In this document: piece after piece, positions 1-43,263 of the stretch
Position numbering within the stretch: position 1 is the stretch's first letter
How the letters are laid out: each line of letters opens with the position of its first letter
IMG/VR virus record: IMGVR_UViG_3300006802_000177
Span: 1-43,263 of that record
Source: a virus
Strand: one strand, 5' to 3'
Length of the DNA stretch: 43,263 nt
Translations under genes and position numbers: made by a program
Notes under the pieces: generated by a model
The model's input: only the letters and a program-made list of their open reading frames with translations
Databases searched by the model: none
Told to the model about the DNA's origin: nothing

Positions 1-116
1 GCTCCGACAAAATTCAAAAACGGACAAATACTTGTTTTATTAAAAGCCTTTAAATAAAAATTTAATTTCTTTTTTACGTTTTCTTGTCCGATTAATCCTT
101 TAAACATATCATTCAT
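1..116 (-). CDS. AAA+ ATPase, N-terminal fragment (RuvB-like or clamp-loader-like)
   Basis: The gene starts with ATG at 116 in a TAATG overlap with the upstream gene and runs off the window edge with no stop. The 38 visible residues include FKGLIGQENVKKKL and end at PFLNFVG. This resembles the start of RuvB and clamp-loader ATPases (F-x-G-Q-E-x-V-x-x-x-L, then a strand leading into the Walker A loop). The Walker A motif itself lies outside the window, so the choice between Holliday-junction motor, clamp loader and another AAA+ protein is open. Confidence 0.55.
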   Translation of the reverse strand, partial: MNDMFKGLIGQENVKKKLNFYLKAFNKTSICPFLNFVG

Positions 117-340
117 TATTCAAACCTTGTTATTGAGTATTTGATTTCAGGAGTAGTTTCCTTTGTTTGTTTATCTGTATGACAAGGAAGTTCTTCCGAA
201 TCCTCTTCGTCAAACTGGAAGCCGAGATTTTCCAGCCAACTTTTCTTGACTGGAACCATTCCCCATGCTCCGACATATTGCCCCAACTCCTCATAGGTGA
301 GCGAGTGATAGGCTAGTGGTCTACCTCGTTTTTCAATCAT
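116..340 (-). CDS. hypothetical protein (74 aa)
   Basis: Unrecognised small protein. It opens with a basic stretch (MIEKRGRPLAYHSLTYEEL), continues with GQYVGAWGMVPVKKSWLENLGF, and has an acidic second half. It is the first gene of a transcription unit: a likely promoter lies directly upstream, with the -10 box only 7 nt before this ATG. Its stop overlaps the ATG of the AAA+ gene, so the two are probably co-transcribed. Confidence 0.7.
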   Translation of the reverse strand: MIEKRGRPLAYHSLTYEELGQYVGAWGMVPVKKSWLENLGFQFDEEDSEELPCHTDKQTKETTPEIKYSITRFE

Positions 341-347
341 GGCGACA

Positions 348-376
348 ATTCAAAAAGAAAATCGTCCATGAGTCAA
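348..376 (-). promoter_or_regulatory. sigma70-like promoter, leaderless geometry
   Basis: On the minus strand TTGACT (371-376) is followed after 17 bp by TTGAAT (348-353), and the ATG at 340 begins 7 nt later. A T7A7 tract lies just upstream of the -35 box, as also seen before the promoter at 25841. The -10 box is weak (4 of 6 consensus bases). Confidence 0.5.
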
Positions 377-402
377 GATTTTTTTAAAAAAACTTCGATC
401 CC

Positions 403-441
403 AAAAAAACTAAAGCCGCCAACGCTTGCTGTTGACGGCTT
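403..441 (-). terminator. rho-independent terminator after the cupin gene
   Basis: Arms 413-423 and 431-441 pair over 11 bp with one G-U pair around a 7-nt loop. On the minus strand the hairpin is followed by TTTAG and then a run of seven T. It ends the transcript of the cupin gene at 488 and precedes the promoter at 348. Confidence 0.8.
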
Positions 442-487
442 CGAGAGCTACTTCCACTCATGGCGGATAAGGCTAAATTAAATTACA

Positions 488-850
488 CTATTCTAATTCA
501 TCTGAAATTCTATAAGAATCAGAGTCACGATGAAAGGTACTAGCTTCAATGAGCAAGACAGACCCATTGTGGGCAATAAGTTGATGCGGTTGCCCTTGAG
601 CAACCTCGAACTTCTCCCCAGTGTGTAAGATGACACTGTTTCTAATGCCACTTGTTGTATCTATTAAACGTAGGCATAGAGTGCCTTGTATGATATAAAA
701 AACTTCATGTTTTTTTAAATGAAAGTGCATTGAGGTATGCTTACCTTCACTAATAAAAAGTTCTTTTCCGCAATAATTTTCTTCTTCATTATTTGCGAAC
801 CATTTTTCGTGACCCCATCTTTTTTTAACATATTTGATTTCAGTTTGCAT
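488..850 (-). CDS. cupin-domain protein, sugar isomerase-like
   Basis: A 120-residue single-domain cupin. The first metal-binding motif is visible as H-F-H-L-K-K-H-E-V-F-Y-I-I-Q-G around residues 42-56, with a second motif near PHQLIA. The opening KRWGHEKWFANNEEENYCGKE and overall pattern resemble small mannose-6-phosphate isomerase type II-like cupins. It could act in sugar-nucleotide metabolism with the GDP-mannose dehydratase at 15906, but that link is inference. A strong terminator follows. Confidence 0.75.
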   Translation of the reverse strand: MQTEIKYVKKRWGHEKWFANNEEENYCGKELFISEGKHTSMHFHLKKHEVFYIIQGTLCLRLIDTTSGIRNSVILHTGEKFEVAQGQPHQLIAHNGSVLLIEASTFHRDSDSYRISDELE

Positions 851-853
851 AAT

Positions 854-1024
854 TTAAAATAATCCTAATGTCTTGCAGTTCCCTAAAATAATAAATGAAC
901 AAGTTATTATATGCAATAAAACCCATAGAGTTCTAAAAATTAACATATATTTATCGTAGGGCTCAGTCTTGTCATCGCTATACGAGCCTAACGCATACTG
1001 CCATATTTTGAAAAATTTATTCAT
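854..1024 (-). CDS. small membrane protein
   Basis: About 56 residues from ATG at 1024, which overlaps the upstream stop in ATGAATAA. A start at 1057 is possible but would overlap more. It contains FKIWQYALGSYSDDKTEPYDKYMLIFR followed (after a break) by one hydrophobic segment near LWVLLHIITCSFIILG, so a single membrane helix is likely. From memory, short proteins with the YALGSxSDDxTxPYDxY pattern recur in marine phages; function unknown. Confidence 0.65.
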   Translation of the reverse strand: MNKFFKIWQYALGSYSDDKTEPYDKYMLIFRTLWVLLHIITCSFIILGNCKTLGLF

Positions 1025-1274
1025 CCATAAAACTAAATTTTGTTTGATTTTCGTCATCGAACTCTTCAGAGGTTTCTTCCTCTAGATTTTTGGGCCTCAT
1101 TACTGGTACACTCAAAAAGTTTTTTTGCGCGATTCTAATAATAAACCTCATCAAAGCAAAACTATATATTTTATTTAATTGAACTTCATTATTATTTGGG
1201 TCAACAATAGTAAATGTTTTATTTTCTTGATCCCAAGAGAAGCAAGCGTTTTTTAGTTCTTTAGTTATTTTCAT
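1017..1274 (-). CDS. hypothetical protein (85 aa)
   Basis: Unrecognised in function. The N-terminal half alternates like a small beta structure (CFSWDQENKTFTIVDP), followed by a helix FALMRFIIRIAQK and an acidic tail. It lies in the thyX gene string, 7 bp downstream of thyX, and overlaps the following membrane gene by 8 bp. Confidence 0.65.
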   Translation of the reverse strand: MKITKELKNACFSWDQENKTFTIVDPNNNEVQLNKIYSFALMRFIIRIAQKNFLSVPVMRPKNLEEETSEEFDDENQTKFSFMDE

Positions 1275-1281
1275 GTTTTAA

Positions 1282-1917
1282 TTACAGATTAAATGCTTCT
1301 AATGTATATTTGAAAGGATTACCCTTTATTTCTTTAATTAAGTCAAGCATATTCTGAGCAATGTCCCTTGTTTCTTTTTGTGTGTCAGGTTTTAATCTCA
1401 AATCCCAAAGATGAATAAACGCCAATAAGGAACCAGTCCAAATAAATTGAGTCTCAAGACACAATGGTAATATTATTCTAGCTTGCTCTTTCGCTACCCC
1501 TGCTTCGCAAAGCTCTTTGTAGAGTGATTTAGACAATTCAACATGGTTTTCCATTTTAGAAAGTAAATCTGGCCTATCTACAAACCCATCGCTTCCCTGT
1601 TTAGAAGATTGAGACTGTTTTCTTAACTGCTTGGTTTTGTAATATTTATCACTAAAATCTACATACCTCCCACTAATACTATTGGCAGACAAGCCAACCT
1701 GATGTTTAAATAATTGCCTTTCAACGAAAATACTACATTCAATCCTAAATTGAAGTTGTGGATGCCTAAAAGGAGCAACGTGCTTATGATCTACAAGAAA
1801 CTTAATTAAATTAGCATCTTTTCCGTCGAAAACTTCCTTTTCTTTTCCGTAGCTTACTCTCGCTGCATTAACAACCATAAGGTCGTCCCCAAAATGATTT
1901 ATAAGTTCAACTTTCAT
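1282..1917 (-). CDS. thyX: flavin-dependent thymidylate synthase
   Basis: Makes dTMP from dUMP using methylenetetrahydrofolate, FAD and NADPH. The 211-residue length fits the family. Diagnostic parts are H-V-A-P-F-R-H-P near residue 47 and the signature region RQLFKHQVGLSANSISGRY around residues 67-85, with RQ, S and GRY in place. The usual RHR core reads KHQ. The C-terminal part contains EQARIILPL. With dUTPase and dNMP kinase in this window it forms a phage dTTP supply route. Confidence 0.9.
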   Translation of the reverse strand: MKVELINHFGDDLMVVNAARVSYGKEKEVFDGKDANLIKFLVDHKHVAPFRHPQLQFRIECSIFVERQLFKHQVGLSANSISGRYVDFSDKYYKTKQLRKQSQSSKQGSDGFVDRPDLLSKMENHVELSKSLYKELCEAGVAKEQARIILPLCLETQFIWTGSLLAFIHLWDLRLKPDTQKETRDIAQNMLDLIKEIKGNPFKYTLEAFNL

Positions 1918-2692
1918 ATATTAATTTGTAAGTTTCTTTTGTTTTTTTTCCGCAAGTGTTATTTTTAAGTCTATTGATCGTCGGCAAACTCAATGGGCAA
2001 ATTTGACTTAACATTTTAAGGGAATTTGCTTGCCATTTTTCCTGAGTTTTAATATTAATTAATGTGCATTTTATTGCGTTAGGAGGTAATTTGCCTTCCC
2101 AAGTAGCAAGCTTTTGTAAGCGAGAATCAACATCTTTCGTTAGCCCTTTATTCCACCTCGGAACAGACAGGCAGTTTTTCATTCTTTTCTTTTTATGTTC
2201 TTCTGATTCTTTTTTGCCAAACATGGGGTTTTTTGCCCCTTTTTTTGACTCTGACATTTTTTTTCTTTGCTCTCTGGTTCTTTTTTTACCAGTATTTGAC
2301 TTTTTAATCTTGTCAATATGTTCTTGAGTTAGTTTCTTGCCTCGTTTAGATTTAGACATTTTCTTTTTAGCTTCATCTGTATGGCGATAACCTAATGGTC
2401 TATCAGCCATTCTGCAATTATTAAAACCAATCTTTCTATCGTAGCACTTAGTAAAATCTATCCAAAACTGCTCTCTAGAAATTAAATCTTCAACCGAACA
2501 TAACTCAATAATTTCTGAAATGAAATCATTGCATCCATATTTGTTATAAGCAGATTGTAAATGTGGGTTAATGTGATTTTGATTTTTTAATTGAGTAAAA
2601 TGTTTCTTTAATCTAGACTCTATATTAAAAGACGATCCTATATATATTTTACTATTAGAACAACATTTGATTTTATAAATTCCACTTTGCAT
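1907..2692 (-). CDS. GIY-YIG homing endonuclease with NUMOD3 motifs
   Basis: Starting at ATG 2692, the protein begins MQSGIYKIKCCSNSKIYIGSS, giving the GIY and YIG motifs, followed by R near residue 27 and E near residue 75 as in GIY-YIG nucleases. The middle has three lysine-rich DNA-binding repeats (KKMSKSKRGKK, KIKKSNTGKKRT, KKMSESKKGAK), typical of NUMOD3. It overlaps the thyX start by 11 bp. A free-standing homing endonuclease next to thyX probably spreads by cutting alleles that lack it; this is inferred from family behaviour. Confidence 0.9.
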   Translation of the reverse strand: MQSGIYKIKCCSNSKIYIGSSFNIESRLKKHFTQLKNQNHINPHLQSAYNKYGCNDFISEIIELCSVEDLISREQFWIDFTKCYDRKIGFNNCRMADRPLGYRHTDEAKKKMSKSKRGKKLTQEHIDKIKKSNTGKKRTREQRKKMSESKKGAKNPMFGKKESEEHKKKRMKNCLSVPRWNKGLTKDVDSRLQKLATWEGKLPPNAIKCTLINIKTQEKWQANSLKMLSQICPLSLPTINRLKNNTCGKKTKETYKLIYES

Positions 2693-2777
2693 TATAAAGT
2701 ATAAATACACATAAAAAATGAATATGAGAAGCAATATCAGTATCAACTAAAAAGTGTAGGCCAGATTTAATTCTACT

Positions 2778-3071
2778 TTATTCTTCATCACTTACTGCAT
2801 TTTCAATAGCTTGCATAACAAACTGATTAAAAGTAATATCTAATTTATGCGCTGCAATCATAATATCCAGTAACTCTTTTTCAGAAAGATCCAGTTCGAT
2901 TGTGGTCATCTCGACTGGCTTTTTTATTTCAATAGAACCATCTATATTGCCATTTACTTCGAGTTTTGTGCCTTCTTGCCATCCAAGATTTTTTAGAATT
3001 GAATATGGTATCTCTATAAATAAATCACCATTATCCATTTCTATTATTTTTGTAGTAGTTGATGTGTTCAT
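2778..3071 (-). CDS. AbrB/MazE-like plus ribbon-helix-helix DNA-binding protein
   Basis: The first ~45 residues match a SpoVT/AbrB swapped-hairpin pattern (GDLFIEIPYSILKNLGW, EGTKLEV, GSIEIKK). After a short linker, ELDLSEKELLDIMIAAHKL and FNQFVMQAIENAV look like a ribbon-helix-helix fold. Both folds bind DNA as dimers. A regulator role is likely; no toxin partner is seen next to it. The stop overlaps nothing downstream, and the start overlaps the upstream stop. Confidence 0.65.
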   Translation of the reverse strand: MNTSTTTKIIEMDNGDLFIEIPYSILKNLGWQEGTKLEVNGNIDGSIEIKKPVEMTTIELDLSEKELLDIMIAAHKLDITFNQFVMQAIENAVSDEE

Positions 3072-3544
3072 TATTTTTTTGTAAATAGAACTTTGAACTC
3101 GTCATCTTTTGAGAACTTAAAGATGTCGTCCCCATCTGGGGATATTAAGTAATTATTTCTAAATAAAAATGTATCAAATTTCTCTATGCCGTCCCATTTA
3201 TCAATTAAATCTGGATGGTTGGCGTGGATTATCGGAAGACAATAGCTTGGAGCTTTTTTTGCAGCTCTCCTTGCTATTATATTTGAACCACTCTTGTTCG
3301 TATTTGGTTCTTCTGTATTCGTATCTAAATGTTTTTTATTTAAAAACAAAAAATAATCCTCTGGAGTAATTTTCATTAATTCAAAACCATCTTCCTTTTT
3401 AACAATCAAACCATCCATATTTGACTGTTTGGGATTCGTATTTTGAATCGAAGCAGTTATTTCGGAAGTATTTTTATCGTTTACAAAAGAAACGAGACAG
3501 ATGACAAATAAAATAGAAACAAGTGTCCTGGTCAAAACGCTCAT
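3071..3544 (-). CDS. predicted secreted or membrane-anchored protein
   Basis: Unrecognised, 157 residues. It begins with a hydrophobic segment (LVSILFVICLVSFV) after two basic residues, fitting an uncleaved anchor or signal peptide. The mature part has a low-complexity N and T region and a K/A/R-rich stretch (IIARRAAKKAPSYC). It sits beside another exported protein gene (3558), so the two may act together in the envelope. Confidence 0.6.
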   Translation of the reverse strand: MSVLTRTLVSILFVICLVSFVNDKNTSEITASIQNTNPKQSNMDGLIVKKEDGFELMKITPEDYFLFLNKKHLDTNTEEPNTNKSGSNIIARRAAKKAPSYCLPIIHANHPDLIDKWDGIEKFDTFLFRNNYLISPDGDDIFKFSKDDEFKVLFTKK

Positions 3545-3557
3545 ATATATACCTTAA

Positions 3558-4160
3558 TTAAAAAATAGTATATAAAATTGGATTGGGATACTCTCTGATA
3601 CTACAGTATGTAAGATACCCTTTCTCTGGTTGAGGCTCAACAACTAGCCATTTGTCATCCACGCATACTAAACATACCATGTGATTACTATTGCCATCTG
3701 AAGCTGGAACTCCACCAAATTCTTTCTCATTTGTTACAATAGCTGCACCTACCGCAATCGCAGCGTTTGCATTACCTTTGATAACAGTTGCACCTAATAA
3801 AGATTTATAAAGCAAGGCAAAGTGATTACACTCATACGAACCAAGCTGGTATGAGGTATTAAAAAATACCATTTTAATATAAATATCATTAAACTTGTCG
3901 AACGTGTCTTTTGTGATGGAAACGTATGTTTTGTCCAAAGGTAGCGTTCTTATTGAATAAGAATCAAAGTTTTCCGCCATCTGTTTTGAGCTAATTTTAC
4001 TAGCGTACTCAGGCTTCGGGAAATCATCAAATGAGTCCGATTGATGGTACTCTTTATTTGCTATAAGCAGTAGCACGGATATTGTAAATATTATTACAAG
4101 TCCAGTAAAGATGCTGCTAAGTTTCATTTTTGCCAGTTTTTCTGTCATTTTATTATTCAT
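3558..4160 (-). CDS. membrane-anchored transglutaminase/papain-like protein
   Basis: A 200-residue protein with one N-terminal helix (IFTGLVIIFTISVLLLIA). The soluble part holds YECNHFALLYK, then NHMVCLVCV and KWLVVEPQ. A Cys-His-Glu order with EPQ at the end is the pattern of transglutaminase-like cysteine-protease folds, including phage proteins with C-x-x-F-A and EPQ motifs. The topology suggests the catalytic part faces the periplasm. Substrate unknown; a peptidoglycan role is speculation. Confidence 0.5.
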   Translation of the reverse strand: MNNKMTEKLAKMKLSSIFTGLVIIFTISVLLLIANKEYHQSDSFDDFPKPEYASKISSKQMAENFDSYSIRTLPLDKTYVSITKDTFDKFNDIYIKMVFFNTSYQLGSYECNHFALLYKSLLGATVIKGNANAAIAVGAAIVTNEKEFGGVPASDGNSNHMVCLVCVDDKWLVVEPQPEKGYLTYCSIREYPNPILYTIF

Positions 4161-4165
4161 AATTT

Positions 4166-4429
4166 TTAAAAGGGTTTGAGGTGAGGTTTAAGGATAGAGA
4201 AGGCTTGAAGTATATTTGACTCCTCCTTAGTAGCTTTTCGGACTAAAAAGTTTTGGTCTTCCCATGTATCATTATCATATACATTTAACGTAGAATTGTC
4301 AAGTTTAAAAAACTGAGTTTCTGTTAAATTTTTTCTTGATATATTTAAAATAGTATCAGCAGTTATTGATCTCGCAGTATCTTCTGATATTTCAACAAAC
4401 TCTTTACGATTTATTTCAATTGTTTTCAT
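4166..4429 (-). CDS. small phage protein, paralog of the frameshifted gene at 9922
   Basis: 87 residues, unknown function. The C-terminal FLVRKATKEESNILQAF matches SWIRKATEEESTLYNSV of the gene at 9922-10226, and the N-terminal VEISEDTARSITADTIL aligns with VHITKEQQRDIALKVVE there. The pair is therefore one family with two copies in this genome. It overlaps the start side of the secreted-protein transcript by 14 bp. Confidence 0.65.
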   Translation of the reverse strand: MKTIEINRKEFVEISEDTARSITADTILNISRKNLTETQFFKLDNSTLNVYDNDTWEDQNFLVRKATKEESNILQAFSILKPHLKPF

Positions 4430-5372
4430 ATACTGGGTTGATTATGCAGGTTGATTGTGATTGAGCGGATGAATCGCTCGACCTTAAAATAAAAAATGAT
4501 CTACCAGATTGAATAATTGGATCAACTTGTTGATCGCTTTCATCGAGCCAAGTGTTTCCATTATTATAATATATTTTATAAAATGACACTCCGTCCTCTG
4601 ACCATATAGCTATTTTATCTGCGTCAATGATATTTGGACTTTTTACAATATCAAACTGATTCACTAGCTCGCTCAAGCGAACATCTACTGGGAAGGGATT
4701 TGGTAGAACCCATTTCTCGTCCTTATTTGGAATCGATAGCTTAGCAGATAGATTTGCATTACCAGACTGAGAAAAGGAAAAGGTTTCTAAATTAGACCTG
4801 ATATAAACAAAGCCCTCATCTGGGTAGATGAGGGTATCACCTTGGTCGTTCCTAGTCCCAGCAGTGTACCATTGACTATTTCTATATCTATAACTTTTCC
4901 ACCCAAATGTTGTCCAAATAACAACACTATCCATTGGATCTATCTGATCTTCTACCTCAAAAAATATATCCTTTAACCTAGTGGCTGGAATAATGGAAAC
5001 ATTGTCCGAATACTCAAAGTTATGATCTGAATCTGAAATAAAAACAGAATCTTCTGTATTTGAGGTGATTAAACTAAATGAGCCTTTTTTGTCGCCCTCC
5101 CTGGATATAAGAAAATAAGGTCGAGAATTGAAATCTCCAATCTCAAAACTTTCGTATTCTGGTTGCGGCAATGTGATCTCCAATCCATTGACGGCATCTA
5201 TGCTGCCATCATATTCAGAATCTTCATACATATTCCAAGATAGAAAATTTACACCATTTTTAATCTCGAAATTATGAAGGACAACTGGATTAGAAAAATC
5301 TTGCGCCCATCCCCCAAAGCACTCCGAGCAAACAAATAAAAATAACAATATATTTGACTTACTTACATTCAT
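4416..5372 (-). CDS. secreted protein resembling the TIGR02597 family
   Basis: 318 residues with a Sec signal peptide (ILLFLFVCSECFGGWA, cleavage probably before QDFSNP). The mature part has two similar halves: DSVVIWTTFGWKSYRY...WYTAGTRNDQGDTLIYPDEGFVYI (in pieces) and ADKIAIWSEDGVSFYKIYY...DPIIQSGRSFFILRS. This W-x-x-x-G, then P-x-x-G-F-x-I/R pattern recalls TIGR02597 proteins, which I associate with Verrucomicrobiota. Assignment is from memory of the pattern. It starts in an ATGA overlap. Confidence 0.5.
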   Translation of the reverse strand: MNVSKSNILLFLFVCSECFGGWAQDFSNPVVLHNFEIKNGVNFLSWNMYEDSEYDGSIDAVNGLEITLPQPEYESFEIGDFNSRPYFLISREGDKKGSFSLITSNTEDSVFISDSDHNFEYSDNVSIIPATRLKDIFFEVEDQIDPMDSVVIWTTFGWKSYRYRNSQWYTAGTRNDQGDTLIYPDEGFVYIRSNLETFSFSQSGNANLSAKLSIPNKDEKWVLPNPFPVDVRLSELVNQFDIVKSPNIIDADKIAIWSEDGVSFYKIYYNNGNTWLDESDQQVDPIIQSGRSFFILRSSDSSAQSQSTCIINPVYENN

Positions 5373-5653
5373 AATTTTGACTTATCGTATTTTTCGTAAA
5401 ATGTAATATCACCATTTTCTTTCAGCTTTTTCTTTTCGTATGGCTTTGCGACCCTTCTGTAAAACTCTTGACTTGCACATGACAAAGCGCCAGTAACATC
5501 GTTTATACTCTGATACGATAATCCATTATTGTCAAGATAGTTTTCTAGTAATTTATGAATTGCGTAATTTAATTCACCGCAGTTTGAAATTTTTACGGCT
5601 TTAAATTTTATAGTATCGATATGTTTTTTTGTCTCTTGATTAATATAAGGCAT
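5369..5653 (-). CDS. hypothetical protein (94 aa)
   Basis: Unrecognised helical protein. It contains ELNYAIHKLLENYLDNNGLSY and a VTGALSCASQEFYRRVAKPYE segment. The pattern of a helical DGxxYxxINDVxGAL unit resembles small phage proteins of unknown role that occur in early gene clusters. ATGA overlap with the secreted-protein gene downstream. Confidence 0.6.
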   Translation of the reverse strand: MPYINQETKKHIDTIKFKAVKISNCGELNYAIHKLLENYLDNNGLSYQSINDVTGALSCASQEFYRRVAKPYEKKKLKENGDITFYEKYDKSKL

Positions 5654-5665
5654 AATTATCTTTTT

Positions 5666-5860
5666 TTATTTTTTTGTTAAAGTCAATGTGTACCCATCTT
5701 TTGTTAGCTTGACATCCGTTTTGTATCCGTATCTATATATCTCATACATATCAAACTGATTGTTTATGTGGATATAATATTTGCCATTTTCTCGAACAAT
5801 TTTTTCATAAATATTTGATGGGAGATTGTCAACTGAGTTAAAAAATAATTGATATTTCAA
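5666..5860 (-). CDS. hypothetical protein (64 aa)
   Basis: Short, rich in Tyr, Asn and Lys, predicted mostly beta (YYIHINNQF, DVKLTKDGYTLTLTKK). No family recognised. It lies in a tightly spaced minus-strand string of small genes. Confidence 0.5.
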   Translation of the reverse strand: MKYQLFFNSVDNLPSNIYEKIVRENGKYYIHINNQFDMYEIYRYGYKTDVKLTKDGYTLTLTKK

Positions 5861-5869
5861 TTTTTAAAA

Positions 5870-6232
5870 TTAATCTGGTTTAGACCAATATTTACACACT
5901 CCATAAGGCTTGGCTGCAAATGTATTGATATTTCCACCTCTTAATCCACAATGGGATTCAAAATTAGATTTTAGATAAAATTTACAAGTTCCGCAACACT
6001 TTTCATATATTTTGTATTCTTGCATTTCTTTAAAGGCTTTATCTTTAATTTTTTTTCGCTCGTAGTAATCTTTGGTTTGCTTTTCTAGTTCAGCTTCTTT
6101 TGTTAAAATTTTTATAGGGCAAGGTTCTCCCTTTAAGATTTCAAACCATTCATCAATATCTTTAATGTCTGGCATTTTTAATACTGGACAATTATTTTTC
6201 TTTTCCGAGACGCAGCCTTGACATTTATTCAT
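5870..6232 (-). CDS. cysteine-rich putative zinc-binding protein
   Basis: The start at 6232 (MNKCQGC) is preferred because it overlaps the upstream stop in ATGAATAA, the same arrangement as at 1024. There are two cysteine groups: C-x2-C...C near the N-terminus, and CCGTCKFY...HCGLRGG...GVCKYW near the C-terminus. The latter resembles small CxxC phage/bacterial zinc domains. Function unknown. Confidence 0.6.
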   Translation of the reverse strand: MNKCQGCVSEKKNNCPVLKMPDIKDIDEWFEILKGEPCPIKILTKEAELEKQTKDYYERKKIKDKAFKEMQEYKIYEKCCGTCKFYLKSNFESHCGLRGGNINTFAAKPYGVCKYWSKPD

Positions 6233-6431
6233 CTTTATCATCCATGTAATTGCTTGAATAAGGGTCGCCCTCTTTCCAAACTGCACCAAATGGGTCTAAT
6301 TCAATGCTAATCTGCATAAACTTACTATACAGCGGAGATAAAAAAGCAAAACAATCAAATCTCAGAAACCAACTTGTGAAATCTCCAAGATAATAAAATA
6401 TGTATGAAAAAAAGATTTTAATGTGTTTCAT
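6225..6431 (-). CDS. small membrane-associated protein
   Basis: 68 residues with an aromatic N-terminal segment (IFFSYIFYYLGDFTSWFLRFDCFAF, shown here in part) that could be one membrane helix. The C-terminal half is soluble and ends YMDDKDE. It starts in an ATGA overlap with the zinc-finger gene upstream. No family recognised. Confidence 0.5.
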   Translation of the reverse strand: MKHIKIFFSYIFYYLGDFTSWFLRFDCFAFLSPLYSKFMQISIELDPFGAVWKEGDPYSSNYMDDKDE

Positions 6432-6706
6432 TGCTTATCCTTAAATAATTCGTAACTTTCCCACTCAATAAGCCCGTGTGGATGATCATTACAACCTCCG
6501 CACCCGCCTTCCTTGCCGTTGCAGATGTCGCACTTCTTTGAATGTCTTTGCTTTTTTGTTGAATGAATCACCCCATGACCAGCACACATTGTACACTGCC
6601 TAGATGATTCATGTCCACAGAAGTAATCAATCTCTCCAAAGCCATTGCATGAAGGGCAAACTAGAACCCCACTATTTTCGATTATGCTCTTTATCGTATT
6701 AGTCAT
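6428..6706 (-). CDS. DnaJ-type zinc-finger protein
   Basis: 92 residues with repeated C-x-x-C-x-G-x-G motifs: CPSCNGFGE, CTMCAGHGV, CDICNGKEGG and CGGCNDHPHG. These match the four-motif zinc region of DnaJ without the J domain. Such stand-alone fingers in phages are usually of unknown function. It is first in its unit, with a promoter and palindrome upstream at 6737-6769. Confidence 0.7.
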   Translation of the reverse strand: MTNTIKSIIENSGVLVCPSCNGFGEIDYFCGHESSRQCTMCAGHGVIHSTKKQRHSKKCDICNGKEGGCGGCNDHPHGLIEWESYELFKDKQ

Positions 6707-6736
6707 TCGTGTGTCTCATCTTAATGGTGGTTATCC

Positions 6737-6769
6737 ATTCTATACCAAACATCCAGCTTGTCTAGACAA
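6737..6769 (-). promoter_or_regulatory. promoter overlapping a perfect palindrome
   Basis: Minus-strand TAGACA (6759-6764), 16 bp spacer, TAGAAT (6737-6742). The perfect 12-bp palindrome TTGTCTAGACAA (6758-6769) covers the -35 box, so a dimeric repressor could block RNA polymerase there. It would drive the zinc-finger gene at 6428. Confidence 0.45.
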
Positions 6770-6771
6770 TA

Positions 6772-6897
6772 TTAAATTGTTTTATTATTCATTGCAACCC
6801 TTGCGTTGTAGATGATATTGAATATAGAGGTTATAGTTTCTTCGCTCATGTCTTGTGAAAAAACAGAATCAATGTAATCTTTTGTTTCTTGTTTCAT
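6772..6897 (-). CDS. hypothetical protein (41 aa)
   Basis: Short ORF starting directly after the stop of the gene at 6898. The translation MKQETKDYIDSVFSQDMSEE... is acidic and helical, with no membrane segment. Tight placement (start 1 nt after the upstream stop) and filling of the gap up to the palindrome at 6758 support it as real. Confidence 0.5.
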   Translation of the reverse strand: MKQETKDYIDSVFSQDMSEETITSIFNIIYNARVAMNNKTI

Positions 6898-7260
6898 TTA
6901 TATTCTTCTCCCTCTTCTGTCTATTTCATACCCACCTTTGATGCTATTAAGACAATCAATAAACATATTGCACAGGTGAGCAGGGTTGTTCTTTTCATCA
7001 GGGATAATCAACTCTAGACCTCTAGTATAATATTTATACCAGTTGCATTTAATTTCATATTGAGGACATTCAAAATTATATTGATCTAAATAATCTTCAT
7101 GATCGCCCCAATAGTAAGATCTCATTACAAACATATCAGTCTTATAGCAGGTTCCTGCGTTATGAATGGGCGCTTGGAACTTTTCTTGTTGTTCGTTCCA
7201 TTCTTTTGTTTCGATCTCGTAACCTAATTGGGCGAGAAATGCCTCCATGACTTCTTCCAT
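6898..7260 (-). CDS. hypothetical protein (about 120 aa)
   Basis: The start at 7260 (MEEVMEAFLAQLGYEIE) follows the upstream stop by 1 nt. A longer version from 7314 would overlap the previous gene by 53 bp. Contains many aromatic residues (RSYYWGDHEDYLDQYNFE, IKCNWYKYYTRGLE). No family recognised. Confidence 0.55.
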   Translation of the reverse strand: MEEVMEAFLAQLGYEIETKEWNEQQEKFQAPIHNAGTCYKTDMFVMRSYYWGDHEDYLDQYNFECPQYEIKCNWYKYYTRGLELIIPDEKNNPAHLCNMFIDCLNSIKGGYEIDRRGRRI

Positions 7261-7261
7261 T

Positions 7262-7582
7262 TTAGTATTCAGAGCAATGCACTTCATAAAGACACTCGTT
7301 AATTTTGTCTGCAACCTGTTCTAATTCTCTAGAAATTGCATACTGTATAACGTCATCCATTGATAATGCAACTGCATCATCGGTGCTACCATACCAATCA
7401 CGCCTAGCTTCTTCTTCAAAGTCCTTATACGTCATGCCATCTACTTCATACTTTATCCTAGATCTAATATACTGTAGAATCTCGTCAATGACTTGATATC
7501 TGTATGCTGAGCCGAGGCATGAGTGTCTGTGCTCAGCCCGTTCATCTGGTTCAGTTAAATCGAATGTTAGTGTAGCTTTCAC
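7262..7582 (-). CDS. hypothetical protein (106 aa)
   Basis: The start codon is GTG at 7582. It begins KATLTFDLTEPDERAEHRHSC, then a helical body with SAYRYQVIDEILQYIRSRIKYE. The opening (T-F-x-L-P/T-E-x-x-x-E) is common in small T4-like phage proteins of unknown role. The -10 box of its promoter ends 6 nt before the GTG, so the transcript may be leaderless. Confidence 0.6.
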   Translation of the reverse strand: MKATLTFDLTEPDERAEHRHSCLGSAYRYQVIDEILQYIRSRIKYEVDGMTYKDFEEEARRDWYGSTDDAVALSMDDVIQYAISRELEQVADKINECLYEVHCSEY

Positions 7583-7588
7583 TTTTAT

Positions 7589-7617
7589 ATGATCGCATTT
7601 TTTTAAAAAAAAATCAA
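7589..7617 (-). promoter_or_regulatory. sigma70-like promoter with A/T-tract spacer
   Basis: TTGATT (7612-7617), 17-bp spacer made mostly of T7A7, then GATCAT (7589-7594) preceded by TG as in an extended -10. The GTG at 7582 lies 6 nt further on. The same TTGATT-T/A-tract design occurs at 14258. Confidence 0.45.
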
Positions 7618-7627
7618 GAAAAAAATT

Positions 7628-7984
7628 TCAAAAAACTCCAGAGATGCAAGTGTTTAGAATTTTCTTGTATCTATCAATTTCCTTCTGATATGATTCAATT
7701 GTATGCCCCATTGATTCAATCATGTGTCGAAGATGGTCTGCATAGTAAGCATTAGCTTCCTGTAGGTTAGAAAATACACTCCTCTCTCTTCCTGGCATTA
7801 TACATTCCACTGTATCCGTTTCAACATGTCTAACAAATAAATCACATTCATACTCCCTACTGGCAACGTAATATGGGTTGCAGCTATTGACTCTTTCTCG
7901 GAAAAAATCTTCTGATATAACCTCACACTCAGATATGTTGTCCGTGAATATGTTTACAATATATACAGTATCACCGATCTCCAT
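7628..7984 (-). CDS. hypothetical protein (118 aa)
   Basis: The preferred start is ATG 7984 (MEIGDTVYIVNIF), placed just before the upstream stop at 7971. The N-terminal half is beta-rich and begins like an SH3-type fold (GDTVYIV). The C-terminal half is helical. No family recognised. Confidence 0.55.
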   Translation of the reverse strand: MEIGDTVYIVNIFTDNISECEVISEDFFRERVNSCNPYYVASREYECDLFVRHVETDTVECIMPGRERSVFSNLQEANAYYADHLRHMIESMGHTIESYQKEIDRYKKILNTCISGVF

Positions 7985-8360
7985 TCTCAAGCCTTGCGAT
8001 CATAATTTCAGCCATTGCGATTGCACCGTCAGCATATTTATTGGCTTCACAAATAGCATCCTGCCTTTCTTCTTCAGTCATTTCACCTTCAATATCTAAC
8101 TCTGTCCTGTAATAAAACCTCAATTCGTTGAATTTAGATTTAACTTGTTCTGCAATGAAGACGGGACGATAATAACAATTTTGAGTAGACCGCCTGTATG
8201 TATAGGTTAGTGCTTCACTAAGCATATCGATAGCTGGAAGCCAACTCTCAGGTACTTCTAGACCCCAACACATACATGTCTCTTGCATTGGCAAATCCTT
8301 CTCTTTATAAAGAGTAGGGTACTTCTTGAATATTTCTTCTTCTGTAATTTTATTCTTCAT
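7971..8360 (-). CDS. hypothetical protein (129 aa)
   Basis: Unrecognised, with EEEIFKKYPTLYKE, CMCWGLEVPESWLPAIDMLSE (in two parts) and a helical C-terminus. The G-x-x-x-P-x-x-W-x-P-I/L-x-x-L pattern resembles phage proteins of unknown role that I have seen annotated as hypothetical. The start overlaps the 28-residue membrane ORF upstream. Confidence 0.6.
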   Translation of the reverse strand: MKNKITEEEIFKKYPTLYKEKDLPMQETCMCWGLEVPESWLPAIDMLSEALTYTYRRSTQNCYYRPVFIAEQVKSKFNELRFYYRTELDIEGEMTEEERQDAICEANKYADGAIAMAEIMIARLENGDR

Positions 8361-8436
8361 CTCTGTTAAACCAAAACCAAACTATAACTCCTATGTAAAA
8401 TAAAAAATTAAACAAACAAATACCACCTAATGTCAT
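8350..8436 (-). CDS. 28-residue membrane peptide
   Basis: ATG at 8436; translation MTLGGICLFNFLFYIGVIVW followed by FWFNRDEE. It is one hydrophobic helix with a charged end, and it fills the gap between two genes. Its last codons overlap the next start (ATGAAGAATAA). Too short for homology, but location and composition support it. Confidence 0.45.
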   Translation of the reverse strand: MTLGGICLFNFLFYIGVIVWFWFNRDEE

Positions 8437-8450
8437 AAAATATTTAGTAA

Positions 8451-9053
8451 TCAAAATGGCAAAATCTTTCTTTCAATTTTTAGAATAAGATGGGGCAAGC
8501 TGGTAGATATTCTATACAATCTTGTAAATATAAATCTAATTGGCTTTAACCACAGGTGCTTATAAAATTTATACCATAATTTCTTTTGTCGCTCTCTGTA
8601 AATTTTAAGCTTGTTATCATGCAACAGTTTAATTCGACGACGTTCAGAATTATCAGTTTCTTCAAATTTATAAAGTTCTATATTTGACAATTTAGACTCT
8701 GTAAACTTAGCTTTAAATTCTATCCAATAATCTTTTTTATCGCAATAGTAACTGTTGTAGAAAATGATTTCGCCGTGATATGTTTTTTTGGTTGTCCATT
8801 GTCTGTTGGTTTTGAAATAACCGCCCATGAAGTGTTTTTTTCTTTCCTCCTTTGGGTACTCGACCCACTCCTTATCATACTCCTCAAAGGTTAATGTCCC
8901 ATCCTTATGAATTGTATATATCTCTAGTGCATTATCCAGGTCTTTAGTTTGAAATACCTCTTCACCCCAGATGATTTTTAAATCTTTTAATTCTCCAATA
9001 TCCTCTGGTAAGGGCAGTGGGGCTTTGCATATAATATTATCGAACATTCCCAT
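8451..9053 (-). CDS. conserved phage protein of unknown function (200 aa)
   Basis: Start chosen at ATG 9053 because GGAGAG lies 6 nt upstream, one of the few clear Shine-Dalgarno sites here. The N-terminus MGMFDNIICKAPLPLPEDI and later EVFQTKDLDNALEIYTI, KDGTL match a widespread phage/bacterial family with M-F-D-x-I...PLP...FQTKDLD...Y-x-I-x-x-D-G-x-L. The last ~50 residues are basic. Function unknown. Confidence 0.7.
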   Translation of the reverse strand: MGMFDNIICKAPLPLPEDIGELKDLKIIWGEEVFQTKDLDNALEIYTIHKDGTLTFEEYDKEWVEYPKEERKKHFMGGYFKTNRQWTTKKTYHGEIIFYNSYYCDKKDYWIEFKAKFTESKLSNIELYKFEETDNSERRRIKLLHDNKLKIYRERQKKLWYKFYKHLWLKPIRFIFTRLYRISTSLPHLILKIERKILPF

Positions 9054-9055
9054 AA

Positions 9056-9259
9056 TTATCTCTCCATTTCTACTTTCCATGTTTTGATGATGCTCAAAAA
9101 GTTGGCCCTCGTATCGCCAGCATCATAAATTGGCTGCATTCCTTTTTTAACTAAATCCTCATTCCATTTTTCAGCAATAACTTGACCTACACTAGCTTGC
9201 AACATAGAAGCTAACCTAGCGACTTCGTGGTCTTTAATTTGTACTGTTTTTTGTTTCAT
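9056..9259 (-). CDS. hypothetical protein (67 aa)
   Basis: Helical, basic-acidic mixed, with VQIKDHEVARLASMLQASVGQ. Its 3' end carries the Shine-Dalgarno sequence used by the downstream gene. No family recognised. Confidence 0.5.
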   Translation of the reverse strand: MKQKTVQIKDHEVARLASMLQASVGQVIAEKWNEDLVKKGMQPIYDAGDTRANFLSIIKTWKVEMER

Positions 9260-9590
9260 GTTTCTTAAATCCTGTTCTAATGAACCCAGCAGGGTTAATA
9301 ATAATGCCCCCTCTATCTTCGAGTGACGCTATCAATTGTCCATGTTTGTCAATTTCAATAATTTTGCATTTCTGTAAACCATAAGAACCATAATCACCAA
9401 CTGTATATTTAGGTTCAAATCTTTTTATGTACGTTCTGCGAACAGATAACGTATTTGCTCTAATTAAGGCTAATTCTTTTTTGTTCTTATATGTGTGCTT
9501 ATAGTAAGTGTCGTACCACCAATTACTGCTTACAATTTTATTATGCAAGGTCTGGCTTAATTTCTTTATATAGTTTACCAATTTGTTCAT
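9234..9590 (-). CDS. hypothetical protein (118 aa)
   Basis: Basic N-terminal part (YIKKLSQTLHNK, YYKHTYKNKK) followed by a beta-rich part (KYTVGDYGSYGLQKCKIIEI, in segments). The second half could be a small SH3-like barrel. It overlaps the 58-residue ORF upstream by 50 bp, so the true start may be internal. Confidence 0.5.
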   Translation of the reverse strand: MNKLVNYIKKLSQTLHNKIVSSNWWYDTYYKHTYKNKKELALIRANTLSVRRTYIKRFEPKYTVGDYGSYGLQKCKIIEIDKHGQLIASLEDRGGIIINPAGFIRTGFKKHETKNSTN

Positions 9591-9717
9591 TTTTGATAGA
9601 AACTACTTTTTGATTATCGTCTACAATATATAAGGTTCGTCGAATGTTTTTATCGTGGATTGAATAATAACCCGCCTTGAAGTCTTTGTTAATGTGTGTT
9701 ACTAGATATGTTTTCAT
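9541..9717 (-). CDS. hypothetical protein (58 aa)
   Basis: ATG 9717 lies in an ATGA overlap with the upstream stop, the arrangement used throughout this window. The translation starts MKTYLVTHINKDFKAGYYSI and ends with KLYKEIKPDLA. The 50-bp overlap with the gene at 9234 lowers confidence slightly. Confidence 0.55.
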   Translation of the reverse strand: MKTYLVTHINKDFKAGYYSIHDKNIRRTLYIVDDNQKVVSIKNEQIGKLYKEIKPDLA

Positions 9718-9941
9718 GACTCTTTATTTGCAGTCCAGACAGAAATACAACTTTTATTTTTGCCCTCAATAAACTGACAGATGTCTATTTGCTCTTCTTC
9801 AATGTCACAGAAAATTGAAATGTTTTCTGGGCCCCATACTTTTTCAAGTTCAGATAACAATTGTAACGATAGAGACTTTGTATCTGAATTGAATTGTGTT
9901 TCCAGAATACGCTTAATATTTTTATTTGTTTGGGTATTCAT
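9714..9941 (-). CDS. hypothetical protein (75 aa)
   Basis: Acidic protein with SLSLQLLSELEKVWGPENIS and ICQFIEGKNKSCISVW. No family recognised. Its start overlaps the 3' end of the frameshifted gene by 20 bp, which fits the frameshifted reading of that gene. Confidence 0.55.
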   Translation of the reverse strand: MNTQTNKNIKRILETQFNSDTKSLSLQLLSELEKVWGPENISIFCDIEEEQIDICQFIEGKNKSCISVWTANKES

Positions 9942-10226
9942 GAATTAACTTCTTTAATGACTCTACGCTATTGTATAATGTTGACTCCTCTTCTGTAGCT
10001 TTGCGAATCCACGATATATCATCTCCTCCATGATGATAATCACTTGTAACATTGCAAGCATATAATTCACCTTCCTTTGCTCCAAGCTCTCGTTTTTTCG
10101 TAAATCATTAAAACCTTTGTGTCTTATTGTTCTATAGAACACCTCTTCTACCACTTTTAAGGCAATATCTCTCTGTTGCTCTTTAGTGATGTGAACTTTT
10201 TCTGTCTTTTGTATGTAGATTTCCAT
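9922..10226 (-). CDS. small phage protein read through a -1 frameshift (101 aa)
   Basis: From ATG 10226 the zero frame runs to 9963, but its end is unlike a natural protein. Shifting -1 at the heptamer A AAA AAC (10092-10098) gives GFNDLRKKRELGAKEG... ending SWIRKATEEESTLYNSV and LIHEYPNK, stop at 9922. This end matches the paralog at 4166. A AAA AAC is a classic simultaneous-slippage site in the right phase. An AAAGG sequence lies about 15 nt upstream; no strong downstream stem-loop was seen. A homopolymer sequencing error (one A missing) would give the same picture. Confidence 0.65.
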
Positions 10227-10254
10227 GGTTTAATATCACGGTATGTGTTCAAAT

Positions 10255-10282
10255 ATTATACGATTTTTTTTCAAAAAAGCAA
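10255..10282 (-). promoter_or_regulatory. promoter between DUF4116 gene A and the frameshifted gene
   Basis: TTGCTT (10277-10282), 16-bp spacer with an A8 tract, TATAAT (10255-10260). The -35 box is embedded in the terminator hairpin of the preceding gene. The layout is nearly identical to 11350-11378. Confidence 0.6.
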
Positions 10283-10294
10283 AAGCTTTTTTTA
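10273..10294 (-). terminator. terminator of DUF4116 gene A
   Basis: Hairpin AAAAAAGC / GCTTTTTT with a TTTT loop. It starts within the stop codon of the gene and its U-rich arm serves as the run of T. It overlaps the next promoter's -35 box. Confidence 0.6.
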
Positions 10295-11317
10295 TTTTTC
10301 TTCAAAGATGACTTTGAACTTATCCGCATCTACATACTTTAGTGCACCACCATCTTGCTTTACTGCTTCTGAACAAATTTCAGGCGTTTGTTTCTTGACG
10401 TACCGTAGTGCAAGGCCATTTCGCTTTACAGCTTCTAAGCAAATTTCGGGTGTTTGTTCCTTAACATAATATAGTGCATAGCCATCTTGCTTTACTGCTT
10501 CTAAGCAAAGTTCAGGTGTTTGCTCCTTAACATAATATAGTGCAGGGCCATGTTGCTTTACAGCTTGTAAGCAAAGCTCAGGTGTTTGCCCCTTAACAAA
10601 CTTTAGTGCATAACCATCTTGCTTTACAGCTTGTAAGCAAAGTTCAGGTGTTTGCTCCTTAACAAACTTTAGTGCAGCACTATCTTGCTTTACAGCTTCT
10701 ACACAAATATCATGTGTTTGTTTCTTGACATACTGTAATGCCCAGCCATTTTGCTTTACTGCTTCTAAACAGATCTCAGACGTTTGTTTCTTGACATACT
10801 CTAGTGCATAACCACACTGTTTTACAGCTTCTAAACAAAGTTCAGGTGTTTGTTTCTTAACATAATATAGTGCATCACGATTTTGCTTTACTGCTTGTAA
10901 ACAGATCTCAGGTGTTTGTTCCTTTACATAATATAGTGCATTGCCATCTTGCTTTACTGCTTCTAAACAGAGTTCATGTGTTTGTTCCTTAACAAACTTT
11001 AGTGCATAACCACGTTGCCTTACAGCCTCTAAATAGAGCTCAGGTGTTTGTTCCTTTACATACTGCAATGCATAACCATATCGCTTTACTGCTTCTAGGC
11101 GGATCTCAGGTGTTTGTTCCTTTACATAATATAGTGCATTGCCATTTTGCTTTACTGCTTCTAAACAAATCTCTGGTGTTTGTTCCTCAACATACATTAG
11201 TGCATAACCATTTTGCTTTACTGCTTGTAAACAGAGTTCATGTGTTTGTTTCTTTACGTATTCTAGTGCCCAGCCATTTTGCTTTACAGCTTGTAAGTCT
11301 TTTTCGTATTGTGTCAT
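10292..11317 (-). CDS. DUF4116 tandem-repeat protein A (15 repeats)
   Basis: Start at ATG 11317 (MTQYEKDL), matching the start of paralog B; the 11347 start would be a TTG inside the leader. After ~10 residues the protein is built of about 15 copies of a 22-residue unit (AVKQNGYALEYVKEQTPEICLE type), matching DUF4116. It ends in KYVDADKFKVIFEEK. DUF4116 repeats occur in phages, giant viruses and protists and are thought to form helical solenoids; molecular role unknown. Repeat units differ mainly at N/D-G-x and Y/F-V-K/E-x positions. Confidence 0.85.
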   Translation of the reverse strand: MTQYEKDLQAVKQNGWALEYVKKQTHELCLQAVKQNGYALMYVEEQTPEICLEAVKQNGNALYYVKEQTPEIRLEAVKRYGYALQYVKEQTPELYLEAVRQRGYALKFVKEQTHELCLEAVKQDGNALYYVKEQTPEICLQAVKQNRDALYYVKKQTPELCLEAVKQCGYALEYVKKQTSEICLEAVKQNGWALQYVKKQTHDICVEAVKQDSAALKFVKEQTPELCLQAVKQDGYALKFVKGQTPELCLQAVKQHGPALYYVKEQTPELCLEAVKQDGYALYYVKEQTPEICLEAVKRNGLALRYVKKQTPEICSEAVKQDGGALKYVDADKFKVIFEEK

Positions 11318-11349
11318 ATTAGTAGTAGTTGGTCCCGAATTGTTCAAAT

Positions 11350-11378
11350 ATTATACTGTCTTTTTTTGAAAAAAGCAA
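11350..11378 (-). promoter_or_regulatory. promoter of DUF4116 gene A
   Basis: TTGCTT (11373-11378), 17-bp spacer with an A7 tract, TATAAT (11350-11355). The weak hairpin AAAAAG / CTTTTT (11370s-11380s) just upstream may terminate gene B. Confidence 0.6.
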
Positions 11379-11385
11379 AAACTTT

Positions 11386-12027
11386 TTATTTTTCTTCAAC
11401 GATGTATACGGTTTTGACTTCGAACTTGTCGGCATTTACATACTCTAGTGCATCACCATTTTGCTTTATAGCTTCTAAGCAAAGCTCAGGTGTTTGATTC
11501 TTTACATACTCTAGTGCATAGCCATTTTGCTTTACTGCTTCTAAACAGAGTTCATATGTTTGTTCCTTTACACAATATAGTGCATCACCATCTTGCTTTA
11601 CTGCTTGTAAACAAATTTCAGGTGTTTGTTCCTTTACATGCTCTAGTGCCCATCCATTTTCCCTTACAGCTTCTAAGCAAATTTCATGTGTTTGTTCCTT
11701 TACATGATCTAGTGCATCACCATTTTGCTTTACTGCTTGTAAGCAAATTTCATGTGTTTGTTCCTTAACATAAAATAGTGCAAGACCATTTTGCTTTACT
11801 GCTTCTAAACAAATTTCAGGTGTTTTTTTCTTTACATACTCTAGTGCATAACCGTTTTTCTTTACTGCTTCTAAGCAGATCTCTGGTGTTTGTTTCTTAA
11901 CAAACTTTAGTGCATCACCATTTTGCTTTACTGCTTCTAAACAGATCTCAGGCGTTTGTTTCTTTACGCGCCTTAGTCCACGGCCATCTTTTTTTATAGC
12001 TTCTAAGTCTTTTTCGTATTGTGTCAT
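11386..12027 (-). CDS. DUF4116 tandem-repeat protein B (9 repeats)
   Basis: Paralog of gene A with the same opening MTQYEKDLEAIKKDG and about nine 22-residue DUF4116 units, ending EYVNADKFEVKTVYIVEEK. Starts in an ATGA overlap with the gene at 12024. The number of repeats differs between A and B, as expected if units are gained and lost by recombination between near-identical DNA repeats. Confidence 0.85.
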   Translation of the reverse strand: MTQYEKDLEAIKKDGRGLRRVKKQTPEICLEAVKQNGDALKFVKKQTPEICLEAVKKNGYALEYVKKKTPEICLEAVKQNGLALFYVKEQTHEICLQAVKQNGDALDHVKEQTHEICLEAVRENGWALEHVKEQTPEICLQAVKQDGDALYCVKEQTYELCLEAVKQNGYALEYVKNQTPELCLEAIKQNGDALEYVNADKFEVKTVYIVEEK

Positions 12028-12503
12028 ATTAGTTGTTCCGAATTGTAATTTTCTACAGAAACTTTACAGGTTGTATCTACCCTATGCTCCTCCTCGTTTA
12101 TCAAGTCATAGTCAAAAAAGTAAACCTTGTATTGCCACTTTAGAGAATTGATGGATGATGTCAACCAATCTAAACTCGGTTGATGTACACAAACTTTTAA
12201 GCTCCAATAGTCAGGATGGTCTAGGTATTTGCTGAAATCTTCATCCTCTAAGCATTTACCTTCTTCCCAAATTGATGGTTCCATTTTTATCACTGGACCC
12301 CAATCATAGTCTTTGATGAACTTTCCATCAATAAACTCTGAATGTGTATGGTACTCATTAGTGAATACATTTACATATTTGTCGTCTGTGCGAATATCAA
12401 CGACTGTAACTCCTGACTTCAGCTTTTTAGCTTCCAGGGATTTGATTACATCCTTGAGAGGTTTGTCTGAATTATGATAGTAGTGCAGTATTCTAAGTTC
12501 CAT
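12024..12503 (-). CDS. hypothetical protein (159 aa)
   Basis: Unrecognised. Predicted mixed alpha/beta, with ILHYYHNSDKPLKDVIKSLE, GVTVVDIRTDDKYVNVFT and a WSLKVCVHQPSLDWL segment. First gene of the unit that continues into DUF4116 gene B. Promoter at 12527. Confidence 0.6.
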   Translation of the reverse strand: MELRILHYYHNSDKPLKDVIKSLEAKKLKSGVTVVDIRTDDKYVNVFTNEYHTHSEFIDGKFIKDYDWGPVIKMEPSIWEEGKCLEDEDFSKYLDHPDYWSLKVCVHQPSLDWLTSSINSLKWQYKVYFFDYDLINEEEHRVDTTCKVSVENYNSEQLI

Positions 12504-12526
12504 TAGTTGTTTCGAATTGTTTTATT

Positions 12527-12555
12527 ATTGTAGGAAAACTTTTAAAGAAAGGCAA
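12527..12555 (-). promoter_or_regulatory. sigma70-like promoter
   Basis: TTGCCT (12550-12555), 17-bp spacer, TACAAT (12527-12532). The start codon at 12503 lies 24 nt beyond the -10 box, so this transcript has a short leader. Confidence 0.5.
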
Positions 12556-12563
12556 GAAAAAAA

Positions 12564-13223
12564 TCAAGTCCACAACCTCATTCTGTTATCAATGATTCGC
12601 TTCATAATATCGTTTTCAAAATCATATACCGCCTGTTCGGTTTCTCTAGACTTTTTGAATGCAGAATCTTTTTGTTCTTTTGTTGCTGTTTTGTCTTTAC
12701 TAATATTGACAAATTCAGTTGTTGATTGTTCATCTGCCTTAATGAGTTTAGGGAGCGTTTTGTGAATGTCGTCGTAAATTTGCCTTACCTTCTTTAATTC
12801 CTCCGCCTGTGGTTCGAATGACCAATCTGTATAACTTTTAGGGACCTCAACTTCAATAAAGTCCGTAATGGCAGCAAACAGTACATCTTTAATCAATTCT
12901 GTTTTATCTGACCAAAGATGAGGTGTAGCCTTGCGAAGCCATTTATTTTGCTTATTAAAATATTTGTACCATACATTCTCTTCAAATTGTCGTTTCTTAA
13001 CAGAGAGCCAAATATCTAGTTCGTAAAAGAAGTTACGTACTCTAAATTGAATGGGATAGTTTTCTTTCCAATAATCTTCAAACTTACAGGACCCAGAAAA
13101 CAACCCATCCTCCCATTCGTAAGCATAAGGTTTACGATACCAAAACCCAAGAAATTCTCTTTCTTTCTTTGGTAGAGCTTTATAGTCTTTAATGTTTGAA
13201 ACTTTTACTTGTTTAATTTCCAT
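12564..13223 (-). CDS. hypothetical protein (219 aa)
   Basis: Unrecognised by name. Rich in Trp, Lys and aromatic residues, with GFWYRKPYAYEWE, TPHLWSDKTELIKDVLFAAI and a helical, charged C-terminal half. Proteins with the W-x-D-K-x-x-L-x-x-D-V-L-F-A-A-I pattern occur in large marine phages as hypothetical proteins (recollection). No signal peptide or membrane helix. Confidence 0.6.
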   Translation of the reverse strand: MEIKQVKVSNIKDYKALPKKEREFLGFWYRKPYAYEWEDGLFSGSCKFEDYWKENYPIQFRVRNFFYELDIWLSVKKRQFEENVWYKYFNKQNKWLRKATPHLWSDKTELIKDVLFAAITDFIEVEVPKSYTDWSFEPQAEELKKVRQIYDDIHKTLPKLIKADEQSTTEFVNISKDKTATKEQKDSAFKKSRETEQAVYDFENDIMKRIIDNRMRLWT

Positions 13224-13226
13224 TTT

Positions 13227-13313
13227 TTAATTATCCCTATCATCTAGTAGCGCTGTAATAAGAAAACATATAATAATAGTTCCCATTAATATCATTGATG
13301 CTATATCTAACAT
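13227..13313 (-). CDS. 28-residue membrane peptide
   Basis: ATG 13313; MLDIASMILMGTIIICFLIT then ALLDDRDN. One hydrophobic helix with an acidic tail, overlapping the upstream stop by 7 nt. It has the same design as the peptide at 8350. Confidence 0.45.
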   Translation of the reverse strand: MLDIASMILMGTIIICFLITALLDDRDN

Positions 13314-13459
13314 GATTTTACCTCACATGAAACTATTTTAGTTAAAACTTCCGCCACTATACTGTCAGCGGGATTTGTGTAAAGCTCTGTGCAGAACTCT
13401 TTCAGCCATTCTTTTATTGGCTGTATATCATATACGTCAATATCAATTGTTACTTTCAT
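13307..13459 (-). CDS. hypothetical protein (50 aa)
   Basis: ATG 13459 in a TAATG overlap with the metallophosphoesterase stop. Begins MKVTIDIDVYDIQPIKEWLK and ends VLTKIVSCEVKSC. It links the phosphoesterase gene to the downstream string. Confidence 0.5.
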   Translation of the reverse strand: MKVTIDIDVYDIQPIKEWLKEFCTELYTNPADSIVAEVLTKIVSCEVKSC

Positions 13460-14250
13460 TAAAATGGATAGTTTTCTATGTTAATAATTTGTATCTTGTT
13501 GTCTTCCAATATTGCATATGTTTGTTGTAAATTATCAATACAATAATTGGTGCTATTGCCAGATTCTTTAATTCTTATTTCTGTTGATGCTGTTGTTGTG
13601 TGGCCAACAATTTGATTGATGTCTTGGATTTCTGTAAATTCATGATTCCAGTCCAACCAAGTCGGACCACCTACAGTACTACCACCTCCACGACAGTATC
13701 CAGCCATTGCTATCCAATGGCTTTCACCAAACATAAAGCTAGACCGATCTTCATTCCATCTATTGCACATATTTTTCACTCCTTCAACTGGGTCATCGTT
13801 GTTAATTGGAGACATATAGACATGAGAAAATCCTGCATGGCTGATTGTGTATTTACCAACCTGAGCGGCAAGTTGTAAACTTTGCTCCCAATCTAGATTT
13901 ATATATTTTGAATACTTCAATCTCTTTTTGTTGGTATAACCGCTGCACACAAAGTTCCTAAGCCTGTGCATTTGATCAACAAGTTTTCTACCAGCAAGAT
14001 AACTAACATCGTGATTGCCAATCAACCAAGTCGCCCTATCACCAAGCTCAATGTATTTATCAGAAAGCCATTCGCACATAGCTTTCATGCCATATATTTT
14101 TTCATTATCTATTTCTTTTAGAGTGTCAAAGTAATCACCCATAAAGACAACATGATCGAAATTTAATTCTAGAGCTTTCTCTGCAAAGTACACGTCTTGG
14201 TGTATGTCTGGAACGAGTAGAACTCTTTTGCTCTTTTCAATTATTTTCAT
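13459..14250 (-). CDS. metallophosphoesterase
   Basis: Calcineurin-like phosphoesterase. Metal motifs are visible in order: D-I-H (VPDIHQD), G-D-x-x-D (FMGDYFD), G-N-H-D (LIGNHDVSY), H (SHAGFSH) and G-H (IVGHTT). The start at 14250 (MKIIEKSKRVLLV) is preferred; the ATG at 14262 lies inside the -10 box. About 263 residues. Substrate unknown; T4-like phages often carry such a phosphoesterase of unclear role. Confidence 0.85.
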   Translation of the reverse strand: MKIIEKSKRVLLVPDIHQDVYFAEKALELNFDHVVFMGDYFDTLKEIDNEKIYGMKAMCEWLSDKYIELGDRATWLIGNHDVSYLAGRKLVDQMHRLRNFVCSGYTNKKRLKYSKYINLDWEQSLQLAAQVGKYTISHAGFSHVYMSPINNDDPVEGVKNMCNRWNEDRSSFMFGESHWIAMAGYCRGGGSTVGGPTWLDWNHEFTEIQDINQIVGHTTTASTEIRIKESGNSTNYCIDNLQQTYAILEDNKIQIINIENYPF

Positions 14251-14257
14251 TGATACA

Positions 14258-14286
14258 ATCATAGGTTATTTTTTTAAAAAAATCAA
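14258..14286 (-). promoter_or_regulatory. promoter of the metallophosphoesterase, leaderless geometry
   Basis: TTGATT (14281-14286), 17-bp spacer containing T5A7, TATGAT (14258-14263), then 7 nt to the ATG at 14250. The expected transcription start falls on or next to the start codon. Confidence 0.7.
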
Positions 14287-14287
14287 G

Positions 14288-14318
14288 AAAAAAAGCGCGA
14301 CCCATTTCTGGGCCACGC
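14288..14318 (-). terminator. strong rho-independent terminator
   Basis: Arms 14295-14304 and 14309-14318 form a 10-bp stem with two G-U pairs around a GAAA loop, followed on the minus strand by seven T. It ends the transcript containing 14461-15180 and the structured segment. Confidence 0.9.
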
Positions 14319-14458
14319 TAGATATCGCAATTTCGTCAGACTGGGGTTGCAAACCCCTTTGGTGGGTTATCGGCCACTGTCCGCAACCATATCTATCTAA
14401 TCACAACTAGATAGGGGTCATGATGCTCATTGAGACAAGCATGAGGGGAAACTAAATT
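14319..14458 (-). ncRNA. candidate structured RNA upstream of a terminator
   Basis: A non-coding stretch with many complementary segments. Hairpin 14343-14348/14352-14357 has 6 bp (GGGGTT/AACCCC). Hairpin 14393-14399/14408-14414 has 7 bp. A long-range 7-bp helix joins 14319-14325 with 14389-14395 and would close a branched domain, but it shares three bases with the previous hairpin, so the two may compete. GTGG/CCAC (14362-14365/14374-14377) adds a weaker stem. GC content is clearly above the surroundings. No tRNA or known riboswitch motif recognised. It could be a 3' UTR structure or a small RNA. Confidence 0.4.
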
Positions 14459-14460
14459 TT

Positions 14461-15180
14461 TTATTGACCTCTTCTTTTTCGAGCCTTTTCTTTAAGTTCG
14501 TTAAGGAGTTTTTTTGAATTTTCTTTGTATTCTAAAGTAATTTGAGCAATATCCTCTTGTTTGGCATTTTTAATGTCATCAATAAATTTAACCTTTAATT
14601 TTTTTAATTGATCAATGATCTCTTCGCTTTTTTGTTTTGGGATATCGGGCCTTCTTGGAATATTAGTCTCTCTCCATGCATTAATACTTTTGGCGTTTTC
14701 TTTCTCCTGTTCGATTAAATGCTTGTTCTCTTCTTTGAATTTATCTAAGGCGAGTTTGATTTCTGATTTTTCAGGATTGTCGCCAAGTTGTTTTATTGTA
14801 TTTTTAATACCATTTCTTATAAGGCTCCTTATAAGTTCCTGAGATTTAATTCTTTCTGCAATCTCAATAGGCATGTCTGGTTTAACAACAAGCCTATTTG
14901 GCTTATCTGGCAAGGGCTTGGATAACTCATCAGGTTGCTCCAATTCGAGATTAGGTTCATAACCTTTAGATCTTCCTGGAGCCATAGGTTGCCCTGGGCC
15001 AAATTGTAATCTATCATCTATATTATCGCCATCTATATCAACAAAGTTTTTAATTTTTGGGCCATCAATAATATTTCCGTTTTCATCTAGCCACTTTCCG
15101 TATTCTAGTTTTTGTCCAGAATCGACGCTATATAGATAATGCGAAAATGCTAATAAAAAAAATAGTTTATAATTATTCAT
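14461..15180 (-). CDS. secreted protein with a Ca-binding-like loop
   Basis: 239 residues with a signal peptide (YKLFFLLAFSHYLYSVDS). After it comes FVDIDGDNIDDRLQFGPGQ; DxDGDNIDD is an EF-hand or dockerin-type calcium loop. A proline-rich linker follows, then a long helical, highly charged C-terminal half that is probably coiled coil. It resembles small bacterial exported proteins more than virion proteins. Function unknown. Confidence 0.55.
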   Translation of the reverse strand: MNNYKLFFLLAFSHYLYSVDSGQKLEYGKWLDENGNIIDGPKIKNFVDIDGDNIDDRLQFGPGQPMAPGRSKGYEPNLELEQPDELSKPLPDKPNRLVVKPDMPIEIAERIKSQELIRSLIRNGIKNTIKQLGDNPEKSEIKLALDKFKEENKHLIEQEKENAKSINAWRETNIPRRPDIPKQKSEEIIDQLKKLKVKFIDDIKNAKQEDIAQITLEYKENSKKLLNELKEKARKRRGQ

Positions 15181-15189
15181 GATTTATCA

Positions 15190-15489
15190 TTAAAAGGGCA
15201 TTTCTTCAACATTTTCATGATTTTTCTGAGACCATCTGCAAACAATAGGCTCAGATTCACTTCTTTTAATGGTGTCGCCATTAAATGGGCCATCTTTTAC
15301 TACGTCGCAAATAAATTGAGCTTGGATGCTTTCTAATGGTTTCATCTCTGTATATCCCCAAGTATTATTTTCCTCAATAGTATAATTGACATCGGAGCAA
15401 ATCACATCATGATCTTTATTGAATTGAAGAATTAATTTGCGTAATTGACCTGCTAGTTTTTCTTGTAGTTTTGTATAGTCTTGTTGCAT
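15190..15489 (-). CDS. hypothetical protein (99 aa)
   Basis: Unrecognised. Alpha-beta pattern with AGQLRKLILQFNKDHDVICSD (shown in part) then an acidic-beta portion. Its 5' end overlaps the short KGDKDR-type gene by 37 bp. Confidence 0.55.
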   Translation of the reverse strand: MQQDYTKLQEKLAGQLRKLILQFNKDHDVICSDVNYTIEENNTWGYTEMKPLESIQAQFICDVVKDGPFNGDTIKRSESEPIVCRWSQKNHENVEEMPF

Positions 15490-15581
15490 TTTTTATTGTT
15501 GGTTTTCCAGTTTATTTTATCGTAATTTTTTTTAAACTGTTTTAAGTCTTTTGTTCTGTCTTTATCGCCTTTGCCGTTCAT
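15453..15581 (-). CDS. small conserved phage protein, GKGDxxR motif (42 aa)
   Basis: ATG 15581. The sequence NGKGDKDRTKDLKQFKKNYD then KINWK matches a short family I recall in many T4-like phages (G-K-G-D-x-x-R-P...F-x-x-N-Y-D-x-I-F/W). It overlaps both flanking genes (20 bp and 37 bp). Function unknown. The family match makes it likely real despite its size. Confidence 0.6.
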   Translation of the reverse strand: MNGKGDKDRTKDLKQFKKNYDKINWKTNNKKCNKTIQNYKKN

Positions 15582-15909
15582 TTTCGCTGAATGATTCTAA
15601 AAATTTTTCCCTCAATTCAAGTGTTAATTCTTGTTCTACTTTAAATTTTTCAATAGAGACGATGTATAAATAGTTTTTAATTATAAAAAGATCGCTCTCT
15701 TCAATTTTGTTTGATGCAAATGAGTCTGTAAATATATCTGGAAATGCCTCTATAGTATCTTTAGCAATATCAATCAGGTTTGGTATTATCTTTGACTTTA
15801 GATATTTTTTATACTCATCAAGGGTAAAGTATTGTACTATTTGATCATATATATAAAGACAGTGCGTTTTTGTGGAAACAAATTGCTCTTCGTCTAAGAA
15901 ACAAATCAT
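15562..15909 (-). CDS. hypothetical protein (115 aa)
   Basis: Unrecognised helical acidic protein. It opens MICFLDEEQFVSTKTHCLYI and contains FTLDEYKKYLKSKIIPN. It overlaps the sugar dehydratase stop by 4 bp. Confidence 0.55.
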   Translation of the reverse strand: MICFLDEEQFVSTKTHCLYIYDQIVQYFTLDEYKKYLKSKIIPNLIDIAKDTIEAFPDIFTDSFASNKIEESDLFIIKNYLYIVSIEKFKVEQELTLELREKFLESFSENERQRR

Positions 15910-16949
15910 AATTTTAATAAATTATAGTCGTTTTGATACATTTTGTCAACTAGTTTTTTGAAATCAGTTTTTCTTTTCCATCCAAGCTCTGATTCAGCTA
16001 AAAATGGGTTGCCGCAAAGCTTATGGACTTCAGCGGGGCGATAAAATTTTGGATTTATTTTTAATAAAATTTCTCCAGTATCTTTTTTAAAAACTTCATT
16101 TTCTGGTATTTCTGGGGTTTCGTTATACCAATCGCCTTTGATGCCCGCTGACTTAAAAGACTCTTCTACAAACTCCCGAATTGTATGCATCTCCCCACTA
16201 GCAAGCACGTAATTTTTTGGATTTTTTTGGTTTAGCATCAGCCAAACCCCTTCCATGAAATCTTCGGCATCGCTCCAATCTCTTTTTGCTTCAAGATTAC
16301 CCAATTCAAAAACTGGAATCTTTTTGTTATGCTCTATAGCTAATTTAATTTTAGCAACAGAATTAGATATTTTTCTAGTAACAAAATCTAATCCCCTTCT
16401 TGTTCCTTCGTGATTAAATAGCCATCCTTGGACGGTATATAGACCATAAGACTCTTTATATACTCGTACAAGATGTCTAGCCGCACACTTGGCCGCTCCG
16501 TATGGAGATTGAGGTCTAAGTGGGTGATCTTCATCTTGTGGAGAGTAAACGACATCACCAAATTCTTCTGAAGAACCAGCGTTATAGAAACGACAATTTG
16601 TGCAAAACCTTCTTATTGATTCTAATATATGTAAAACAGAATCTGCATCAGTATTCCATGTTTGAATTGGATATTTCCAACTACCCGCAACAAAAGATTG
16701 TGCTGCGAAATTTATAAAATAATCTGGTTTTATGTCTATAATGACGTCTCTAATACTATGAGCGTCATTTAAATCCATATCGATTAAATTGAATCTTGTG
16801 TTATTTTCAAGATGCAATATATTCTCGTGATTTTTAACACTTAACCTACGAGCCGTACCATATATTTCACACTGAGTATTCTTAAGAAGGTAGTCAACCA
16901 TGTGACTACCATCTTGGCCAGTAATTCCAGTTACTATAATTTTTTTCAT
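15906..16949 (-). CDS. gmd: GDP-mannose 4,6-dehydratase
   Basis: NAD(P)-dependent short-chain dehydrogenase fold. GDP-mannose is converted to GDP-4-keto-6-deoxymannose, the precursor of GDP-fucose and GDP-rhamnose. Visible motifs: VTGITGQDGSHM (nucleotide-binding G-x-x-G-x-x-G), SSEEFG, and SPYGAAK (Y-x-x-x-K) then FNHEGTRRG, in place of the usual N-H-E-S-P-R-R-G. Length of 347 residues is typical. Phage copies may help alter host surface sugars; with the glycosyltransferases at 21514-24099 it suggests a surface or DNA glycosylation function. Confidence 0.9.
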   Translation of the reverse strand: MKKIIVTGITGQDGSHMVDYLLKNTQCEIYGTARRLSVKNHENILHLENNTRFNLIDMDLNDAHSIRDVIIDIKPDYFINFAAQSFVAGSWKYPIQTWNTDADSVLHILESIRRFCTNCRFYNAGSSEEFGDVVYSPQDEDHPLRPQSPYGAAKCAARHLVRVYKESYGLYTVQGWLFNHEGTRRGLDFVTRKISNSVAKIKLAIEHNKKIPVFELGNLEAKRDWSDAEDFMEGVWLMLNQKNPKNYVLASGEMHTIREFVEESFKSAGIKGDWYNETPEIPENEVFKKDTGEILLKINPKFYRPAEVHKLCGNPFLAESELGWKRKTDFKKLVDKMYQNDYNLLKL

Positions 16950-16991
16950 ATGAGTTTTATAATTCAGCTATAAATTTATTCGAATAAAAAA

Positions 16992-17219
16992 TCATAGTTC
17001 ATTTGTTTTATCTAATTTATTAATTAATTTTTTTGCTATTGATAAATTAATTAATTCATCTTGAAGCATGTATAGTCTATATAGTGACTCTCCATACAAC
17101 TCAGAAAGTTGTTTTTTCGTTTTTCTGGAATTATCTCCTATAGAGTCAATTAAATATGCTGACAGTTTAGAAAGAACAGCAGAGCATTTTATACAGTTTA
17201 TACCATCTTCTATTTCCAT
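16992..17219 (-). CDS. hypothetical protein (75 aa)
   Basis: Helical protein with a CIKCSAVLSKLSAYLID start and SELYGESLYRLYMLQDEL. Its start overlaps the upstream stop. No family recognised. Confidence 0.5.
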   Translation of the reverse strand: MEIEDGINCIKCSAVLSKLSAYLIDSIGDNSRKTKKQLSELYGESLYRLYMLQDELINLSIAKKLINKLDKTNEL

Positions 17220-17425
17220 CAGTCCAAATCTAAGGCTATGTTAATTTTTGACAAAAATTTATTAAATTTATTAAACTTATCTAAATGTTCATCCATTTTT
17301 GATATATCTGATACTAGCTGCATGTCTCTATGAATCCAAGATAATTCACACTCTATATCATATTTTGTTTTCTGTAATGAATTTTTACTCATAGAGCTTA
17401 AGTCTAAATTATCCAAGTAATTCAT
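17219..17425 (-). CDS. hypothetical protein (68 aa)
   Basis: Predicted helical, probably coiled coil (KYDIECELSWIHRDMQLV, HLDKFNKFNKFLSKI). Lies 4 bp downstream of the dNMP kinase gene. No family recognised. Confidence 0.5.
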   Translation of the reverse strand: MNYLDNLDLSSMSKNSLQKTKYDIECELSWIHRDMQLVSDISKMDEHLDKFNKFNKFLSKINIALDLD

Positions 17426-17429
17426 TTTA

Positions 17430-18014
17430 TTATATTAGATTAAATACGTTATTCAATTCGGACCCGACAATCCATTTTAAGGAATCCTCATCATCAATCG
17501 AATCCCAATTTAGGCGAGAATTGGCGCTTTTCTTTAATTTTGGATCATTTTCTGCTTCTTCTGAATTTGCAGGTCCGATAGGCTTTTTGTTTTTAATTCT
17601 AGAAATATGAATGCACTTGCCAGATAATTTATCTTGGACCCAGTGCATTTCATTAGGATAACGAATATCTGTTATAATTGTAATTACGTCATCCTTTATG
17701 TTTTTATTTACTTTGCACGAAATTTTATTTATCCAATAATCTTGGTCTATCTTTCTCATTAATTTAGTTCCATAAGAAACTAAAAGATCTCTAATGAGTG
17801 TCTTTTCTTTTGGATCTTCTGTAAAGGCACTAATACCAACCTTCTTTTTAAGAAACGGATCTAAATCTGATTTCAGTTCATCTGCAAAACTTACCCTCTT
17901 GCATTTAAGTTTTTGTTCTTTTAGAAGCTCTATCGCGAATTTGCAAAATGTATCTTTACCACTTTGTGCAACACCACAAAGACCGATGACCTTAGTATTT
18001 TTAAATTCAAACAT
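17430..18014 (-). CDS. deoxynucleoside monophosphate kinase-like P-loop protein
   Basis: P-loop kinase of 194 residues. Walker A is GVAQSGKDTF (G-x4-GK-D/T). Other visible parts: VSFADELKSDLD, LLVSYGTKLMRKIDQDYWI and ITDIRYPNEM. This is the pattern of T4 gp1-like dNMP kinases and phage dephospho-CoA-kinase-like proteins (W-I...D-x-R-x-x-N-E). It phosphorylates dNMPs for DNA synthesis and would work with thyX and dUTPase. Confidence 0.8.
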   Translation of the reverse strand: MFEFKNTKVIGLCGVAQSGKDTFCKFAIELLKEQKLKCKRVSFADELKSDLDPFLKKKVGISAFTEDPKEKTLIRDLLVSYGTKLMRKIDQDYWINKISCKVNKNIKDDVITIITDIRYPNEMHWVQDKLSGKCIHISRIKNKKPIGPANSEEAENDPKLKKSANSRLNWDSIDDEDSLKWIVGSELNNVFNLI

Positions 18015-18037
18015 ATTTGTTAATATATATAAATTAT

Positions 18038-18065
18038 ATTATATTAAGTAACAAAAATAAGTCAA
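18038..18065 (-). promoter_or_regulatory. promoter of the dNMP kinase operon
   Basis: TTGACT (18060-18065), 16-bp spacer, TATAAT (18038-18043). The ATG at 18014 lies 23 nt after the -10 box. Confidence 0.75.
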
Positions 18066-18084
18066 TTCTTATTTTAATAAATAA

Positions 18085-18369
18085 TTATTTTTTGAGAAAG
18101 CAATTTGGAGAAAATATAAACTCTATTTCTCCGTAATTTGAATTTATTTCAAGCGAATTATTTTTTATAAAAGATTTTTTACAAACACCCCAAATTTGAA
18201 TGAAGTTTTTGCAATACATGGTTCTGTGAGGGAATACTGACAATATGCAAGATTTGTCTTCAACAATATTTATCTGGTTTGAATTGATGCTAAATAAATT
18301 AATTTGCTCCCATTCTTTCCCTTCTAGCTCGGCTAGAGAGCATTTTATAATTTTTAAACCTACATTCAT
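18085..18369 (-). CDS. hypothetical protein (94 aa)
   Basis: Unrecognised. Mostly beta, with cysteines spaced through the chain (IIKCSLAEL, KSCILSV, TMYCKNFIQI, WGVCKKSF). 26 bp downstream of dUTPase. Confidence 0.5.
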   Translation of the reverse strand: MNVGLKIIKCSLAELEGKEWEQINLFSINSNQINIVEDKSCILSVFPHRTMYCKNFIQIWGVCKKSFIKNNSLEINSNYGEIEFIFSPNCFLKK

Positions 18370-18395
18370 TCTTTAGTGTTTTAGTTTTCTCTCAA

Positions 18396-18839
18396 CTATC
18401 GCCAAATTCTTTGTGGCAGTTCGTCCGTACTTCCAAATCCTCCAGATCCTCTATCCGAATCGTCTAATTCTTCCACTTCCTCAATAACAATTTTAGGTAA
18501 CTCCATAATAACAAGTTGGGCTATCTTATCTCCAACTTGATATGGGGAAAATGATGTGGGAGACATTCTTATTTTTACTTCTCCTCTGTACCCACTATCT
18601 ATCACTCCAACAGAATTAACTAGCCTATGACCAGTCTTAGATATACTAGAGCGAGGGAAAATTAAACCAACATGCCCTTCTTCGATTTCAATTGCTAAAT
18701 CAGTGCCAAATTCTATATAATTCGCATCTTTTCCAGCGTTGCTTTTTGATGTCGCTATTAAGTCTAGACCAGCATCGCCTTCTTTTGCGTAACATGGGAT
18801 AGTTGCTTTACCGCTTAGTTTTTTAATTTTTAATAACAT
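18396..18839 (-). CDS. dut: dUTPase
   Basis: Hydrolyses dUTP to dUMP and diphosphate, supplying dUMP to ThyX. All five trimeric dUTPase motifs are visible: AGLDLIA, PRSSISKTG, GVIDSGYRGE, GDKIAQLV and RGSGGFGST. Length of 147 residues matches the family. Confidence 0.95.
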   Translation of the reverse strand: MLLKIKKLSGKATIPCYAKEGDAGLDLIATSKSNAGKDANYIEFGTDLAIEIEEGHVGLIFPRSSISKTGHRLVNSVGVIDSGYRGEVKIRMSPTSFSPYQVGDKIAQLVIMELPKIVIEEVEELDDSDRGSGGFGSTDELPQRIWR

Positions 18840-18902
18840 TTAATTAATTTTTGAATTGATTGTAATCGTTAGTACAAATATTTTAGAATTCATATATCAT
18901 AA

Positions 18903-19469
18903 TTATATTAATAATTTATTCCAAATTTTTACATTAGCAATGTTGTTAATTATATCTTGGTATCTAACCAAAGTTACTAAATCTTTACGTCTTTGGTAAT
19001 ATTTATATCTTGCATCTTCTGCGTTTTTCGCTTTACAGTTTATTGTGACTTTACCATTGTAACCATGATGTTCTGCCATTGCCTTTTTTGACCATAAAAA
19101 CAGCTCTTCTCTTGGTACAATAACAAATTCATCCTCGCGCTCAAAAGCTATATGTGAGGATTCTCCTAGTAACCAACCAGAATGACCTTTAACATTTTTA
19201 TACTCAAGCCAAGTCCATTCATTGTTAAACGATTTATCTTTTCTAGAAATTTTCTTTCTAGATTTTACATCAATTTTTAAAACTAAACCTAAGTTTTTGT
19301 GATAGATAAAAAAATCGATATGCTTATGTATGTTATCTGATTTTTCTGCTTCTTTAACAATCCAGTTTCTTTTAATGGCTAAATTTTTAAAAAGAGCCTC
19401 TGCTTTGTGTCCATTTACAGAGCAGTCGCCTTTCGTGTCAAAGTTATTTATATACACTCTATCTTCCAT
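18903..19469 (-). CDS. probable PD-(D/E)XK nuclease
   Basis: 188 residues. An N-terminal GHKAEALFKNLAIKRNW helix leads to HIDFFIYHKN and then LKIDVKSRKKISR, a D...D-x-K arrangement of restriction-type nucleases. WTWLEYKNVKGHSGWLLGES is also distinctive of this phage/bacterial family. Overlaps the PAP2 gene by 11 bp. Target unknown. Confidence 0.6.
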   Translation of the reverse strand: MEDRVYINNFDTKGDCSVNGHKAEALFKNLAIKRNWIVKEAEKSDNIHKHIDFFIYHKNLGLVLKIDVKSRKKISRKDKSFNNEWTWLEYKNVKGHSGWLLGESSHIAFEREDEFVIVPREELFLWSKKAMAEHHGYNGKVTINCKAKNAEDARYKYYQRRKDLVTLVRYQDIINNIANVKIWNKLLI

Positions 19470-20172
19470 CTACTTTTGAAAGATTTATATATCTTATGTA
19501 TGCAGGAAGTAATATTTTTTCTGATAAATAAATAGAAAATTTATTATCACTAGGGAAGTGAACTCCTTCTTTGATTCTGGACAGCGCAACCATTTTTGCT
19601 CTAGCTAAAAGTTTATTCTTAAATTCTGGAAAAGAGTGAGACAGTACGTGTGCTGTAAAATAAGCTGTTAATGTATGTCCACTTGGGTAAGATGGGGTAT
19701 TGCCAGTTCCTGATTGAATAGATTTATTATAATTAAAATCTATATTATAATAATCTGCTATTTGAAAAGGTCTTAGCCTGTTATAATGAATTTTTAATTT
19801 AAGTGCTAACTTTTCTGCATCCCTGCTTAATAGAACTTTTTTAACTTCATTATCGATAGTCTTTTTACTTATCTCTTTAAAATAATCAATAATAAAATTT
19901 ATTGGATCTTTATCCATTTCAGGAAGGTGGGAGATGAAATAATCATCATTATAATGCTCCATAAAGGATTTAACTTTAAGGAGCTCTGATTTTGTCCTTG
20001 CGCTCGTGTTGGCTGGGGGATCGTAAGCTAATAAGCTATCTATATTTATGTCTAAATATTTAAAATTTTCTTTCGACTCTTTAAGAAGAGATTCTGGTAA
20101 TTTGTCAAAAGATAAATTATCTATCTTCCATTTTTGGATTTTGCTAGAAAGATTGATTTTGTACTTAGGCAT
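19459..20172 (-). CDS. PAP2-family acid phosphatase
   Basis: The three PAP2/haloperoxidase motifs are present: K-x6-R-P (KIHYNRLRP), PSGH (SYPSGHTLTAY) and S-R-x5-H-x3-D (SRIKEGVHFPSD). Length 237 residues. No clear signal peptide or membrane helix, so a cytoplasmic or phage-associated acid phosphatase is likely. Possible substrates are phospholipids, polyprenyl phosphates or nucleotides. Confidence 0.85.
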   Translation of the reverse strand: MPKYKINLSSKIQKWKIDNLSFDKLPESLLKESKENFKYLDINIDSLLAYDPPANTSARTKSELLKVKSFMEHYNDDYFISHLPEMDKDPINFIIDYFKEISKKTIDNEVKKVLLSRDAEKLALKLKIHYNRLRPFQIADYYNIDFNYNKSIQSGTGNTPSYPSGHTLTAYFTAHVLSHSFPEFKNKLLARAKMVALSRIKEGVHFPSDNKFSIYLSEKILLPAYIRYINLSKVDGR

Positions 20173-20189
20173 AAATACTATTTACACAA

Positions 20190-20279
20190 TTATTCTTCAG
20201 AATTTTTCTTGGGCCTTCTTTTCTTCCCGTATAACACTGCTTTTTTTAATTTATTCTTCCATTTTTGGCTTTTCTTCAT
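20190..20279 (-). CDS. 29-residue basic peptide
   Basis: ATG 20279; KKSQKWKNKLKKAVLYGKKR then RPKKNSEE. Strongly basic, overlapping the previous stop by 29 bp. Composition suggests nucleic-acid binding, but it may be a chance ORF. Confidence 0.3.
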   Translation of the reverse strand: MKKSQKWKNKLKKAVLYGKKRRPKKNSEE

Positions 20280-20478
20280 ATTTAACACCTTTATTTTCGA
20301 TTATGCTGGAGTAATATCCAACTTTAAAACTATATTTTTTCGAGAAAAATACTAAACCTAATATTATATAAGGCTCCCAATCTAACGCACTGAACTTAGT
20401 AAATAGTAAAAGACATATAATAATATATGGGAATGTAGTATTGGCTATATAATCGACAGCGGCCTGAAAATTACTCAT
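20251..20478 (-). CDS. small membrane protein (75 aa)
   Basis: Two predicted hydrophobic segments (FPYIIICLLLFTKF and PYIILGLVFFSKK) with a charged C-terminus. Size and topology are compatible with a holin or a simple inner-membrane protein. AAAGG lies upstream of the ATG, a possible Shine-Dalgarno site. Function not assignable. Confidence 0.55.
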   Translation of the reverse strand: MSNFQAAVDYIANTTFPYIIICLLLFTKFSALDWEPYIILGLVFFSKKYSFKVGYYSSIIENKGVKYEEKPKMEE

Positions 20479-20516
20479 TTTTAACCTTTCGTATTTTTAG
20501 TTTTGAATATTCAGGT

Positions 20517-20545
20517 ATTATAGAATATAATGTTTGTCATGTCAA
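20517..20545 (-). promoter_or_regulatory. consensus sigma70 promoter
   Basis: TTGACA (20540-20545), 17-bp spacer, TATAAT (20517-20522): perfect consensus at both boxes. Drives the membrane-protein and PAP2 operon from the start at 20478. Directly follows the terminator of the outer-membrane protein gene. Confidence 0.9.
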
Positions 20546-20546
20546 C

Positions 20547-20574
20547 AAAAAAAGGCCATTAATGGCCTTTTTTT
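20547..20574 (-). terminator. bidirectional rho-independent terminator
   Basis: The perfect inverted repeat A7-GGCCATTAATGGCC-T7 acts on both strands. It ends the outer-membrane protein transcript. Confidence 0.9.
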
Positions 20575-20595
20575 GTAAGATGATATATCAAGAAG

Positions 20596-21276
20596 TTAAA
20601 AAACATGATTCACACCGACAGTAACTGTTGTCACAGCATCAGATTCACCAAGACCATAAACGTCTGTAAAAGCTAATCCAGCGAACAAAACAGTATTTTT
20701 AGCGATCTCTCTTGAAGCCGATGCACTTAGCGTATAATAATTTTCTCTCTCTTCGTTAATTTCCGTATTTCCAGCAGCGACAGAAATATTTAGATCATAA
20801 TCATCAAATAATTCAAAACCTTTACCTGCGGAAACCTCGAATGTTTCAAAAGATTTGTCTGTATTGTAATAGACTCTAGCCGACACATCAAGAATAATTT
20901 CTGCACCAGCCTCAAAATAAATTTCATTTGAATTTCCAATCAAATGATTATTAGAGTAATTTACAAAACCAATAGAGGTATCAATCGTTTCGAGTAAACT
21001 AACACCAATATCCACTCCTAAACGAATATCATCTGGCCCATCCTTTGTGCTTACTGCGCCTCCAAGGCCAATATCAAAACCTCCTACAGAAAAATCTGTA
21101 TCAAACGATGATTGAACACTTGATTGGTTTGATGAAACGCCCCTAAAGGTGAGTTCAGAATTATAACCAACAAAGAAGCTTCCTCCAATTTCGGCTGCGT
21201 TAATTTTTTTGCCAACAAGGAATCCTGCTAAGATTAGCCCTGCAACAATATTCATTTTTACTAATTTATTTTTCAT
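20596..21276 (-). CDS. outer-membrane beta-barrel protein
   Basis: 226 residues with a signal peptide (MKNKLVKMNIVAGLILAGFL, then GKKINA). The mature chain alternates polar and hydrophobic residues as in a barrel and ends in VGVNHVF, with the terminal phenylalanine recognised by BAM. FVGYNSELTFRGVS resembles the start of Gcw_chp-type bacterial proteins. A phage-encoded outer-membrane protein could alter permeability or block superinfection; neither role is shown by sequence. Confidence 0.75.
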   Translation of the reverse strand: MKNKLVKMNIVAGLILAGFLVGKKINAAEIGGSFFVGYNSELTFRGVSSNQSSVQSSFDTDFSVGGFDIGLGGAVSTKDGPDDIRLGVDIGVSLLETIDTSIGFVNYSNNHLIGNSNEIYFEAGAEIILDVSARVYYNTDKSFETFEVSAGKGFELFDDYDLNISVAAGNTEINEERENYYTLSASASREIAKNTVLFAGLAFTDVYGLGESDAVTTVTVGVNHVF

Positions 21277-21314
21277 AACATTTAAAACTATTTTTTTAAA
21301 AAATAGTAAAAAAT

Positions 21315-21530
21315 TTAATCTAAAGATTTTTTTTCTAAATCCTGTATTCTTTTTAATAAAAAATCTAACTTTGAGCGTATTTTATTATGTGTGTCTCTGA
21401 GTTCAGAAGTAAGCAATTCAATTTGCTCTTCTAGCGCAATAATTTTATCGTCATACTTTTTACAGTATTGCTGTTGAATGTCGCAGCAATTTTCTCTTAA
21501 GTATTTTGAAACACTAGACCATCCGCTCAT
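21315..21530 (-). CDS. coiled-coil protein (71 aa)
   Basis: The start MSGWSSVSKYLRENCCDIQQ is followed by a clear heptad region (IIALEEQIELLTSELRDTHN, KIRSKLDFLLKRIQDLEK). It overlaps the fringe-like gene's stop by 17 bp. A dimerising helical protein of unknown function. Confidence 0.6.
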   Translation of the reverse strand: MSGWSSVSKYLRENCCDIQQQYCKKYDDKIIALEEQIELLTSELRDTHNKIRSKLDFLLKRIQDLEKKSLD

Positions 21531-22440
21531 TTTTATATATTTCTTTTTCTAATTTTTCGATTTTTTTGTGCAAAAGCATAATTTCTGTATTTATATGGTA
21601 TGATGTAATAGGATGATAATTGAGGCTTTGGACAGAACTTTTTGATAAATTTTTATTTTTTATCTCTTTTGTTTTATCCATAATGGGATCAAGAGGCTCT
21701 AGGCTTAGTTTGTTTTTAGAAACATCTTTATAAACTATATTATGCAATAAATCCTGCTGTTGATCATATTGCCTGTGATAAGTAATGCATTGCAGTATAT
21801 TTTCTGGCAAATGATTATACTTTTTATAACCTTCTGGGTAAAATAAGTGAGGATATGAGAGCTGCTCAATGTTAATTTGATTGCCGAGCCAACCAAGTTT
21901 TGTATCTGCGCCTGATGCAGTTGGATAACCTTTTTCATGCTTTGGGGGGATCTGCCTAGGCAAGCAAAGCCAATTAAACCAATTTTCTTTTTTAGCGCTT
22001 TTTATCATTTTCTCTGCAACATGCATAGGAAGTAATGTCCCTCCTCCGCCAGAGAGATATTTTATCTGGCTTCCGTTATATGGGTAATTACCAGTCATGT
22101 CTTTACCATACATCTTATCTTCTTTTACGTCAAGCAATTCAATAAAAGAATTAAGATTAATTAAATTAACATAAGTATCATCGTCAGCTATAAAAAGCCA
22201 CTCGCAATCACTTTTTTCATTAATAATGAATTCCATCCCTTTGAATATTTTAGGAGGGCAACTGTGACAATCATTATATTGAGTGACTACTTCATGCTTA
22301 ATATTTTTACCCAACTCGCCGTCAGTGCTAATGAGGTAGTTATTGCACTGACTTAACCAAGTGCGACAGATAGGTTTAATTCTAGATTGTGCGAATTTAG
22401 ATCCACCTAAAATCAAAAAGTAAATATTATCTATTTTCAT
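21514..22440 (-). CDS. glycosyltransferase, Fringe-like (GT31-like)
   Basis: Start at ATG 22440 (MKIDNIYFLILGGSK). WLFIADDDTYVNLINLNSFI carries the D-D-D metal/sugar-nucleotide motif, and YLSGGGGTLLP resembles the G-G-A/G-G acceptor-site loop of Fringe and beta-1,3-galactosyltransferases. A charged coiled coil ends the protein. This eukaryote-associated family also occurs in some viruses; donor and acceptor are unknown. Confidence 0.65.
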   Translation of the reverse strand: MKIDNIYFLILGGSKFAQSRIKPICRTWLSQCNNYLISTDGELGKNIKHEVVTQYNDCHSCPPKIFKGMEFIINEKSDCEWLFIADDDTYVNLINLNSFIELLDVKEDKMYGKDMTGNYPYNGSQIKYLSGGGGTLLPMHVAEKMIKSAKKENWFNWLCLPRQIPPKHEKGYPTASGADTKLGWLGNQINIEQLSYPHLFYPEGYKKYNHLPENILQCITYHRQYDQQQDLLHNIVYKDVSKNKLSLEPLDPIMDKTKEIKNKNLSKSSVQSLNYHPITSYHINTEIMLLHKKIEKLEKEIYKNERMV

Positions 22441-23308
22441 CAAGTATTTTTTTTCCGTGAAAAGCGCAATCAAATGAATATTCATCGCATTCATAGGAAT
22501 CGCTTATTGGTTTTCTGTTTTTATATTTTTTTGCAGCAAAAGAAAATTTGCTAAAAAATTCTTCCGTATGCCAACAGTGTATTGTATAATAATCTCTAGA
22601 ATCATTTTTTGAAGTAGAGAAGTAATCAAACTTATCTGTTTTTTTAATTTTTAATCCACTAGAATTAATAGCTACATGTCCAGCGTACAAAAGTATTACT
22701 CCAGCATACCATCTTGGCCATTTGCCTTCGTGCTTATCAAACTCATTTTTTAAAAAATAATTTACATAATCTAAGGTTCTTGCTCCTTGTCTTATCATAT
22801 TTTCTGTAGTAGAAAACCAAGTCGAGCCAATATTTGGGATGTTTTGATCTGGCAAGCTCAAGTTTTGCATAATCAAAGGAAGTTTTTTTCTTGCGAATTC
22901 ACTTGAGTAAGCAGCTACGCCAGTAAAAATCTCATCTTCTTTAATTTCTACTTCTAAGATCCCTTCGCACAAAAATGTATCAACATCTAATCTTAGGCAG
23001 TATTTATAATTCAATAAATGATCCATGCATTTACTGTCTACAAATGGGGCAAACGAATCTGTATATCCATATTGATTGCCAGAATAAGCATATCTGAAAT
23101 GATCACTTTTAGAAAGTTCATCCAGTTCTATAAATATACAATGATCTTTAGGGATAAGTTTTTTTATGGAGAGTGGGCCGCATACCAAGAAATCAAACTT
23201 TTCATAAAGTTTTGTTTTATGCGCTACGCTGTAATACAATCCGTAAAACTGCTCAAGGTAATTGCCTTTATGTGGTATATAAACAACTATAACAGAGTCT
23301 TTTTTCAT
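22427..23308 (-). CDS. GT-A fold glycosyltransferase-like protein
   Basis: 293 residues. YCLRLDVDTFLCEGIL carries a D-x-D motif expected of GT-A enzymes. KWPRWYAGVILLYAGH and YYTIHCWHTEEFF could form acceptor and metal-binding segments. The chain resembles phage/algal DUF7164-type proteins. One of three glycosyltransferase-like genes in a row. Confidence 0.55.
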   Translation of the reverse strand: MKKDSVIVVYIPHKGNYLEQFYGLYYSVAHKTKLYEKFDFLVCGPLSIKKLIPKDHCIFIELDELSKSDHFRYAYSGNQYGYTDSFAPFVDSKCMDHLLNYKYCLRLDVDTFLCEGILEVEIKEDEIFTGVAAYSSEFARKKLPLIMQNLSLPDQNIPNIGSTWFSTTENMIRQGARTLDYVNYFLKNEFDKHEGKWPRWYAGVILLYAGHVAINSSGLKIKKTDKFDYFSTSKNDSRDYYTIHCWHTEEFFSKFSFAAKKYKNRKPISDSYECDEYSFDCAFHGKKILDENR

Positions 23309-23325
23309 ATTTACTATACAATATG

Positions 23326-24099
23326 TTATTGAAAATTTTGAGAAACTCCACTATGGCCTTTACCAATTTGACCTAAATGTATAACTGGAACTGGTTCTGG
23401 CAAAACCGACATAGCGCTTCTTTCAACAAAAAAATGCCTAAACTGAGAATCACTTCCGCCAGCTGTAGGAAAACAAGGATGAATCATTCCTGTTTCTTTT
23501 AATACAGGAGAGTAATCTTTTTTGCTTTTAATTAGCGGGGCGATTAATTCATTAAATTCATCTTGATTTATTTTTATTTTTATTTTTTTTATTTCTTCGA
23601 TAATTTTGCTTTGTAAATGAAACATTTGAAAAAATCCTACTCCTAGTTCTTTGTTATCCAAACGAACCATAGAGTTAATATCCAATAACTCTGGGCTATA
23701 AGCAACTTTACGGGTAAAATCCAAAAATTCTTTTCTAGATTCAATAATTAATCTACGTGTGCAATAAAGATTGTTTTTGTCTAATTTTGTATTCTTAAAT
23801 ATTCCATAAAAAGGAGTGGGGAAAACGATATCGCAATCTGTTAAAACAACCCATTCTTGGTATTTTAAGTTTTTAAAACCTTCGTTAATTGATCTACCTT
23901 TATCAAAGCTTGCTCCATTTTTATAAAATAAATCCGTCTCTACGCAGCAGACATCATTTTCTCCGCAGATTTTTTGGGTTTCATAATCTGTTGGAGTTGT
24001 AATAACGATTATATTGTTGAATTTATCTTTATTAATAGGTAGTGTTTCTTTTAAAAAAGAAGACCTACCTACACAGGTCATTATGGCTTCTACTTTCAT
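23326..24099 (-). CDS. GT-A fold glycosyltransferase-like protein
   Basis: 257 residues beginning MKVEAIMTCVGRSSFLKETL; WVVLTDCDIVFPTPFYGIF gives a D-C-D motif of nucleotide-sugar binding. HPCFPTAGGSDSQFRHFF and PVIHLGQIGKGHSG form the second half. Probable glycosyltransferase; sugar unknown. Confidence 0.55.
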   Translation of the reverse strand: MKVEAIMTCVGRSSFLKETLPINKDKFNNIIVITTPTDYETQKICGENDVCCVETDLFYKNGASFDKGRSINEGFKNLKYQEWVVLTDCDIVFPTPFYGIFKNTKLDKNNLYCTRRLIIESRKEFLDFTRKVAYSPELLDINSMVRLDNKELGVGFFQMFHLQSKIIEEIKKIKIKINQDEFNELIAPLIKSKKDYSPVLKETGMIHPCFPTAGGSDSQFRHFFVERSAMSVLPEPVPVIHLGQIGKGHSGVSQNFQ

Positions 24100-24103
24100 A
24101 TGA

Positions 24104-24475
24104 TTAGCCTAAATATCCTTTTACATATCCATTGGATAATAAATAAGAATTGACATTCAAGCTTTTATTTTGATGACTTACTAGAAGAGTTCCTAAAACC
24201 CTTCCGAATTTACCAGTTTTATCAAGCTGTGTTTGGATGATAATATCTCGACTGCTTAAAAGTTCTTCTAGTTTATCTTTAGCCTTGAGCCCTAATTCTT
24301 TTTCTGCAATACGCTTTGATTTGTCTTCGATTTTTTTTTGTAGTTTTATCTCTGGAGCATTTATTCCAAGTAGTCTTATTCTTTTATGAACAGATATCCC
24401 AAAGCCAAGATCAATTGTACCATCAACTGTATCTCCATCAATAACCCGATCTAATTTAAAGTTGTACTCATACAT
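24104..24475 (-). CDS. thermonuclease-family nuclease (SNase)
   Basis: Staphylococcal-nuclease fold: VIDGDTVDG, KRIRLLGINAPE (catalytic Arg and Glu region) and KFGRVLG (second Arg), all with family spacing. 123 residues, no signal peptide, so probably acts in the cell on host or phage nucleic acid. Confidence 0.85.
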   Translation of the reverse strand: MYEYNFKLDRVIDGDTVDGTIDLGFGISVHKRIRLLGINAPEIKLQKKIEDKSKRIAEKELGLKAKDKLEELLSSRDIIIQTQLDKTGKFGRVLGTLLVSHQNKSLNVNSYLLSNGYVKGYLG

Positions 24476-24476
24476 A

Positions 24477-24692
24477 TTAATTATTTTTTTTAGAATTATA
24501 AACTGCCTCTAGTATTTCTAAGATTTTTTTATCTCTAACTGGAGAGAGTGTTTTCTTGTGAAAACACCCAAGCCACCCACAAAAGAACAATTCTTTGTAT
24601 ATGTAAGGGAAAATGATGAATAGTTTCTTCGTTATTGATAACTCAATTTCATATCCAGCACATTTTTTAATTATGCTTGATACATTTATCAT
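24477..24692 (-). CDS. hypothetical protein (71 aa)
   Basis: Unrecognised. Hydrophobic centre (KLFIIFPYIYKELFFCGWLG) and basic end. Starts in an ATGA-type overlap with the coiled-coil gene. Confidence 0.5.
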   Translation of the reverse strand: MINVSSIIKKCAGYEIELSITKKLFIIFPYIYKELFFCGWLGCFHKKTLSPVRDKKILEILEAVYNSKKNN

Positions 24693-25174
24693 CGACCATA
24701 AAGACCATTAAATATAGACTCAGACCTATTTCTTAGTCTCGCTCTTCTTTCGGCAGCCTGCTCTTCTCTCTCTTGCCTGAGGCGTTCTTGTTCAGCAGCA
24801 GCATCAATTAAAGCTTCATTTTCAGAGGAAAGTTTAGATAGTTCTTGCAAGAGTTCTTGTCTACGAGCCTCTCTATCTACAGACTCTTGAGAATAGGTTT
24901 CAGTTTCCCTCTCTAAATCTCTCAACCTTGCATAAAGTTCTGCTTCTTCACGTTCTGCTTCCTCTTTTCTTAGTCTATCTGCCTCTTCTTGTTCTGGAGT
25001 GCCTCTAGCACAGATTAAAAATAAAACCTTTTGATTTGGATCTTCGTTAACTATATCTGATGTATAGTCAACTAGATCTAACCATTGGTCCTTATCTAAA
25101 GAAACATAATTAACGCTTTCTTTTACCTGTTCTGGTAAAGAACTATCTGTAACTAATGCATAATCAAGATTCAT
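24689..25174 (-). CDS. coiled-coil protein (161 aa)
   Basis: The first ~55 residues look globular (VSLDKDQWLDLVDYTSDIV, KVLFLICARG). From about residue 60 on, an R/E-rich continuous helix (EEAEREEAELYARLRDLERE) runs to residue 150. Typical of a scaffold-like or filament-forming protein; function unknown. Confidence 0.6.
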   Translation of the reverse strand: MNLDYALVTDSSLPEQVKESVNYVSLDKDQWLDLVDYTSDIVNEDPNQKVLFLICARGTPEQEEADRLRKEEAEREEAELYARLRDLERETETYSQESVDREARRQELLQELSKLSSENEALIDAAAEQERLRQEREEQAAERRARLRNRSESIFNGLYGR

Positions 25175-25190
25175 GATTTATGATGTACAC

Positions 25191-25541
25191 TTATCTTAAC
25201 ATTTCTGGTACTTCATCAATATCATTTTCATTGATTATTTCAATATCATTTTCAATGTCGTTTTCAATGCCGTTTTCAATAGCCTTTACGCTTTCAAACC
25301 GAATGCTATCGGACCCTTGAATAGACGAATTTTTATCTTCTGATTGATAAACTACAAAATCTGGAGCCTTTGGATTTTTAGATTTATTTTTATTAGTAAA
25401 GATAACTAATTTATACTCTCTTTCTACTCCGAATTCGCCAACCTTAATAAATCCAGATAAGTAATTTTGGTTTTTGCCTTCTCGCCTCCATAGGGCTCCA
25501 AGTTCGCGTTTATTCCAATCAGTTTTATTTTCTTCGCTCAT
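25191..25541 (-). CDS. DUF736-like protein with acidic repeat tail
   Basis: The N-terminal ~75 residues (LGALWRREGKNQNYLSGFI, YKLVIFTNKNK, APDFVVYQS) resemble small DUF736-type phage proteins, which may form an OB-like fold. The tail holds an imperfect tandem IEND/IEN repeat (ENGIENDIENDIEIINENDI), encoded by near-identical 12-bp DNA units. Function unknown. Confidence 0.6.
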   Translation of the reverse strand: MSEENKTDWNKRELGALWRREGKNQNYLSGFIKVGEFGVEREYKLVIFTNKNKSKNPKAPDFVVYQSEDKNSSIQGSDSIRFESVKAIENGIENDIENDIEIINENDIDEVPEMLR

Positions 25542-25567
25542 AATTATATTTTAGGTTTAGTATTATA

Positions 25568-25744
25568 TTAAAGATCAACTCCTGCGTCAAATAATTTTCT
25601 TATATTATCTAAAAATTTTTTTTTGTCTTTTTCGCTTAGGGAAGAGTATTCTTTTTTAATTTGATTATATTTTTTTCTAACAATAGGATCTTCGCTTTGT
25701 GCGTTGATAATTTTTTTTATTTCTTTAGCCTTCTTTTTATTCAT
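25568..25744 (-). CDS. hypothetical protein (58 aa)
   Basis: ATG 25744 in an ATGA overlap with the 24-residue ORF upstream. Basic and helical (NKKKAKEIKKIINAQSEDPI, KKKFLDNIRKLFDAGVDL). Strong placement in the operon driven by the promoter at 25841. Confidence 0.6.
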   Translation of the reverse strand: MNKKKAKEIKKIINAQSEDPIVRKKYNQIKKEYSSLSEKDKKKFLDNIRKLFDAGVDL

Positions 25745-25815
25745 GGGTATTTTTTTCCAAAAAGAGCAATATATGCAATGACTGTGCCTGCTAGGTAGAT
25801 AATTACTTGTTCCAT
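25741..25815 (-). CDS. 24-residue membrane peptide
   Basis: ATG 25815; MEQVIIYLAGTVIAYIALFG then KKYP. One hydrophobic helix with a basic end, first gene after a consensus promoter (leader about 19 nt). Confidence 0.5.
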   Translation of the reverse strand: MEQVIIYLAGTVIAYIALFGKKYP

Positions 25816-25840
25816 AATTTTATTTTAGATTAAGGAATAT

Positions 25841-25869
25841 AATATATGTTAATTTTAGGATTTTGTCAA
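25841..25869 (-). promoter_or_regulatory. strong sigma70 promoter
   Basis: TTGACA (25864-25869), 17-bp spacer, TATATT (25841-25846). A T6A6 tract lies upstream as a possible UP element. Drives the string from 25815 to at least 24104. Confidence 0.85.
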
Positions 25870-25885
25870 GACGTTTTTTAAAAAA

Positions 25886-26422
25886 TTATCTAAATTCTTT
25901 TCTCAGCAATCTCCAGCGATCAGAGTCAATCTCCTTACTGCCACTATCAATAGCGTACAGCATTTCTACGATTTCGTCAAGCGAATTATAAATATATTTA
26001 TGGGGGAACATTCCCAGCATCCATAATGGAGTCTTTGATTTGCCTCCCTCCATACTAACAAATACGGGTTTTTTCATTCTAACTGCTGTTACAATTTCTT
26101 CTGCGCTCCCCCAGCTTGCTACGTCTGGGACAAGATGAGCAATAATAAAATCCGAACGATCAACTAAATTAAGGTCATACGCTCTAATGGTTTTCATTCG
26201 ATCTGTAACTCTATCATACTGCTTGGTTTTCATCCAAACATCCATTTCGTGACGAGTCGCTTCATCTTCCTCTACGTCCTTTATAAAAGGTTTTTTATAA
26301 GGGTCAAAGCAAGTCACACCTAAAGGAGTTAACTTGGCAGTTATTTCTTCCCTCCAGTTTCTGCCACTTAAATATTGCATGTGGCCGACTAGATAGGTTT
26401 TTGTTTTATCTAACAAATTCAT
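25886..26422 (-). CDS. nucleoside 2-deoxyribosyltransferase-like protein
   Basis: 178 residues with TYLVGHMQYLSGRNWREEI at the start, CFDPYKKPF, VDRSDFIIAHL, and ASWGSAEEI near residue 125. This is the pattern of nucleoside 2-deoxyribosyltransferase-fold proteins, with the S-W-G-x-x-E active-site-like motif. Could exchange bases on deoxynucleosides or act as a hydrolase on (modified) nucleotides. Confidence 0.7.
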   Translation of the reverse strand: MNLLDKTKTYLVGHMQYLSGRNWREEITAKLTPLGVTCFDPYKKPFIKDVEEDEATRHEMDVWMKTKQYDRVTDRMKTIRAYDLNLVDRSDFIIAHLVPDVASWGSAEEIVTAVRMKKPVFVSMEGGKSKTPLWMLGMFPHKYIYNSLDEIVEMLYAIDSGSKEIDSDRWRLLRKEFR

Positions 26423-26431
26423 TATGCCATA

Positions 26432-26460
26432 AGCATAACATACTTAAATTAAAAAGTCAA
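26432..26460 (-). promoter_or_regulatory. promoter of the deoxyribosyltransferase gene
   Basis: TTGACT (26455-26460), 17-bp spacer, TATGCT (26432-26437). The ATG at 26422 follows by 9 nt, leaving a leader of only 2-3 nt. Confidence 0.7.
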
Positions 26461-26463
26461 GGA

Positions 26464-26826
26464 TTATTTTATCCTAAGCGTCTCCCAGCGAATTTTTTTC
26501 TCTTCCACCTGTTTCTTAACTCTACGCTGGTTTACATTTAACTGACTATTCCCAGTCTTAACCTCCATAAATATTATTTCTTCTTCTTCAAAAACGATAA
26601 AGTCAATAGGTGTGGCTAAAAATCTTGCTTGTTTGCGGTCATATTTAAAATCTTTTAATAGCGGCGCAAAATGTTCGGCAATCTGGCCAGTTCTAACTTC
26701 TGAGCTTTTCTTTTGAGACTGTAGATTTTTAAATTTTTCAATTAAAATGGCACGATCTCTTCTCCACAATAGTCCCATAATTAAGCAAACATGAAGAAGG
26801 GATAATAAAATTATTTTTTCTTTCAC
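26464..26826 (-). CDS. Holliday-junction-resolvase-related endonuclease (COG4741-like)
   Basis: 120 residues. An N-terminal hydrophobic segment (IILLSLLHVCLIMGLLW) precedes EVRTGQIAEHFAPLL, ARFLATPIDFIVFE and IIFMEVKTGNSQLN. The D...E-x-K motif and R-T-G-Q start match the COG4741 family of nucleases distantly related to archaeal Hjc. Membrane anchoring is unusual for a resolvase but common in this family. Confidence 0.75.
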   Translation of the reverse strand: MKEKIILLSLLHVCLIMGLLWRRDRAILIEKFKNLQSQKKSSEVRTGQIAEHFAPLLKDFKYDRKQARFLATPIDFIVFEEEEIIFMEVKTGNSQLNVNQRRVKKQVEEKKIRWETLRIK

Positions 26827-26835
26827 TTGTAATTA

Positions 26836-28632
26836 TTAGGGCTTTATTATTTTTTTTACCACAATATTATTATTTTTGACAGAAATTTCAAAATCTTTGT
26901 CCTCGGACAATAGCAGGGGAGCTAATTGTTTTTCTATATTGTCTTCAATTAATCTTTTGATTGGCCTAGCGCCATCTTTTTCTTTGATGGATTGATCTGT
27001 TAATATGGATAATGCTTTAGCTGTGATCTTTAATTTTATCCCAGAATTTAAAAGGTTGTTTTTTAAATTATCTAATTCAATTTTTAATATATTTTTTATT
27101 TCATCTTTGTTAAAATTCTTAAATACAAGAATATCATCTAATCTATTGATAAGCTCTGGTTTAAAAAATTTAGAAACTTCCTTCATTACCATAGAGGTGG
27201 TGTCTGTTTCTGATTCTAAGAACCCCATGTTTTTTGGAGCTTTAATTGCGTTTGCTCCAATGTTTCCAGTTAAAATGATAATTGAATTAGAAAAGCTTGC
27301 CTCCCTGCCAAAATTATCAGTTAACTTTCCTTCTTCTAATATTTGAAGTAAGATGTCAAAAACAGCAGGATCTGCTTTTTCAATTTCATCAAACAAAACA
27401 ACTGAATATGGATTTTTTCTAACTTTTTCTGTTAATTGGCCACCTTCTTCATATCCAATATAACCTGGGGATGCTCCAACCATTCTATTTGTGCTAATTT
27501 TATCCGAGTATTCGGACATATCTAATTGTATTAACTTATTTTCACTACCAAAAAATTCTTTAGCTAGAGTCTTTGCGAGAAAAGTTTTTCCAACTCCACT
27601 TGTCCCTAGGCACAAGAATGCCCCAAATGGTTTGTTTTTTTTCTTTAAAGGGGTATGTCCCCTCAGTAGACAATTATAAATTTTATCTACAGCCTCTTGT
27701 TGTCCTACGACAATTTTATTTAATCTTTTGTTTAAAGCAGAAAATCTTTTTAAGGAAGTATTATATAAGGATTCTATTGGTATTTTTGCTTTTTCTGAGA
27801 CAGCCTCATATAAATACAACTCATCAACTAATGTTTCGGAAGAGGTTTTTTGACTCATCCATTCTTGCAAAACATTTTGATATGTTTGAAACAGTTCGTT
27901 CTGCTTCTCTTTTATTAGTTTATTATTGGGGTCATGATCTTCTTGGATCATAAGGTCCTCTAGCTGTGCCTCTAGGTCTTTAGCTTTATCTGGTCTTTGA
28001 AAGTTTTTAATTTTAGCTTTTGCTCCAGACTTATCTAGTAAATCTATAGCTTTATCTGGAAAGCTTTTGTCAGTTATGTATTTATCTGCAAAATGAACAC
28101 AGAGTTCTAAGAAATGATCTGTATATAATACTCCGTGAAAACTTTCATAATTTGACTTGATTCCTTTTAGTATTTCTAAAGATTCCTCTTTTGAGGGTTG
28201 AGCAACTTTAATAGATTGAAACCTACGATCTAAAGCTCCGTCTTTTCCGATTGTTTTTTTATGTTCCTCATGAGTAGTTGCACCAATACACGTAAGTTCT
28301 CCACGAGCAAGTGCAGGTTTTAACATATTCGCCGCATCCATTGTACCTTCTCCGCTGCCTGCACCAACTAATGTATGGATTTCGTCAATAAATAAAATAA
28401 CATCTTCAGACGAGGAGGCTTCTTTAATTATTTTTTTCAATCTTTCTTCGAATTGTCCACGATATTTTGTGCCAGCAATAAGCATTGCTAAATCTAATCC
28501 ATAAATCTGTTTATTTAACAAATGCTCTGGAGCTAATCCTTTGACAATTTGCGAGGCCAAACCTTCAATTATGGCGGTTTTCCCAACTCCTGGATCACCA
28601 ATTAGAATAGGATTATTTTTTTCTTCTGACAT
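26836..28632 (-). CDS. ClpA/ClpC-type unfoldase, main part (D1 and D2 AAA+ domains)
   Basis: 598 residues from an internal ATG, but the reading is the -1 continuation of the ORF at 28602. D1: [14 protein letters not shown] (Walker A), [12 protein letters not shown] (Walker B), [12 protein letters not shown] (pore loop). A short M-like linker follows. D2: [34 protein letters not shown] (pore loop). After [11 protein letters not shown] comes NMGFLE, where MGF sits at the place of the ClpP-docking L/I/V-G-F/L loop. No ClpP gene is visible, so host ClpP is the likely partner. With the frame joined, the protein is 810 residues, the usual ClpC size. Confidence 0.85.
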
Positions 28633-29267
28633 AAGATTTCGCAGATTTGTTTAACTTCAGCATCCCTACCAATAATATTATCTATTTTTTTTTGAATTAC
28701 CAATTCATTGAAGTTAATAGCGAACCTAGATAAATATTCTAATTTATTAACATTCTGTTCGAAATTTTCATCAATATTATTGATTTGTGGCTCTGGCGTG
28801 AATGTTAAAGGCTCACTTAACTCTAGAAAGTCTTTTTTTATTGCAGCCAAAATCGTATGAGGATCTATCTGCATTTCACGACAATAGCCATTAATTGGCG
28901 AGTTGCTGTATTGAGAAAAAGCTAAAAACAAATGTTCTAAACCTAAATAATCATGATCATATTTATTTGCAATTGCATGAGCGATTTCAATTACCCTGTT
29001 TGCGTCTATAGAAAATGTAAATTTTTCAGAATTTTGCTGGGGGAAATTTTTATTCAAATCAATTAAGGTTAATACATAGGATTCTATAGCTTCAATATCT
29101 ATTTTAGACCTGACTAAAATATCGAAAATTTCATCTGTTTTAGTAGCTAAAATACCATAGCAAAGATAATTAATGTCTATAACATATGTTTCATTTTCTT
29201 CTGCTGCTTCTCTAGCTATTTGTATGGCTTCTATGGCTTTAGGGGTAAAATTTGGTAGTTTTTTCAT
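28602..29267 (-). CDS. ClpA/ClpC-type unfoldase, N-terminal part, joined by -1 frame change
   Basis: 221 residues in the zero frame. Two Clp N-domain repeats ([39 protein letters not shown]) and then [20 protein letters not shown]. The family continues K-K-x-N-N-P-x-L-I-G; here the zero frame ends at IILF after an A7 run (28616-28622), while the -1 frame reads [17 protein letters not shown]. One extra A or slippage at this run restores an intact ClpC. The run is not the canonical X-XXY-YYZ phase, so transcriptional slippage or an assembly under-call is as likely as ribosomal frameshifting. Overlaps the polymerase gene stop in TAATG. Confidence 0.85.
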
Positions 29268-31849
29268 TATTTTATATCACCAAGCTTCATGTATATTTGT
29301 TCGCTAACAATAGATATGTTATCAATAAATAATATTTCATCACCTTTTCTCGCTGAGAAAATCACTATACTTTCTTTTTTAGGGATGGTATTTGTTTTTA
29401 AGAAATCATCAACTCTATTTCGCTGTACCAATCGCCCGTTGGCCATTGAGCGACCATTTAAAAGAATTCCATCTACAGTAGCCGTTTCATCTGAAAATGT
29501 AAATTTAATATAATCATTTCCATTTTGACTTTTTCTTTTGAACGCATCTTCAACTACTCCAATGAATGTGGAACTATCTCTTTCCTCCATGCTTTTGCTA
29601 TATAGTAAATCATTTACTCCAGAATCTCTAAAAACTTCTTTGAGTTTGTGTGTATAGCTGTAGCCTAATAATTTCTTTTCAAAATACCAATTAGCAAATT
29701 TTTCATGCTGTTTGTTTTGAATATATATTTTTTTGTAATTTTCATACTTTTTCTTAAAAGTTAAAAATCTTTTTTCAGACATTAATATTTTCCCGTCATC
29801 AGCTAATGTTTGATCTCTTTGCGTTTCTGCAATACAGTCTAATAGTTGATAGTTTTTTCTTTCGCCCATTGCTATAAAATTGCGCTTTTCTCTATCAGTT
29901 AAAATATTAAAAGCCTGCGCTTCTAATACTAATAGAGAGCGGCTACCGCTTGAGCAAGAAGACATAGCTCCAGCTTGAATAAGAGCAGAAAGCATTCCTA
30001 TGTTTAACCCCGCACTTTTGGCTGTAAGAAAGATATCATACTTGTTAGATCTTGTTGAATCCCTAAAGTCTTTTAAGTTTTCTAAAGATTTCTCACTTAT
30101 GCCCTTAATACTATTTAATCCATATCTAATACAATTTCCTTCTATTGTAAAATCCATATTAGACTTAATAAGATCTGGAGGCAAAAGTTTAATATTAAAA
30201 TGAGGAAGTTCTTGTGCTATTTTACATATTTCTTCATAAGGTGATGGTTCAAATTTTGTCATCTTTAATAAAGATTGAAAAAACTGAATAGGATATTTGA
30301 ATTTTAAATATGTAGTCCACGCAGCAAGCTTTGCATAAGATATTGAATGGCTTTTGTTAAAGGAATAATTCGCACTATCTTCAGCAACCTTCCATAGAAT
30401 TGAACCCACTTCGTGCGGCAAGTTATTTTCAATCACTTTTTGTTCAATTTTGTTTTTCCATTTAGGCATTTCTTCTGTCTTTTTCTTGCCAACAATTCTT
30501 CTAAGTTGCTCTGCTTCATCAAGATTAAAGCCAATCTTAACTGCCATTTTCATTAATTGTTCTTGGTATAATGGTATGCCTCCAGTATAAGAGAGAATAT
30601 CATCAAAAAAATCATGAACAGTTTGAGATTCTCCAGTATCAGCAAATTTTGCGAAACTGTCCATAAAATCTAATGCTCCTGGCCTACCGATAGCGACTAC
30701 AGCACTTAACCTTTCGAGACTGTTTGGTTTGATTTTTTTACAAACCTTAAAATTAGTATCGGCCTCTATTTGGAACAAACCATGAGGGCAATTTAGGTCT
30801 TGCTGAAGTGGCTTAAAGATGTCTTCATCATCAACAGAAATAGAATCTATGTTTAAGTCTAGGGATTTACAAACATCATGAATTACGCTAAGGGTTCTTA
30901 ATCCTAAAATATCAAACTTAACCATCAACTCAGAAACCCAGTTCATATCATAGCCACTTACTAAGTTTCTGTCATTGGTGCTTTGTAATGGACAAATTTC
31001 TTCTAATTTTTGAAAAGAAATAGCTATTCCAGAGGGATGAACGCCAGTATTTTTATTTAGACCTTCAAGTTTTTCCGCAATATTTAAAATATTTTTATTT
31101 TGTTTAGACCATTCTTGAAATTTTTCACTTTCTTCCTGTGCTTCGCTCAACTTGGAGACTTTGCCAAATTTTTCAGGTATATAATTACTAACAATATTAA
31201 CATCCTGTTCTGAGTAATTGCCTACAATTTTCCCGCACTCCTTAATGCATAATTTACTCTTTAAAGTATTTAATGTTAAGATATTACAAGTCCTACCTGG
31301 GTACCTTTGTTCAATAAACTTTACTACTTCTTGTCTTCTTTCATAAGAAATATCATTATCAATATCAGCTAGTAGCGATCCATCTAGATAAGTCACTCCA
31401 TCCTTCCCCTTTATCTTTTTGGCTCGACTTTTGCTAACAAACCTTTCAAAATATAAATCATATTTAACTGGATCAACATTTGTGACGCCAATTAAATATA
31501 GAACTAAACAGCCAGCAGCAGAGCCTCTTCCTGGACCAGTGGGTATATTTTGTTCTTTACAAAAATTGTGAACGTCCCAGTTTAAGAGAATATAATCGAC
31601 AAAACCAAGATCTTCTAAAATATCTAATTCTTCTTTTGTTCTTTTGTAATAAACTTCATTGTTTTTAAATTTATTTATGCCTTTTTCTTTTATTCCCTCC
31701 CAGCAAAGTTTTTTGAGAAAAGTAAAGTTGGAAATTTCTTCTTTTATGTTTAATTTTTTATAAAACCTATCTTCAATTTTTATTTCTGGGAGCTTTACTC
31801 CTGCAGGGCAAGCGTCCTCGTAGTCTCCAAAGTCTTTAAAAAAATTCAT
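29267..31849 (-). CDS. DNA polymerase III alpha subunit, polymerase part (without PHP domain)
   Basis: 860 residues from ATG 31849, which lies in ATGA with the exonuclease stop. The catalytic region reads TGPGRGSAAGCLVLYLIGVT, then LLADIDNDISYERR holding the D-x-D metal ligands, followed by family motifs such as GVHPSGIAI and VKFDILGLRTLSVI. A helix-hairpin region (GLNSIKGISEKSLENL) and an OB-fold (FIGVVEDAFKRKS...IKFTFSDETATVDGIL) come at the end. The N-terminal PHP domain is missing and is encoded separately at 32975. This is the replicative polymerase. Confidence 0.95.
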   Translation of the reverse strand: MNFFKDFGDYEDACPAGVKLPEIKIEDRFYKKLNIKEEISNFTFLKKLCWEGIKEKGINKFKNNEVYYKRTKEELDILEDLGFVDYILLNWDVHNFCKEQNIPTGPGRGSAAGCLVLYLIGVTNVDPVKYDLYFERFVSKSRAKKIKGKDGVTYLDGSLLADIDNDISYERRQEVVKFIEQRYPGRTCNILTLNTLKSKLCIKECGKIVGNYSEQDVNIVSNYIPEKFGKVSKLSEAQEESEKFQEWSKQNKNILNIAEKLEGLNKNTGVHPSGIAISFQKLEEICPLQSTNDRNLVSGYDMNWVSELMVKFDILGLRTLSVIHDVCKSLDLNIDSISVDDEDIFKPLQQDLNCPHGLFQIEADTNFKVCKKIKPNSLERLSAVVAIGRPGALDFMDSFAKFADTGESQTVHDFFDDILSYTGGIPLYQEQLMKMAVKIGFNLDEAEQLRRIVGKKKTEEMPKWKNKIEQKVIENNLPHEVGSILWKVAEDSANYSFNKSHSISYAKLAAWTTYLKFKYPIQFFQSLLKMTKFEPSPYEEICKIAQELPHFNIKLLPPDLIKSNMDFTIEGNCIRYGLNSIKGISEKSLENLKDFRDSTRSNKYDIFLTAKSAGLNIGMLSALIQAGAMSSCSSGSRSLLVLEAQAFNILTDREKRNFIAMGERKNYQLLDCIAETQRDQTLADDGKILMSEKRFLTFKKKYENYKKIYIQNKQHEKFANWYFEKKLLGYSYTHKLKEVFRDSGVNDLLYSKSMEERDSSTFIGVVEDAFKRKSQNGNDYIKFTFSDETATVDGILLNGRSMANGRLVQRNRVDDFLKTNTIPKKESIVIFSARKGDEILFIDNISIVSEQIYMKLGDIK

Positions 31850-32484
31850 AATTCTAATTCCCATATTTGGCGGCGAAAAATTTCATAGTTCATTTTGACA
31901 TCGTAAATCGCATCATGTAGTTTTGATTGGTCGAAATCAATACCATATGACTTGCATAACGCAGTGATACTTGCCTTCATTCCTTTTTCCTTAAATGAAG
32001 TAAGCTTAAACTGCCAAGATAAAAGTTTTTCTTTTGAAGGTTTAATATCTTTTTTGATTGCTTTTGCAATACATAACGTATCTACTAGGTTTTTTAAATA
32101 GGAATAATCAGGCTTTTTCCCTAACGCTTTACGAAAAATGGAGTGAATATAAACGTCAAAACCTAATAAATTATGTCCAACTTTAATATAATTGGGGTCG
32201 TATAGATATTGCTCCATAAAATCTAATACTTTTTCTGGCTCAATAGATTCTTGTTCATATTTTTTTCTATTAAAACCTGTAATTTTTGCAGCATCTGCAG
32301 AAATGTTAAGTTTGTCCCATTTGATTAAAAAATTAAACTCTTTGAGTGTTTTCGCTCCCTCGCAAAGTATAAAGCCTAATTGCCAGGGCTTGTTGTTTTT
32401 GTCGCACAAATTAAGGTTACATGTCTCAAAATCAAAAACCATATATTTTTGTTTGTTTTTAAATCTTAGTAGTTCTTCCTTCAT
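31846..32484 (-). CDS. DnaQ-like 3'-5' exonuclease (DEDDh)
   Basis: Start at 32484 (MKEELLRFKNKQKY); the longer reading would begin with TTG inside the promoter. Exo I is VFDFETCNL (D, E), Exo II GHNLLGFDVYIHS (D), Exo III KLHDAIYDVKMNYE (H, D), giving DEDDh. About 212 residues. Lies between the PHP and polymerase genes and is the likely proofreading subunit. It would be translated with the polymerase from the promoter at 32492. Confidence 0.9.
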   Translation of the reverse strand: MKEELLRFKNKQKYMVFDFETCNLNLCDKNNKPWQLGFILCEGAKTLKEFNFLIKWDKLNISADAAKITGFNRKKYEQESIEPEKVLDFMEQYLYDPNYIKVGHNLLGFDVYIHSIFRKALGKKPDYSYLKNLVDTLCIAKAIKKDIKPSKEKLLSWQFKLTSFKEKGMKASITALCKSYGIDFDQSKLHDAIYDVKMNYEIFRRQIWELEL

Positions 32485-32491
32485 TTTGATG

Positions 32492-32520
32492 ATAATACTA
32501 TATTGTCTCGCTGTAGTCAA
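32492..32520 (-). promoter_or_regulatory. promoter of exonuclease, polymerase and Clp genes, leaderless geometry
   Basis: TTGACT (32515-32520), 17-bp spacer, TATTAT (32492-32497), then 7 nt to ATG 32484. It lies back to back with the start of the plus-strand gene at 32542. Confidence 0.85.
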
Positions 32521-32541
32521 TAAAATTGTGTAAATGTATAC

Positions 32542-32982
32542 ATGAACGAGATAAGCATGATAACTGCTGTAGCTATATGTGTGTGTGGCGCTTTTATTAC
32601 GGGATCTGTTGCTTTTGTTATAAAATCTTTAATTAACGATATTAAGCAAGCAGAAAGTAGTGCAGAAAAGGGGTTGGAGTTTATTAGATCTGAAATATTC
32701 GGACTAAGGAAATCACTAGACGGGCTCAGGACGGAAGGAAGGAGGAACGAGGATGACATGAAAAGAGCGATTGATCTTACTAAAGTTGAGTTTAGAGAGG
32801 AATCTAGATCAGAAAGGCAAAACGTAGAATTAGTTAAAAAAGAAATAAAACAAGAGATAGAAGCTTATCGAAAGCAAACAGAATCTGTTTTAGAAGCTCG
32901 TCGTCAAGATGTTTATATAATTTACGAAAAACTTAATCAATTAAAAGATTATATAAACGAAAGATTTGAGAATCTTAACTAA
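32542..32982 (+). CDS. plus-strand membrane-anchored coiled-coil protein
   Basis: The only well-supported plus-strand gene in the window. 146 residues: one N-terminal helix (MITAVAICVCGAFITGSVAF) then a long charged coiled coil (KGLEFIRSEIFGLRKSLDGL, REESRSERQNVELVKKEIKQ). Convergent 8-bp overlap with the PHP gene at its 3' end. The start lies in a palindrome ATGTATACAT; no clear -35 box seen. Similar layouts occur in phage inner-membrane proteins of unknown role. Confidence 0.7.
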   Translation: MNEISMITAVAICVCGAFITGSVAFVIKSLINDIKQAESSAEKGLEFIRSEIFGLRKSLDGLRTEGRRNEDDMKRAIDLTKVEFREESRSERQNVELVKKEIKQEIEAYRKQTESVLEARRQDVYIIYEKLNQLKDYINERFENLN

Positions 32983-33706
32983 CTACATCTCTCTTCCAGC
33001 TTTCAAAAGAAAATTGATCACTACCTTGATGTTCGAAGTTTGGGCAATCTAAAGTACGTGCTTTAAACGTGCGATTGCACATACATTTATAGGTTTGGTA
33101 CGCAGAAAAGTCTTCTTCGTTTGAATAAAAAATGCTTTTTGACAATTGGGTTTCGTGTTTATTTTTATAACAATAAGCAAGTACCTCCTCTTTTATTAAG
33201 TGGTCAAATGGAAGCAAGTTATCTTCTATAAGAAATGTTGGATTTGTAAAAGATAAATCTGGCGTACACGTTGAAAAAAACATTGTGTTGTTAAAAATAA
33301 AGGAATCGTAAAATGGAATAGCGATTTTAAGGCTATCTTCTGACCATATTTGTTTTAAAAAACTTTCAGGCAATACCCCGTTATTACCGACGAATGCATT
33401 CGAGTATATTTTATTTAATCTTTTGCACCCATCTGAATTCTTGGCAAAGACTATAATTTTATGATTACATTCTTCTTGATTGGAGGTATTATTAGAAAGA
33501 GAGATACGTAGCCCAAATCTTAATTTTAACCCTGCGTTTTTTGCAGCTTTTCTCGCTTCAAGAAATCCAATCAGAGAGTCTTCAACAACAATAATTTCTT
33601 TCAGTTTAGAATCACTCGCAAGTTTTATAATACTTCTTGGCGAGTCCTCTTCAAAAGTTAAAATACTTTTGCCGATTGAATAGTGAGATTTAAATAATGG
33701 AATCAT
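32975..33706 (-). CDS. separate PHP domain of DNA polymerase III alpha
   Basis: 243 residues. PLFKSHYSIGKSILTFEED, IIVVEDSLIGFLEARKAAKN, LKLRFGLRISLSN, and KIIVFAKNSDGCKRLNKIYS align by eye with the DnaE PHP domain (H-x-H-S-x-Y-S...L-T-D-H-G...G-x-E...L-L-A-K-N-x-x-G-Y-x-N-L). The metal ligands are mostly replaced (KSH for HxH, VED for TDH, R for E), so the domain is probably structural rather than enzymatic. It is 1.1 kb away from the polymerase gene. Confidence 0.75.
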   Translation of the reverse strand: MIPLFKSHYSIGKSILTFEEDSPRSIIKLASDSKLKEIIVVEDSLIGFLEARKAAKNAGLKLRFGLRISLSNNTSNQEECNHKIIVFAKNSDGCKRLNKIYSNAFVGNNGVLPESFLKQIWSEDSLKIAIPFYDSFIFNNTMFFSTCTPDLSFTNPTFLIEDNLLPFDHLIKEEVLAYCYKNKHETQLSKSIFYSNEEDFSAYQTYKCMCNRTFKARTLDCPNFEHQGSDQFSFESWKRDVVS

Positions 33707-33711
33707 GATTA

Positions 33712-33740
33712 TTTATACCAAAAAAAAGACCTAGAGTCAA
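33712..33740 (-). promoter_or_regulatory. promoter of the PHP gene, leaderless geometry
   Basis: TTGACT (33735-33740), 17-bp spacer, TATAAA (33712-33717), then 5 nt to the ATG at 33706. Confidence 0.8.
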
Positions 33741-33744
33741 TCTT

Positions 33745-34821
33745 TTAAATATCAAATTCATCTTTTTTATTCCAATGAGGGCATCCACTATACTCTTCTT
33801 TTATAATTTGATCATTTTTCTCTTTTAATTTAACTAAGGAGTCCTTGTCTTTTAAAAAAGCAGTTTTCTTTATTTTGCCATTTTCATCAACTAAAGTGTA
33901 GTATGACATTGGTTTTCTAAACGGGCAAATATAAGATGGAATTTTATTTCCATTTTCATCTAAAACAAACTCTCCACGACTTTTTTTAAACCCTTCCCTT
34001 CCACAAGATAATGGGCCGCCAAAAGACCCGTCTGAGGGATAGGGTTTTTTTGCTGCTAAATTAGATAAAGCTTTTGTTTCGGAAAAATCATTTAAATAAT
34101 TACTAATTTCTGTTAAGTGATACTCGAATCCTTCAAGTTCTTCATCCGAAATTGAATCCATTTTTAAAACACCTTTGCCGTGATTACCAGTCAAATCTTT
34201 ATCCAAGGGAAACCTTAAGAACAAAAATTCACAATTTCTATTCTTTTGTTTTGGAAACATTTTTTGCACCGCTAAGGAGTACATTAAATCCTGCAAGTTA
34301 TCCGTAATTTCTTTGCCTTTAAATACTTCCTTGCTTGTTTTAAAGTCTCTAATTAAAGCCGTATCTTTATATATGAAAAGTTTATCTATAAATCCTTTAA
34401 TTCTATATTTTTTATCTTTCTCATCAACTATTAAATCAAAATCCTGCTCAGAGATGGCTTGCAAAGGTTTCTCTAATATATCTCCAAAGAAATCGTAATT
34501 TAAGCCTTTTAGTATCATTTTGTCCATATCAACCAAGGCGCCTTTATAATTTACTCCAAGTTTATTCGCATGAATTTCTACGAGGCGTTTTAATGCAACA
34601 GAAGAATAAACAGATCTATTTTTTAATACTTTTTTTAAGTGCTTTTTATGTTTATCGTCCCCTAGTAGTTCAAAAATTAAATGACAAATCCATCCTTTTG
34701 AAGCCCCCTCATTACTAGTGTCTGGAAGTTTTAATACGTATTTACAAAAATAAGTCCAGCTACAATTTTGTGCCGTCTTTATTCTGCTTGCGGAAAGCGG
34801 GATTAAATCTTTTTTATCCAT
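33745..34821 (-). CDS. RecB/Cas4-like PD-(D/E)XK nuclease, likely Fe-S
   Basis: 358 residues. N-terminal SASRIKTAQNCSWTYFCKYV is a classic PDDEXK_1 start with cysteines. Catalytic part: GFIDKLFIYKDTALIRDFKTSK (D, D-x-K; shown in part) and LQDLMYSLAV (Q-x3-Y motif). C-terminal cysteines in LSCGREG, YICPFRKP and SGCPHW could complete a Cas4/AddB-like Fe-S cluster. Likely processes DNA ends in replication or recombination. Overlaps the primase by 8 bp. Confidence 0.8.
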   Translation of the reverse strand: MDKKDLIPLSASRIKTAQNCSWTYFCKYVLKLPDTSNEGASKGWICHLIFELLGDDKHKKHLKKVLKNRSVYSSVALKRLVEIHANKLGVNYKGALVDMDKMILKGLNYDFFGDILEKPLQAISEQDFDLIVDEKDKKYRIKGFIDKLFIYKDTALIRDFKTSKEVFKGKEITDNLQDLMYSLAVQKMFPKQKNRNCEFLFLRFPLDKDLTGNHGKGVLKMDSISDEELEGFEYHLTEISNYLNDFSETKALSNLAAKKPYPSDGSFGGPLSCGREGFKKSRGEFVLDENGNKIPSYICPFRKPMSYYTLVDENGKIKKTAFLKDKDSLVKLKEKNDQIIKEEYSGCPHWNKKDEFDI

Positions 34822-35860
34822 TAATATATTTTATATTATTCATGATACCCTGACTTAGCTTACCTCTTTTAAATAGAGAGTTGGATAATGAAATAATTTT
34901 TGATTGTTGATTTAATTCCTTAACTTTGTTTAATTTATTATTCCAAGCTTCATAGTCGTCGCTGGACATTTCCCCAAAATCATTTTTAGTTGGTAGGCAA
35001 ATCTTAATGAGATTACAGTCAAATACTTTTAATAATTTTAGATAATTTTTAATGCACGCATTTAAGCCTCTGTTTTCATCCTTATCCCCATCGTTGTTAA
35101 AGGATAATATAATCTTTTGTAAACTTATGCTAGATAAAAAATAAATTAAAGCTGAAGATATTTCTAGACCAAAGGTAACTAAGACATTTTTATATCCATT
35201 CTCATGTAGTGAAAGTAAGTCACCTATACTCTCAACCAAGATGACTTCTTTACAATCTTCAATAATACTAGCAATATTCTTTCCGTCTTTATTTTTTAAA
35301 AAAGCAGGATATATCCAATTAGACTTTTTACCAACATGTTTCCATTTTGGTCGATTTTCTTGACTAATCATGTCTCTACCTGCTAAACCATGAATTTCAT
35401 CATTGATATTGAATATTGGGAAAACAAAACGCTTGTTCATAGATCCATGGGTTGAGAACCCAGATTTAAAAAATTTTAAAACAGAATTTGATATTCCTTT
35501 ATCGTTATAAAATTTATAATGAGGTAAAAGCTCTTTTAAAATGTCTTTATCAAACGTCTTTTCCATTTCTATTCTTTGGCTTGGTTCTTTTCTGTTTTCT
35601 AAAGAATTAAAAGTATTTCCTTTTAAATATTTTTTAATTTCTAGTTTATTATTAGTTCCAAGAGTTTTTTTTACCAAGACTTCAAATTTCATAAAATTTG
35701 TATCTTGAACATGATCTTTCCATACTCCAGTATCTTTGTAAATCTGTATGGCGGTTTTATTATCTCCATCTCGGAATAAAGCATTTGTCTGCCAAAACTT
35801 ACCCCTATCATAGAGTTTATACCCAAGAGATTCTAAAATTTCTTTAATTTCTAAACTCAT
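34814..35860 (-). CDS. DnaG-like primase (TOPRIM)
   Basis: 348 residues. The TOPRIM part is visible as VILVESIGDLLSLHENGYKN, LVTFGLEIS and ILSFNNDGDKDENRG, giving the E and D-x-D metal-binding motifs. RFVFPIFNINDEIHGLAGRD upstream matches the DnaG catalytic core. A zinc-binding domain is not clearly present: the N-terminus has no C-x-x-H/C cluster. Starts in an ATGA overlap with the helicase. Confidence 0.85.
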   Translation of the reverse strand: MSLEIKEILESLGYKLYDRGKFWQTNALFRDGDNKTAIQIYKDTGVWKDHVQDTNFMKFEVLVKKTLGTNNKLEIKKYLKGNTFNSLENRKEPSQRIEMEKTFDKDILKELLPHYKFYNDKGISNSVLKFFKSGFSTHGSMNKRFVFPIFNINDEIHGLAGRDMISQENRPKWKHVGKKSNWIYPAFLKNKDGKNIASIIEDCKEVILVESIGDLLSLHENGYKNVLVTFGLEISSALIYFLSSISLQKIILSFNNDGDKDENRGLNACIKNYLKLLKVFDCNLIKICLPTKNDFGEMSSDDYEAWNNKLNKVKELNQQSKIISLSNSLFKRGKLSQGIMNNIKYING

Positions 35861-37371
35861 AATTCATCTGGCAAGCCATCTATGGGGGTTATGACTGGCC
35901 TAATATTAGCAAAGTTTTGAGTATCTACCATATCCTGTAAATCTCCACACTCTTCAATGCCAAAATTTTCAATATTAAGGTGAATGTAATTATTTCTTTT
36001 GGAACCATCTGGCATTTCTACGGGTTGAATAGCTCTATGATAATTAGATCCTAAATGTCTAGATTTGAGGCACGATAACACATGAGTTCCATACCCTTCT
36101 GGCTCTTCTTGAATTTGATCAAGAGTCTTTTTTCTAAGGTGAAACATGTGAGAACAAAATTGGATAATTCTATCTGACAAAGAAACAACGCTTTCGTCGT
36201 CAACGGTATTTTCTGCCCTTCTATTAGTTGTAATTCCATACCGATTGCTTTGCACACTAGTAATCATCGATATAACAGGGCCATCGTCCCCAACTATTTC
36301 TTTTTGTATTAAGTTTTTGAATTGAGTAATCATATCCCCCACTACTTGCCATTCGCTTTGATTTCTGCTATTTGTTTGCTCTGTGGTTTTAATATAATCA
36401 AAACTAAAAAGCATAGGATTACCCCTACCTACCTTAGAATAATAAAACCTACGTATAACATTAGTCATGTCTTCTACGCTTAGTCCTGCTACATTATAAT
36501 AGTAGAATTTTAATTCTTTAATTTGATTCCAAACAGATCTAACTTTTTCTACAAAATCTTTATTTTTTCTCCAAGATCCAGTTTCTAAATAATGGACAGG
36601 AACTTTTGAGAGTGTCGCACATTGCCTCATAGTTAATTCCTCTTGAGACATTTCTCCATTATCAAAATGCAGAATAGGTATATTTTTATAAGATTTTGAA
36701 ACCTTACTTACAAAATCTAAACAGAAAGTTGTCTTCCCTACTCCAGATCTGGCAACTATAACAGAAATATTTCCTGGTCTTAACAAAGAGCCATATAATT
36801 CGTTAATTCTTTTATGAGGACCCATAAACCCAAATTCGTCTTTAGGGTTATTCCCCCTCTCTTCAATAATCTCCTCCATTGATTCATAAATATTTTTCGG
36901 AGAATCATTTGTGTAATAAAAATCTATTTGTTTATTATAAATGGAATCGGCGTTTTGAATTATTTCTTCAAAAGAATGATTGGCACCAAGGTTTTTCATC
37001 TTCTTGGCTACCTGTACGGCACTATTATATATCGAACGCCTAATACTTACTTTTTTAAGTTCCTTTGCTGCTTTTTTTACACCATCTTCTGATATTTTCC
37101 TTAAGCCAAGAGATGCGATATATTTAGAAGTATCAATATTATCCTCGAAAGATATATTGTAATCTTTTACTTTTTCAGACAATACTACCTCATCTACATG
37201 ATCCCCTTTTTCTATGCAGTTTTTTAAAACCTTAAAAATTGTTGCATGGACATGGGTATTTTGTGTTGAAAAATCCTCTTCATTTATGAATGGAGCTATT
37301 TCTGCGTAAGAAGAAGGATGTTTGAGTAAGCCAGCTAACAAATGGCGTTCTAATTCTTTAGACTCTATCAT
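35857..37371 (-). CDS. dnaB: DnaB-like replicative helicase
   Basis: 504 residues from ATG 37371; a longer reading starts with TTG inside the promoter. N-terminal DnaB domain (ELERHLLAGLLKHPSSYAEI) and RecA-like core with Walker A ARSGVGKTTFCLDF, ILHFDNGEMSQEEL, and SFDYIKTTE (Walker B region). Likely hexameric 5'-3' helicase, partner of the primase downstream. Confidence 0.9.
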   Translation of the reverse strand: MIESKELERHLLAGLLKHPSSYAEIAPFINEEDFSTQNTHVHATIFKVLKNCIEKGDHVDEVVLSEKVKDYNISFEDNIDTSKYIASLGLRKISEDGVKKAAKELKKVSIRRSIYNSAVQVAKKMKNLGANHSFEEIIQNADSIYNKQIDFYYTNDSPKNIYESMEEIIEERGNNPKDEFGFMGPHKRINELYGSLLRPGNISVIVARSGVGKTTFCLDFVSKVSKSYKNIPILHFDNGEMSQEELTMRQCATLSKVPVHYLETGSWRKNKDFVEKVRSVWNQIKELKFYYYNVAGLSVEDMTNVIRRFYYSKVGRGNPMLFSFDYIKTTEQTNSRNQSEWQVVGDMITQFKNLIQKEIVGDDGPVISMITSVQSNRYGITTNRRAENTVDDESVVSLSDRIIQFCSHMFHLRKKTLDQIQEEPEGYGTHVLSCLKSRHLGSNYHRAIQPVEMPDGSKRNNYIHLNIENFGIEECGDLQDMVDTQNFANIRPVITPIDGLPDEL

Positions 37372-37377
37372 GAACAA

Positions 37378-37406
37378 ATTCTAAAACAAAAAATAAGATT
37401 TGTCAA
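37378..37406 (-). promoter_or_regulatory. promoter of the helicase-primase-nuclease operon, leaderless geometry
   Basis: TTGACA (37401-37406), 17-bp spacer, TAGAAT (37378-37383), then 6 nt to ATG 37371. Confidence 0.85.
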
Positions 37407-37413
37407 TAATATT

Positions 37414-37704
37414 TTACAAAGAGCTATCTTCATCTTCTGGATCTATATCATCTTTGTCTAAAAAACCCAATGCATTTAACGATTCAACTTCTGCGCCTTC
37501 AAGATAGGTTTCTACTGCTTTCCTCACTCCCATTTCTATTATTTTGCTATTAGACTTATTAAAGATGACAGGAGATCCATCTTGAGACAAATAAACTATT
37601 AACACTCCCTTTCCTACCTTGGAGTTACCAGAAAATTCATATATTTTATCCATTAATTTAAGTGGCATTTGGAATTCTGGTAAGTTTTCTGGATCAATGT
37701 TCAT
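37414..37704 (-). CDS. hypothetical protein (96 aa)
   Basis: Unrecognised acidic protein. It contains LPEFQMPLKLMDKIYEFSGN, KGVLIVYLSQDGSPVIFNKS and an acidic tail (DKDDIDPEDEDSSL). It is the last gene of the RecA operon. The acidic tail could contact a single-strand-binding or helicase protein; speculation. Confidence 0.6.
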   Translation of the reverse strand: MNIDPENLPEFQMPLKLMDKIYEFSGNSKVGKGVLIVYLSQDGSPVIFNKSNSKIIEMGVRKAVETYLEGAEVESLNALGFLDKDDIDPEDEDSSL

Positions 37705-37722
37705 ATTTATATATTACACTAC

Positions 37723-38133
37723 TTATAGTAAAGTTCCTGAGTTTTTGAAGAATTCTTTTGTTAATTCTTCGGTTGAATAAATTTCAATTAATTTAATATT
37801 ATTAATTTCACAAAATTCTTGCTTATTTTGGTCTCTTCTTAATTGATTGATGTAGTTATATTTATTCTGGCCGTGAAAAAAAGGAGTATATTTCACATGT
37901 TGTTGTCCCTGTACTTCTATAGCGATTCTTTTATTTGCATTGTAAAAATCTAAAGACATTTTCGTTCCAGCAACAGGAAATTCTTCAAAAACAACATGAT
38001 TTAGCCAAAACTCTTTTAAGAAATCTTTTGTTGCTTTTTGTATTTTGCTTTTACTTTTTCCATCCCAATCAATTAAATATTTTTTAACTCTTGGAATGCT
38101 TCTTACTGCTCCATTTAGTGTTTTAAATTTCAC
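37723..38133 (-). CDS. small PD-(D/E)XK endonuclease (VSR/DUF559-like)
   Basis: 136 residues. FPVAGTKMSLDFYNANKRI then AIEVQGQQHVKYTPFFHG give the D...E-x-Q motif, followed by LRRDQNKQEFCEINNIKLIE, a pattern of very-short-patch-repair-like nucleases. Starts in ATGA with RecA. Probably a recombination or repair endonuclease. Confidence 0.75.
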   Translation of the reverse strand: MKFKTLNGAVRSIPRVKKYLIDWDGKSKSKIQKATKDFLKEFWLNHVVFEEFPVAGTKMSLDFYNANKRIAIEVQGQQHVKYTPFFHGQNKYNYINQLRRDQNKQEFCEINNIKLIEIYSTEELTKEFFKNSGTLL

Positions 38134-39224
38134 TTGATTAGTGATAACTCTTCTTTAATAAGGCTGAGTAAAAAATTACAAAAATCATGGTTTTTATCTA
38201 GAAAATCCATTAACTTCGATTCCCCTTGAATCTTTTCAAAAAATTGAATCTTAGATTTTCTACATTTATCTAAGACATCCTTGTCTAGAGATATCCATGC
38301 GCCCTTTTTTTCTATAAATCCCCATGTGTAACACATGTCTAATACTTCTTTTTCTAGCCAAACGGAATTACCATTTTTTCTGCCATATTTAATTGGGTAT
38401 CTGACAGAAGATCCAGTCTTTTCGTTTACGCTTTTCCTGAAAATTATTTTGCAAAAATGTCCAATAGGGTTTCCTTTGTCTTCAAGTTTTGCTGCGTTAG
38501 GATTTTCAAATATAATATCTGAATTATATCTTTCTTGAAATTCTAGAATAAAATTAGCATAATGCTTAATAGCATTCCCGCCAGCCTGCTTACTTTTAGG
38601 CCCACCTCTAGCAGCATAAGGGTTTGCTGCTACTTCTACTCTAACCTGTGAGGTTAAAATCATCATGTGATTCATCTTGATGATAGGTAGAACCATTTTC
38701 TTTAAGAAAACAGATGTAATCAAAGCTCCTCCAGCAACCTGTTCACTATCTTCAAATGGTTTGTCGTAATCGTTTTGACGGCATAAAGCATCAACACTAT
38801 CGATAATGAACATATATTTTTTATCTTCATCATTTTCTTTTATCAACATACGAATAAGCTCGAAAACTTTTTCAAAAACATTACAATCAAACTTAAAAAA
38901 ACTTTCTTCACTTGTATTTAGCCCAGATCTTGCAATCATTTCTGGAGAAAGCCTTCCTTCGCTTTTCACATATATAACCATTCCTTTCTCCCCGAAATAT
39001 TTTTGGAAATTTCTAGCCACAGAAAGAGCACAAGAAGTTTTTCCTCCTTCGTTTATTCCAGTAAATCGATGCACTCCAGAGGGAAATCCTCCAGATAAGG
39101 CTAGGTCTAAATTGAGACTACCAGTGGGAATTTTATAGTCAAGCTCTTCGTATTGATTATAGTGAAAGTTTTTATTATTCTTGTCATTTAAGAATTCTTT
39201 TATTTTAGATATTGTTTCGCTCAT
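38130..39224 (-). CDS. recA: RecA-like recombinase
   Basis: 364 residues. IPTGSLNLDLALSGGFPSGV, Walker A GINEGGKTS (residues 56-64), FIIDSVDALC (Walker B) and LTSQVRVEVAANPYA with GGNAIKHYANFILEF are RecA/UvsX core motifs. The usual S-S before GKT reads G. Strand exchange in recombination-dependent replication and repair. Confidence 0.9.
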   Translation of the reverse strand: MSETISKIKEFLNDKNNKNFHYNQYEELDYKIPTGSLNLDLALSGGFPSGVHRFTGINEGGKTSCALSVARNFQKYFGEKGMVIYVKSEGRLSPEMIARSGLNTSEESFFKFDCNVFEKVFELIRMLIKENDEDKKYMFIIDSVDALCRQNDYDKPFEDSEQVAGGALITSVFLKKMVLPIIKMNHMMILTSQVRVEVAANPYAARGGPKSKQAGGNAIKHYANFILEFQERYNSDIIFENPNAAKLEDKGNPIGHFCKIIFRKSVNEKTGSSVRYPIKYGRKNGNSVWLEKEVLDMCYTWGFIEKKGAWISLDKDVLDKCRKSKIQFFEKIQGESKLMDFLDKNHDFCNFLLSLIKEELSLIK

Positions 39225-39225
39225 A

Positions 39226-39567
39226 TCACTCTGATAAAAAATCTTTTATCGTTTTTTTGGTTTTATTTAATTTATAGTCTTTTCCTACTTTTCCTTCTTC
39301 TAGCTTATGCTCTTTGGGTTTAGGAATTTTATAATTATAGTCTAAGTGTTTTTTTTTAACAAACTTCTTCCATCCTGGAGTCGCTAATATAGCAAGGCTT
39401 TCAAATTTTTGTCCAAAATTTACTTTACCCCAAAAGCATTGGTCGGGAAATTCTTCAAGCAATCGGTTAAGAAGTGTCATTTCTTTCTTCCAAAAAACTC
39501 TTTTGTCGGAAGTTGGCTCATTGATATGTTTCTTGACAATCTCCCTTTTATTTAGGCATTTTTCCAT
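39226..39567 (-). CDS. hypothetical protein (113 aa)
   Basis: Basic protein: LLEEFPDQCFWGKVNFGQKF, LAILATPGWKKFVKKKHLDY, and a K-rich tail. Directly upstream of RecA (1-nt gap), first gene of the unit. I recall similar short proteins in large phages next to recombination genes; function unknown. Confidence 0.6.
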   Translation of the reverse strand: MEKCLNKREIVKKHINEPTSDKRVFWKKEMTLLNRLLEEFPDQCFWGKVNFGQKFESLAILATPGWKKFVKKKHLDYNYKIPKPKEHKLEEGKVGKDYKLNKTKKTIKDFLSE

Positions 39568-39603
39568 TGATTATACTAAGTCCAGTTTTAAGATTGGATA
39601 TTT

Positions 39604-39632
39604 AGTCTAGCATAAAGAAAAAAATGAGTCAA
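39604..39632 (-). promoter_or_regulatory. promoter of the RecA operon
   Basis: TTGACT (39627-39632), 17-bp spacer, TAGACT (39604-39609) preceded by TGC (extended -10). Leader of about 30 nt. A weak AGGCT/AGCCT hairpin with a T7 run (39620-39647) just upstream may terminate the HNH gene. Confidence 0.7.
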
Positions 39633-39639
39633 GGCTAAA

Positions 39640-40239
39640 TTAAGCCTGATCCAATTTAAAAATCTGACTAAAATATTCGGACACTACGTCTGCAGGGTAT
39701 TTATTCTTTCCTAGATTTACAAACTGTGTGACAAATTCTACATTTTTCTGCATGTATCCTATATTTGGATCAATCCTGTCAAGAGACGCACATAAGGGAT
39801 CATTTCTATTGTGCGTCAGTGTTGGAGGTAGTTTCATTTTTAATTTAGAGTAAGGGCAAATGCCATGTTGGGCCTCCCAGAGGTCTAATAAGAATTCTAA
39901 AGTTATATCAAATTCTTGAAATTTTGCAAGATTAGACTTGTCTCTTTTTGACTTTTTTGCTGCACGTATAAAATATCTAAAAGGAGAATATTTATCACTG
40001 GTCCCTTTCCTTGGGGCCATTCGGAAATTATCGCTAACTACTCCAGTCCATGGTTTTAAATGGCTATATCCATTTTCACCAACCGCCGCAGCCTTAACTT
40101 TGAGGTTTTTATAAAATAAATAATTTGAATTCTCTTTGATTCTCCTTGTATACTCAGACTTATCTTTCCAAAATAACTCACCAGTATGAGCGCATTTTAC
40201 TTGAACGTGCTTTCTACCATTAATTTTTTTTTCTTTCAT
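39640..40239 (-). CDS. HNH endonuclease
   Basis: Start at ATG 40239 (MKEKKINGRKHVQVKC); a longer reading would run into the tmRNA 3' end. Contains GICPYSKLKMKLPP and CASLDRIDPNIGYMQKNVEF, the S-L-D-R-I-D-x-x-x-G-Y-x-x-x-N core of HNH homing endonucleases. About 199 residues, basic. Next to the tmRNA gene, which is a plausible but unproven target. Confidence 0.8.
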   Translation of the reverse strand: MKEKKINGRKHVQVKCAHTGELFWKDKSEYTRRIKENSNYLFYKNLKVKAAAVGENGYSHLKPWTGVVSDNFRMAPRKGTSDKYSPFRYFIRAAKKSKRDKSNLAKFQEFDITLEFLLDLWEAQHGICPYSKLKMKLPPTLTHNRNDPLCASLDRIDPNIGYMQKNVEFVTQFVNLGKNKYPADVVSEYFSQIFKLDQA

Positions 40240-40281
40240 AAGATATGATACACTAAGTTTGGTGGAGGTGGAGGTAAAAAA

Positions 40282-40697
40282 TGGTGGAGGCGAGCAGAGT
40301 CGAACTGCTGTCCTAATCATCTTCAATCTTGCGACTCTACAAGCTTAGTTAATTTTTTTTATAGTTTAGATATTAACATCCAACTTCTTGTTTCATTTAT
40401 TTTACAGTTTTATGACACAAGCAAACTTTTTTCTGTTTTTGCAGATGTCATCCTCTTCTAATTTTATCTGCGTCCAAAAAGAAAAGGGGTAGCTTATGCT
40501 ACAGCAGCCACTTGATGCGCGACACTCTTGCGAGTGACAACCTTGCGAGAAGCAACCTTCTTTGCAGGGTTAAAACGATCAAGAAGACCATTTATAAGTT
40601 TAGACTTGGCACTTATATACCACGGGCTTTTTGAGGAGCCAGCCCACTCCTGCTTGCTACGCAAGTATCCAATATTAGTCGAATCCAATACGCCCCC
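40282..40697 (-). ncRNA. ssrA: tmRNA (one-piece), 416 nt, with a 38-residue tag frame
   Basis: The 5' end GGGGGCGTATTGGATTCGAC and 3' end CTGCTCGCCTCCACCA form a 7-bp acceptor stem with the G3-U70 alanine identity pair and an encoded CCA. The T arm is AGCAG-TTCGACT-CTGCT. H2 pairs CTTGCG with CGCAAG and GCAAGC with GCTTGT. Pseudoknot 1 is AGGAG/CTCCT with GGGCT/AGCCC. The resume codon GCC starts at nt 88 (40610), after ATATAAGT. The tag opens AKSKLINGLLDRFNP, continues through a basic KKVASRK and VVTRKSV region and ends HQVAAVA, stop at 40494. The stop lies in a GTAGC/GCTAC hairpin loop, as in helix 5. Confidence 0.95.
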
Positions 40698-40721
40698 TTA
40701 TTTCAAATATCAAAGTTACAT

Positions 40722-40750
40722 ACTTTACACTATATGGGAATTAATGTCAA
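40722..40750 (-). promoter_or_regulatory. tmRNA promoter
   Basis: TTGACA (40745-40750), 17-bp spacer, TAAAGT (40722-40727). Expected start near 40715, leaving a short 5' precursor that RNase P would remove at 40697. Confidence 0.8.
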
Positions 40751-40753
40751 GTA

Positions 40754-42559
40754 TTAAAATTTTTTTATTTTGTTTTCAATGCTAGAGACAATTTTTCGAA
40801 ATTTAGATTCTCTAGCAGATTTATTTTCTCTCGTTCTATGACTATTAAGAATTATCCTTCGATAATTTTGCTTAATTAAATTTTTGGTTTTTGTATAATT
40901 TCTATTTATTTTAAAAAGTGCTGCTTGGATTTTTGAAGTTTCTCTAATAATTTCAGACTCTAACTCTTCTTTAATTTTTTTTTTATCACCATTATAAAAA
41001 TTAATAATACCTTGTAGTTCTTCTTTTGTTGGAATGTCTTTAGCTTCTGGCATATTATTTAATGCAGACTCAATCCTGTCAAATTTTTCAATAGAAACAA
41101 AGTCTTTGTGTTTTTCTAGATTGGTGACTTTATTTTTCAATTCGTTTATTGTTTTTGTAAAAGCGTCTAAATTGAAATTTTTAAAATTTTCATCTGTAAT
41201 CGGGTTTTTATTTTTTAAAGAACGCTTATGCAGTCCAGAAACTCCTGCTAAGACAAGCAAAACAGCTAATGGATCAAAAACAAAAATTAATATAATTATT
41301 ACAATCCTTACGGCTTTGTCTAGGGAAATCTCACCTCCTCCTAAGTCTTCAAACAATTTTGCTATATATTTAATTGGTCCGATTTCAGCTTCTAAGCTAC
41401 GAACTTTTTCATTGTAATCCATTTTTTGAACCTGTAATTCGCTAATCCTGTCATTCGCTTCGTTAATTAATTTATTGTATTTTTCAACTTCTGATTTATC
41501 TTCAACTGACTCTAGTCTTGATTGCTGAAGTGTGGTAATTTTATCAACTGATTTTTTAATTTGTTCTTCTGCTTTTTCCCTGTACGAATTTATTTTAAAT
41601 TCAATATCTTTTAAATTTTGAGATATAAATTCTCTTTCTTCTAATTGAGATTTTTTTAAATCTTCTGATTTTTGATTAATGCTGCTTTTGTATTCTTGAA
41701 TCTCAGAAGAAGCATCTTTTCTGTAAGAATCTATTTTAATTTCAATTTCTTTTAGGTTTTTATCTATAGATTCTCTTTCTTCTGCCTGCGCCAGTTTTAA
41801 TTCTTCTATTTTGCTTTTCTTGTCGGAAAAAATTCCTCCAGATTTAGATTCTATTTCAGCGATTGCTAAATCTAGCTCTTGTCTTCTCTCTATAAGCCTG
41901 TCTCTTCTTGATTCTTCAAATTTTATATCTTGATTTAACTGGTTATTTATTTGATCTATGGTTGTTTGATTAGAAGATAATGATATTTCTGTCTCAAAAT
42001 TAGAGATAATTTTATCTAATTCTTTTCTACGATTAATAAGTTTGTCGATCTGAGCTTTTTCAAACTCGATGTTTTGGTTTAATTGAGAATTAATTTGTTC
42101 AATTCTTTTTTCTTCTCTTTCTATATCAATTAAATTTATATCCCTAGAGGATGAGGATTTTTTTTCTTCTTCATTAATGTAAGAATATTGTCTTTCAATA
42201 AAAAGCTGTTCTCTTGAGATTTTCTCATCTATTTGTTTAACGGTGGCAGTTTCTTTTTCTGTTAAGTAGCTATGCTCAATGTGAGCCTTAGATAGAAAAC
42301 CAAAAATACCCATGCTAGTAATAAACATTAATATTATTACTGCGCTAGTTAAATACATTTTCATTAGCTTGTTGGCGCTTTTCCAGTTAATATGGAGCCA
42401 TACAGCAGAAATAATTTTGCCAAACTCTAAAACAGAACCCATGATTATGACTGGCAGGACAGAACCAGGAAACATTGTAGCCAGTCCTAGGATACTAAAA
42501 TATGCCCCAGTGACAGATATACTTAGAGCCGAGAGTAGGACTAAAAAAGAAAAAATCAT
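40754..42559 (-). CDS. large membrane protein with long coiled coil
   Basis: 601 residues. Three N-terminal helices (FLVLLSALSISVTGAYFSIL; VLPVIIMGSVLEFGKIISAV; MYLTSAVIILMFITSMGIFG), then about 290 residues of K/E-rich coiled coil with internal similar blocks (INSQLNQNIEFEKAQIDKLI and INNQLNQDIKFEESRRDRLI), another helix (AVRIVIIILIFVFDPLAVLL) and a second helical tail. Proteins with this topology are common in large marine phages, role unknown. Spanning the inner membrane with a long cytoplasmic or periplasmic rod is likely. Confidence 0.75.
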   Translation of the reverse strand: MIFSFLVLLSALSISVTGAYFSILGLATMFPGSVLPVIIMGSVLEFGKIISAVWLHINWKSANKLMKMYLTSAVIILMFITSMGIFGFLSKAHIEHSYLTEKETATVKQIDEKISREQLFIERQYSYINEEEKKSSSSRDINLIDIEREEKRIEQINSQLNQNIEFEKAQIDKLINRRKELDKIISNFETEISLSSNQTTIDQINNQLNQDIKFEESRRDRLIERRQELDLAIAEIESKSGGIFSDKKSKIEELKLAQAEERESIDKNLKEIEIKIDSYRKDASSEIQEYKSSINQKSEDLKKSQLEEREFISQNLKDIEFKINSYREKAEEQIKKSVDKITTLQQSRLESVEDKSEVEKYNKLINEANDRISELQVQKMDYNEKVRSLEAEIGPIKYIAKLFEDLGGGEISLDKAVRIVIIILIFVFDPLAVLLVLAGVSGLHKRSLKNKNPITDENFKNFNLDAFTKTINELKNKVTNLEKHKDFVSIEKFDRIESALNNMPEAKDIPTKEELQGIINFYNGDKKKIKEELESEIIRETSKIQAALFKINRNYTKTKNLIKQNYRRIILNSHRTRENKSARESKFRKIVSSIENKIKKF

Positions 42560-42560
42560 T

Positions 42561-42809
42561 TTAAAGATATTCTAAGCCTATTGGCCCTTGTTGAAAATAA
42601 GATACATGCCTAGCAGAGTTTGGCGTAAATGAATCACATACGATTGGAGAAAAAAGTTCTATTGGCCCTATCGGACCAAAATTAGTGCCATCAATGATTA
42701 AATTCTCAGCCTTTAGTATTGAGGTGATATACAATCTATTGCCAGAACTAGGACTAACTTCGCTAGTATCTGCATTAGTTTGACTAATAATACCATCTGA
42801 ATCTAGCAT
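42561..42809 (-). CDS. tandem paralog 2, possible structural protein (82 aa)
   Basis: Shares with the upstream gene the segments SPSSGNRLYITSILKAENLI (PSSGSKKLYITAILKSGNLV there), IDGT, P-I/V-x-C-D-S/T-F-T-P and VSYFQQ/VSYFEQ. Short beta-rich, without charged helices. TAATG overlap between the two. Tandem duplication of a small phage protein, possibly a virion decoration protein; role inferred only from location. Confidence 0.6.
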   Translation of the reverse strand: MLDSDGIISQTNADTSEVSPSSGNRLYITSILKAENLIIDGTNFGPIGPIELFSPIVCDSFTPNSARHVSYFQQGPIGLEYL

Positions 42810-43036
42810 TATTGCTCAAAGTAAGATACTTGCCCAGTAGAAGCTGGAGTAAAGGTATCGCAGATCACTGGAGACGGAAATGAGCACGGCCCTACCGACG
42901 AGGCTGTTACTCCATCTATTACTAAATTACCAGACTTTAATATAGCTGTAATATACAGCTTTTTGCTTCCAGAACTTGGGGTTATTGCTGATGTACCAAT
43001 GCTAATCTTACTTGGAATTGTCTTTGGGCTTGCCAT
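42809..43036 (-). CDS. tandem paralog 1, possible structural protein (75 aa)
   Basis: Begins MASPKTIPSKISIGTSAITP; the rest aligns with the gene at 42561 (LYITAILKSGNLVIDGVT; FPSPVICDTFTPAS; QVSYFEQ). Lies 3' of the MPLP-type gene with a 29-bp overlap. Confidence 0.6.
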   Translation of the reverse strand: MASPKTIPSKISIGTSAITPSSGSKKLYITAILKSGNLVIDGVTASSVGPCSFPSPVICDTFTPASTGQVSYFEQ

Positions 43037-43184
43037 AATTTGTATCCTCCTTTTTCCATTGACTCAAACAAACTGCTATACGTTGCTTGATATTTTTAAA
43101 TTCTTTTTTAGACTCCTCATCACTTAAACAGCGATTCATAAAATCATCTTTAGATTCTTTTGTCTGTTTAGATGGCAAGGGCAT
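43008..43184 (-). CDS. MPLP...CLSQW family small phage protein
   Basis: Start at ATG 43184 (MPLPSKQTKESKDDFMNRC); the pattern MPLPxxxxxEsxDdFxxRCxsDexxxxEFxxxkQRxAVCxSQW is a short family often found beside or fused to HK97-type prohead proteases. That suggests a capsid module beyond the right edge of the window. 58 residues. Promoter at 43195. Confidence 0.75.
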   Translation of the reverse strand: MPLPSKQTKESKDDFMNRCLSDEESKKEFKNIKQRIAVCLSQWKKEDTNYGKPKDNSK

Positions 43185-43194
43185 AATACATTCT

Positions 43195-43223
43195 ATTACA
43201 CAATAATCAGCAGAAAATCTCAA
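43195..43223 (-). promoter_or_regulatory. sigma70-like promoter, near-leaderless
   Basis: TTGAGA (43218-43223), 17-bp spacer, TGTAAT (43195-43200), then 10 nt to the ATG at 43184. The remaining 40 bases to the window end show no gene. Confidence 0.5.
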
Positions 43224-43263
43224 ATGTTATTATTAATCATATTTATTATTTTTTGCGGGAAGA

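Follow-up and report, generated by a model that had tools for sequence, protein, structure and literature searches.

A one-piece phage tmRNA whose basic tag probably has 38 residues and appears to be one of a clade-wide repertoire of long, charged tags

Identity and architecture of the tmRNA gene

The DNA analysed here (the window) is a 43,263-base virus fragment with phage replication genes for UvsX/RecA, DnaB, a DnaE-type polymerase and an exonuclease. The following features define the tmRNA locus.

40282 to 40697, minus strand: one-piece tmRNA (ssrA), 416 nt, CCA encoded (Rfam RF00023 and ARAGORN)
40722 to 40750, minus strand: predicted sigma-70-like promoter, TTGACA-17-TAAAGT, just upstream of the tmRNA (a sequence match alone, 10 of 12 consensus positions)
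40624 to 40651, minus strand: pseudoknot 1 (PK1), AGGAG/CUCCU and GGGCU/AGCCC, nt 47-74 (direct reading; Rfam PK1 region)
40489 to 40502, minus strand: stop-codon hairpin GUAGC-AUAA-GCUAC, UAA in the loop (folding; one compensated pair, U-A/C-G, in relative L172)

The gene matched the RF00023 model completely (model positions 1-374; E 4e-45) and scored 114.6 bits, above the gathering score of 47. Rfam and ARAGORN agreed exactly on the two ends, 40282 and 40697. Direct reading gave a 7-bp acceptor stem (GGGGGCG/CGCCUCC) with G3-U70, followed by ACCA, and the T arm was evident from both the sequence and the Rfam alignment. The original prediction had claimed the hallmarks of a one-piece tmRNA for this locus. 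They were confirmed by the complete RF00023 match and by direct reading, which showed G3-U70, PK1, the A at position -4 of the resume codon and the stop codon in a hairpin loop. In addition, the whole RNA folded better than its shuffles (z -3.3). A PK2-like pairing, GACGCAGAU/AUCUGC, was kept across the phage tmRNA family; the Rfam posteriors were low in the middle region of the window RNA. We conclude that 40697-40282 (minus strand) is a one-piece phage tmRNA.

Another gene lies close to the 3' end of the tmRNA.

39640 to 40239, minus strand: HNH/endonuclease VII-like gene, 199 aa, 43 nt 3' of the tmRNA (PHROG 3322/3118/1035)

Homologues of this gene were seen at only 5 other tmRNA loci (L203, which is a near-copy of the window, L108, L176, L195 and L220), at 33-85 nt 3' of the tmRNA and across four tag classes. 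This gene resembles a free-standing endonuclease of the homing type that is associated with the 3' ends of tmRNAs. Separately, a second CCACCA-type end (CTCCACCATTTTTTACCTCCACCTCCACCA) was observed past the tmRNA 3' terminus at 40240-40285 of the window, and likewise at L136, L146 and L176. In addition, T arms vary among close relatives. Both observations look as though an insertion had replaced the 3' part of the tmRNA gene.

Resume codon and length of the tag

The features that bear on the reading frame of the tag are listed below.

40608 to 40610, minus strand: likely resume codon GCC, nt 88-90, A at -4 and U at -5 (Rfam alignment; kept in L172, L218 and L393)
40494 to 40610, minus strand: likely tag frame, 38 codons plus UAA, AKSKLINGLLDRFNPAKKVASRKVVTRKSVAHQVAAVA (translation; dN/dS; equal length in four distinct phage tmRNAs)
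40587 to 40589, minus strand: alternative in-frame resume codon GGU (GGT in the DNA), nt 109 (ARAGORN choice; 31 aa, net +6)
40593 to 40617, minus strand: predicted hairpin UAUAAGU/ACUUAUA, resume codon in an 11-nt loop (alifold of four sequences)

Read from GCC, the tag has 38 residues with nine Lys/Arg and one Asp (net charge +8), it ends in AAVA, and the frame closes with UAA at 40496-40494. These are the frame, the basic composition with a single acidic residue and the hydrophobic degron-like end that had been described for the locus; the partial repeat proposed for the tag core is also real, with CTCGCAAG present twice. Since a stop-free frame of 38 codons is expected by chance in about 7% of cases at the window composition, the length of the frame by itself is weak evidence, and conservation is what counts.

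ARAGORN called GGU at nt 109 as the resume codon. In that case, the true tag would be the 31-residue GLLDRFNPAKKV...AAVA and the first 7 codons would be an untranslated leader. Beyond the program's own call, this reading draws on the UA at -5/-4, which is present at both codons and is kept at GGU in L172, L218 and L393. It also draws on the lack of a clear synonymous excess over the first 7 codons, and on the predicted hairpin, which covers GCC; 7 of its 7 pairs are kept in the four sequences, one through a G-U change. However, the distance from the end of PK1 (nt 74) is 34 nt for GGU and 13 nt for GCC. In E. coli, the spacing is 12 nt and the A at -4 sets the frame (PMC2481249). The conserved resume region of the Rfam model aligned onto GCC with high posterior, so the covariance-model check suggested for the resume codon favours the long tag. 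The sequence around the codon is UAUAAGU followed by GCC; the frame and UAUAAGU-GCCAAR upstream of GGU are conserved in four distinct sequences of the 38-aa type, and AUAAGU-GCC-AAR resembles the resume site of L127, AUAAGU-GCU-AAA. Finally, the longest ARAGORN call on all extracted family members was 32 residues, and the program agreed with 0 of the 14 distinct family tags of at least 33 aa, for which its calls were shorter, in another frame or absent. Because of the PK1 spacing, the Rfam alignment, the conserved upstream codons and this behaviour of ARAGORN on long tags, we prefer GCC to GGU. The 31-residue reading is quite improbable, and a window tag of 38 residues from GCC is likely, although not proven. 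Given that ARAGORN truncated or missed all family tags of at least 33 residues, tag collections built with it may under-record long tags.

A repertoire of tags in related phages

Descriptions of trans-translation tags usually present them as short degrons of a single basic type. For a survey of relatives, the window DNA polymerase was aligned with five phage homologues, which led to 74 IMG/VR contigs (48-68% identity). Together with G001, a near-identical contig, these made 75 contigs, of which 15 had a tmRNA over the cut-off. A search with a pattern for the conserved PK2-like element retrieved 116 viral stretches; where the tmRNA start was readable, most belonged to the tmRNA family of the window. 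The resulting tag set comprised 108 loci (some on one contig), which gave 68 distinct tags, with L393 added. On one common scaffold, the 68 distinct tags ranged from 19 to 41 aa and from -11 to +12 in net charge, as in these examples.

AKNINSVEPFVSEELALAA: 19 aa, net -2
GNKNRVKAFGLKAKKLALAA: 20 aa, net +6
GNKNRVKALGFKNRVAAKRFGFKRQKLALAA: 31 aa, net +10, looks like an internal duplication
GKKNRVSRAIGFKNRLAAKRGGLRKTRRLALAA: 33 aa, net +12
GEGYDSIEELLEAAREEYDNLVQFEQAEELEMVA: 34 aa, net -11
GEGYNTVEELLEAAREEYAVSQVIEEATALYGELEELEMAA: 41 aa, net -11

The 38-residue type was present in four distinct sequences, those of the window (with its near-copy L203), L172, L218 and L393/L394, and a coding-pattern scan of the viral collection for GLLDRFNPxKK matched only tmRNAs of this type. 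Basic tags of 20-33 aa were common in the phage clade of the window. Close relatives carried equally long tags that were strongly acidic (-9 to -11); therefore, what recurs is the great length and the size of the charge, not its positive sign. Nearly all clade tags ended in ALAA, AVA, AMAA, MVA or AAVA. The tag of L103 (G072, 43546-43974), ANTNVDMEMAPSLAEADEILAKFGFVEDEALLLVE, ends in LLLVE, with a charged residue and not a hydrophobic AA-type degron.

The window tag had no match in Pfam or PDB. A pattern scan for further AVA-ending tags, with a gap range that left out the window itself, returned chance matches only, and an acidic-tag scan added only chance matches in protein genes (L395 and L396). 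When the bacterial genome collection was scanned for hosts with the PK2 pattern, nearly all matches were due to chance and one was a tmRNA of the same family. This lone match, L269, lies on JAQBUS010000001.1, a 49-kb contig of a 'Proteobacteria bacterium' MAG, and has a 40-aa acidic tag; the contig is probably a binned phage. By the PK2 pattern, the window RNA belongs to a phage-only tmRNA lineage, within a clade of mostly large phages.

The acidic tags occupied three places on the scaffold tree. A single clade was not rejected by the AU test for the acidic tags (p 0.41) or for the 31-aa basic tags (p 0.09). Tag swapping between scaffolds is not needed, as replacement of the whole tmRNA gene explains the tree equally well at these p values.

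Selection on the tag and folding of its frame

We compared the tag frames among relatives. Between the window and L218, the tag showed dN 0.10 and dS 0.66 (dN/dS 0.15), with 82% nucleotide identity in the tag and 61% in the rest of the RNA, and 13 of the 21 differences fell at third codon positions (p 0.007). The signal was weaker between the window and L172 (dN/dS 0.39), and the third-position excess was not clear (p 0.12). In other classes, dN/dS was about 0.07-0.21 for 31-aa basic tags, with most pairs at about 0.1-0.2, and 0.03-0.6 for 34-aa acidic tags. These ratios indicate that the tag class of the window and the other long classes are under purifying selection. The window tag looks like a selected part, and it belongs to a set of tags among which some are long and acidic. 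The larger finding is that the clade as a whole carries a range of long tags of extreme charge on a single tmRNA scaffold. This makes the function of the tag apart from ribosome rescue directly testable over 19-41 residues and charges of -11 to +12.

The tag frame also has structure of its own.

40523 to 40536, minus strand: hairpin CACUC-GCAA-GAGUG inside the tag frame, coding T-R-K-S (comparison of relatives)

One pair of this hairpin is A-U, G-C or G-U across relatives, the tetraloop is GCAA or GUAA, and the outermost pair is lost in L218. Tag frames were more stable than their synonymous recodings, with a mean z of -1.35 over 67 non-independent tags; the values were -2.0 for the window and -2.6 for L172. 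The tag might thus be mostly a by-product of RNA structure, in which hairpin loops such as CUCGCAAGAG code R-K and the peptide matters little beyond the degron. The extra stability of the frames and the compensated pairs among the 38-aa set of the window fit this explanation. However, amino-acid changes are suppressed compared with silent ones, one relative has lost several pairs of the consensus fold, and acidic and basic tags fold comparably, which means that structure does not dictate charge. We regard this explanation as rather unlikely.

ssrA is a frequent integration site of phages, and the 3' end of the tmRNA is followed after 43 nt by an HNH gene. Both facts would suit a decaying or inactive copy, such as the relic of an integration at host ssrA. 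Nevertheless, every structural hallmark is intact and the tag is under purifying selection across diverged scaffolds. Moreover, the lineage is phage-only by the PK2 pattern, and the sole tmRNA of this kind from the bacterial collection sits on a phage-like MAG contig. A relic is very improbable.

Clp, ClpP and SmpB genes in the phage records

An unfoldase gene is encoded elsewhere in the window.

26836 to 29267, minus strand: ClpC-like double-AAA+ unfoldase in two ORFs, 28602-29267 and 26836-28632 (PHROG 4871; closest PDB sequence ClpC)

The gene is broken by a 1-nt gap, and an intact 810-aa frame is present in contig G001, which is 99.96% identical; the split at 28602-28632 is either an assembly error or a fresh frameshift. 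L302, an intact homologue of the split ORFs, matched PHROG 4871, has an MGF loop and is closest to ClpC among PDB sequences. The phage Clp shares with ClpC/ClpA unfoldases a Clp N domain, two AAA+ domains and the [IVM]GF ClpP-type loop; it differs from them in being phage-encoded, with ClpP mostly absent alongside. ClpP was found in 1 of 40 phage records, G098 (the record of L210; 97 bits), together with a ClpC-like ATPase and a tmRNA. A ClpC-like double-AAA+ protein was present in 30 of the 40 (a weak match in G091 is left out of the count), and the [IVM]GF-type loop was seen in most sampled phage Clps, with MTF in one. SmpB was found in none of the 40 phage records by a search that was positive in 10 of 14 controls; hence, host SmpB is presumed.

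Clp was also present in 17 of 30 relatives in which no full tmRNA was found. Thus, Clp belongs to the core genes of the clade and is not a partner of the tmRNA as such, and an association between tmRNA and Clp was rejected. The Clps of L183 (tag net -9) and L092 (tag net +1) are sisters with unrelated tags, and the window and L172 have a common tag and distant Clps. At least 5 changes between acidic and basic tags are needed on the Clp tree, and the Mantel r was 0.14 for tag and Clp versus 0.45 for tag and scaffold. Coevolution of the tag with the phage Clp as a simple rule was therefore rejected. The Mycoplasma type of covariation between tag and protease was not seen for the phage Clp, since tag class does not follow Clp phylogeny. 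Accordingly, Clp proteases may well be the destination of the degron end, and the tag body may respond to something different, perhaps to factors of the host. A phage unfoldase docked on host ClpP is a plausible reader of the tag, given its ClpP-type loop. We also considered a pairing of basic tags with acidic N-terminal regions of Clp; the Mann-Whitney p was 0.011 for residues 1-180, an arbitrary cut-off, which is suggestive, but with only 5 independent pairs the trend is not significant.

Comparison with known tmRNAs

Bacterial one-piece tmRNAs (RF00023) and the window RNA have in common a tRNA-like domain with G3-U70, PK1, the A at -4, a tag frame, a stop codon in a hairpin loop and a 3' CCA. 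With the Rfam model, nearly all full-length bacterial matches scored 138-243 bits, compared with 115 for the window. In a gammaproteobacterial control, the 50 tmRNA calls of ARAGORN (a non-random sample of one class, 30 top-scoring loci and 20 hand-chosen, subject to the length ceiling of the program and with at least 1 call that looks spurious) had tags of 10-26 aa and net charges of -4 to +2, whereas the window tag has 38 aa and +8.

Phages with a tmRNA are already known: one survey counts 402 among 18,146 phages (PMC9004378), and phage tmRNAs are also listed in PMC4131195. Like those of mycobacteriophages, phage G and the OM43 phage Melnitz, the window has ssrA without smpB, and host factors are presumed. 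Marine phage tmRNAs of the Melnitz type are two-piece, whereas that of the window is one-piece. The openly readable literature, including passages of PMC9004378 and PMC4131195, yielded no report of phage tags that are long or strongly charged, and novelty is provisional to that extent. The window adds a real phage tmRNA whose basic tag probably has 38 residues.

Mycoplasma and Mesoplasma have an extended tmRNA tag of about 27 aa with an AFA end, which is recognised by Lon. This tag reportedly coevolved with Lon in Mycoplasma, a finding attributed to a 2009 paper by Ge and Karzai that PMC3985003 cites. Their tags and that of the window are alike in unusual length and a non-ALAA end (AFA there, AVA here); the window tag is longer, more basic and phage-borne, with a ClpC-like unfoldase alongside.

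Proposed function of the extended tag

We favour the reading that the RNA is a working phage ssrA that uses host SmpB, that its AAVA degron leads to host ClpXP/ClpAP or the phage ClpC-like unfoldase, and that the extension is a contact for proteolysis; on balance this is probable. During infection, host mRNAs would be broken and ribosomes would stall. The host enzyme would load alanine onto the phage tmRNA, and host EF-Tu and SmpB would deliver it. It would replace the truncated mRNA, and the ribosome would read the 38-codon tag from GCC at nt 88; the freed ribosomes could then serve phage translation. The released fragment would end in the hydrophobic degron AAVA and pass to host ClpXP/ClpAP or to the phage unfoldase docked on host ClpP. 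Ahead of the degron lies the long charged stretch, a conserved peptide module. By analogy with the extended Mycoplasma tag and Lon, it most likely serves proteolysis as an extended engagement arm or as a contact for an adaptor.

The extension could otherwise be an effector, a cationic peptide (anionic in relatives) that brings fragments to nucleic acid, a membrane or some other partner, or protects them against the proteases of the host. Such a function would suit a net charge that is extreme in both directions, with no such extreme in the 50 gammaproteobacterial calls, as well as the purifying selection on the tags and the LLLVE end of L103. On the other hand, nearly all tags keep the hydrophobic degron-like end, the sign of the charge differs between lineages, and the tags have no homology to any Pfam or PDB sequence. 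We consider an effector unlikely, and a nucleic-acid-binding or membrane-binding role for the cationic tag is possible but unsupported. More speculatively, and with considerable doubt, the tmRNA might be a programmable peptide-appending device whose exchangeable charged tag body (+12 to -11) is selected for a role beyond simple degradation. If so, programmable tags might steer rescued host fragments to a fate chosen by the phage, or evade or match the proteolysis adaptors of the host.

Two further loci of the window were recorded. At 42561-43223, small unannotated ORFs of 82, 75 and possibly 71 aa lie in tandem; they are paralogous and share the motifs LYIT.ILK..NL.IDG and F..PVICD.FTP. A GDP-mannose 4,6-dehydratase-type gene (PF16363) is located at 15906-16949.
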